38,851 nucleotides of DNA from Planctomycetaceae bacterium (GTDB lineage Bacteria > Planctomycetota > Phycisphaerae > Phycisphaerales > SM1A02): the NCBI GenBank assembly GCA_947441435.1, contig CANETX010000005.1:1-38851 (forward strand), given 5' to 3'. How positions within the stretch are numbered: position 1 is the stretch's first letter; each line of letters starts with the position of its first letter. Shown piece after piece: positions 1 through 38,851 of this stretch. The position numbers and the translations under genes were made by a program. The notes under the pieces were generated by a model. The model was not told the DNA's origin. It made no database searches and saw only the letters and a list, made by a program, of their open reading frames with translations.

Positions 1-47
1 GCTGCGACACTGCGGGTCTGGGACACTACCCCGGCTGCTCTCGATCC

Positions 48-785
48 TTAGTCGCGATCGCCAGCGAAGAGCTTCCAGATCTCGTCGTAGCGCTCCGGCG
101 GCGGCGGTTCATCCGAGGAACTCGTGATGAACGCGTCGCGCACACGGAATTCAGCGTCGTACCAATATGTGACGGACCCGTCCTCTCGCAGAAGATTGGC
201 GCCATCCTTGTGATTGAGGTCGCTCGGCGTCCGCATCCCGTCAGCCACGATGACCGCGCCGCCGCGCAGTTGGAACAGTCGACGCAGTGACCCATTCTCT
301 TCGGGAACGTCGCTCACGACCGTGTCGCCGATGAAGTGGTAGTTGCAGTAGACGCGTTCCTGCGAGGTCTTCTTGATCAGGTCGGCGCACTGGTCGTAGG
401 GGTGATCGCCGTGGTGGCACGGGCAGTACAGCACCTGATCGCTATCGAGGAACGCGCCGGCGAGCCTTCCGAGCCCATCCCAGTCTCCGGGGGTCGCAGG
501 GGTGCTGCTCGTGGCTTGGATGTCTCCCGTCGTGAGCGCCATCATCTCGCTGGGTTCATAGTGCTCACTGTCATCATCGAAGATCGTGGAAGGGAGAGTG
601 TCGTCGTGTTGGAACGCATACGCAAACATCGCGATTCCGATTTGACGAAGATTCGATGCGCACTGAATCCCCCGCGCACCTTCGCGTGCGGCGCGCAGCC
701 CCGGCATCAGGAGACCCATCAGGAGCGCGACGATCGAGATCGTCACCAAAAGTTCAACGATGGTGAATGCGCGCCGCGGTTGCAC
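48..785 (-). CDS. Prepilin-like secreted protein with H-X9-DG motif
   Basis: The N-terminus carries a type IV prepilin/type II pseudopilin methylation motif (RRAFTIVELL followed by about 20 hydrophobic residues). This would be cleaved and N-methylated by a prepilin peptidase and exported through a type II-like machinery. Near the C-terminus there is a perfect H-X9-DG motif (His-KDGANLLRE-Asp-Gly), the hallmark of the large planctomycete family of such proteins. Several cysteines follow the helix. The frame stays open upstream to 947. I prefer the GTG at 785 because it gives a short leader (MQPRRA/FTIVELL); GTG 833 and ATG 908 are alternatives, and none has a convincing ribosome binding site. 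Residue -1 of the cleavage site is Ala instead of the usual Gly. The substrate or surface role cannot be read from sequence. The family call is confident; the start is not. Confidence 0.8.
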   Translation of the reverse strand: MQPRRAFTIVELLVTISIVALLMGLLMPGLRAAREGARGIQCASNLRQIGIAMFAYAFQHDDTLPSTIFDDDSEHYEPSEMMALTTGDIQATSSTPATPGDWDGLGRLAGAFLDSDQVLYCPCHHGDHPYDQCADLIKKTSQERVYCNYHFIGDTVVSDVPEENGSLRRLFQLRGGAVIVADGMRTPSDLNHKDGANLLREDGSVTYWYDAEFRVRDAFITSSSDEPPPPERYDEIWKLFAGDRD

Positions 786-1148
786 TACACACGCGACTTC
801 AGTTCGAGGATTCTCGGACTTGCGTTCGTTCACAAGGGCACCAGCGCGGGACACAACCCAGCTCCCACCCTTCCGATGGGTATTCTGCCACCGATTCTTG
901 GTGCGCATAGGTCCAAGAAGCGATTTCCCGGGGGAATTTTTCTGCAATCTTCATGCCAAGGCCTTGAGTGGGTGTGACCGCCCTTGGGGGGACACTTGAT
1001 TGCGAAAATCGATGTTTCGGGTGGACACCAGGCCCCACGGGAGTAGGTTTCTGGTGGAGAGGGTTTGGATGGACCTTTTCTCGTGCCGGACCGACAAGGG
1101 ATGGCGCTGTACCTTGGTTCCTTACGTCAGGGTTGAAAGGCAGTGGGA
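786..1148. other. Intergenic region between divergent genes
   Basis: About 360 bases between the prepilin-like gene (-) and the sigma factor gene (+). Frames here are open only as N-terminal extensions of the prepilin-like gene or as short chance frames. It should hold the promoters of both flanking genes. I see no clear sigma-70 or ECF-type promoter pair, no strong hairpin and no repeat. Confidence 0.5.
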
Positions 1149-1712
1149 ATGGAAAGAACTGGGCCCGAAAACGAGGACTGGATCCTCATGCAGAAGCTCG
1201 CGCAGGGCGACGAGGCTGCTGTGCGCGTGCTCTACGAGCGCTTTGGAACTCTCGTCTTCAGGAACGCCTGCCAAGTGCTTGGAAACGTGGCAGAGGCCGA
1301 AGACGCGACCCAAGAGGTTTTCGTACGGGTTTGGCGCACCGCCGAGCGATTTGACCCAAGTCGAGCCAAGCTTGTGACTTGGGTGCTGCTTCTCAGCCGG
1401 CGAATGTTGATCGACCGACTGCGGCGGAGGCAAGTTCGCCCCGCCGGGGTTGCACTCGATGAGACCGTGCACGACATCGGCGTCACCCCGAAGCAGGATT
1501 CCGAGGTTCGCGAGGGAAGTGCGGCGGTCCGTCGCCGGATGGCTGAGCTGCCTGAACTTCAACGAGATGTAATCGAGAGGGTGTATCTGCAGGGGTTCAC
1601 GCTGCGAGAAGTCGCGGAACAACGGCAGATGCCAGTCGGAACGGTGAAGAGCGCTCTGAGCCGAGGCTTGGCGCGGCTCCGAGAGAAGTTTGGGAACGAA
1701 CAAACGGGCTAA
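1149..1712 (+). CDS. ECF-type RNA polymerase sigma factor
   Basis: This is a 187-residue extracytoplasmic-function sigma factor, which redirects RNA polymerase to a small regulon. Region 2 covers about residues 28-95 (LYERFGTLVFR, EDATQEVFVRVW, TWVLLLSRRMLIDRLRRR). Region 4 covers about 132-180 (LPELQRDVIERVYLQGFTLREVAEQ, GTVKSALSRGLARLR), a helix-turn-helix for -35 recognition. Length is normal for the group. ATG 1149 is chosen over GTG 1143 because AAAGG at 1136-1140 sits 8 bases before it and only 2 before the GTG. The next gene downstream is a membrane protein with an anti-sigma layout, the usual sigma/anti-sigma order, so activity is probably controlled by that partner. The target promoters are unknown. 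Confidence 0.92.
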   Translation: MERTGPENEDWILMQKLAQGDEAAVRVLYERFGTLVFRNACQVLGNVAEAEDATQEVFVRVWRTAERFDPSRAKLVTWVLLLSRRMLIDRLRRRQVRPAGVALDETVHDIGVTPKQDSEVREGSAAVRRRMAELPELQRDVIERVYLQGFTLREVAEQRQMPVGTVKSALSRGLARLREKFGNEQTG

Positions 1713-1839
1713 GTGCCCGATAACTCGGTGGTATCGAAGGGACGCGGAAATGGGCGAGCGCAGAAATGCGCAACCCTGCTGCGTATAGGAGAGGAAGAGG
1801 GCTTGGTCGATATGTTTCGGCCGACCCACTGACAAGGAG

Positions 1840-1860
1840 GACGACGAGTCGTTCGTCGTC
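1840..1860 (+). other. Hairpin between sigma and anti-sigma genes
   Basis: GACGACGA and TCGTCGTC form a perfect 8-bp stem with a 5-base loop, 127 bases after the sigma stop and 80 before the anti-sigma start. No T-run follows, so it is not a typical intrinsic terminator. It could limit read-through or protect the upstream message, lowering anti-sigma relative to sigma expression. That role is inference. Confidence 0.4.
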
Positions 1861-1939
1861 GAAAGGGAAAAAGGATCTGCGACGGCACTAATAGTTGCGT
1901 CGTGGGTGGTTCGGCCGGACAGTCTGGCCAGAGGTGTGT

Positions 1940-2827
1940 ATGGCGTCTTCTATGTCCAACCGTGATGAAATTTTCGAACTCGCGCAACTCGAGGTACTCG
2001 GCGTACTTGAGTCACCGGATGTCGTTCGCCTCGACCGGATGTTCCGGGAGGCGTCTCCGGCGGTCCAGCGAGAGATTGTCGAACTCCAGTCCACGCTGGC
2101 TCGGGACGAGTGGCGTCTTCTGCCGATGATCGACCCGAGCCCAGCCTTGGGTTGGCGGGTCGTCGCACGAGTGATGGAAGACGTCGACCTGCAGGACGAA
2201 CACGGCGTGCCACTGGCATCGATTGGACGAAAGGCGAAGGCGGGTGCCGTGCAGACGAGTCAACCGAACACTCAAGGTGGAACGACCTCCGACACAACTC
2301 CTCGCGCTGCGATCGCCGAAGCGTTGGCGCCGTGGCGCCGGTCTTCGTTCCTGTGGCGGGCGACATCGATAATTCTTGCAGGTGGATTGCTCGCCTCGAT
2401 CGCCCTCAACCTGGCCACGAGCCGTCAGGCGGCACGCATCAGCGAACTTGCGTTGCAGGGGACAGTGACCTCTGAATTGCTGGAGTTCCTCGGCCCGGAT
2501 CTTCGTACGTTCCTCGATCAGCGGTGCATCGTTCGAGGGCTCGTCGCGACATCCGTGCGTGACAACGGTTCCGTGGGAGTGCTGCTCTCTCCCGACTACT
2601 CCAGAGTGATGGTTCAGTGGATCGGCCTTCCGACCGCCCAGAGGTACATGCTTCGAGCGGTCGATGGTGCGTCAGGAGTGTCACAGGAAATCGGATCGGT
2701 CTCGATCGTGAACCAGATTGGCGGCACTCGATTTGACAGTCTCCCTGCGGGCACCGTGAACGCCGCTTCGGACTGGGAACTGGTCGACGAGCACGGCACC
2801 GTGATCTTCCGCTCCCGCACGGACTGA
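1940..2827 (+). CDS. Membrane anti-sigma factor, RskA-like layout
   Basis: This 295-residue single-pass membrane protein directly follows the ECF sigma gene. The cytoplasmic N-terminal part, about 135 residues, has the helical pattern of RskA-type anti-sigma domains (FELAQLEVLGVLESPDV). A transmembrane helix lies at about residues 136-160 (SIILAGGLLASIALNLA). The outer C-terminal part, about 120 residues, contains a beta-rich region resembling the RskA C-terminal domain. No HxxxCxxC zinc anti-sigma motif is present, so if it is an anti-sigma factor it belongs to the zinc-free kind. It would hold the sigma factor at the membrane until regulated proteolysis. ATG 1940 is preferred because AGAGG at 1930-1934 is correctly spaced; the frame is open to TTG 1895. 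The role rests mainly on gene order and topology. Confidence 0.7.
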   Translation: MASSMSNRDEIFELAQLEVLGVLESPDVVRLDRMFREASPAVQREIVELQSTLARDEWRLLPMIDPSPALGWRVVARVMEDVDLQDEHGVPLASIGRKAKAGAVQTSQPNTQGGTTSDTTPRAAIAEALAPWRRSSFLWRATSIILAGGLLASIALNLATSRQAARISELALQGTVTSELLEFLGPDLRTFLDQRCIVRGLVATSVRDNGSVGVLLSPDYSRVMVQWIGLPTAQRYMLRAVDGASGVSQEIGSVSIVNQIGGTRFDSLPAGTVNAASDWELVDEHGTVIFRSRTD

Positions 2828-2860
2828 TCTACGAGCATCTCGACCCCGAGTTAGTTCAAC

Positions 2861-4843
2861 TCACGTCCCGTCGGCGCGGCGGAGCCATTCTGCCTCCAGC
2901 GTCGCCCGCTCAGACTCCACCTTCGATCGCTCCTCAAGCACCGCGACAGTCTTCGCGCGGTCGGAGTAGACCTTGGGGTCGTTCATGCGCGCATCGAGCG
3001 CCGCGAGCTGCTTGGTCGCCGCCTCGATGCGCTTCTCGAGCAGCTCGATCGCCACATGTGATTGGCCGCCCTTGGCTCGTTGCGGGGTCTTCGCGGGCGA
3101 TGGCGCTCGATCGCGCCTCGCTTGCGGCTGCTTTGGTTGAGTTCGGGGGGCCTCCGCTTGCGGTGGGGCGGTCGCAACCGTCGGCGCTGCCTTCGGTCGG
3201 CGACGCGCCGCATCGAACTCTGCGTAGTTGCCTTGAAAGAGCGACCACCGACCGTTGCCCTCAAGCGAGAGAATCTGGTCGCACGTCGAGGCCAGCAGCG
3301 CACGGTCATGGCTCACGAGAATGAGCGTCCCGTCATAGCCGCCTTCGTCGGGCGGCAGCGAGAGCGCTTGCTCAAGCCGCTCGGCGCTCGGGATGTCGAG
3401 ATGATTGCTTGGCTCATCGAGCACGAGCAGGTTGTGAGCGCCGGCGACGAGTCCCGCGAGCACCGCGCGAGCCCGCTCGCCTCCAGAGAGTGAACCGATC
3501 GTGGCTTCTTGCGCCGGGCCGGAGAAAAGGAAGGCACCTGCGAGATCACGAGCTTCCTGCTCCGAGAGTGCGGATCCGTTGCGCCGCTTGGGGACTGTCA
3601 GCTGTAGATGCCGCCAGACCTCGTGGGTCGGGTCGAGATGATCTTGGTTCTGTCGGAACCAGCCGACAGAAAGACGAGGGCTCGACTTGAGCGTCCCACT
3701 GTCCGGGCTCTCTTCGCCAAGGAGGAGCCGGATGAGCGTCGACTTTCCCGTTCCGTTCGCGCCGACGACGCCGAGCCGATCTCCGGGCTTGAGAGTGAGT
3801 TCGAGCTCTGTGAAGAGCCGCAGGCTCCCGTACGACTTCGACAGCTCGTGGGCGGACACGACGATGTCGCCGACGCGCTCGGCGCGGGGGAGTTCAAGAC
3901 GCATGACATCGAAGTCCATCGGCCTCTCGACGAGTTCATCGCGTTGATACCGCTCGAGTCGCGTCGCCCGTCCCTTCGCCTGCCGTGCGCGCTGCCCCGC
4001 CTTGTACTTGGCGATGTAGGCCGATTCGCGGGCGATCCGGTCCTGCTGCTTGTCGTGGACGCGTTGCTGCGTGAGGGCGCGCTGCTGTCGCAGGAGAACG
4101 AAGTCGGCGTAGTTGCCTGGGTACTCGCGCAATCCTGCGTCGTGGATCTCGATGATGCGAGTGACGACACGGTCGAGCAGCCATCGGTCGTGGCTGACGA
4201 CGAGGACGGCGCCAGGAAACTCGTCGGCGAGGAACTCCTCGAGCCATCGCCGTCCCTCGATGTCAAGGTGATTCGTTGGCTCGTCGAGGAGGAGGATGTC
4301 GGGTTCTTCAAGGAGCAGTCGCGCGAGGCCAGCGCGCGCGCGCTGCCCTCCTGAAAGGCTCGACACCTTCTGCGCAAACTGCGAGTCCTCGAAACCGAGT
4401 CCATGAAGGACAGCGTCGACCTTGTGGTCCACGGCATAGCCGCCGGCAAGTTCGAGATCGTGGTCAAGGCGGGACTGCTTCGCGAGGAGCGCGGGGATCT
4501 CAGCCTCGCTCGCGTGCGCGAGTTTCTCGTACAAGGCGTCAAGTTCGTGGTGGACTTCGGCGAGGCCGGTGAAGGCCCGTGCGGCCGCCTCCCGCAGCGT
4601 GTCCTCGGGATTGATGTCGGGATCCTGCGTGAGAAACCCGACTCGCGAACCCCGTTGCACCGAGACGGATCCCGCGTCAGGCTTCAGCCGACCCGCGATC
4701 AACTTGAGGAGCGTGCTCTTTCCGCAACCGTTGCGACCGACGAGGCCGATCTTCTCGCCAGGCTCGACAGAGAGCACCGCCTCATCGAGGAGCAGCCGCG
4801 TCCCATGGCCAAAGCGGACATTCGTAAACGTGGCGACGGGCAT
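2861..4843 (-). CDS. ABC-F family ATPase (Uup/YdiF-like)
   Basis: This soluble protein of 660 residues has two ABC ATPase domains and no membrane segment. Such proteins act on the ribosome, easing stalled translation or conferring resistance to ribosome-binding antibiotics. Domain 1 has Walker A GRNGCGKST (36-44), signature LSGGQ (163-167) and Walker B LLLDEPTNHLD (184-194). The arginine-rich inter-domain linker characteristic of ABC-F (AGQRARQAKGRATRLERY) follows. Domain 2 repeats Walker A (GANGTGKST), LSGGE and LLVLDEPSNHLD. An Ala/Pro/Arg-rich stretch leads to a C-terminal coiled coil of the Uup/YdiF type. AGGAT lies about 8 bases upstream of the ATG. It is convergent with the anti-sigma gene and divergent from the next gene. 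The exact ABC-F subclass is uncertain. Confidence 0.93.
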   Translation of the reverse strand: MPVATFTNVRFGHGTRLLLDEAVLSVEPGEKIGLVGRNGCGKSTLLKLIAGRLKPDAGSVSVQRGSRVGFLTQDPDINPEDTLREAAARAFTGLAEVHHELDALYEKLAHASEAEIPALLAKQSRLDHDLELAGGYAVDHKVDAVLHGLGFEDSQFAQKVSSLSGGQRARAGLARLLLEEPDILLLDEPTNHLDIEGRRWLEEFLADEFPGAVLVVSHDRWLLDRVVTRIIEIHDAGLREYPGNYADFVLLRQQRALTQQRVHDKQQDRIARESAYIAKYKAGQRARQAKGRATRLERYQRDELVERPMDFDVMRLELPRAERVGDIVVSAHELSKSYGSLRLFTELELTLKPGDRLGVVGANGTGKSTLIRLLLGEESPDSGTLKSSPRLSVGWFRQNQDHLDPTHEVWRHLQLTVPKRRNGSALSEQEARDLAGAFLFSGPAQEATIGSLSGGERARAVLAGLVAGAHNLLVLDEPSNHLDIPSAERLEQALSLPPDEGGYDGTLILVSHDRALLASTCDQILSLEGNGRWSLFQGNYAEFDAARRRPKAAPTVATAPPQAEAPRTQPKQPQARRDRAPSPAKTPQRAKGGQSHVAIELLEKRIEAATKQLAALDARMNDPKVYSDRAKTVAVLEERSKVESERATLEAEWLRRADGT

Positions 4844-4903
4844 TCGCCGATCCTAGCGGGATACCCTCTCGATCATGCGCATGATGGTCATGGAGGCTCG
4901 ACC

Positions 4904-5365
4904 GTGAGGCCATCGGTTCGCCGAATCGCCCGGCTGTTGGTCCTTCCGCTCGTCGTGCTCGTCGTGGGTCGGTTCGTGATCCGCTACGTCGATGCGCAGG
5001 CGAGCGATCGATGCCGCCGCGTGCAGGCCGAAGTCGCGGCGCTCGTTGCGGACCATGCGCGGGACCCCTCGGTGCCGCTTGTGGCGTTCTCGACGAGCGA
5101 ACAGATCGTCGTGAGCGAGTTGCGCTCGAGACTTGATCGTGCGGTGAAGGCCCGGGCGGCTGGGGCCACTTCGGTCCTTGTCGAGTCCGGCGATCTCGAT
5201 CCGACGAGCGACCAGCAGGCTTCGCACACGGCGCGCATCACGATGCCTGACGGAAGCGAGATTGGCCTTCGTCTTCGCGTTGGATCCGACGAGAGTCCGG
5301 TCCTCCTGATCGGCGTGTTCACGCCGCAGGCGCGCGAGAGCGGGGAAGGCAAGGCGAGCCCATGA
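4904..5365 (+). CDS. Small membrane-anchored protein of unknown function
   Basis: A 153-residue protein with a basic N-terminus (RPSVRRIAR), one membrane helix at about residues 9-26 (LLVLPLVVLVVGRFVI) and a mostly hydrophilic exterior domain rich in Glu, Arg and Asp. I do not recognise the family. The start is GTG 4904, supported by GGAGG at 4892-4896 with 7-base spacing. The same frame is open far upstream across the ABC-F gene, but that part is only its complement. The stop overlaps the start of the aminotransferase gene (ATGA), so the two are probably translated together as the head of a three-gene run ending in dnaE. The gap to the divergent ABC-F gene is only 60 bases. Confidence 0.75.
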   Translation: MRPSVRRIARLLVLPLVVLVVGRFVIRYVDAQASDRCRRVQAEVAALVADHARDPSVPLVAFSTSEQIVVSELRSRLDRAVKARAAGATSVLVESGDLDPTSDQQASHTARITMPDGSEIGLRLRVGSDESPVLLIGVFTPQARESGEGKASP

Positions 5366-6288
5366 AGGCATGGCTGAATGGTCGACTTGTCGAACTCGGC
5401 GAGGCCAAGGTGTCGCTCTTCGACTCGGGACTGCAGCATGGCGTCGGGCTCTTCGAGACGATGATCGCGAGGCAGGGGAGAGTCTTCGCATTGATGGAGC
5501 ACCTCGGCCGACTTCGCGACTCCGCGGCGGCACTGCGGCTCTCCCAAGGACTGCGCATCGGTCCGCTGGCGCGGGCGGTCGAGTCGACGCTGGAATCGAA
5601 CGCCCTCGAGAATGCGCGCATCCGAGTGACGATCACGGGTGGGGATCTCATGCTCGCTCCCGGCAGCTCTCCAAAGGACGGGGCGACGCATGACCCGACC
5701 ATCTCCATCGTCGCGCAGTCGCCGACGAACTATCCGAGCGAACTCTTCGAAGCGGGAGTTCGCGTGCGGATCGCCGATGGCCGGGTGAACCCGCTCGACC
5801 TCTTCGCCGGCCACAAGACGCTCTGGTACTGGCCGCGACTCGCCGAACTGCAAGTCGCATCAGCGGCAGGATGCGCGGAGAGCCTCTACTTCACGACCGC
5901 GAACACACTGGCGTCGGGTGCGGTGAGCAATGTGTTTCTCGTGCGCGGCGACTGCCTCGTGACCCCGATGGCGCGAGGGGAGGGCGATCCGAGCGCCGTG
6001 CTGCCCGGAATCACGCGCGCGAGGGTGATGGCACTCGCAGCTGAAGTCGGCGTGAGTGTGGCTCGCGAGGGTCGGCTCACGATCGACGAGCTCCTTGCGA
6101 GCGACGAAGTGTTCCTCACGAACTCCAGTTGGGGGATCTTGCCCGTCGCCCACGTCGAGGCGCGCGCGATCGGTGGCGGCACCGTCGGTCCAGTCACGCA
6201 GCGGATTCGTGCGGCGTACGAAGCATGTGTCGATCGAGAGACGATGGACGGGACGGCGGACGACGACGCTCCCTACCATGACGAGTGA
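5362..6288 (+). CDS. Class IV (fold-type IV) PLP aminotransferase-like protein
   Basis: A 308-residue member of the branched-chain aminotransferase/D-amino-acid aminotransferase/aminodeoxychorismate lyase superfamily. The N-terminal signature is present (FDSGLQHGVGLFETM, residues 20-34), as is the probable PLP-binding lysine K152 in GHKTLWYW. The motif normally written E-G-x-x-x-N-(V/L)-F reads S-G-A-V-S-N-V-F here (residues 185-192). The glutamate that contacts the pyridine nitrogen of PLP is therefore replaced by serine 185. A lyase role like PabC in folate synthesis, a transaminase role, or a changed chemistry are all possible. It is coupled by 4-base overlap to the upstream membrane protein, and its last base is shared with the dnaE start. 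Confidence 0.85.
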   Translation: MKAWLNGRLVELGEAKVSLFDSGLQHGVGLFETMIARQGRVFALMEHLGRLRDSAAALRLSQGLRIGPLARAVESTLESNALENARIRVTITGGDLMLAPGSSPKDGATHDPTISIVAQSPTNYPSELFEAGVRVRIADGRVNPLDLFAGHKTLWYWPRLAELQVASAAGCAESLYFTTANTLASGAVSNVFLVRGDCLVTPMARGEGDPSAVLPGITRARVMALAAEVGVSVAREGRLTIDELLASDEVFLTNSSWGILPVAHVEARAIGGGTVGPVTQRIRAAYEACVDRETMDGTADDDAPYHDE

Positions 6289-9200
6289 TGGCGGGCGAGT
6301 TTGTCCATCTTCATCTCCATACGGAGTACTCACTGCTCGACGGGGGCAACCGTATCGACGATCTCGTCGCGCGGGTGAAGGAACTCGGGATGACTGCGGT
6401 CGCCGTCACTGACCATGGCAACCTCTACGGCGCGGTCGAGTTCTACGAGGCCGCGCGCAAGGCGGGGATCAAGCCGATTCTCGGGATCGAGGCTTACGTG
6501 GCCCCTGATCGCGACGGACGCGAGGGGGACCGACGCGATCGCACGGCCACAGGGGTGAGCGATGGCGGGTTCCATCTCGTCCTTCTGGCCCAGAACATCG
6601 CGGGGTGGCGGCACCTGATGAAACTCTCGTCGGATGCGTTCCTCAACGGCTTCTACCACCGACCGAGGATGGACAAGTCGACGCTCGCCCAGTGGAACGG
6701 CGGACTCATCGCCATCAATGGGCATCTCGGATCGAGCATTGCCCACCACCTGACGAACTTCGCGCGCACCGGGCAGCCCCAGCACTGGGCGCTCGCGCTC
6801 GACGAGGCGCGATGGCACGCGCAGACGTTTGGTCCCGACGAACACGGCGAGCCGCGCTTCTACATCGAATTGCAGCGGCACAACGACGCGCAGGAGCAGA
6901 TCAATCCGCTCCTGAAGCAGCTCGCTGCCGAACTCGGTCTGCCGCTTGTCGCCGACAACGACGCGCACTTCCTGCGCGAGTCCGACTACGAAGTCCACGA
7001 CACACTGTGCTGCATCTCGATGGGAAGGACGAAGGATGCCGAAGGGCGGCACAAGTATCCCCCCTCGCTCTATGTAAAGAGCCCCCGCGAGATGGCGGAA
7101 CTGTTCAACAAGGAGGGGGAGGCGGAGGCGCTCGCCAATGCGGCAGCCATCGCCGCGCGGTGCTGCGTCGAACTGCCGTTGGGCGAGTCGCACGCGCCGA
7201 TGGTGCGGGTGAAGATTCCCGCCACGGTCGCCTCTTACGAACGAGGCGACTTGACCGAGTGGTTCAAGGGGTATTGCCGACAGTTTGAACTCGAGCCCTT
7301 CGTCGGAGGCAGTGGACAGACATCGCTCGACGAGGCGCGCAGCGGGTGCGATCAGGCGCTCGCCATGCTCTCGGAGGCGGGTCTTGTGTGGCGGTACGGA
7401 CCGCACGGCTCAACGCCGGCGATCCGTTCCCGTCTCGATCGCGAACTTGGCATCCTTGCTGCAAAGGGGATCAGCGCCTACTTCCTCGTCGTCTGGGACT
7501 TCGTCAACTGGGCGAGGCAGCATGGGATTCCCGCGACGGCGCGTGGCTCGGGAATCGGGACGATGGTGGGATATGTGCTCGGGCTCTCCAATGCGTGTCC
7601 AGAGAAGTACGGACTCCTCTTCGAGCGATTCACCGATCCAGATCGCGAGGAGTATCCCGACATTGATATCGACATCTGTCAGGATGGTCGCGCAGCGGTC
7701 CTCGACCATGTCCGCGAGAAGTACGGTCATGTGGCGCAGATCATCACATTCGGACGGCTCAAGGCGAAGGCCGCAGTCAAGGACGTCGCGCGGGCATTCG
7801 GGCTATCTCCCACGGAAGGACAACGGCTCTCCAATCTTGTCCCGGCGGAACTCAACATCACCCTCGAGCGGGCACTCGAGCGCGAGCCGCAACTGAAGGC
7901 GGCGTACGACGAGGACCCCAAGATTCGCGCGGTGATCGATCACGCACAAGGGCTCGAAGATCATGCTCGGCACGCGGGCATTCATGCAGCTGGAGTTGTC
8001 ATCGCGACGCAGCCCTTGGAGACCATCGTGCCGCTCTGCCGTCCAACGGGCGGAGGTGCCGAGGCGATCACGCAGTGGGATGGCCCGACCTGCGAGCGGG
8101 CAGGACTCCTCAAGATGGACTTCCTCGGACTGAGGACGCTCTCGACGATCGAACTCGCCAAGCGGCTCATCGTCGCCGCGATTCCAGAGCGCCAGCGGTG
8201 GGCTGCGCTGGGGCGCGAACGTGAGTACGACGCAGGCGAAGCACGCCGTGGGGCAGATCCTCTTGACCTCGACCGCATCCCGCTCGATGACCAGAGAGTC
8301 CTCGGACTCTTCCGGCGGGCAGAGACGACCGGAGTGTTTCAGTTCGAGTCCGGGGGGATGCGCAAACTCCTCGTCGACATGCAGCCCGACCGGCTCGAGG
8401 ACCTCATCGCAGCCAACGCGCTGTTTCGTCCGGGACCGATGGATCTCATCGGCGACTTCTGCCAGCGGAAGTCGGGGAAGCAGGCGGTCGTTCCCGTTCA
8501 CGAGGTCGTCGATCGGCTGACGGCCGAGACCTACGGCATCATGGTGTATCAGGAGCAGGTGATGCAGGTCCTGCATCAACTCGGCGGCATCCAACTGCGC
8601 GCCGCCTACACCATCATCAAGGCGATCTCCAAGAAGAAGGAAGAGGTGATCAACGCCGCGCGTGCCGACTTTGTCGCAGGCGCCGCGGCCCGCGGGCTCA
8701 CGGAGTCGCGCGGCCAAGAACTCTTCGACCTGATCGTCAAGTTCGCCGGTTACGGCTTCAACAAGAGTCACTCGACGGGGTACGCGATCATCGCCTACCA
8801 GACCGCGTACTTGAAGACGTACTTCCCCGCGCCGTACATGGCGGCGGTCCTGTCGTACGAGAGCCAGGCGCAGAAGGTGGAGGACTGGGCGTCGTATCTC
8901 GACGAGTGCCGCAAGGTGGTCTGGCCCGACTCGACGAAGGAGCGCAAGCACACGGGCATCGAAGTCAAGGCACCGGATGTCAACCTCTCCGGCCGCGACT
9001 TCTCCGTGGTGTTCGCCGCCGATGAGCCCCACGATCACTTGCATGGGCACATCCGCTTCGGGCTGCAGGCGGTGAAGGGTGTCGGCGAAGGGGCCATCAC
9101 ATCGCTCATCGAGGAGCGCGACCGCGGAGGACCGTTCAAGGATCTCCACGATCTCTGCGCTCGGCTCTCTTCGCGCGTCCTCAATCGGGCCGGGCTTGAG

Positions 9201-10253
9201 ACACTGGTGAAAGCGGGGGCGCTCGATTCCCTCCACGGAACAGAACAGAGGGCGGCGATGGTCGCGAGCCTCGACGAGGCGCTCTCCGCAGCACAATCGA
9301 TGGCGCGTGATCGCGCGGCTGGGCAGATGGCAATGTTCGGGGTGGCCGAGGCGGTGGATGTCGGCGCCTCACCCCCAGAGACGGCGCATCCATTGCGCAA
9401 GGCGGATCCGTGGGATCGCATGACTGCGCTCAACTTCGAACGCGAAGTGATCGGGATCCATCTCTCGGGTCATCCGCTGGACTTGTGGCAGGAGGAGATC
9501 GCCTCGTTCAGCACCGCCGACAGCGCCCGACTCGGACTGGCGGCAACCGGGGCTCCCGTCATCGTCGTCGGAGTGGTCACGCGTGTGCGTCAGGTGATTT
9601 CGCAGCGTGGCACGCAGGCCAATCGTCGAATGGCCATGGCGACGCTCGCCGATCGCCTCGGCGCATTCGAGGCCGTCCTCTTCCCCGACACCTATGCGAA
9701 CTTTGGCGAGCAGGTGGTCGACGGCAAGGTAATCGTCATCGTGGGAAGCGTCGATCGATCGCGCGCAGAGCCGGGGATCATCGTTGATCGCGTGTATCCG
9801 ATTGAGGAGGCGGCGGCGCAGTTGGCGAGTGCGATCGAGATCCAGTTGACGGATTCGTCGGTCTCAGGGGAACCGAAGGAAGAGTTCGAACAACGGTTGC
9901 GGATGCTGCTCGGCGCGCTGCGGCAGGCAGCGGGCAGCGTCGCCAACTTGAAGGGGCGACCGGTCGAGGTGCTCATCGCGCTTGAAGTCGATGGCGGAGT
10001 GGCCATGCTCGCTCCGCATGCCATCCGCGTCGTGGCCGAGCGGCAGACGCTCAGGAAGTTGGCCGAAGCCGCAGGATCGGGCCGGGTAATCGTGCGCGGA
10101 GGATGGATGCCTCCCCGGAAAGAGCGCGAGCCGCGGTACGGCAGCGGGCAGTCAGGACCGTCCGGATCATCCGGCCAGTCCGGCCAGTCCGGCCAGTCCG
10201 GCCAGTCCGGCCAGTCATGGAAACAGCCGAGTGGTGAGCCAGTTCGTTCCTGA
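6288..10253 (+). CDS. dnaE: DNA polymerase III alpha subunit (replicative polymerase)
   Basis: This 1321-residue C-family polymerase is the chromosomal replicase catalytic subunit. The N-terminal PHP domain (about 1-215) keeps metal-binding motifs (HLHTEYS, TDHGNLYG, GIEAYV, DNDAHF), unlike the degenerate E. coli PHP, so a metal-dependent exonuclease is possible. The palm has the catalytic pair in YPDIDIDICQDG (about 456-467) and the third aspartate in KMDFLGLRTL (about 607-616). Helix-hairpin-helix (NRAGLETLVKAGALD) and OB-fold regions follow. The last 40 residues are a Ser/Gly/Gln tail encoded partly by a 9-bp tandem repeat. ATG 6288 shares its A with the upstream stop; GTG 6285 would add one residue. 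The 3' end overlaps the convergent pdxH gene by 39 bases. Confidence 0.97.
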   Translation: MAGEFVHLHLHTEYSLLDGGNRIDDLVARVKELGMTAVAVTDHGNLYGAVEFYEAARKAGIKPILGIEAYVAPDRDGREGDRRDRTATGVSDGGFHLVLLAQNIAGWRHLMKLSSDAFLNGFYHRPRMDKSTLAQWNGGLIAINGHLGSSIAHHLTNFARTGQPQHWALALDEARWHAQTFGPDEHGEPRFYIELQRHNDAQEQINPLLKQLAAELGLPLVADNDAHFLRESDYEVHDTLCCISMGRTKDAEGRHKYPPSLYVKSPREMAELFNKEGEAEALANAAAIAARCCVELPLGESHAPMVRVKIPATVASYERGDLTEWFKGYCRQFELEPFVGGSGQTSLDEARSGCDQALAMLSEAGLVWRYGPHGSTPAIRSRLDRELGILAAKGISAYFLVVWDFVNWARQHGIPATARGSGIGTMVGYVLGLSNACPEKYGLLFERFTDPDREEYPDIDIDICQDGRAAVLDHVREKYGHVAQIITFGRLKAKAAVKDVARAFGLSPTEGQRLSNLVPAELNITLERALEREPQLKAAYDEDPKIRAVIDHAQGLEDHARHAGIHAAGVVIATQPLETIVPLCRPTGGGAEAITQWDGPTCERAGLLKMDFLGLRTLSTIELAKRLIVAAIPERQRWAALGREREYDAGEARRGADPLDLDRIPLDDQRVLGLFRRAETTGVFQFESGGMRKLLVDMQPDRLEDLIAANALFRPGPMDLIGDFCQRKSGKQAVVPVHEVVDRLTAETYGIMVYQEQVMQVLHQLGGIQLRAAYTIIKAISKKKEEVINAARADFVAGAAARGLTESRGQELFDLIVKFAGYGFNKSHSTGYAIIAYQTAYLKTYFPAPYMAAVLSYESQAQKVEDWASYLDECRKVVWPDSTKERKHTGIEVKAPDVNLSGRDFSVVFAADEPHDHLHGHIRFGLQAVKGVGEGAITSLIEERDRGGPFKDLHDLCARLSSRVLNRAGLETLVKAGALDSLHGTEQRAAMVASLDEALSAAQSMARDRAAGQMAMFGVAEAVDVGASPPETAHPLRKADPWDRMTALNFEREVIGIHLSGHPLDLWQEEIASFSTADSARLGLAATGAPVIVVGVVTRVRQVISQRGTQANRRMAMATLADRLGAFEAVLFPDTYANFGEQVVDGKVIVIVGSVDRSRAEPGIIVDRVYPIEEAAAQLASAIEIQLTDSSVSGEPKEEFEQRLRMLLGALRQAAGSVANLKGRPVEVLIALEVDGGVAMLAPHAIRVVAERQTLRKLAEAAGSGRVIVRGGWMPPRKEREPRYGSGQSGPSGSSGQSGQSGQSGQSGQSWKQPSGEPVRS
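10171..10215. repeat. Five perfect 9-bp tandem repeats at the dnaE 3' end
   Basis: Five identical copies of CCGGCCAGT run head to tail, encoding repeated Ser-Gly-Gln in the DnaE tail; looser Ser-Gly copies precede them from about 10147. The last repeat ends on the first base of the pdxH stop codon on the opposite strand (10215-10217). Each unit is a multiple of three, so copy-number change would lengthen or shorten the DnaE tail without frameshift and would not touch pdxH coding. Confidence 0.95.
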
Positions 10254-10868
10254 GCGTCGATAGACCACGCGGTCGTGGATGCGGAAGGGATGCGCCTGCC
10301 AGAACTCGATCGTGTCGAGGGCGATGCGGTAGCCCCCCCAGTGCGCAGGGCGGGGAACGTCGCTGCCGTCGTACCGCTCGATCGAGGCCATGACGCGGCC
10401 GAGCAGCGTCTCGCGACTCTCAAGCGGTCGGCTCTGGTCGCTCGCCCACGCGCCGATCTGTGAGTCGCGCGGGCGAGTCGCAAAGTACGCATCGCTGTCG
10501 GCATCATCGAGTTCGGTGACGGCGCCGGCGATTCGAAGTTGCCTCCCGAGTTGATCCCAGTGGAAAAGAACCTCTGCCACGGGATTGGCTCGAAGTTCCT
10601 CTCCCTTGCGGGACTCGCGATTGGTGAAGAACACCGCCCCGTGCGCGTCGAAGGCCTTCAAGAGGACAGTCCGAGCCGAGGGAACGCCACGCGTGGTTGA
10701 TGTAGCGAGCGTCATGGCATTCGGATTGGGAGTGGGCAGTCGCCACGCCTCTGCGAACCATCGTTCGCATTCGGCGACCGGATCAACCGGAGGATGATCG
10801 AAGTCCATCGGCTGCGGGGTGAATGCCAGCGGCGGCAGATTTCGTGCCGACTCTTCGATGAAGGTCAT
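10215..10868 (-). CDS. pdxH: Pyridoxamine/pyridoxine 5'-phosphate oxidase
   Basis: This FMN enzyme of 217 residues oxidises PNP or PMP to pyridoxal phosphate, the last step of PLP synthesis and salvage. Family motifs are clear: SARTVLLK, FFTNRESRKGEEL (FMN and phosphate contacts), RPRDSQIGAWASDQS, EFWQ with RIHDR, and the C-terminal RLFP (usually RLxP). Length matches the family. I chose ATG 10868 because the protein then begins like other PdxH proteins; ATG 10889 adds seven residues and the frame is open further up. Neither has a strong ribosome binding site. It follows the NYN-domain gene by 46 bases on the same strand. The PLP product would serve, among others, the fold-type IV enzyme encoded upstream of dnaE. 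Confidence 0.95.
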   Translation of the reverse strand: MTFIEESARNLPPLAFTPQPMDFDHPPVDPVAECERWFAEAWRLPTPNPNAMTLATSTTRGVPSARTVLLKAFDAHGAVFFTNRESRKGEELRANPVAEVLFHWDQLGRQLRIAGAVTELDDADSDAYFATRPRDSQIGAWASDQSRPLESRETLLGRVMASIERYDGSDVPRPAHWGGYRIALDTIEFWQAHPFRIHDRVVYRRSGTNWLTTRLFP

Positions 10869-10914
10869 CGTTGACTTTCGCGAGCCCATCGGCGCAGGGT
10901 ATGAGAACCACCAG

Positions 10915-11490
10915 TCAGAGTTGGCGTGGACTGCGGCGGTCGTGCGGCTTGCGATGCGCTGGCCCCTCGCGTGAAGCTCGCTTGAGCGCCTCGAGGCTGG
11001 CTGGATCGGCGAGACCGAAGTAGGCCTTCCACGCCTCGACCTGTTCCGGCGACACCGTAGCCGTTCTTGGTCGAATCGCCCCGGCGCGGCCTTCGGACGA
11101 GGCTCGCGCGCGTCGCAAGTGATCCTGGGCCAAGGTCGCCAGAAACTCGTCGGCGGCGAGGACCCGACAGCGCCGACGGGACGCATGTTTCTTGACGGCG
11201 CGGTCGTTGGAGACGACGGTCATGGATCGAGGGGCGGTGCACGCCGTCACGAGTCGTGCGATCACCGCATCCGCTGACTGCCGGGGGCCGGAGTAGATGA
11301 ACTGCACCGCCCCGATGGGTCCGAGCGGTCTTCCGCGCGCCGCACCGTCGCACACGAGGCACACGACATCACTGCCGTATCGACTCCCATTGATGAGTTG
11401 CGCCAAGCCGCCCTCGTCGACCCCGGCGATCTCGGGGGGAAGCACGCCCGTGACATGGAGAGTGTTGTTGGCGTCGATGAGGACGGGCAC
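10915..11490 (-). CDS. NYN-domain protein, YacP/Rae1-like ribonuclease
   Basis: A 191-residue protein with a NYN (PIN-like) nuclease fold. The acidic residues expected to bind metal are in place: IDANNTL at the N-terminus, VCLVCDG, SADAVIARLV, VVSNDRAVKKHA and the DEFLATL region. The closest family by eye is YacP; in Bacillus the YacP protein (Rae1) cuts mRNA in the ribosomal A site. An Arg-rich helical C-terminus of about 60 residues follows. GTG 11490 is chosen because it puts VPVLIDANN at the extreme N-terminus as in the family, although no good ribosome binding site is seen. It leads into pdxH. It is divergent from the hydrolase/rpsU/rsfS cluster, so a link with ribosome function is suggested by both family and location. 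Confidence 0.82.
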   Translation of the reverse strand: MPVLIDANNTLHVTGVLPPEIAGVDEGGLAQLINGSRYGSDVVCLVCDGAARGRPLGPIGAVQFIYSGPRQSADAVIARLVTACTAPRSMTVVSNDRAVKKHASRRRCRVLAADEFLATLAQDHLRRARASSEGRAGAIRPRTATVSPEQVEAWKAYFGLADPASLEALKRASREGPAHRKPHDRRSPRQL

Positions 11491-11508
11491 GGGGTTGCCG
11501 GGGAGTCT

Positions 11509-11567
11509 CCCAACATTCCGAGCCGCTTGCCGTCGCCGAGGAATCGTGCTCCAATTGACGCCCCGCC
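11509..11567 (+). promoter_or_regulatory. 59-bp repeat, copy 1: promoter before hydrolase 1
   Basis: This segment matches 12632-12690 at 52 of 59 positions. It contains a sigma-70-like promoter: -35 TTGCCG (11527-11532), a 17-base spacer and -10 TCCAAT (11550-11555). Transcription would begin near 11562, only about 8 bases before the hydrolase ATG at 11570, so the message would be nearly leaderless. The -10 is weaker than in copy 2 (TCTAAT). It lies between the divergent NYN gene and hydrolase 1. The duplication is seen directly; promoter activity is inferred. Confidence 0.75.
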
Positions 11568-11569
11568 GG

Positions 11570-13135
11570 ATGATCACCCTTGCCTCGATCTTCCTCGCGG
11601 CTGCGAGCCACGGTTCAGTTCCCGAGACATCCGAGGTGCGCGAGGTCCGGATCATCGGGCCTGCGGGAGTCCTGGCGGGAACGCTGCTGCTGCCCCATTG
11701 TGAGCGTCTGGGCAGGTCGATGGCGGTCGTCTTTGTCACCGGCAGCGGACTGCAAGATCGCGACGAGACGATCTTCGGGCACAAGCCGTTCCGCGAGATT
11801 GCCGAGGCGTTGGCGGAGGCGGGGATCGCGTCGCTGCGCTGCGACGATCGGGGATTCGGGATGTCGACGGGGAACCCATCCACGGCCACAACCCTCGACT
11901 TCGCCGAGGATGCCAAGGCGCAAGTCGCATACTTGATCGATGAGGTTGGGTTCGATGCCGCGCGAGTCGGCCTCGTTGGACACAGTGAAGGGGGTCTGAT
12001 CGGCGCACTGATGGCCGCTGGCCCGAGTCCATCAACTGCATTTGCCGTCCTCATGGCGCCACCGGGAATTCCGGGACTCGAAGTGCTCGCAGGGCAGACG
12101 GAAGATCTCTATCGCATCACGCGCCGCGATCCGATGCTCGCCGGCATCGCGGTCGAGCGGCACCGTGAGGTGATGGAGGCGACCGAGGCGGGAACCGATG
12201 CGGCGGCACTGTTCCCCATGGTGCGCGAACTCGTGAGGGCACAGCTCGAGTGCAATTCGGGCACTCCCCCGGCTGACGCGACCGTCGACTCCGTCATGCC
12301 GGGAGCGATGGCGCAGCTGACGAGTCCGTGGATGAAGACATTCCTCTCGCTTGATCCCGCGACGGCGTTCGCGGCGTGTGCCGTCCCGACGCTAGCGCTC
12401 TTCGGGGGCAAGGACTCACAGGTGCCCCCTTCACGCAATGTGGCGCCGATCGAGGATGCTGCCCGCGCCGCACCCGTGACGCCGGAGATCGTGGTCTTCG
12501 AGGGACTCAACCATCTCTTCCAGCGCGCGCGCACCGGCTCGATTACGGAGTACGCCGCGATCAAGAGCGGAGTCGATCCAGAAGTCCTCGACCGAGTTAC
12601 CGAGTGGGTGGGCAGTGTGGCCATCCGGTTCCCCAACATTCCGAGGCGCTTGCCTTTGCCGAGGAATTGTGCTCTAATTGCCGCCCCTCCAAACCAAAAG
12701 GAATTCACGAGATGCCGATCCGAGTCAAGAGTCGTGGAAATGAAACAGCCGAGCAGATGCTGCGCCGCTTCAAGAAGTTGTGCGAGCGTGAGGGGATCAC
12801 CAAGGACGTCAAGAAGCGGCAGTACTACGAGAAGCCCTCCGAGATCAAGCGTCGAGCCACGATCCGGGGACCGCTTCGCGCGTTCTCGATGCGTGACTCG
12901 GGTGCCGGCGAGCGTGGCGGATTCGGTGGACCCAGCGCTGGCGGCTCTTCACGGGACCGCGGACCGGGTGGACCAAAGCGAGGCGGGCGGCCAACAGGTG
13001 GACGCGCGGGTGCTGGTCGGACTGGCGGCGCTCCCCGTCGCGGCGGCGCAGGCGCTTCGCGTGGACCGTCCCGCGGTCCGTCGCGCGGTTGAGCCGACGA
13101 TCGGGAGAGATGCGGCGAACGAAGCCCAGCATTAG
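11570..13135 (+). CDS. Secreted alpha/beta hydrolase 1, stop codon lost
   Basis: Residues 1 to about 350 are an alpha/beta hydrolase. They show a signal-like N-terminus (MITLASIFLAAASHG), an oxyanion region (FVTGSGLQDRD), the nucleophile S139 in GHSEGG, an acid in LFGGKDSQVPP and a histidine in EGLNHLF. It resembles esterase/peptidase-like hydrolases such as EstD; the substrate is unknown. It is paralogous to the gene at 13519. The paralog stops right after VWVSER, but here the matching point (about 12620) has no stop. The frame stays open for about 170 further Arg/Ser-rich codons through the second promoter repeat, all of rpsU and into rsfS. That extension is probably not a real domain. ATG 11570 is one possible start; GTG 11546 and TTG 11555 give longer signal peptides. 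A sequencing frameshift is an alternative explanation. Confidence 0.75.
   Translation: MITLASIFLAAASHGSVPETSEVREVRIIGPAGVLAGTLLLPHCERLGRSMAVVFVTGSGLQDRDETIFGHKPFREIAEALAEAGIASLRCDDRGFGMSTGNPSTATTLDFAEDAKAQVAYLIDEVGFDAARVGLVGHSEGGLIGALMAAGPSPSTAFAVLMAPPGIPGLEVLAGQTEDLYRITRRDPMLAGIAVERHREVMEATEAGTDAAALFPMVRELVRAQLECNSGTPPADATVDSVMPGAMAQLTSPWMKTFLSLDPATAFAACAVPTLALFGGKDSQVPPSRNVAPIEDAARAAPVTPEIVVFEGLNHLFQRARTGSITEYAAIKSGVDPEVLDRVTEWVGSVAIRFPNIPRRLPLPRNCALIAAPPNQKEFTRCRSESRVVEMKQPSRCCAASRSCASVRGSPRTSRSGSTTRSPPRSSVEPRSGDRFARSRCVTRVPASVADSVDPALAALHGTADRVDQSEAGGQQVDARVLVGLAALPVAAAQALRVDRPAVRRAVEPTIGRDAANEAQH
12632..12690 (+). promoter_or_regulatory. 59-bp repeat, copy 2: rpsU promoter
   Basis: This is the second copy of the duplicated element (52/59 identity with 11509-11567). 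It holds a good sigma-70-type promoter: -35 TTGCCT (12650-12655), exactly 17 bases, then -10 TCTAAT (12673-12678, 5 of 6 consensus bases). Predicted transcription start is near 12685, giving a leader of about 27 bases that contains the rpsU ribosome binding site. It sits inside the open frame that runs on from hydrolase 1. Confidence 0.82.
12712..13092 (+). CDS. rpsU: 30S ribosomal protein S21 with Gly/Arg-rich tail
   Basis: Residues 1-65 are a standard S21 (MPIRVKSRGNETAEQMLRRF, then KLCEREG, VKKRQYYEKPSEIKRR). S21 is a small-subunit protein near the anti-Shine-Dalgarno region, important for initiation. Typical S21 has about 58-75 residues; this one has 126. The extra 60 residues are almost only Gly, Arg, Ser, Pro and Ala, with RGG/GGR and repeated SRGPSRG, like RNA-binding RGG tails. 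The start is ATG 12712, with AAAGGA at 12697-12702 and 9-base spacing. It has its own promoter in the repeat just upstream. The stop overlaps the longest possible rsfS frame. A second frame, continuing from hydrolase 1, is open across the entire gene. Confidence 0.96.
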   Translation: MPIRVKSRGNETAEQMLRRFKKLCEREGITKDVKKRQYYEKPSEIKRRATIRGPLRAFSMRDSGAGERGGFGGPSAGGSSRDRGPGGPKRGGRPTGGRAGAGRTGGAPRRGGAGASRGPSRGPSRG

Positions 13136-13511
13136 TACGGCGAGCGCGAAGACAAAATCTTTCGCCGTCGACGCCGCTGCGCTCATGGCAGAACTCAAGT
13201 GCAGCGATGTGATTGTCGTGGATCTCGCGGAGCGATCCGAGATCTGCGACTTCATGATCATCGGCTCGGGAACGAGCCAGCGGCAGATGCGCTCGGTGGG
13301 CGAGGCGATTGCCAAGCTCGGGAAGGAGCGGGGGAGTCCGGCGTGGCGATCCGATGCCGACTCCGGCACCAGTTGGATCGTCTTCGACTTTGTGGATGTG
13401 GTCGTGCACCTGTTCGAGCCCGGGCAGCGCGCGTTCTACGACCTGGAAGGGCTCTGGTCGGACGCCCCTCGTATCCCGTGGCGCCCGGCATCGCCGGCGG
13501 GGAAGCGTTGA
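13110..13511 (+). CDS. rsfS: Ribosome silencing factor RsfS
   Basis: A 133-residue RsfS/Iojap protein, which binds L14 on the 50S subunit and blocks subunit joining when growth slows. Conserved features include the VVDLAERSEICDFMIIGSGT core, SQRQMRSVGEAI, the W in SPAW, DSGTSWIVFDFVDVVVHLF, and R-x-F-Y-D-L-E-G-L-W near the end. ATG 13110 is chosen, with GGGAGAG immediately before it; TTG 13089 overlaps the rpsU stop and would add seven residues. It follows rpsU by 17 bases and almost certainly shares its transcript. Pairing a subunit-joining inhibitor with S21 makes a small translation-control cassette. Hydrolase 2 begins 7 bases after its stop. Confidence 0.95.
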   Translation: MRRTKPSISTASAKTKSFAVDAAALMAELKCSDVIVVDLAERSEICDFMIIGSGTSQRQMRSVGEAIAKLGKERGSPAWRSDADSGTSWIVFDFVDVVVHLFEPGQRAFYDLEGLWSDAPRIPWRPASPAGKR

Positions 13512-13518
13512 GCTGACC

Positions 13519-14562
13519 GTGCTGGGGTCTGCCACGTTGGTGGTGGCCGTGGCGGTTGGAAGCGTTCCTACTCAATCAGAGATTCTCGAGGTCGAGGTTC
13601 AAGGACCCTCGGGGGTCTTGGCGGGAACTCCGCTGATCCCGGACACCGGCGATCCGTCCCCACTTGTCGTGGTCTTCATTTCTGGGAGCGGGCCACAGGA
13701 TCGCGACTCGACGCTCTTCGGCCACAAGCCCTTCCTCCAAGTCGCCGAGGCGCTCGCGGAGCGTGGGGTCGCGTCCCTGCGCTGCGACGACCGCGGTGTC
13801 GGCGCATCAAAGGGAGATCGTTCGAAGGCCACGTCACTCGACTATGCCGAAGACGCGAAGGCGCAGCTCAGGTACCTGATCGACGACCGCGGATTCGATC
13901 TTCGGCACGTCGGCATCGTCGGGCACAGCGAAGGGGGAATGATCGGCGCATTCTTGGCCGCAGGCCCGAATCCGCCGATCGCGTTTGCCGTCCTGATGGC
14001 GGGGCCAGGGATTTCAGGTGGCGCGGTGATCACGGGTCAGACCGAGGATCTCTTCCGCGCAGCGCGGGTGGATCCGGGTCTCGCGCGCGTAGCGGTCGAG
14101 CGCAACCGCGCACTGATCGACGCTGTGGGGGCGGGGGCTGGCGAGCCGGAAGTGCGCCCACTGGTGCGCGAGTTTGTCCGCGCGCAGATCGAGTGCGACA
14201 CCGGCCATGCGCCTGCGGAACCCGCCGTCGACGAGGCAACTCGCGAATTGGCTGTGGCGCTTGTGAATCCTTGGATGCGGAACTGGATACGGATGGATCC
14301 TGCTCCCGCCTACGCGAGGTGCGCGGTACCGACGCTCGCGCTCTTCGGTGGGGATGACCGGCTCGTCTCGCCCGAGCGCAATGTCGGCCCCATTGAGAAG
14401 GCGAGCCGGGATGCCCCCGTGAAGCCAGAGATCGTGGTGTTCAACGGGTTGAACCACCTGTTCCAGAAGTCGGGAAAGGGGACAGAGGACTACGCGGCGA
14501 TCAAGACCGGAGTCGAGCCAGAAGTCCTGGAGAAAATCGCAGTGTGGGTGAGTGAGCGCTGA
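13519..14562 (+). CDS. Secreted alpha/beta hydrolase 2
   Basis: A paralog of the hydrolase at 11570, 347 residues. Matching blocks are VVVFISGSGPQDRDSTLFGHKPF, nucleophile GHSEGG, the acid in LFGGDDRLVSP and the histidine in NGLNHLFQ. A short hydrophobic N-terminus (LGSATLVVAVAVGS) suggests export. The substrate cannot be told; esterase or peptidase-type chemistry is likely. GTG 13519 is the first sensible start after rsfS (7-base gap), so the gene is probably the last of the rpsU-rsfS transcript. Unlike paralog 1 it ends cleanly, with VWVSER and a TGA that is part of a palindrome shared with the trmB stop. Being downstream of rsfS, it may be the parent copy from which hydrolase 1 and its promoter were duplicated. 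Confidence 0.85.
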   Translation: MLGSATLVVAVAVGSVPTQSEILEVEVQGPSGVLAGTPLIPDTGDPSPLVVVFISGSGPQDRDSTLFGHKPFLQVAEALAERGVASLRCDDRGVGASKGDRSKATSLDYAEDAKAQLRYLIDDRGFDLRHVGIVGHSEGGMIGAFLAAGPNPPIAFAVLMAGPGISGGAVITGQTEDLFRAARVDPGLARVAVERNRALIDAVGAGAGEPEVRPLVREFVRAQIECDTGHAPAEPAVDEATRELAVALVNPWMRNWIRMDPAPAYARCAVPTLALFGGDDRLVSPERNVGPIEKASRDAPVKPEIVVFNGLNHLFQKSGKGTEDYAAIKTGVEPEVLEKIAVWVSER

Positions 14563-14576
14563 ACTCCGGGAGTTCA
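14560..14576. terminator. Palindrome containing the stops of two convergent genes
   Basis: TGAACTC and GAGTTCA form a perfect 7-bp stem with loop CGG. The first three bases are the stop of hydrolase 2 on the plus strand, and the last three are the stop of trmB on the minus strand. It may act as a bidirectional pausing or termination hairpin, but there is no T-run on either side, so the terminator call is tentative. Confidence 0.45.
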
Positions 14577-15227
14577 CGCGCCCCGCTTGGTGAGCGTCAT
14601 GGCCATGAAGGGGCGGCCCTCGCGCGCGAACTTGCGCTCGAAGTTGGTGCCAACAAGTTCTCCCGCGCTCGCCGATGGGGGAGCGACGAATGGACCGCGT
14701 GAAAAGAGATGCGCGTGCCGCTCGACATGCTCGACATCCCACTTCCAGAGGTCCTCATGGTCGGTCACGATGCGGAGGTCGCCGCCGGGGAAAAGAATCC
14801 GGTGGAACTGGGCAAGCGTCGCATCCTGAATGACCCGCCGCTTGTGATGGCGAGTCTTCGGCCAAGGGTCGCTGAAGTAGAGGTGGATGGTCCGGACACG
14901 CGCGTCGGGCATCCAGTGGGTGATGAACTGCGTCGCATCGGCTCGGAGCAGGCGGACATTAGCGAACGCTCGACGGCGCACTCTGTCGGCGGCGTACCGC
15001 CAGAACTCGGTGGCCCACTCAATCCCCAGGAAGTTCGTCTCGGCCTGCAGCACCGCCTGCTGCGCGAGGAATGTCCCCTTGCCGGAACCGATCTCAAGTT
15101 CGAGCGGCCAGGTTGGATTTGGAAAGAGCGAGCCGGGATCGAAGGGCCCCTGATCGAACGGGGGCAACTGCGAGAGGTCCAGCCCGTGCTCTCCGACATC
15201 CATGTTCTTGCCTCGGGCCAGGTCCAT
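14574..15227 (-). CDS. trmB: tRNA (guanine-46-N7)-methyltransferase
   Basis: A 217-residue SAM-dependent enzyme that makes m7G46 in the tRNA variable loop. The SAM site LEIGSGKGTFL is at about residues 44-54. It is followed by FLGIEWA, LRADATQF, the family signature YFSDPWPKTRHHKRR and the C-terminal TNFERKFAREG, which corresponds to the conserved T-x-(F/Y)-E-x-(R/K) motif. Length is usual. ATG 15227 is the longest start; ATG 15203 (ninth residue) has GAGG about 8 bases upstream and may be the real one. It lies after the zinc-finger gene on the same strand with a 36-base gap, and is convergent with hydrolase 2. Confidence 0.95.
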   Translation of the reverse strand: MDLARGKNMDVGEHGLDLSQLPPFDQGPFDPGSLFPNPTWPLELEIGSGKGTFLAQQAVLQAETNFLGIEWATEFWRYAADRVRRRAFANVRLLRADATQFITHWMPDARVRTIHLYFSDPWPKTRHHKRRVIQDATLAQFHRILFPGGDLRIVTDHEDLWKWDVEHVERHAHLFSRGPFVAPPSASAGELVGTNFERKFAREGRPFMAMTLTKRGA

Positions 15228-15263
15228 CGGGAATCCGTGCGAGTCTAGGAGGGGGAGCGCGAC

Positions 15264-15575
15264 TCACGAAACAGGGAGTTGCCAGTGGGCGTCGGCATCG
15301 CGCGAGAGCGCCTTCGCCGCCATCTTGATGCAGCGCAGGCAGATCACTGCCTCGGGGTAGGCCGGACTTCGACGGCAGACTTGCTCGCGATCTTCTTTGC
15401 ACATCGTGCAGGGAAGGGTGGGCGCGCCGAGACGGTCGTCGATGTCCGCGAGAACGCAGGCGCGATACGCCTCCGTCACGCAGGTGCCGCAGACACACGC
15501 ACCGAGATGACCCTCCACCATCGAACGGTCGTCGGTCCACGTGCTGTGGCAGAAGTCACAGAGCACGTCGGACAT
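15264..15575 (-). CDS. Small protein with two ClpX-like zinc fingers
   Basis: A 103-residue cysteine-rich protein with eleven cysteines. The first cluster (C6, C9, then C29, C32, plus C27 and C40) has the C-x2-C ... C-x2-C spacing of the N-terminal zinc-binding domain of ClpX. The second cluster (C56, C59, then C79, C82, plus C67) repeats it and is followed by a helix (IKMAAKAL). No ATPase domain is attached. In ClpX this domain dimerises and recognises adaptors or substrates, so this could be an adaptor-type or scaffold protein, but the function is unknown. ATG 15575 is the start because it directly precedes the first finger; the frame extends upstream without coding character. It precedes trmB and is divergent from the histidine kinase gene. 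Confidence 0.72.
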   Translation of the reverse strand: MSDVLCDFCHSTWTDDRSMVEGHLGACVCGTCVTEAYRACVLADIDDRLGAPTLPCTMCKEDREQVCRRSPAYPEAVICLRCIKMAAKALSRDADAHWQLPVS

Positions 15576-15682
15576 CTCGACATGGGATGGATTGGTTCCG
15601 TCGCGGCGCACGCGATGAGGGTAGAGGCCAGCGGGAGCTCGGTGCACGTCGATCCGGTCACTCGCTGCGCTACCCTTCAACC

Positions 15683-17248
15683 ATGGCTCGAGGCCCCTCG
15701 CTCGCGACGAAGTGCCAACTGTTGTTCGGCGGGGCGGTGCTCTTGATTCTGGCGGGTGCGCTTGTCGTGCCGTGGTGGCGCCTCGAAGGCGTCGTCGAGG
15801 AGGGACAGCGGGAAATGTCCCGCCAACTCGCCGAGACCTGGCTGCGAAACGGGTTCGCCTTGTCGCGGACCGAGGGGATTCCCATTCCGATCCGCGTTGT
15901 CCCGGTCGATGAGCTCGAGGGTGCCGCAACGCTCGATCCCTTCGTCGAGCAGGCCTATCGGCGGTTTCAGTCGGATAGCAAGGACACCGAATCGTTCTCG
16001 TCGCAGCGCAGTTCCCAGTCGATTGTCTACCGCTACGCGAGGGCGCTGAGAGAGAGCGAGTGGCGCGCGATCCAGGATCGCCCATTCGTCGACTTTTCCC
16101 CACGGGCCTCGGAGACCTCGCTCGCCGATCCCCTGCGGGCCATCCTCGTCATCGAACGGACGAGTCCGTTCGCGGCCAACCAGATCGCCGCGAACCGGTG
16201 GTCGATCATCATTGGAGGGACGGTCGCAGTCGCGCTCGCGACGGTCGTCTTCTCGCTCATCCTCACTCGGCTCATCTTCAGCCCCGTGCGCAGACTGACC
16301 GACGTCGCGCAGCGGGTGGAACGGGGAAACCTGACACTGCGGACAGGGCTGCAAACGGGGGATGAATTCGAGGAACTCTCGCGCGCCTTCGATGGCATGC
16401 TCGCGGAGATGTCCAAGGTGCAGGAGTCGCTCCGGGCGATGAACCAGTCGCTCGACCTCAAGGTGGTGGAACTGTCCGAGGCGAACGTCGGACTGTTCGA
16501 GTCGAATCGGCTCAAGAGCGAGTTCCTCGCCAACGTCTCGCACGAACTGCGCACGCCGCTCAACTCGATCATCGGTTTCGCCGACCTCCTGGACGAGCTC
16601 GCGCGCAACGATGCGGCAGCGGATCCCAAGCGGCGCCGCTACATCACCAACATCCTGACGAGCGCACGCACGCTCCTCGACATGATCAATGAACTCCTCG
16701 ACATGGCGAAGATCGAGGCGGGGCGAATGTCGCTGGCGATCGTCCCGGCAAGCGTGGGCGATGTGCTCGAGGGACTCGAGACCATCATGCGTCCTCAGGC
16801 GATGGCCCGTGGATTGTCGCTCGCGGTCACGATGGAGCCAGACCTTCCCAGCGTCGAGACGGATCCGGGCAAGCTCCAGCAGATCCTCTACAACTTCCTG
16901 AGCAACGCCATCAAGTTCTCGCCGGAAGGAGGGACCATTCGCATCGTCGCGCAGGCGGGCGGTTCCGAGGACCGTCGCTCCGTGAGGATCAGCGTTGCCG
17001 ACGAAGGGCCGGGAGTTCCCTACGACCTTCAAGAGACGATCTTCGAGAAATTCCGGCAGGTCGATGCGAGCCACACCAAGACGCACGGTGGGACAGGACT
17101 CGGCCTCGCGATCTGCCGTGAACTCGCGGAAATGCTCGGCGCGACGGTGGGCATTGTGTCAGAGCCCAGACGGGGATCGACTTTCTTCGTCGAAGTCCCG
17201 CTGTTCTACCGGGCGCGCGAGCGCAAGCCACTCCTCGGCGCTCCTTGA
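15683..17248 (+). CDS. Membrane sensor histidine kinase (HAMP-HisKA-HATPase)
   Basis: A 521-residue two-component sensor. TM1 is at about 12-32, a periplasmic sensor region at about 33-170, and TM2 at about 172-197. A HAMP linker (SPVRRLTDVAQRVERGNL) follows, then a coiled segment and HisKA with the phosphorylated H287 in NVSHELRTPLNS. The HATPase domain has the N box (QILYNFLSNAIKFS), G1 (DEGPG), F box (IFEKFRQVD) and G2 (GGTGLGLAI). Every catalytic block is intact. No receiver domain is fused and no response regulator gene is in the window, so its partner must be elsewhere. ATG 15683 starts the first membrane segment; the frame is open to 15587. The upstream neighbour is divergent by about 107 bases. 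Confidence 0.94.
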   Translation: MARGPSLATKCQLLFGGAVLLILAGALVVPWWRLEGVVEEGQREMSRQLAETWLRNGFALSRTEGIPIPIRVVPVDELEGAATLDPFVEQAYRRFQSDSKDTESFSSQRSSQSIVYRYARALRESEWRAIQDRPFVDFSPRASETSLADPLRAILVIERTSPFAANQIAANRWSIIIGGTVAVALATVVFSLILTRLIFSPVRRLTDVAQRVERGNLTLRTGLQTGDEFEELSRAFDGMLAEMSKVQESLRAMNQSLDLKVVELSEANVGLFESNRLKSEFLANVSHELRTPLNSIIGFADLLDELARNDAAADPKRRRYITNILTSARTLLDMINELLDMAKIEAGRMSLAIVPASVGDVLEGLETIMRPQAMARGLSLAVTMEPDLPSVETDPGKLQQILYNFLSNAIKFSPEGGTIRIVAQAGGSEDRRSVRISVADEGPGVPYDLQETIFEKFRQVDASHTKTHGGTGLGLAICRELAEMLGATVGIVSEPRRGSTFFVEVPLFYRARERKPLLGAP

Positions 17249-17263
17249 CTCTCACTTCCAGCG

Positions 17264-17306
17264 TTTCAATCAAGAGTGTGGTTCGGAACGTCACTATTGA
17301 TCGAAA
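17264..17306. repeat. 43-nt imperfect palindrome, left flank of AbiEi/DUF559 gene
   Basis: The outer arms TTTCAATCAA and TTGATCGAAA pair with one mismatch, then AGTG/CACT, a 2-nt internal mismatch, GTT/AAC and loop CGG. A 32-base core from AGTGTG to TCGAAA aligns to the palindrome at 18338-18384 with about seven changes. It lies 15 bases after the histidine kinase stop. It may be a REP-like element, a cassette boundary or a terminator. Confidence 0.75.
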
Positions 17307-17373
17307 CCCGGGCGAGTCCTGGAGTTTTGGGAAGATTTGGGAGAGGGGAGTGGCGCGTGGGTAGGGTCGGGCG

Positions 17374-18348
17374 GTGGCCAGGAGGGGTTCTCTCAGTACG
17401 CCAGAGCAACTCGTCGCGCTCGCGAAGGCGCAGGCGGGGCTTGTGCTTCGCTCTCAGGCGGTGGAGTCTGGTGTCGACTACCAATCGATCCGACTGAGAC
17501 TCAAGCGGGGCTACTGGGCTGAACACATGAAGTGCATTGCGATCGACCCGCGAAGCCCTGCAGGCGCGCTTCGCGACGCGTGGGCAATGGCACTTCATGT
17601 GGGAGAGGATTCCTGTGTCGTATCAGGGGTGACTGCACTCGAACTCTCTGGCATCGATCTCAGCAAGGGTCTTCGGGGCCCAAAGATCGCGCTTGCCACC
17701 GATGAAGGGTGCCACCGGGTCGCTGGAGTCCTGTTGCGGCGCAAGCATCCAGCCTCTCGGCGAGCGTGCCGCCATCGTTCGGGGATCAAGTATCAGGATC
17801 CGAGTGAGGCGATCATCGACATTCTCCAAGAAGTGTCTGATGGCCAGAGTCGCGACTGGTGCGACTTTGCGCTGCAGAGGCGCATCCTCTCGCCGGGAGA
17901 CTTGATGTCTGCTGTTGAGTGCCGGTGCTTCAGTGGGAGGGATGGTCTGGGTCGCTTGGAGCGCGCCGCCAAGTTTGCCTCTTCGGGTACCCAGTCCGTT
18001 GCCGAACGGTTGATGAAGGAGTTGCTCGATCGAGCACACATCGATGGATTCGTCAGCGACTGGCCGGTGTGCCCCGAGCGCGACGCGCCTCCGATGGCGC
18101 GGATTGATCTCGCTCATCCGCAACTCAAGATCGCGATTGAGGTTGATGGTCGTGCCTTTCACAGTGGTGGTCGCAAGTTCGAACAGGACCGCGATCGGCA
18201 GAACCGGCTCATGAACCTGGGGTGGCACGTGCTTCGCGTCACGTGGGAGATGCTCACTCTAGATCCGGGAGGTGTGTCCGGGGCTGTGCGAGACGCGATT
18301 GTCCTTCGATCTACCTCTGCGCGCGCATCGCCACGGGTTTTTCGATAG
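17374..18348 (+). CDS. AbiEi-like N-terminus fused to DUF559/Vsr-like nuclease domain
   Basis: A 324-residue protein. The N-terminal 60 residues resemble the winged-helix of AbiEi-type antitoxins (LVALAKAQAGLVLRSQAVESG, IRLRLKRGYW). The DSCVVSGVTALELSGI block corresponds to the next AbiEi segment. The C-terminal 90 residues match DUF559, related to very-short-patch repair endonucleases: RIDLAHPQLKIAIEVDG, a following His, EQDRDRQN and GWHVLRVTWEML. Genes of this layout are best known from actinobacteria and sit in accessory DNA; activity has not been established. There is no AbiEii-like toxin nearby. The start is GTG 17374. Related palindromes lie on both sides, and the stop codon is inside the right one. 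The context suggests acquisition by transfer. Confidence 0.78.
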   Translation: MARRGSLSTPEQLVALAKAQAGLVLRSQAVESGVDYQSIRLRLKRGYWAEHMKCIAIDPRSPAGALRDAWAMALHVGEDSCVVSGVTALELSGIDLSKGLRGPKIALATDEGCHRVAGVLLRRKHPASRRACRHRSGIKYQDPSEAIIDILQEVSDGQSRDWCDFALQRRILSPGDLMSAVECRCFSGRDGLGRLERAAKFASSGTQSVAERLMKELLDRAHIDGFVSDWPVCPERDAPPMARIDLAHPQLKIAIEVDGRAFHSGGRKFEQDRDRQNRLMNLGWHVLRVTWEMLTLDPGGVSGAVRDAIVLRSTSARASPRVFR

Positions 18349-18384
18349 GAAGTGTGCTTCGCAAGCACACTTTTGATCGGAAAA
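18338..18384. repeat. 47-nt palindrome, right flank of AbiEi/DUF559 gene
   Basis: The outer arms TTTTTCGAT and ATCGGAAAA pair with one G-T wobble, then a 3-nt internal loop, then a perfect 10-bp stem (AAGTGTGCTT/AAGCACACTT) with loop CGC. TTTT overlaps the end of the inner stem, so it could work as an intrinsic terminator for the gene whose TAG (18346-18348) lies within it. Its similarity to 17264-17306 suggests a repeat family rather than a lone terminator. Confidence 0.8.
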
Positions 18385-18405
18385 CGGCAGAGGGGTCAGC
18401 GTGGG

Positions 18406-18711
18406 TCAGGGGGACTGTGCGAGTTGAGCCACGATCAGCGAGTCGGCGCCGGCGACGCGCTTGCGAACGGTGCTCGCGTCGAAGTGCGCGGGGAGTGTGG
18501 CGTTGGCCGTGGATAGGGACGCATCGAACACCTCGGCGACCGCGAGCGCGACTGCCGCTGGAGGGTCGCGTCCATCGGGGCTCCACCAGTCGTAGTCGAC
18601 CCACGCGAGCACGATCTTCGATTCGATCGCACTGCCACCCCTGCGACGCAGATCGAAGATCCAGCCGCGATCTCCCTCGCGCTCAGCGGCAATCTCAAGG
18701 GGAGCCATCAT
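18406..18711 (-). CDS. Small hypothetical protein
   Basis: A 101-residue soluble protein with no signal or membrane segment. It begins MMAPLEIAAEREGD and contains an aromatic patch (LAWVDYDWWSPDGRDPP) and an Ala/Val-rich helix. I do not recognise the family. ATG 18711 overlaps the stop of the upstream GT-C-like gene (shared TGATG), so it is probably co-translated as the last gene of a three-gene run with an MFS permease and the GT-C-like protein. The reading frame continues upstream to 18768, but that part complements the neighbour. Confidence 0.6.
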   Translation of the reverse strand: MMAPLEIAAEREGDRGWIFDLRRRGGSAIESKIVLAWVDYDWWSPDGRDPPAAVALAVAEVFDASLSTANATLPAHFDASTVRKRVAGADSLIVAQLAQSP

Positions 18712-20417
18712 GGATTCAAGGGTAGACCGAGCGCGCGGCGATAGACGCGCACATCGCCCTTGCCCCAATCGACCCAGCCGTCGAACGACGCCTCGAGCGT
18801 CCAGCGGTTCTCGAGATCGCGCGTGAGGGCTGGATCAAGTGCGTGGGGGTAGAGAACGATCAGCCACTCGGGCTCGCGCGTGAGTGTGGCGATCCCGCGT
18901 CCGCCGTAACCGGCGTTGTCGATCGTGCGGTCGGCGATCACGCCGTAGTACGCGGCGATGTTGTCGTGAAGGCCAGCAGCAGCGACCACCGCCGACTCGT
19001 CCGCTCGCGCATCGATGTACGCGACCGCGTCGCGGATCGGCTGTTTGGGGGGGAGATCGAGGACTTTGTCGATCCAGGCGAACGCGACCACGGACCCGGC
19101 CATTAGCAGCCCATACGGCATACGCGCGCTGTTCGGGGCCTTTGTCCGACCACGAACAATGTCTGAGATGCCGCAGGCGCCGGCGAGGATCGCCCCGGGA
19201 AGCGCAAACACCGCGAACCGGGCGTACATCCAGCTGCCGCCGAGCGTGACGAGCACGATCAGAATCGGGAGTCCGGCGAGCGTGAGGGCGAGGGGGATGC
19301 GGCGGGCGCGGTCGAGGAGCACGCCGGCGATCCCGAGGAGAACGAGGGGAAGCCAGAACACCGCATCCCACCACCACGAGCCGCTAAGGCCGAGGAGGAC
19401 TCCCAGCCCCTCGCGAGAAAAGAGCGTGGGTTCGTCGCCGTCGAGTGCACGGAATTCGCTCTGATGGTGAACGAGTTCAGGGATCAGAGGAGAGAGGAGC
19501 GTGAAGGCGGTGATGGCGGCGAGGCAGATCGCGAGGAGTCCCGCGAGCGAGTTGGCCTTTCGCATGCGCGTGGCCAACACGATGGCGTGGCCGAGCGGCA
19601 GCGCCACGAAGACGAGATGGGTCCACACACCCAGAGCGGCGAACAGCGCGTAGCCGAGGAACGCGAGGCACCCCCCTGTGCGGATCCCCCGCAGGAGCGC
19701 TGCGCTTGAGAGCGCCGCGAACAAGATCATCAGCGAGTAGCCGCGGGCCTCGACCGACTCGAGCACCATGATCGGCATGAGTGCGGCAGCCCCCGCGCAG
19801 AGGTAGGGAAGGGGGGCGAGCGGCGAACCTGCGTCGGCGTCCCCTCGGGAGACTTCGCGACCGAGCCACCAAAGTGCGGGGATGGAGCCAAGTCCGGCGA
19901 GGAGCGCCGGCGTCCGGAGAATCGGCTCGCTGACTCCATCGGCCAGTTCAATCATCCACGCAGTGAGCAGCGTGTGCAGCACATGATTCGACTGCACGAA
20001 GTAGGTGCCGATCGTCGCTCCTGCGCCGTACTGCGCATAGTCGAGGAGCGCCGAAATCTCGTCGTACCAGAGACTCTCCGTGAAGCGCGCGAGACGGAGC
20101 GCCACGCCGAGCGCGATCGCGAGCCACATCGCCGTGCTCCACCGCCTTCCAAGAGACAACGCCGACGCCGACGGCGCACCCGAGCTTGCGAGTCGCCCAA
20201 TCAGCAGGGGCAGTCCAACCCACGCGAGTGCCATCAACGCGCCCGCGATGCGAAGAAGCGCGGCTCCTTCGAGAGTCACCTCGCGCACCGCGACTCCGGC
20301 GCGCTCGGCGAGCAGGGGGTGGGTCAAGAACGCCGCGAGCGTTTGGGTCGGGATGAGCGCAACGGCAACTCCGGTGATCGCGACACTCCCGCACAGCACA
20401 GTCGAGCCCCACTTCAC
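18708..20417 (-). CDS. Polytopic membrane protein, GT-C glycosyltransferase-like
   Basis: A 569-residue protein with about 11-13 predicted membrane segments and a soluble C-terminal domain of about 110 residues. The segment SLWYDEI in the first large loop (about residue 115) is like the acidic motif of GT-C enzymes of the PMT/ArnT type, which move sugars from lipid-phosphate donors on the outer face of the membrane. RTPALLAGLGSIPALWWLGR is also typical of that family. The sugar and acceptor are unknown. Its ATG overlaps the stop of the MFS gene by 4 bases, and its stop overlaps the next small gene, so the three are probably one unit. A non-enzymatic DUF-type membrane protein is the main alternative. 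Confidence 0.75.
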   Translation of the reverse strand: MKWGSTVLCGSVAITGVAVALIPTQTLAAFLTHPLLAERAGVAVREVTLEGAALLRIAGALMALAWVGLPLLIGRLASSGAPSASALSLGRRWSTAMWLAIALGVALRLARFTESLWYDEISALLDYAQYGAGATIGTYFVQSNHVLHTLLTAWMIELADGVSEPILRTPALLAGLGSIPALWWLGREVSRGDADAGSPLAPLPYLCAGAAALMPIMVLESVEARGYSLMILFAALSSAALLRGIRTGGCLAFLGYALFAALGVWTHLVFVALPLGHAIVLATRMRKANSLAGLLAICLAAITAFTLLSPLIPELVHHQSEFRALDGDEPTLFSREGLGVLLGLSGSWWWDAVFWLPLVLLGIAGVLLDRARRIPLALTLAGLPILIVLVTLGGSWMYARFAVFALPGAILAGACGISDIVRGRTKAPNSARMPYGLLMAGSVVAFAWIDKVLDLPPKQPIRDAVAYIDARADESAVVAAAGLHDNIAAYYGVIADRTIDNAGYGGRGIATLTREPEWLIVLYPHALDPALTRDLENRWTLEASFDGWVDWGKGDVRVYRRALGLPLNP

Positions 20418-21769
20418 GCAACACGCTCGGGTGCTCGCGTTGCGAGGCTCGGTTCACCCGCCTCGGATTCGACGGGGACGCAGGGCGCCATCGCCCTGAC
20501 GTCTCCCAGTGTGTGGGTGGCGGGGATCCGCTTGAGAAGTGTGATCGCCCCCCAGCGCATCGCTGCCGACACGAGGAAGATCGTGACATAGCCCCAGCGA
20601 CCGACACCGAGAGCCTCGAGGAGCGCTCCGCCGAGAAGCGAGCCGATCACGAGCACGACGGCGTTGAGGAAGGCGAGCGACGTGAGCACACTCGTGCGCT
20701 CGCGCGGGTCCGTCCGCTCAAGGAGCAGGATGAACGAGGCCAGTTCATAGGCTGCCCAACTCGCGCCGCTCATGGCCATCAGTGCCATCATGAGCGCGAA
20801 AGAGGGGGGAAGCGCGAAGAGCACCGCATGGATCGTGAGGAGTATGGCACCGAACCGAAGCACCGCAGGGGCGCCGCGAGTTGCGATCAGGCCACCGAAG
20901 AGGCTCGATGCGACGCTCTTGGTGGCAAACAAGGTCGCTGCGCCGAGGAAGTACTCCCACTGCGAGAAGCCGACCTCGCGAAAGAGATACGACGGCACGA
21001 ATGGACTCGAGACCTGCGCTGCGAACTGGAATGCGAGCAGGAACACGACGAGCGATCGCTCGCGTCCCATGAGGGGCCGGACGAGGAGCGTCTTCAGCGG
21101 CACTCGCGAGTGCGTCCAAGAGCCTTGCGGCGGTTCGCTCTGCCGATGGAGGAACTGGATGGAAAGTCCTCGCCCCATCGATCCCATCAGGAAGATGACG
21201 CCGAAGGCAAGAAGGAGCAGCGACGGTTCCGCGCGTTCGCCACTGGCCTTCGCAGCATCGACTGCTCGCTCGCCGAAGGTGAGGAGTCCTCCCGCGATGG
21301 CGAGTCCGACGAGCGTCAGGATCTGGCAGACCCGGTTGCGTCGACCGAAGTAGTTCGCCCTGAGGCTTGAGGGGAAGAGCGCTGCGACCCACGCGCTCCA
21401 TGCCGGGCCTGCGCCGATCGCTGAACCCCAGTAGAGGGCGAACGCCAGCAGCAAGAGCCACGTCGGCATCGTTCCGACAACGGCTCCTGCGACCATCGGG
21501 ACGAAACTCGCGCACTGCACCGCCGCCGTCACGATGACCCATCGGCGCGGACTTCCGAGCCGCTCGACCCCCCACGGACCGATGAGTTGCAGCGCGGCTC
21601 CCGCGAGATAGGGGACGGTGAAGGCAAGTCCGGCAGCGACATCCCCCATGCCGATGGCAAGCGCAAACGGAATGAAGTACGTCTCGCTGACCCCCACCAT
21701 GAACGAGTAGGCCCCGCCGTCGGCGGTCGAATTCCAAAGATCACGGCGCAGCGCGCGCGATCGGGTCAT
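20414..21769 (-). CDS. MFS-type membrane transporter
   Basis: A 451-residue integral membrane protein with about 12 hydrophobic segments and a central charged loop (SEPPQGSWTHSRVPLKTLL), the layout of the major facilitator superfamily. The N-terminal half shows the usual short basic cytoplasmic loop after helix 2 (GVERLGSPRRW). The substrate is not evident. Its stop overlaps the start of the GT-C-like gene (ATGA). It begins 43 bases after the end of the Gly-rich secreted protein gene on the same strand, so transcription may come from far upstream. The C-terminal tail of about 40 residues is hydrophilic. Confidence 0.82.
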   Translation of the reverse strand: MTRSRALRRDLWNSTADGGAYSFMVGVSETYFIPFALAIGMGDVAAGLAFTVPYLAGAALQLIGPWGVERLGSPRRWVIVTAAVQCASFVPMVAGAVVGTMPTWLLLLAFALYWGSAIGAGPAWSAWVAALFPSSLRANYFGRRNRVCQILTLVGLAIAGGLLTFGERAVDAAKASGERAEPSLLLLAFGVIFLMGSMGRGLSIQFLHRQSEPPQGSWTHSRVPLKTLLVRPLMGRERSLVVFLLAFQFAAQVSSPFVPSYLFREVGFSQWEYFLGAATLFATKSVASSLFGGLIATRGAPAVLRFGAILLTIHAVLFALPPSFALMMALMAMSGASWAAYELASFILLLERTDPRERTSVLTSLAFLNAVVLVIGSLLGGALLEALGVGRWGYVTIFLVSAAMRWGAITLLKRIPATHTLGDVRAMAPCVPVESEAGEPSLATRAPERVA

Positions 21770-21812
21770 GGTGGAAGGTGTACACGAATCAGCGGGGAGT
21801 CCCCGCGATCGT

Positions 21813-22928
21813 TCAGGGAGGCGAGCCGAATCCCGAGCCCCCCGCGGAGCCGCTCACTGTTGCCGGAGTGAATCCGCGCAACTGCGAGAACGACATCGGT
21901 GCGGTCATGGAGACGTATCGGCCTCCACCGCCACCATCGAGCCCGCCCTGATACGGATTGCGCGGCGGGGGAAGGAAGTCGTACCCGCCGAGCGCACGGT
22001 GCACATAGTCCGGAGCTCGAACGACGAGGCAATCCTGCGTGTAGTCGATGAAGGCCCAGTCCGCCGCCCACGCCTCGGGTTCGACAGTGATCTTGATCAG
22101 TTCAATGAGGTTGCGGGCAACCGTCTCGCGCTCGGTCCGCGCGGGGCTTGCGCCAGCTTGCCCGAAGAGGCTGCCGCCACCTCCGCCGCCTGAACCACCG
22201 CCTCCGCCTCCGCCACCGCCGCCGAAGCCGCCGCCTCCACCCATTCCACCGCCGCCACCGCCGGTGCCACCGCCGCCTCCGCCACCGTTGTTCGATCCTT
22301 GGTTGAGCGCAGCGTCGATGTTGAAGTTTGGGGCGTTGTCGAAGTAGGGCACCTCATAAAGGAGGTCATTGATCGGGTAGAGCTTGGTCCGGCGGGCCGA
22401 TTGCCGCGACAAGTTCTCTTTCGTGCCGACCTCTAGGAATCCACGGCGCAACTGCCAGGTGCACTCGGCCTCGGCGGAGAGCTCTTCGAGGATCCCCTCA
22501 AGCGCGGAGAGGGCATTGATCCTCGCGAACTTCATGGTGATGGGGGCGTCGGGATCCATTCCCGTCGCATTGCGGTCGCTGCGCCAGCGGGCCATCATCT
22601 GGATTCCCAGAGTCTCTTGGATGTAGCCGACTGCTTCCTTCGCAGGGGTCTCGTCGAAGTCGATCGCGAGATCACTGTGGAGGAGCGCAAAGAGGATTCC
22701 CGCATCATTGGCGATGAGTTCGGTCGTGGCACCACGGTCCGCCACGGCCTGCTTCGGGGCCGGGGCGGGTACCGGTGTCGGCACGGGGGCAGGGGCCTTC
22801 GCCGTCGGAGTGGTCGGGTTCTTGGCCGGAGGAGGCGCCACTTTCGATTGCTCGACCGCGTGCGCGCCCGCGACCATGGAGACCGCCAACACAGCCGCGA
22901 TGGTCGATGCTCGGTGGTGGTGGGTCAT
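21813..22928 (-). CDS. Secreted protein with secretin-type N-domain and poly-Gly stretch
   Basis: A 371-residue protein with a signal peptide (MTHHHRASTIAAVLAVSMVAGAHA), a Pro/Ala/Lys linker to about residue 60 and a domain at about 75-185. That domain resembles the STN/N0-like segments of secretins and TonB-dependent receptors (IDFDETPAKEAVGYIQETLGIQM, ALEGILEEL, LYPINDLLYEVP). A tract of about 45 residues that is nearly pure glycine follows at about 205-255, then a second small domain (LIKITVEPEAW) and a Gly/Ser tail. No secretin barrel is present. Planctomycetes have many such proteins of unknown role. It overlaps the upstream secreted-protein gene by 4 bases, suggesting the two act together in the periplasm. 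Confidence 0.75.
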   Translation of the reverse strand: MTHHHRASTIAAVLAVSMVAGAHAVEQSKVAPPPAKNPTTPTAKAPAPVPTPVPAPAPKQAVADRGATTELIANDAGILFALLHSDLAIDFDETPAKEAVGYIQETLGIQMMARWRSDRNATGMDPDAPITMKFARINALSALEGILEELSAEAECTWQLRRGFLEVGTKENLSRQSARRTKLYPINDLLYEVPYFDNAPNFNIDAALNQGSNNGGGGGGGTGGGGGGMGGGGGFGGGGGGGGGGSGGGGGGSLFGQAGASPARTERETVARNLIELIKITVEPEAWAADWAFIDYTQDCLVVRAPDYVHRALGGYDFLPPPRNPYQGGLDGGGGGRYVSMTAPMSFSQLRGFTPATVSGSAGGSGFGSPP

Positions 22929-24769
22929 GGTGTTCCTCGCGTGGGTGTTCCAGAGCTACTGGACTCTACGGATGGTAGTAGGGCATGGATCCGTTCCAAG
23001 CCTGCCGCGCTCTCGGAAAGGCACAACAGGGCCATCGCGTTTCCTGCGACGGCCACCCTCGAGTCCCAAGGAGCTGTTCGAACCGCCCCGAGGGTCCGTC
23101 GGGCGTCGGGCGAGAGGTAACACGCCACCTCGTCGTAGGCGAGTTGCCGAAGGAACCGGACGATGGCAATCTGCATCTGCCTGGCGCGAAACTGCTCGCC
23201 ACGCGGCGTGAGTTCTTGGCTGCTGAGCATGAGTGCGAGCGCATGGCCGGGGCGTGCGGACTGCCCGCTCGCACCTCGGCCCCCGATACCCGAAAGCGCG
23301 AACGCTCCGACAAGATCCGGCGGAATGCGCTCTTGACTCGTGGGCTGCGGGCTCGGATCGTTGCTCAGTTGCGCGCGCGCCAATGCCATGCGTGTGGCCC
23401 GTGCGAGCGAGGCGTGCGCCTCGGGAATCGCTCCCAAACTTGCGTCGGCGAGAATGAGCCAATCGAGCACTCCGATGAGGTCGCCTCGGGGGGTGGTCGT
23501 CCAGAGCCGATCGAGTTCGGCGATGAGAGCGTCGTGCGCAATCGCCGGAGTCCCCGCATGATCGAGTGCCGCCAGCGCCGCTGCCGTGACCGCCTGATCA
23601 AGAGGATCTCCAGCGGTGAGAGGTGCCTTCGCGATCAGTCCTCGGGCATTGGCAACGAGGTTGGTCGCCGCCGCACTCGTGGCACTGTGCGAACCGAGTT
23701 CGTCGGCCCCAAGGAGGATCCATCCCATGGACTTCTTCTCAGCGAGTGGGTCGCCTTCGATCTCCGACACCTGCGCAAGCGCATCGAGGATTGAGCAGGC
23801 CGTGGCCCGTGCGGCTGTCCGCGTCGCGTCATCTGAAGCCGCGATGTTCGCAAAACGTGCGAGGGAATAGGCCGAAAGCGCCTGCTCGGCCGCTGGCGCG
23901 CAGACGGGCGAGTCCACACCCGCTGCGGGGTCGTAGTCGCCCCGGAGTCCGAGTGCCATCAACGCAGCCCCCTGCGGATCTCCCGACGGCGCAACAATCA
24001 GGGAGTTGGCAAACCACCGGGCGATTGACTGCGCAGCATTGCGCGCCAGCACGGATGCCGTCGCCGGAGTGGGCATCGGCTCGAGGCGCGATCCGCGAAA
24101 CACTTCGACCCCCTCATCGTCGACTGTTGGCTGCACGACTCGGCGCGTCTGGAACTTGTAGAGGCCGACTCGCTCGGACGCAGGGATGTCGGCGAATTCC
24201 CGAGCGGGGATCCCGTGGCGCATCACGAGCGAGAGGAGCGTCTCGGCAGGAGCGCCCGCGGCATTGAGAGCCTGCAGCACGGACGGGTACGCGAGTTGCC
24301 ATTCGTTTCCCCTGCGCACGGCGACGCCGTCGAGGGCCGGTTCAATCTCACCGCCGGCCTGCGCGTAGTCGGTGCCGATGATCGGAGTGGGAGGATCCGC
24401 CAACTCGATCTCAAGCGTGTAGCGTGTCCAGTTGGGCTCGCCGACCCGGCCGGCACTCCCCAGCCGGAGTCGAGCATCGTCCACCGCTTGGGTCAGCGCA
24501 TGGAGAAGGGGGGCATCATCCCGGGCCTCCCCCACGCCGATGACACGACCATCGCGTCGAAGGATGGCGACGCAAGACCAACACCCATCTGAAGATGGCG
24601 CTTTCTCGCGCGGGCTTTTTTGGCCTGAATTCATCCACTCCCGCGCTGCCCGCCATGCGATAAGGGCATCTGGCGGATTAGCAGACGCAAAATGCACGCC
24701 CTCTGCTGGAAGGGCAAAAACCGCCCAAAAAGTAAGAACGAGGGTGGACAATCTCCTGAAACGGGGCAT
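22925..24769 (-). CDS. Large secreted protein of unknown function
   Basis: A protein of 614 residues beginning MPRFRRLSTLVLTFWAVFALPAEG, a good signal peptide. Residues about 60-110 (CVAILRRDGRVIGVGEARDD, then PLLHALTQAVDDARLRLG) loosely recall AMMECR1-type folds, but this is weak. The rest is Ala-rich and helical, like repeat or scaffold proteins. I do not recognise a catalytic motif. ATG 24769 is chosen for the signal peptide; ATG 24868 would add a 33-residue polar extension. A 55-nt palindrome ends one base before the chosen ATG and contains the only Shine-Dalgarno-like bases (CTGAGG). Its stop overlaps the start of the Gly-rich secreted protein by 4 bases. Confidence 0.7.
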   Translation of the reverse strand: MPRFRRLSTLVLTFWAVFALPAEGVHFASANPPDALIAWRAAREWMNSGQKSPREKAPSSDGCWSCVAILRRDGRVIGVGEARDDAPLLHALTQAVDDARLRLGSAGRVGEPNWTRYTLEIELADPPTPIIGTDYAQAGGEIEPALDGVAVRRGNEWQLAYPSVLQALNAAGAPAETLLSLVMRHGIPAREFADIPASERVGLYKFQTRRVVQPTVDDEGVEVFRGSRLEPMPTPATASVLARNAAQSIARWFANSLIVAPSGDPQGAALMALGLRGDYDPAAGVDSPVCAPAAEQALSAYSLARFANIAASDDATRTAARATACSILDALAQVSEIEGDPLAEKKSMGWILLGADELGSHSATSAAATNLVANARGLIAKAPLTAGDPLDQAVTAAALAALDHAGTPAIAHDALIAELDRLWTTTPRGDLIGVLDWLILADASLGAIPEAHASLARATRMALARAQLSNDPSPQPTSQERIPPDLVGAFALSGIGGRGASGQSARPGHALALMLSSQELTPRGEQFRARQMQIAIVRFLRQLAYDEVACYLSPDARRTLGAVRTAPWDSRVAVAGNAMALLCLSESAAGLERIHALLPSVESSSSGTPTRGTP

Positions 24770-24770
24770 C

Positions 24771-24825
24771 CTCAGATGGTACGGGGGGCGATCGATCGTT
24801 CGATCGCGCCTCGTACGCGTCTGAG
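24771..24825. repeat. 55-nt imperfect palindrome at a start codon
   Basis: The arms are CTCAGA/TCTGAG, then GTACG/CGTAC, a short GG/CC step with bulges, and a perfect inner 8-bp stem GCGATCGA/TCGATCGC with loop TCGT. On the minus-strand message the hairpin ends one base before the ATG at 24769 and includes its GAGG. It could mask initiation, act as a protein-binding operator or be a REP-like element. Confidence 0.75.
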
Positions 24826-25054
24826 AAATCGAAGAACGAAGTGTTGTGATGTTGATACACCGAGTCATTCCCTACGAGGTTCCTCACAAGAGACTGGCAC
24901 TGCTGACGCTGTTGTCCTTTATCGCCATTCTCTGAAGCCAAAGCGAACGACTTTCAAATTTCTGTCAGACGCCATTTTCGGCACAAGCACCCCCTTAGTG
25001 GGGCGGTGGGCGGATGGGGAGACACGTCCAAGCACGCGAGTGCAGGATGTGCCG

Positions 25055-25099
25055 AAAAGCGCGACGGCCTGCGAGAAATCGCAGGCCGTCGTTGCTTTT
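25055..25099. terminator. Bidirectional intrinsic terminator after rpsA
   Basis: A perfect 13-bp stem, CGACGGCCTGCGA (25062-25074) with TCGCAGGCCGTCG (25079-25091), closes on a GAAA loop on the plus strand. It is flanked by AAAAGC on one side and GCTTTT on the other, which extend the stem and give a short U-run in both directions. It lies about 32 bases downstream of the rpsA stop on the minus strand and is a strong terminator for rpsA. Confidence 0.88.
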
Positions 25100-25130
25100 G
25101 CAGTTGGTGCGAGGGGAAACTCGCGCGTCC

Positions 25131-26915
25131 TCAATCGAACTTGATCTTGTCGGTACCCATCGCGCCGTGGTCGTCCATGCCGCCCTTGGTGGGCTTGGCA
25201 CGCTTCGGGCTGAGGAATGCATCGTCCTCGCTGGGGGTTGCCGACTCCCGTGTCGTCGTGGCGCCGCCGCCCCATTGTGCACGCTTCAGGCTCAGGCCGA
25301 TCTTCCGATCGTCGGTATCGACGCGGAGGATCTTGACATCGACCTCCTGCCCGGCCTTGACGACATCGAGCGGGTTTTCGACCTTCTGGTCGCTGAGTTC
25401 CGAGATATGCAGAAGTCCCTCGAGGCCGTCCTCGAGTTCGACGAACACGCCGAAGTTGGTGATCTTGGTGACCTTGCCCTTCACGATCATGCCTGGGCGG
25501 TACGCGCCGGGGATCGCCTCGACCCACGGGTCTTCCGTGAGCTGCTTGAGTCCAAGGCCGACGCGCTGCTTCTCCTGATCGACCTCGATGACCACGCACT
25601 TGATCTCGTCCCCCTTCTTGAGGAGATCGTTGGGGTGCGCGATCTTCTTGGTCCAGGACATGTCCGAGATGTGGAGGAGGCCGTCGATGCCCGCCTCGAT
25701 CTCGATGAAGGCGCCGTAGTTGGCGAGGTTGCGCACCTTGCCAGAGATGACCGTTCCGAGGGGATAGTGCTCGGCAACGAGGTCCCATGGATTGATCTCG
25801 CACTGCTTGAGGCCCAGCGAGATCTCCAACTTGTCCTTGTTGAAGTCGAGGACGACGACATCGATCTGCTGGTCGACCTGCACGATTTCCGAGGGGTGGT
25901 TGACGCGGCGGGTCCAAGACATCTCGCTGACATGCACGAGACCCTCGATCCCGTCCTCGAGGCGCACGAACGCACCGTAGGACATCAGGCTGACGACGCT
26001 GCCGTGGACACGGGCGCCGACCGGATACTTCTTCTCGATCTCCTCCCACGGGCTCGGCTCGCGCTGCTTGAGGCCCAGCGCAACCTTCTCGCGTTCGCGG
26101 TCGATGTTGAGGACCTTGACTTCGACCTCCTGGCCGATCTTGACGACTTCCGAGGGATGATTGACCCGTCCCCAGGACATGTCGGTGATGTGGAGGAGTC
26201 CGTCGATGCCGCCGAGGTCGATGAACGCGCCGAACTCGGCAATGTTGGTGACCGTGCCCTTGACGATGTCCCCTTCCTTGACGACGGTGAGGAGATTGCG
26301 GCGAGCCTCTTCGCGCTCGATTTCGATCAGCCTGCGGCGGCTGATGACAATGTTCCGCCGTTCGAGATCGATCTTGAGCACGGCGGCACGAATCGTCTTG
26401 CCGACGTAGTCGCCGACGTCGCCGGGACGGCGCACATCGACCTGCGAGGCAGGGAGGAAGACCGGCACGCCGATGTCGACGAGAAGTCCGCCCTTGATCT
26501 TGCGGAGCACCTTGCCCTCGACAACATCGCCTTCCTTCTTGGTCTGGAGCAGCTGTTCCCAGCCGCGGATCCGGTCGGCCTTGCGCTTGGAGAGGACGAG
26601 TTCGCCGTTGGCATCCTCGATTTCCTCAAGGAGCACCTCGACCACATCGCCCGGGGTCACGCCGCCCGCATCGTCGAACTCATCCTTGGGAATCTGGCCT
26701 TCGCTCTTGAGGCCGACATCGACGATCACGTAGTCGCCGCTGATCGAGACGACCCGTCCCTTGATGACGCTGTTGGGAGCGCCAATCGAGGCGCCGGCCT
26801 TCTCGAGAATTGAGGAGATGTCGCCGGTGGCGTCAAGGCCAAGGGCCTCGCGGACCATCCGCGTGGCTTCGTCAGAGTCAAGACCAATGTCTTCGATGAG
26901 GTTGTAGTCGACCAT
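25131..26915 (-). CDS. rpsA: 30S ribosomal protein S1
   Basis: A 594-residue protein with six S1 (OB-fold) RNA-binding repeats. The repeats begin with GRVVSISGDYVIVDVG, GKVLRKIKGGLLVDIG, GTVTNIAEFGAFIDLG, GSVVSLMSYGAFVRLE, GKVRNLANYGAFIEIE and GKVTKITNFGVFVELE. The last four end in the typical HITDMSW/HVSEMSW/HISDMSW/HISELS segment. S1 captures and unfolds mRNA on the 30S subunit. The C-terminal tail of about 60 residues is polar and ends GTDKIKFD. ATG 26915 is chosen because the protein then starts MVDYNLIEDIG; the frame is open to 26990. No Shine-Dalgarno sequence precedes it, as is common for rpsA genes, which are often autoregulated through the leader. Confidence 0.97.
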   Translation of the reverse strand: MVDYNLIEDIGLDSDEATRMVREALGLDATGDISSILEKAGASIGAPNSVIKGRVVSISGDYVIVDVGLKSEGQIPKDEFDDAGGVTPGDVVEVLLEEIEDANGELVLSKRKADRIRGWEQLLQTKKEGDVVEGKVLRKIKGGLLVDIGVPVFLPASQVDVRRPGDVGDYVGKTIRAAVLKIDLERRNIVISRRRLIEIEREEARRNLLTVVKEGDIVKGTVTNIAEFGAFIDLGGIDGLLHITDMSWGRVNHPSEVVKIGQEVEVKVLNIDREREKVALGLKQREPSPWEEIEKKYPVGARVHGSVVSLMSYGAFVRLEDGIEGLVHVSEMSWTRRVNHPSEIVQVDQQIDVVVLDFNKDKLEISLGLKQCEINPWDLVAEHYPLGTVISGKVRNLANYGAFIEIEAGIDGLLHISDMSWTKKIAHPNDLLKKGDEIKCVVIEVDQEKQRVGLGLKQLTEDPWVEAIPGAYRPGMIVKGKVTKITNFGVFVELEDGLEGLLHISELSDQKVENPLDVVKAGQEVDVKILRVDTDDRKIGLSLKRAQWGGGATTTRESATPSEDDAFLSPKRAKPTKGGMDDHGAMGTDKIKFD

Positions 26916-27017
26916 AGTGAGTGTGAGTGCGTTGCAAAGTGCGCGCAAGGGCACGCTGCCCATGCGCAAGGCGAACCCCTTCGGGACCATCCCGAAGGCG
27001 GGTCGCTGACTATATCA
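26916..27017 (-). promoter_or_regulatory. rpsA promoter and structured leader
   Basis: On the minus strand an extended -10, TGA-TATAGT, lies at 27017-27009. Its TGA is also the stop codon of the upstream MFS gene. Transcription would start near 27002, leaving an 86-base leader. The leader has two hairpins: a perfect 9-bp stem (26978-26986 with 26990-26998) and GGGCA/TGCCC (26949-26961). There is no ribosome binding site before the ATG, only CAC/CTCACT-type repeats. This resembles S1 leaders that S1 itself recognises. Autoregulation is inferred. Confidence 0.65.
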
Positions 27018-28385
27018 GGCAGCCGCGGTTTCCTGCGGCCCTTGCGGGGCAATCCGCGGCGGAATGAGCTTCCGCATGGACATGAACCCCGCCAAGCCGA
27101 GGAGATTCACGAGGAAGCAGATGAAGAAGAACCACGCCCCCCAACCGGCCGCGGCCATCGGGGCGTAGAGCGCGATGGCGAGAAACGGCGCGATGGCGCC
27201 GCGGATGCCGTTGAGCGTGACGTGGAGAGCCATGTACTCGCTGTCGCGGTGCGCTGGTGCGAAGTCGTGGTGACCGAGATTCCAGGCGAGCGAGCCTCCC
27301 GCGAATCCGAGTCCCAGCACCAAGCTCGAGACATACATGATCGGCAGGGAGTGAAAGAGCGTGGCCACGAAGATGAGGAGCGCCGCGGTCACGAATGTCC
27401 AGCCGTGAATCGAACGGAAGTTGATGACGTGGGTACGGGTCAGAAGGCGGCTCCATGCGGGTATTGCCAGCGGCATCACCGCGATGGGGATGACCGTCGT
27501 GATGAGGATGCCTTGGAGGTAGGAGGTGCCAAACTCGTCGTTGAGGACGATGACTTGCGGGGGTCCGAGCATGAGGTTGCCGAGACCGAAGACGGACATC
27601 CACCACATGAACTTCGCGTAGAGCTTGTCTTCGCGCAGGAGCGCGAGGAGTCCCCGTGGATCCAGTCGTGAGGCCGTCGTGTCGCGACCGTCGCGCTCGG
27701 CGCGCTGCAGTCGGCGCTGTCCGCGCAGCCGGACCTTGCGGTAGATGGAATTCCCGCAGTATCCGGCGAGCGCCAGCAGCGGGAAGATGTATCGCATGCT
27801 CGTCGGATCGATGTCCATGGACTCGCCGAGGACCACGCCGGCCACGGCGAGGATGAGCGCCTGGATCATGGCCATCTTCCCGGCGATGAGCGCGCGGTTC
27901 GCCCGCGGATAGTTGTTGCGCCAGACCGCGGTGCGGACCGTGATGACTCCCGTCCACGCGAGGCGGGCAACCAGGACGAGCGACACCAGCATCCAGAGGC
28001 CACCCGAGGAGATGGGGACGACGGCGATGAGCGCAACGCAAGCGCAGGTGACGAGTTGGAGGACGCTGATGAACCGGATCTTGGTGCGACCGTGCGCGAG
28101 CGCTGCCCAGACGAAGCTCGAGAGATTGGCGACGTTGGGCGCTGCGGCGACCGCGGCGACCGCAAGGTCGAGATCCCTCGGCGAAATCCCATCGACGCCG
28201 GTGAACATCTTCTTGACGATGATCGCCATCGTCCCCCCTTCGATCGCGCCGAGCATCAGGGGAAGGAGGAACCATGAGAACAACTCGCGCGCGTAGTTGG
28301 CGCGCAGCATCGGAGGCAGGCTCTTGGGGTGGAACTCCGAGACGAACCGGTTGAGCGCGGCGAAGAATGTCCGGGTGCCGATCAT
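27015..28385 (-). CDS. MFS-type membrane transporter
   Basis: A 456-residue protein with about 12 membrane segments and a basic central loop of about 45 residues (KVRLRGQRRLQRAERDGRD), the usual MFS division between two six-helix halves. The first 30 residues are cytoplasmic (FVSEFHPKSLPPMLRANYARE). It is related in general type to the permease at 20414, but the two are not obviously close paralogs. The substrate is unknown. It starts 39 bases after the HIT protein gene, and its stop codon supplies part of the rpsA promoter. It is probably the last gene of the run that begins with the S41 peptidase. Confidence 0.82.
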   Translation of the reverse strand: MIGTRTFFAALNRFVSEFHPKSLPPMLRANYARELFSWFLLPLMLGAIEGGTMAIIVKKMFTGVDGISPRDLDLAVAAVAAAPNVANLSSFVWAALAHGRTKIRFISVLQLVTCACVALIAVVPISSGGLWMLVSLVLVARLAWTGVITVRTAVWRNNYPRANRALIAGKMAMIQALILAVAGVVLGESMDIDPTSMRYIFPLLALAGYCGNSIYRKVRLRGQRRLQRAERDGRDTTASRLDPRGLLALLREDKLYAKFMWWMSVFGLGNLMLGPPQVIVLNDEFGTSYLQGILITTVIPIAVMPLAIPAWSRLLTRTHVINFRSIHGWTFVTAALLIFVATLFHSLPIMYVSSLVLGLGFAGGSLAWNLGHHDFAPAHRDSEYMALHVTLNGIRGAIAPFLAIALYAPMAAAGWGAWFFFICFLVNLLGLAGFMSMRKLIPPRIAPQGPQETAAA

Positions 28386-28424
28386 CGCGCAGGCGTGGAA
28401 GGAGTGGCTCGAATCACGAGGCGC

Positions 28425-28955
28425 TCACGGAGTGGCCGCCTGCCGGAGCAGCCGCCAACTGGCGTGAAGGGCGTCCGGGATGACGCGGACATCGCCGATC
28501 GTGGCCATGAAGTTCGTGTCGCCGTTCCAGCGCGGGAGGACATGCGCGTGGAGGTGCTCAGGCACGCCCGCTCCCGCAGCCCGCCCTTGATTGAGTCCGA
28601 CGTTGATCCCCTGCGGCGAGAAAGCGCGCTCGACCATCCCGACAGCGTGGTCGACGAGACGCCAGAGTTCGATGCGCTGTGCTGGCAGGTAGTCCATCAG
28701 CGTTGGTCGCGGATCGCCGAGCGCGATGAGCACATGGCCGTTCGAGTACGGATACCGATTGAGCATGATCAGGCCGTGATCATTGCGATGGACGACGAAG
28801 TGGGCCTCGTCGGCTTCGGCGTCGCGCCATGCTGCGAGCAGGAAGTTCGTCGCGGGCGAAGCGCCTGATGGCGAGGCTCGGACCGCGGCTTCGGCGGATT
28901 CCAACTCCCTCAAGTAGGCCATGCGCCAAGGGGCCCACAGGTCTCGATGCGTCAT
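28425..28955 (-). CDS. HIT-family protein, Ap4A phosphorylase-like
   Basis: A 176-residue histidine-triad protein. The active motif HLHAHVLPRW places H134, H136 and H138; the central H136 is the expected nucleophile. The following W-x-G-D-T-N-F and the NRYPYSNGHVLI segment match the branch containing mycobacterial Ap4A phosphorylase, which splits diadenosine tetraphosphate with phosphate. The N-terminal LWAPWRMAYL is also typical. The Cys-x2-Cys zinc site found in many relatives is absent (ATNFLLAA at that position). Substrates may be Ap4A or another nucleotide conjugate. It lies 27 bases after the ABC permease gene and 39 before the MFS gene, so it is probably expressed with them. Confidence 0.88.
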   Translation of the reverse strand: MTHRDLWAPWRMAYLRELESAEAAVRASPSGASPATNFLLAAWRDAEADEAHFVVHRNDHGLIMLNRYPYSNGHVLIALGDPRPTLMDYLPAQRIELWRLVDHAVGMVERAFSPQGINVGLNQGRAAGAGVPEHLHAHVLPRWNGDTNFMATIGDVRVIPDALHASWRLLRQAATP

Positions 28956-28982
28956 CGGTTCAATCTTAGGAAGCGCGGTTGG

Positions 28983-30359
28983 TCAGCGTGTCCGCGCCCA
29001 GCGCAGCAGTTCACGCGGTGTGGGGGGCTTCCCCTGCATGAGGACGCCGACACGGAAGATTCGCGCCGCCATCCACACAAGGCCGATCGTGGCTGCGGTG
29101 TTCACGAGGAGCGTGACGGGGATCTGCCAAGCGGGAATGGGCTCGACCGCTCCGGTCGTGCGCAGCACCATCACAAAGGGACCGCACGCGGGGACGAAGC
29201 TCATCGCCGTGGCGAGCCACCCCGTCGGATTCTCGGAGATCGGGAGCCAGAGGATCAACGGCACCATCAGGACGATCATGGCGGGCTGCACGAGCGACTG
29301 CGCCTCACGGAGATCGCTCACCGCGCTCCCGACCGCCGTCATCACCGCCGCAACCATGAGGTAGCCGAGCGCGAACCAGACGAGGAAGAGCAGGATCGTG
29401 GAGAGAGGAACAAGATCGAGCATGGCGAGAAAGGCAAGCCCCGACAGTCCCGCGGCGCCATAAGTCGACAGCATCACCATGCTGACAAGGCTCTGGCCGA
29501 CGATCTTGCCGACGAGGAGTTCCAACGGGCTCACCGCCGAGAGGAGCACTTCGATCACCTTGCTCGACTTCTCCTCGATGGTCGTCGTGAGCAGTTGATT
29601 CGCGCTCGTGAATGCGGCGATCCACATGAGGAACATGAATCCTCCCGGGATGAGAAAGCGCATCTGCGTGTTCTCGGGAGCGGCAACACCGGTCTCAGAC
29701 ATGCGTGCGGTGCTCGTGCCGGGCAGATGGACGAGGGCGCGGGCAGCTGCAAGATCCTCGCCGTGGCGTTCGACACGGGCGACGACTGTCGCTTCACGCG
29801 CCGTCCGAGAGAGGAGCGCGGTCGTCTTGGCCGGCGAACTGGTGGGAACGAGCACGCTGATGTCCAGATCCTCGGATGGACTGCGTTCGAGCAGCGCCGC
29901 GGGAATCTCGATGAACCCGAGGAGAACGCCATCACGCACGTCGGCGCGCGTGGAGTCGTGATCGCTGTCGAGGGTGACGCGCCTGACCTCAACATCGACT
30001 TCCGTCGAGAAGAGAGAGGGGTCAGGCGCATCGGGGTCGAACTCTTCGAGGGGGCCACGCGTCGGCGTGGCGGCGGGCTCCTTCGGCGCGCGGGGGTGTC
30101 GGTACTCCTCGAACGCCGCTTTCATCGCTGCGGCAATCGTTCCGTCCGCGTCGGCGACGACGAGGGTTCCTGTCACAGGCACGGGCTTGTCGGAGAGGAG
30201 GAGAGGCATCAAGCCGATGGCCCCGAACATGAGGAAGGGGAAGGCGAGCGCCCCGATGATGAATCCCTTGGTGAAGACGGTGTGTTTGAACTCGCGCCAC
30301 GCGATCGAACGCACGCGCGTAAAGCGGAAACCGCGCGACTCAGCCTTCGCGAGGCTCAC
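28983..30359 (-). CDS. ABC-2 type transporter permease (NatB-like)
   Basis: A 458-residue permease of the ABC-2 family, NatB-like. One membrane helix near residues 30-55 (GFIIGALAFPFLMFGAIGL) is followed by a large extracytoplasmic domain of about 190 residues. Five or more helices then follow from about residue 240 (FLMWIAAFTSANQLL, STYGAAGLSGLAFLAML, ILLFLVWFALGYLMVAAVM). The cytoplasmic EEKSSKVIEVLLSAVSPLELLVGK segment is the family hallmark and contacts the ATPase. NatAB-type systems export ions, peptides or lipids; the cargo here is unknown. Its ATG overlaps the ATPase stop (ATGA). Confidence 0.9.
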   Translation of the reverse strand: MSLAKAESRGFRFTRVRSIAWREFKHTVFTKGFIIGALAFPFLMFGAIGLMPLLLSDKPVPVTGTLVVADADGTIAAAMKAAFEEYRHPRAPKEPAATPTRGPLEEFDPDAPDPSLFSTEVDVEVRRVTLDSDHDSTRADVRDGVLLGFIEIPAALLERSPSEDLDISVLVPTSSPAKTTALLSRTAREATVVARVERHGEDLAAARALVHLPGTSTARMSETGVAAPENTQMRFLIPGGFMFLMWIAAFTSANQLLTTTIEEKSSKVIEVLLSAVSPLELLVGKIVGQSLVSMVMLSTYGAAGLSGLAFLAMLDLVPLSTILLFLVWFALGYLMVAAVMTAVGSAVSDLREAQSLVQPAMIVLMVPLILWLPISENPTGWLATAMSFVPACGPFVMVLRTTGAVEPIPAWQIPVTLLVNTAATIGLVWMAARIFRVGVLMQGKPPTPRELLRWARTR

Positions 30360-31333
30360 GCCGCGCCTCCGAGGGGAATGCGAGAGTGGCCGCCGTGCTC
30401 GGTGACGAGTCGGACGAAGACATCGTCGAGGGTCACCTGCGCCATCTCGATCTTCCGGCAGCCGATGGACTGGAGGATGGTGGCCATCATCGCCTGCGGC
30501 TCGGTGTCGTCCTGAAGGGAAAGCACCAGCGACCGCGCCGGGGATCCAGGACGGACCGCCTCGATTCCCGCGAGCGTCGCTGCCGTCAGGCGCGCCTCGT
30601 CCACACTCCCGAGCGGCACGATCTCGATGGCACGCGGGGAGTATTGGGCGAGCACGCTCTCGGTGGCGGCGTCGAGGATCTTCTCGCCGCGATTGATGAG
30701 GACCACGCGTTGACAGAGCTGCTCGGCCTGTGCCATCTGATGGGTGGAGAGGAAGATCGTGCGCCCCTGAGCGTGGAGTTCGCGCACGGCATCGATGAGC
30801 ACGCGCGCGTTCACGGGGTCGAGCCCCGAGAAGGGTTCGTCGAGGACTATGAGATCGGGTTCGTGGAGGACGGCGCTGATGAACTGGACCTTCTGCTGCA
30901 TGCCCTTGGAGAGTTCCTGGCAGCGAGAGCGGAAGACCCCCGGCAGTTCGATGCGCTCAAGCCACTGTTCGACGCGCTTGGCGAGTCCGAGTTGGGGCAG
31001 TCCCTTCAGCCGACCCATGTAGATCAGGAACTCCCCGACGCGCATGCGACGGTAGACGCCGCGCTCCTCGGGGAGGTATCCGATGCGGTCCTTCATGTCG
31101 AGCGCGTCGCCGCCGAGCACCTGGAGTTCACCCTGATCGGGTCGGATCAGCGACATCACCATCCGGATCGCCGTCGACTTGCCTGCGCCGTTGGGACCAA
31201 GAAGGCCGACGAGTTGGCCTCGACCCACTTCGAGGTCGAGCCTTCGCACAGCATCGACTGCGCCGAAGCGCTTGCCGACTCCGCGCAAGGAGACGGCAGA
31301 AGTGGATCGGCCGTTGATGGCGTGCGAACTCAC
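30356..31333 (-). CDS. ABC transporter ATP-binding protein (NatA-like)
   Basis: A 325-residue ATPase for the adjacent permease. It has Walker A (GPNGAGKST, about 46-54), a Q-loop region, the signature variant LSKGMQQKVQF and Walker B (LIVLDEPFSGLDP), then the D-loop and the switch histidine (LSTHQM). An additional C-terminal domain of about 85 residues is typical of NatA/CcmA-type exporter ATPases. The signature reads LSKGM instead of LSGGQ, common in this branch. The start overlaps the stop of the LolA-like gene and the stop overlaps the permease start, so the stoichiometry is probably set by coupled translation. Confidence 0.94.
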   Translation of the reverse strand: MSSHAINGRSTSAVSLRGVGKRFGAVDAVRRLDLEVGRGQLVGLLGPNGAGKSTAIRMVMSLIRPDQGELQVLGGDALDMKDRIGYLPEERGVYRRMRVGEFLIYMGRLKGLPQLGLAKRVEQWLERIELPGVFRSRCQELSKGMQQKVQFISAVLHEPDLIVLDEPFSGLDPVNARVLIDAVRELHAQGRTIFLSTHQMAQAEQLCQRVVLINRGEKILDAATESVLAQYSPRAIEIVPLGSVDEARLTAATLAGIEAVRPGSPARSLVLSLQDDTEPQAMMATILQSIGCRKIEMAQVTLDDVFVRLVTEHGGHSRIPLGGAA

Positions 31334-32229
31334 TTGGTGGGCGGTGCCTTTGCGGGTGGCACAGCGGCGCCCGATGCGGGAGTTGGCGACGGTGATGGGG
31401 TCGCGGGCTTGGCCGACCGCGCATCAACGAGTGCCTTGATTTCCTTGGGCAAGTCGAAGGTCCCTGGCGCGATCGGCGCGAAGTCGATCGAGGTGATCGT
31501 GACGCGCTGCAGCTGGCCCATCGTCGAGTTCTCCTGCACGGAGGCGAGGGTGCGTCCCGAGAAGGTCTTGAAGTCCTTGAAGACGGTGGAGACATCCATT
31601 CGGCCGAACCCAGTCTCGACGGAGTCTTCCGAACCGATGAGATGGCCCGATTCGACGCTGTAGTACTTGGTGGTGCCTCCCGATGCCTTGGTGAACTTCA
31701 GCTTGTAGGAGGGGGTTCCCCTGAACGCAACCTCCCCGACGACCTCGACGGTGTCGTAGTCGAGCGCCGGGTCAAGTTCCGACTCGATGCTGGCGTCGCG
31801 GGCGACTGGCGCCAACTCCGCGTCCGTCATGAGAGCGGGGCCGCGCATGGGGTCGATTGACCAGCCGATGGACTTGTTGACTCCCTGCATGATCTTGCCG
31901 AAGCCGGGAATCTCCGTCTCGACGAGCATGTAGTCGGGTGACACCGTGCGTGTGACAATCGTGCCCGACAACTTCTGCGCGGGCATCTCGATGGTGCCGA
32001 CCTGCAAGCGCGAGGTTTGCTGACGGAGGAGATCCGCCCCGCCCGCGGCTGCGATGGCATGTGCGAAGATCTCCTTCGCCGATGGGAGCGCTTTCGCGGG
32101 GGCGGTGCCGGTCGGTGCGGCGGCGGGGGCGGCGGCGGGGGCCTGCGCCAACGAGGCCTGCACGCAGAGAAGCGTGGCGAGGGTCACGCAGATGATCTGC
32201 CCATGTCGGAGGGAATTCGTGGGTGTCAT
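31330..32229 (-). CDS. Periplasmic LolA-like protein
   Basis: A 299-residue exported protein. It has a signal peptide (IICVTLATLLCVQASLAQA), an Ala/Pro/Thr linker and then a domain from about residue 50 with the pattern of LolA/LolB-like or outer-membrane lipoprotein-sorting proteins. Examples are QTSRLQVGTIEMPAQKLSG, SPDYMLVETEIPGFGKIMQG, YKLKFTKASGGTTKYYSVE and FKDFKTFSGRTLAS. Such half-barrels carry lipids or lipid-anchored cargo across the periplasm. The C-terminus is Pro/Ala-rich. ATG 32229 overlaps the S41 peptidase stop, and its own stop overlaps the ABC ATPase start. The position suggests a periplasmic partner for the ABC-2 exporter. Confidence 0.75.
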   Translation of the reverse strand: MTPTNSLRHGQIICVTLATLLCVQASLAQAPAAAPAAAPTGTAPAKALPSAKEIFAHAIAAAGGADLLRQQTSRLQVGTIEMPAQKLSGTIVTRTVSPDYMLVETEIPGFGKIMQGVNKSIGWSIDPMRGPALMTDAELAPVARDASIESELDPALDYDTVEVVGEVAFRGTPSYKLKFTKASGGTTKYYSVESGHLIGSEDSVETGFGRMDVSTVFKDFKTFSGRTLASVQENSTMGQLQRVTITSIDFAPIAPGTFDLPKEIKALVDARSAKPATPSPSPTPASGAAVPPAKAPPTK

Positions 32230-33587
32230 TGAGTGGGTTTCCTTCGGTGTTGCTCGATCCACGCGAGGGCATCGCGCAGTTCTGGGTCGGGTGAAGCAGT
32301 GTAATCCGCGCGCGCGGGAGCGGATCCCACGGACTGCGAGACGCCTGCCCCCTCGACGGAGACTCCCGACGGAGTGCGAAAGTCTCCGATGGCGTGGAGG
32401 AGGACATCACCATTCTTGAGCGTGTGCGTCGTCGCGGGAAGGGCAGCCCCAGCGGAAGTCCTGCCGAAGCACTCGGCGCGCTTTGCGTCGACGAGACCTG
32501 CCGCGAAAATCTCCGAGGTGCTTCCGGTGTGCGCATCGATGAGGAGAGCGAGCGGTCCACCGAATGTGCCGACGGTGTTCCCGGTCCGATCAACGATCCG
32601 CGGATTGGTCTTGAAGCTGAGTTCCGAATCGCGGGTGCGCATCGTTCCGAGCGAAGTGGGCTCAGCAAGAAAGTGGCCCGCGACTCCGGTGGCCATGAAC
32701 CCGAGGCCGCCGGGATTTCCGCGGAGGTCGATCACAATTCCGTCCGCGCCGCGGAATCCAAAGAGGGCATCGTCGATCCGCGCAGCGAGTGGGGTCATCC
32801 AGACGGAGAAGCGGAGGTAGCCGATGCGGTCGCAGGCGGTGGGATCAAGTCCGAGCGCGGCGATCTCCGCTGTGGAGAGCCATTTCGATTCGAGGTCGGC
32901 AGGAAATGGCGGGAGATTGCCGAGCGTCACCGCCTCCCCCGGGGGATCCTCGAAGGTGAGATGCGTCGTGTGTGTGGCGCCGCCACTGTCGACGAAGGTG
33001 TAGGTCGGCGTCATCCCTGGACGGCCGCCGAGGAATCCGGCGAGCGCGCGTTCGCGGGAGAGCCGTTCGAGCGAAGTTCGCGGCTCGCCGAAGGGAACGA
33101 GGATTGCTCCGACGGAGTCCCCTTCGGACTGCGTGATCTCCCATCCCGTCTTGATCTGTGCAGCGGAGGCGGGGCTTCCCGGAGCGACGTGCGTGACGAT
33201 TGCTTGGCCGTCGATGATCTGCAGCGTCATTCCTGACCAACCGCCGCTCGCTTCAGCGGTACCGGACACCGCACTTGGGATGATCGCGAAGTGGCTCTCG
33301 CCAAGCGTCTCGATCATGTCGTCGAGCGTGGCGCGCAGTTCCGCGTCGTTGTGCGACTGAACCGCCTGCGCACGGAATCGCAGCCGCACATCGTTCCATG
33401 TGCCGAGATTGATGGAAGGGTCGGGGTGCGTATCGCGAATCACGACCCAGACTTGATCGAACACATCGCCATTCATCTCGGCGAGCGAGCCTTGCGGGGG
33501 GCTCTTGGGTGGTGTGGCTGCGGGGGGAGTGGTGCAACTCCAACCGAGGAGCGAGATGGCAAGGAACACAGGAAGCGCGCGAGTCAT
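32226..33587 (-). CDS. S41-family (tricorn-type) peptidase, exported
   Basis: A 453-residue exported peptidase. The N-terminus (ALPVFLAISLLGWSC, C18) looks like a lipoprotein signal with an imperfect lipobox. A helical domain carries H99 in TLGESHF. A PDZ segment follows (MTLQIIDGQAIVTHVAPGSPA), then the S41 core: IGYLRFSVW, GIVIDLRGNPGG and the nucleophile serine in HTGSTSEIF. The lysine used by CtpA-type enzymes is replaced (FGRTSAGA), so the Ser-His tricorn/IRBP-like mechanism is likely. ATG 33587 is chosen for the signal sequence; the frame is open further up. It heads a run of 4-base overlaps with the LolA-like and ABC genes, and is divergent from metH by 101 bases. Confidence 0.88.
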   Translation of the reverse strand: MTRALPVFLAISLLGWSCTTPPAATPPKSPPQGSLAEMNGDVFDQVWVVIRDTHPDPSINLGTWNDVRLRFRAQAVQSHNDAELRATLDDMIETLGESHFAIIPSAVSGTAEASGGWSGMTLQIIDGQAIVTHVAPGSPASAAQIKTGWEITQSEGDSVGAILVPFGEPRTSLERLSRERALAGFLGGRPGMTPTYTFVDSGGATHTTHLTFEDPPGEAVTLGNLPPFPADLESKWLSTAEIAALGLDPTACDRIGYLRFSVWMTPLAARIDDALFGFRGADGIVIDLRGNPGGLGFMATGVAGHFLAEPTSLGTMRTRDSELSFKTNPRIVDRTGNTVGTFGGPLALLIDAHTGSTSEIFAAGLVDAKRAECFGRTSAGAALPATTHTLKNGDVLLHAIGDFRTPSGVSVEGAGVSQSVGSAPARADYTASPDPELRDALAWIEQHRRKPTQ

Positions 33588-33633
33588 TGCCGAAGTATCG
33601 CAGAGCCTTGAAAAGTGGGGGGCGGGAATCCAT

Positions 33634-33653
33634 CCGTTCATGCGGATGAACGG
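33634..33653. promoter_or_regulatory. Palindrome between divergent S41 peptidase and metH genes
   Basis: CCGTTCAT and ATGAACGG form a perfect 8-bp inverted repeat around GCGG, in the only 101 bases shared by two divergent genes. Next to it is a G6-TT-C5 tract (33662-33674) that could fold just before the metH GTG. The size and symmetry suit a dimeric repressor site; no known operator is recognised. I see no complete sigma-70 promoter here. Confidence 0.45.
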
Positions 33654-33688
33654 TTGAATGAGGGGGGTTCCCCCGTTACGCTCCCCCT

Positions 33689-36600
33689 GTGGCAACGTTT
33701 CTCGGCGAACTTGATCGGCGCACGCTCCTCTTCGACGGGGCGATGGGGACCTCCATCCATGCCTGCGCCGATTGCCGCAGCGAGGACTGGCTCGGCCGCG
33801 AGAACTGCACGGACATTCTGGTGCGTTCGCGTCCGGACCTGATCGGGCGGATCCACGAAGGATTCCTTGCGGTTGGCGCGGATGTCGTCGAGACCGACAC
33901 CTTCGGTTCCAATCGACTCGTCGCAGCCGAGTTCGATGCAGAGATGGCCTCTTGGGCGCGGGAACTGAATGTGACCGCCGCCCGCATCGCGCGCGCGGCG
34001 TGCGATCGACACGCGACTCCGGGTCGCCCGCGATTCGTGGCGGGGTCAATGGGTCCGGGGACGAAACTCATCACGCTTGGGCAGACTTCGTGGGCGACGA
34101 TGCTCGCCTCCTACCGCGAACAGGCGTCGGGGCTGATCGAGGGCGGGGTCGATTGCCTCATCATCGAGACCTGCCAGGATCTCCTCCAGATCAAGTGTGC
34201 CGTCACGGCGTGTCTGGAGGCGATCGAACACGCGGGGAAGTCGGTGCGCGATATTCCTGTCCTCGTCTCCGTCACCATGGAGACGAGTGGAACAACTCTC
34301 GTCGGCTCAGACATGACAGCAGTCGTGAACGCGCTGCAACCCTTCCCGATCGCTTCGCTGGGGATCAACTGCGCGACCGGGCCGGTCGAGATGGCACCGC
34401 ATGTCGACTTCCTCTCCAAGCACTGGGACCGCCCGTTTTCGGTGATTCCCAACGCCGGACTGCCGATCCTCGTCGAGGGTCGCACGGAGTACCCGCTGCG
34501 TCCCGCTGACTTCACGATCGCCATGCGACGCTTCCTCGAGGAGAGCCGGGCCGAAATCGTCGGCGGATGCTGCGGCACGACGACTGCGCATATCGAGGCG
34601 CTGCGCGAAGCGGTCCCGCTGGCAACGCGAGCGTCGCGGCGGACCTCCCAGTCTCCTCCGCCGGGATGTTCGAGCCTCTACACCGCCACGGAGTTCCGGC
34701 AGGAGAGTTCGTTCCTGATCGTGGCCGAGCGCACCAACGCCAACGGATCGCGAAAGTTCAAGACCCTGCTCGATGCGGAAGATTGGGACGGCCTCGGCTC
34801 GATGGCCAAGGAGGAGGTGCGCGACGGATCGCACGTGCTCGATGTGTGCGTCGACTTCGTCGGTCGCAACGGCGTCACAGACATGGCGAACACGATCGCG
34901 AGGTTCGCAACGCAAGTGAACGCCCCCTTGATGATCGACTCGACGCAGGCGGATGTCCTGGAGGCCGGCCTGCAGGCGGCACCCGGGCGCTGCATCGTCA
35001 ACTCGATCAATCTCGAAGATGGCGAGGAGCGGATGAACCAGGTCTGCCCGCTGCTCAAGCGCTACGGGGCCGCGTGCGTCGCGCTGACGATCGATGAGGA
35101 CCCGCAGGCGGGGATGGCCAAGACCGCCGTGCGCAAACTGGCCATCGCCACGCGGATCCACGATCTCTTCACGCGGAAGTGGGGGCTCGACGAGTGCGAT
35201 CTCTTCTGGGATCCGCTCACCTTCACGATCGCCACCGGCAACGACGAGGATCGGCGACTCGGCCTCGAGACGCTTGAAGGGATCCGCCTCATTTCCGAGG
35301 CGTTCCCGCGCTGTGGCGTGATCCTCGGGCTCTCGAACATCTCGTTTGGCCTGAAGCCAACTGCTCGCGCCGTCCTCAACAGCGTCTTCCTCCATGAAGC
35401 GCGCTCGCGCGGACTGACCGCTGCGATCCTCCACGCCTCGAAGATCCTCCCCGAGGGGAAGATCCCCCGCGAACAGTGGGAGGCGGCGGAGTGGCTCATC
35501 TTCGATCGCCGCGGCGTCCAGCGCCCCGAAGGCAAGCCCGAGGAATTCGACCCGCTCCTGCACTTCATCTCTCTCTTCCCCGACGCTGCCGCAGGATCGG
35601 CTCCCGCAGCCGCTCCGCTTGCGTCGCTCTCCGTCGAAGATCGGCTGCAGCGGCACATCATCGATGGCGAACAGAAGGGGCTTGGCGAGACGCTCGACGA
35701 GGCGCTCACGATCTATCCGCCGCTCACGATCATCAACGATCACCTCCTCGCGGGAATGAAGGTGGTCGGCGAACTCTTCGGCGCGGGGTCCATGCAACTT
35801 CCCTTCGTCCTTCAGAGTGCGACAGTGATGAAGCGCGCCGTCTCGCACCTTGAACCGCACATGGCCAAGGCGGGAGTCGACGCCAAGCCCAAGGGAACAG
35901 TCGTCCTCGCGACCGTCCAGGGGGATGTCCACGACATCGGCAAGAACCTCGTCGACATCATCCTCTCGAACAACGGCTACAAAGTTCACAATCTGGGGAT
36001 CAAGCAGCCGCTGGCCAAGATCCTCGAGGCATGGCGCGAGACCGGCGCGGACGCCATCGGCATGAGCGGATTGCTCGTCAAGAGCGTGACGGTCATGGAA
36101 GAGAGCCTGCGCGAACTCAATCGGCAAGAGATCACCGTGCCCGTGATGCTTGGTGGTGCGGCGCTCACGCGGCACTACGCCGAAGGGCATCTGCGCAAGC
36201 TCTATCGGGGTCCTCTCTACTACGGTCGCGATGCGTTTGAGGGACTCGCGGTGTGCGATGCGCTGTCATCGGCGACGCTTGCGACACTCGACCGCGCGAT
36301 CGAAGCGCGCGAAGCCCGTCGTGCCGCCACCGAGGCGCGGTCGAAGGCAAGCGCACTTCGTCAGGGAGCGGCCTGCGGAACCGCCGGTACCGCCACCGCG
36401 TCGGATCCGCCGACTGCCGCTCCCGCCGTTCTGGTGCGCGACAATCCGATCCCCGATCCGCCCTTCTGGGGATCGCGCCTCGCCGAGCGCATCGACCTCG
36501 ACCTCCTCTATCCCTATGTGAACAAGATCGCGCTGTTCAGGGGGCAGTGGGGGTTCAAGCGCGGCGCGATGGATGACGCGGCGTACGCAGAGCTGCTGGC

Positions 36601-37243
36601 AACTGAGGTGGAGCCCGCGTTCGAACGGCTCAAGGTCGAGTGCCGTCGCGAGAAGATCCTCCGGCCTGCGGTTGTCTGGGGCTATTTCCCCTGCAACAGC
36701 GACGGCAACGATGTTGTCGTGTTCGATCCTGTCGACCAGCACCGCGAAGTCGAGCGATTCACCTTCCCGCGGCAGAAGAGCGGGCGAGGAATCGCGATCG
36801 CAGACTTCTACCTGCCGCTCGCGTCGGGCCGCCGCGATGTCTTCGCGCTCACCTGCGTCACCATGGGAACCGAGGCGTCCACCCGCGCGCGTGCCCTCTT
36901 CGAGCGCGACGAGTACACCGAGTACCTCTACCTCCACGGGATGGGCGTCGAGTGCGCTGAGGCGCTGGCCGAACTCTGGCACAAGCGCATCCGCGCCGAA
37001 CTTGGGTTCGCTCACGAGGACGATCCTTCCGTCGAGCGCCTGTTCCAGCAGCGATATCGAGGGAGTCGATTCTCCTTCGGATATCCCGCCTGCCCGGAGA
37101 TGGCCGATCAGGCCAAGCTCTTCGCGCTCCTTGAGCCCGGACGCATCGGCTGCACGCTCACGGAGAACTATCAGATCGACCCGGAGCAGTCGACGAGCGC
37201 CATCGTCGCACATCATCCGCAGGCCAAGTACTTTTCCGTCTGA
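33689..37243 (+). CDS. metH: Cobalamin-dependent methionine synthase
   Basis: A 1184-residue enzyme that moves the methyl group of methyltetrahydrofolate to homocysteine via B12. The modules are in normal order. The homocysteine domain (about 1-310) has LLFDGAMGT, cysteine 227 in NCATGP and GGCCGTT (about 290-296) as zinc ligands. The pterin domain begins about 340 (VAERTNANGSRKF). The B12 domain has DVHDIGKNL (about 747-755), whose histidine binds cobalt, and GMSGLLVKS. The C-terminal reactivation domain binds SAM (RFSFGYPACPEMADQ, about 1125). An Ala/Pro linker precedes it. GTG 33689 gives a full-length N-terminus; no close Shine-Dalgarno sequence is seen. The CrcB-like gene begins on the next base after the stop. 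Confidence 0.97.
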   Translation: MATFLGELDRRTLLFDGAMGTSIHACADCRSEDWLGRENCTDILVRSRPDLIGRIHEGFLAVGADVVETDTFGSNRLVAAEFDAEMASWARELNVTAARIARAACDRHATPGRPRFVAGSMGPGTKLITLGQTSWATMLASYREQASGLIEGGVDCLIIETCQDLLQIKCAVTACLEAIEHAGKSVRDIPVLVSVTMETSGTTLVGSDMTAVVNALQPFPIASLGINCATGPVEMAPHVDFLSKHWDRPFSVIPNAGLPILVEGRTEYPLRPADFTIAMRRFLEESRAEIVGGCCGTTTAHIEALREAVPLATRASRRTSQSPPPGCSSLYTATEFRQESSFLIVAERTNANGSRKFKTLLDAEDWDGLGSMAKEEVRDGSHVLDVCVDFVGRNGVTDMANTIARFATQVNAPLMIDSTQADVLEAGLQAAPGRCIVNSINLEDGEERMNQVCPLLKRYGAACVALTIDEDPQAGMAKTAVRKLAIATRIHDLFTRKWGLDECDLFWDPLTFTIATGNDEDRRLGLETLEGIRLISEAFPRCGVILGLSNISFGLKPTARAVLNSVFLHEARSRGLTAAILHASKILPEGKIPREQWEAAEWLIFDRRGVQRPEGKPEEFDPLLHFISLFPDAAAGSAPAAAPLASLSVEDRLQRHIIDGEQKGLGETLDEALTIYPPLTIINDHLLAGMKVVGELFGAGSMQLPFVLQSATVMKRAVSHLEPHMAKAGVDAKPKGTVVLATVQGDVHDIGKNLVDIILSNNGYKVHNLGIKQPLAKILEAWRETGADAIGMSGLLVKSVTVMEESLRELNRQEITVPVMLGGAALTRHYAEGHLRKLYRGPLYYGRDAFEGLAVCDALSSATLATLDRAIEAREARRAATEARSKASALRQGAACGTAGTATASDPPTAAPAVLVRDNPIPDPPFWGSRLAERIDLDLLYPYVNKIALFRGQWGFKRGAMDDAAYAELLATEVEPAFERLKVECRREKILRPAVVWGYFPCNSDGNDVVVFDPVDQHREVERFTFPRQKSGRGIAIADFYLPLASGRRDVFALTCVTMGTEASTRARALFERDEYTEYLYLHGMGVECAEALAELWHKRIRAELGFAHEDDPSVERLFQQRYRGSRFSFGYPACPEMADQAKLFALLEPGRIGCTLTENYQIDPEQSTSAIVAHHPQAKYFSV

Positions 37244-38071
37244 GTGGCGGACCTCTCAACCGAAAACCTGACTCTGCATCTCGTGCTGCTGGCCGCGATT
37301 GGCGGTGGCATCGGCTCTTGCGTGCGGGTCGTCGTCCGCGACGAGGTGGTGGCACGCGGGCACGCGAGTTGGCGTGCGACCCTTGCCGTCAACATCGTCG
37401 GTTGCGCCATCGCGATTCCGTGCATGGCCTTGGCGGTGGGCACGACCGAGTGGGCGCTCGTCGTCGCGGGGGCGCTAGGCGGGTTCACAACCTTCAGTGC
37501 ATTTGCCATCGAGACGCTCGCGATGTGGATGTCGAGGCGGCGCGCAGGCAACGGGCCGGCCGATGGCGGCGGCAAGTGGGCGGCCGCGCTTCCGGATCGG
37601 CGAGTGCCGCACTACCTGCGGGGATTCGCCCTCATCTTCGTCGGGGCGATGGTGGGCTGCGCCCTGCGGACATGGCTAGATCTTGCGGCCCTCGGATCGG
37701 GACAGCCGATGTGGACGGCAACACTCGTCGCCAATGTCGCGGGCAGCACGGTCGCGGGGATTGCGTTCCGATGGCTCCACGCGGTCGGTGCCGATGGTGC
37801 ACCGCTGCGATCGCCTCTCCATCGACTGCTCCTCGAGCGTGCGACGATCCTCGGGTTCGCAGGGGGGCTCACCTCGATGAGCGCACTGGCGACCGATCTC
37901 GTCGGCGCGGCACGATCAAGTGCGTGGCTCTTTGCGCTGATCGCGTGCGCAAACCTCGTCCTCGGCCTCGCGGGAGCCGCGCTTGGATGGTGGATCGCCG
38001 CGAGGGTGGCGAGGCACCGTCCGCCATGGGAGACTCTCCTCATCCCGCCGAGGAGCCGCAAACATGAGTGA
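37244..38071 (+). CDS. crcB: Fused two-domain CrcB/Fluc fluoride channel
   Basis: A 275-residue membrane protein with two CrcB/Fluc repeats. Repeat 1 has GGGIGSCVR, N50 in TLAVNIVG and GGFTTFSAF (79-87). Repeat 2 has VGAMVGCALR, N164 in TLVANVAG and GGLTSMSAL (207-215). Normal Fluc has four helices and works as an antiparallel dimer. Repeat 1 here has only three helices; the fourth is replaced by an Arg-rich polar linker (about 97-127). Repeat 2 has four. With seven helices and positive loops all on one side, the repeats should be antiparallel in one chain. Repeat 2 has lost the conserved phenylalanines. GTG 37244 follows the metH stop directly. The next gene overlaps its end by 8 bases. Confidence 0.85.
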   Translation: MADLSTENLTLHLVLLAAIGGGIGSCVRVVVRDEVVARGHASWRATLAVNIVGCAIAIPCMALAVGTTEWALVVAGALGGFTTFSAFAIETLAMWMSRRRAGNGPADGGGKWAAALPDRRVPHYLRGFALIFVGAMVGCALRTWLDLAALGSGQPMWTATLVANVAGSTVAGIAFRWLHAVGADGAPLRSPLHRLLLERATILGFAGGLTSMSALATDLVGAARSSAWLFALIACANLVLGLAGAALGWWIAARVARHRPPWETLLIPPRSRKHE

Positions 38072-38780
38072 CGCACCCGCCGCACGATCTCCCACCCATC
38101 TCCCGCAGATGACTGCGGCGCTCTTGCGCGCACCCTGGAAGGAGCGCCGCGACTCCTACGCCGAGGCGCATCTCTACGAAGATGTGCGGATCCGGGTCCA
38201 TCGGTCGCTCACATGGATGGAGAAGGCCGAGTCGCGAGGCGATGCCGACGCGGACACGGCACTCATCGAATGGTGGGCGGCGGCATCGGCTCTCTTCTCG
38301 CGGGTGAGCGCGGTCACGCAGCAGCCGCTCGCCGATCGCGAGGCTTCGCTCTCCTTCTCAAGGCAGATCGTGCAGTGGGATCGTGATGGCACTCTCACCT
38401 CTGTGCTGCACACGCTCGCGGGCGAGGCGATGGCGATGTGGAACGACCCGTATCTCACACGAGCGTTCGGGCTCGGCTTGAAGGCGGCCTTGGCGAGCGA
38501 GCAAGCGGGGGGATCAGAAACGCGCGCGCCGTCCGCGGCACCGTTGGCCGCACCTCCTGAGGATGGGGCACTGCGCCTCGCGGGAATCCTCGAACGCGCA
38601 GGTCTCACAGTCAGGCAGCTGACGCTCGGCGCGGCGAGTTACGGCGGTGCTCAAAACCGTGAAGCGGTCGCGCGTTCACGCCGAGCGCTCGCGGCGCTTC
38701 TGCCTGCGCTGCTGCAGGTCATCACCGAGCACGGCTATGTCGACGACTGGGGAACGCTCTGCTCGGCGCCGCGCGCCTGA
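38064..38780 (+). CDS. Hypothetical soluble protein
   Basis: A 238-residue protein without signal or membrane helix, mostly helical (LLRAPWKERRDSYAEAHLYED, ALIEWWAAASALFSRVS), with an Ala/Pro-rich linker near residue 155 and a second helical part (ALRLAGILERAGLTVRQL). I do not recognise the family. ATG 38064 overlaps the CrcB-like stop by 8 bases and is preceded by AGGAG (38051-38055) with 8-base spacing, so it is very likely a real gene translated with crcB and metH. The frame extends upstream to 37983 only as an overlap with crcB. A 39-nt palindrome follows 8 bases after its stop. Confidence 0.72.
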   Translation: MSDAPAARSPTHLPQMTAALLRAPWKERRDSYAEAHLYEDVRIRVHRSLTWMEKAESRGDADADTALIEWWAAASALFSRVSAVTQQPLADREASLSFSRQIVQWDRDGTLTSVLHTLAGEAMAMWNDPYLTRAFGLGLKAALASEQAGGSETRAPSAAPLAAPPEDGALRLAGILERAGLTVRQLTLGAASYGGAQNREAVARSRRALAALLPALLQVITEHGYVDDWGTLCSAPRA

Positions 38781-38788
38781 GCGCAGAT

Positions 38789-38827
38789 GTGTGGCCAAAC
38801 CGCCCTTGAAGGGACGTTTCGCCACAC
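38789..38827. terminator. 39-nt palindrome after the metH-crcB run
   Basis: GTGTGGC/GCCACAC, then AAAC/GTTT and CCCTT/AAGGG, pair with only small internal mismatches around a central G. It starts 8 bases after the last stop of the metH run, where a terminator is expected. It lacks a T-run, so it may instead be an mRNA-end stabiliser or a REP-like element. The window ends 24 bases later. Confidence 0.6.
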
Positions 38828-38851
38828 AATCGGGGTGAACTCTTGGGACTA

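Follow-up and report, generated by a model that had tools for sequence, protein, structure and literature searches.

A single open reading frame that carries two CrcB repeats, the first of them one helix short, raises the question of how a bacterium could place both halves of a fluoride channel in one chain, and whether the loss of a helix was what turned the halves against each other. Fluc channels are a model for dual-topology dimers turning into inverted repeats. Bacterial Flucs are described as homodimers or as products of paired genes (PMC11139923), and fusing subunits with an even number of helices is held to require the insertion of a helix (PMC9574504). Fused Flucs were described in eukaryotes, with a helix captured as inversion linker, and the excerpt of that account used here names none in bacteria (PMC3755343); a bacterial single-chain CrcB was also not found in the open-access PMC literature by title or abstract. 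We analysed such a gene in one window, by which we mean the whole 38,851-nucleotide stretch presented above, and we judge it moderately probable that a fusion, followed by loss of helix 4, gave a 3+4 single-chain CrcB/Fluc with antiparallel halves and one repeat 2 pore at most.

The fused gene was found between two other open reading frames of the same strand.

33689..37243, + strand: upstream ORF, 1184 aa, putatively metH-like (ORF list and sequence)
37244..38071, + strand: fused two-repeat CrcB gene, 275 aa, stop included (ORF and Pfam)
38064..38780, + strand: downstream ORF, 238 aa (ATGAGTGA), overlapping the crcB stop (ORF list)

The metH-like label was read from the sequence of the upstream product. 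The crcB frame opened with GTG immediately 3' of the upstream stop, with no gap, and contained no internal stops. The downstream ORF gave zero Pfam matches; an ORF similar to it was also present in G014, a genome of the same genus in which crcB was deleted. Rfam families were not found in the window, and among 19 genomes of the genus no fluoride riboswitch exceeded the cut-off, the one match, in G017, being sub-threshold. In the window's own genome (G000), a MAG that is 83% complete, the fused gene was the sole CrcB found, and the contig ended 780 bases from it.

The Pfam family CRCB (PF02537, profile length 103) matched the 275-aa product twice. The first match (aa 15-98) covered profile positions 1-79 of 103, with helix 4 missing, and the match in repeat 2 covered positions 2-103 of 103. 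The whole protein scored 98.6 bits (E 3e-28) against a gathering cut-off of 32.9, which both halves also exceeded when scored singly (57.6 and 53.2 bits), while its TIGR00494 score of 73.8 bits lay below the equivalog cut-off of 80.45. Hydropathy was scanned in 19-residue windows, with cut-offs of 1.1, 1.2 and 1.3 applied to all proteins; the product showed seven segments at 1.2 and six at 1.3, because repeat 2 helix 2 scores 1.27. By Pfam, structure model and hydropathy, repeat 2 had the four helices of a CrcB/Fluc subunit and repeat 1 had three, in the following arrangement.

37271..37324, + strand: repeat 1 helix 1 (aa 10-27), GGGIGxxxR motif (hydropathy, model, Pfam; approximate boundaries)
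37376..37435, + strand: repeat 1 helix 2 (aa 45-64), carrying Asn50 (hydropathy, model, alignment)
37451..37528, + strand: repeat 1 helix 3 (aa 70-95) (hydropathy, model)
37529..37618, + strand: basic hydrophilic loop (aa 96-125) in place of repeat 1 helix 4 (hydropathy, charge, relatives)
37619..37666, + strand: repeat 2 helix 1 (aa 126-141), GxxxGxxxR (hydropathy, model)
37712..37768, + strand: repeat 2 helix 2 (aa 157-175), carrying Asn164, the weakest segment (hydropathy, model)
37841..37903, + strand: repeat 2 helix 3 (aa 200-220) (hydropathy, model)
37922..37999, + strand: repeat 2 helix 4 (aa 227-252) (hydropathy, model, alignment)

The hydropathy rule can miss a helix; the absence of repeat 1 helix 4 was shared by the Pfam match and the model. 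At cut-off 1.2, 48 of 51 unfused CrcB controls gave four segments and 3 gave three; these controls were drawn from 85 scan hits after exclusion of 34, of which 29 had frames longer than 150 aa and 5 were fusions. At the same cut-off, 15 of the 16 fused relatives of the genus gave eight segments and one (L016) gave six. No hydrophobic segment was found between aa 90 and 126 of the window protein at cut-off 1.2, and the best 19-mer starting at aa 92-112 reached only -0.02, indicating that a linker helix of the type that inverts the second half of the eukaryotic FEX proteins is absent after repeat 1. A hidden helix was likewise not found in the six reading frames of 37521-37640 (best 0.28). The TM1 GxxxR, TM2 Asn and TM3 GGxTxxS motifs were present in both halves, as G24/R28, N50 and G79, G80, T82, S85 in repeat 1 and as G138/R142, N164 and G207, G208, T210, S213 in repeat 2, and were invariant in a 17-row alignment (A1). 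An Asn in repeat 2 helix 4 is a candidate for the polar track.

These results bear out the initial annotation in its reading of two CrcB repeats in one frame, the first with three helices and the second with four, and in its placement of the Arg/Lys-rich loops on one side of a seven-helix model with the N-terminus outside. In that model, whose helix ends we set ourselves, 20 Lys and Arg residues fell inside (loops 28-44, 96-125, 176-199 and the C-terminus) and 2 outside. The loop replacing helix 4 was hydrophilic and basic, as expected for a cytoplasmic loop. The two halves carried opposite charge bias in all 17 fused proteins of the genus, as is reported for antiparallel Fluc twins (PMC3755343). 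Helix parity and charge together predict that the halves of the window protein are antiparallel.

Structure modelling, which had been put forward as the check on both helix number and fold, spoke to the number. The AlphaFold model of the window protein contained seven helices (6-37, 42-65, 68-101, 120-152, 156-179, 191-225 and 227-257) and two extra four-residue turns at the C-terminus, at low confidence (pLDDT 56, pTM 0.51), and was too weak to establish antiparallel packing or the placement of repeat 1. Its best 20 Foldseek matches were all Fluc-Ec2 chains, at E 0.09 and above. By VIA-align, the repeat 2 region of the model (125-257) aligned with Fluc chain 7kkr_A at Z 12.9 (rmsd 2.3, 122 residues aligned), the first unrelated match having Z 7.9. 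FEX was absent among the matches listed for this model, which counts neither for nor against a FEX fold. L082, a fused relative that has helix 4, was modelled at pLDDT 74 and pTM 0.74, and residues 1-270 aligned with the single-chain FEX 9op1_C at Z 22.7 (rmsd 4.5, 253 aligned; Foldseek E 7.5e-4). The alignments used for modelling (A3 and A4) had five rows each and took in only 4 of the 16 fused relatives. A larger alignment with 24 unfused CrcB sequences (A2) was discarded because MAFFT had aligned the single proteins with repeat 1 over helices 1-3 but with repeat 2 over helix 4, an arrangement that would couple the wrong parts.

The relatives of the gene indicated when the helix was lost. 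Among the 19 genomes of the genus, the window's own included, 18 matched the protein, 17 of them above the Pfam cut-off, and 17 had both repeats in one stop-free frame (16 of the 18 others). In the family survey, CrcB was found in 135 of 181 genomes, and outside the genus the matches looked at were single genes or neighbouring pairs. In the class survey, 212 of 397 genomes matched, with one-frame fusions only in genus members among the matches listed. G082 appeared as a fusion outside the genus, since both of its hits were listed with a 304-aa frame, and was rejected, as it actually has two separate ORFs. The fused relatives with records, all MAGs, were L082 (CAMAXY010000004.1), L083 (SIAP01000023.1), L084 (VGXN01000039.1) and L085 (SYGP01000002.1); one of these records is, by its title, from deep Lake Baikal.

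In a tree of 64 repeats, whose few columns leave the deep forks weak, every repeat 1 sequence fell into a single group (92/88, short of the starred level) and every repeat 2 sequence into a second (99/88, starred). The repeat 2 group adjoined the unfused B genes of neighbouring pairs in the sister genus g18 (91/81, below the starred level), and the repeat 1 group adjoined an unfused gene of G133 (85/78, below the starred level). The window and G004 were sisters in repeat 2 (97/92, starred); in repeat 1 the window was the first branch of the group, by path next to G004. In two unfused g18 pairs (L020 and L192) the gene order was A then B, and the A gene of L020 already carried the helix-4 motif T-xx-G-x-P. 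The fusion common to the genus is probably a single event, and the tree and the gene order of the sister genus support a probable descent from an older neighbouring A-B pair, in which A became repeat 1 and B repeat 2.

The hydrophobic segment of helix 4 was retained in 16 of 16 fused relatives and absent from the window protein. The stretch from the repeat 1 box Ser to the Gly of repeat 2 measured 68-83 residues in the relatives and 50 in the window protein, which is 18-33 fewer, in frame. In four relatives (L005, L013, L014 and L018) the helix-4 region was short, Ala/Gly/Pro-rich and set between basic residues, and looked re-entrant. Because all 16 relatives keep helix 4, and given the position of the window in the tree, the helix was lost in the window lineage, after the fusion. 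The deletion has so far been seen in that lineage only, in one MAG, and the homologs sharing the 3+4 layout that the initial annotation had proposed to search for were not found among the 19 genus genomes. Its interpretation stood in part. What held was the outcome, a clean 3+4 chain whose halves are predicted from charge to be antiparallel, in contrast to the 4+1+4 layout of FEX; its central proposal, that helix deletion was this bacterium's solution to the topology problem, was not supported. As judged from the sequences compared, the deletion did not solve the topology problem of the fusion: the fusion is older, and since all 17 fusions are already charge-opposed, the deletion came later and was not the topology solution.

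The two Phe boxes bear on which pores could conduct.

37487..37504, + strand: repeat 1 Phe box TTFSAF (aa 82-87), F84 being F80-type and F87 F83-type of Fluc-Ec2 (sequence; mapping from PMC5636608 and PMC5417652)
37871..37888, + strand: repeat 2 Phe-box position TSMSAL (aa 210-215), M212 being F80-type and L215 F83-type (sequence)

Both boxes were as first annotated, with the two Phe of a CrcB/Fluc box in repeat 1 and Met and Leu in their places in repeat 2. The accompanying suggestion that this asymmetry leaves one pore dead was not upheld. Each pore takes one Phe per domain (PMC4969038, PMC5417652), and a FEX pore, lined by helices 1, 2 and 4 of one domain, combines the second Phe of that domain with the first of the other (PMC5417652). 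As both halves contribute Phe to each pore, the Met and Leu of repeat 2 touch both pores. The asymmetry was also present in the unfused g18 pairs, in which boxes TTFSGF or TTFSGC were paired with TTLSAL, and is probably older than the fusion.

By this mapping, the repeat 1 pore of the window protein would have F87 and M212, without helix 4, and the repeat 2 pore would have helix 4 and F84, but L215. In Fluc-Ec2, F80M was active, while F83L and F83M were inactive (PMC5636608). Since L215 occupies the position of the inactive F83L, even the repeat 2 pore would be unorthodox, and neither putative pore is orthodox. In all 16 relatives, repeat 2 lacked a Phe at its F83-type position, so this divergence is genus-wide. 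F87 was unique to the window among the 17 fusions; the others had Met or, once, Leu.

We propose that the gene product would be a single-chain membrane protein of the CrcB/Fluc fold. The ancestor of the genus would have had an adjacent A-B pair, encoding an antiparallel heterodimer of fixed orientation, which was fused into one frame. In the window lineage, an in-frame loss, evident from the 16 relatives, then removed repeat 1 helix 4 and left a basic loop of 30 residues, predicted to be cytoplasmic, in a protein that would have seven helices with the N-terminus outside, the C-terminus inside and repeat 2 inverted relative to repeat 1. Without helix 4, the pore lined by repeat 1 would lose its polar track. 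Fluoride, if it still passes, would use the single pore of repeat 2 helices 1, 2 and 4, comparable to the one working pore of FEX, and export would be passive and driven by the membrane potential, by analogy with Flucs (PMC11139923).

The main rival to this explanation is that the gene is in early decay: the lineage would be in the course of losing it, with helix-4 loss as a step that abolished function and the frame not yet broken. In G014, whose upstream protein is 84% identical to that of the window, the fused crcB was nearly all deleted after the upstream stop, with about 35 last codons left (L075:5285-5400); in G015 (L080; genome 85% complete), no crcB was found 3' of the metH-like gene and no CrcB match genome-wide. 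The near-complete loss in the one and the absence in the other indicate that the gene is dispensable nearby. In all 16 relatives, the segment lost from the window protein contained a conserved Thr and, near its middle, a Pro, suggesting that it mattered there. A CLC homolog, at the level of a PF00654 match, was found in 12 of the 19 genus genomes, including the window's, G014 and G015, and was absent from G004; the copy in the window's genome was as follows.

G000:C6:20026-21141: CLC-family homolog, open frame of 631 aa (PF00654 match)

Against decay, the frame, the start and the tight spacing to both neighbours were intact, and the new loop had the hydrophilic, basic character of a cytoplasmic one. 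Of the positions invariant in the other 16 fusions, the window protein kept 34 of 37, comprising all 17 of those in repeat 2 and 17 of the 20 in repeat 1, and departed by S54 to C and G58 to I in repeat 1 helix 2 and by the lost helix-4 Thr; G004, for comparison, departed at 4 of 38. Differences between the window and G004 were most frequent at third codon positions (0.41/0.29/0.62), although these values mix both branches and are compatible with recent relaxation. The end branch of the window was not consistently longer than that of G004 (0.51 vs 0.37 in repeat 1, 0.49 vs 0.58 in repeat 2). We consider early decay unlikely, and channel function of the window protein putative.

A further reading concerns the whole genus: the repeat 1 helix-4 segment may be re-entrant or disrupted in every fusion, so that all would be topologically 3+4 and the window would have dropped a non-crossing hairpin. 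Each of the 16 relatives had basic residues on either side of the segment (2-3 ahead of it and 2-4 behind) and a Pro within it, and in the four shortest relatives the box Ser lay 68-72 residues from the Gly of repeat 2, a distance judged too small for two more full crossings. The L082 model, however, drew 93-121 as a kinked helix (93-104 and 106-121, with a one-residue break) that fits the FEX alignment and left a disordered linker (122-139) to cross, and 2 of 16 relatives gave nine segments at the laxer cut-off of 1.1. The eight-segment relatives would have either a crossing linker or a re-entrant segment, and the spacing favours re-entry in the four shortest. We place a genus-wide re-entrant segment slightly short of an even chance; it complements rather than opposes fusion followed by helix loss. 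It is most improbable that the gene is an ordinary parallel fusion, or that a frameshift or misassembly hides helix 4. The layout is known from a single genome, close to a contig end, but the six-frame scan revealed no hydrophobic stretch, residues are missing between fixed points of an otherwise cleanly running frame, and the halves are oppositely charged. Parallel fused Fluc constructs, moreover, showed minimal activity (PMC3755343).

Comparison with known systems sets the window protein apart from each of them. FEX (e.g., of Candida albicans, PDB 9op1) likewise has two CrcB domains in one chain, a predicted antiparallel fold and asymmetric pores. It differs in being 4+1+4 with an inversion-linker helix, whereas the bacterial window protein is 3+4, without linker helix or repeat 1 helix 4, and in carrying the F83-type Phe in repeat 2, which in the window protein is in repeat 1. 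Heterodimeric Fluc pairs (La1/La2; L020, L192) share the two homologous subunits, in A-then-B order in L020 and L192, and represent the probable ancestral type by the tree, but in the described cases consist of two genes with four helices each. Homodimeric Flucs (Ec2, Bpe) share the fold of repeat 2 and the TM1, TM2 and TM3 motifs, but consist of separate four-helix subunits of dual topology, with four Phe distributed over the two pores.

A second candidate for a single-chain seven-helix Fluc was found in Methylomicrobium by genome scan and Pfam.

L116:5022-5726: fused CrcB of 235 aa, 4+3 layout, Methylomicrobium sp. RS1 (genome scan and Pfam)

Like the window protein, it has one chain, seven segments and halves predicted by parity to be antiparallel, but it lost repeat 2 helix 1 instead of repeat 1 helix 4. 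We give an even chance to the view that antiparallel single-chain Flucs arose in bacteria at least twice by subtraction of a helix at the junction (3+4 and 4+3), with the window protein left with at most one conducting pore. Helix subtraction may offer a natural way for inverted repeats to form, and in fused Flucs it was absent from the portions of the literature covered (PMC3755343, PMC9574504). If this is true, nature would supply the opposite of linker capture in the single-chain genus, its 3+4 member and the widespread 4+3 family, and with them small natural single-chain channels, one pore perhaps already removed.

The CrcB match in repeat 2 of L116 began at profile position 20, lacked helix 1 and scored 25.0 bits alone (E 2.5e-5), below the cut-off of 32.9; the whole protein scored 112.2. 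Repeat 2 shared 42% identity with repeat 1 of the same chain and at most 41% with unfused CrcB of its class, similar values that favour no one origin of the fusion. When the class was searched with repeat 2, 78 of 143 genomes matched, and by the table a one-frame fusion occurred only in G205, its own genome, among the matches listed. Loop charges in the Methylomicrobium family were balanced (e.g., 0,1,2,1,1,2,0,1), so orientation is not set by charge and antiparallel halves are predicted from parity alone. The 25 proteins read (L162-L186, the best 25 of 110) all had seven segments at every cut-off tried; beyond these 25, the 4+3 layout is taken from match length. Among 121 sampled genomes of the family, 110 matched, 106 of them near full length (the exceptions being G284, G325, G318 and G296), and G269, one of the 106, had two copies, one with two stops and one without.
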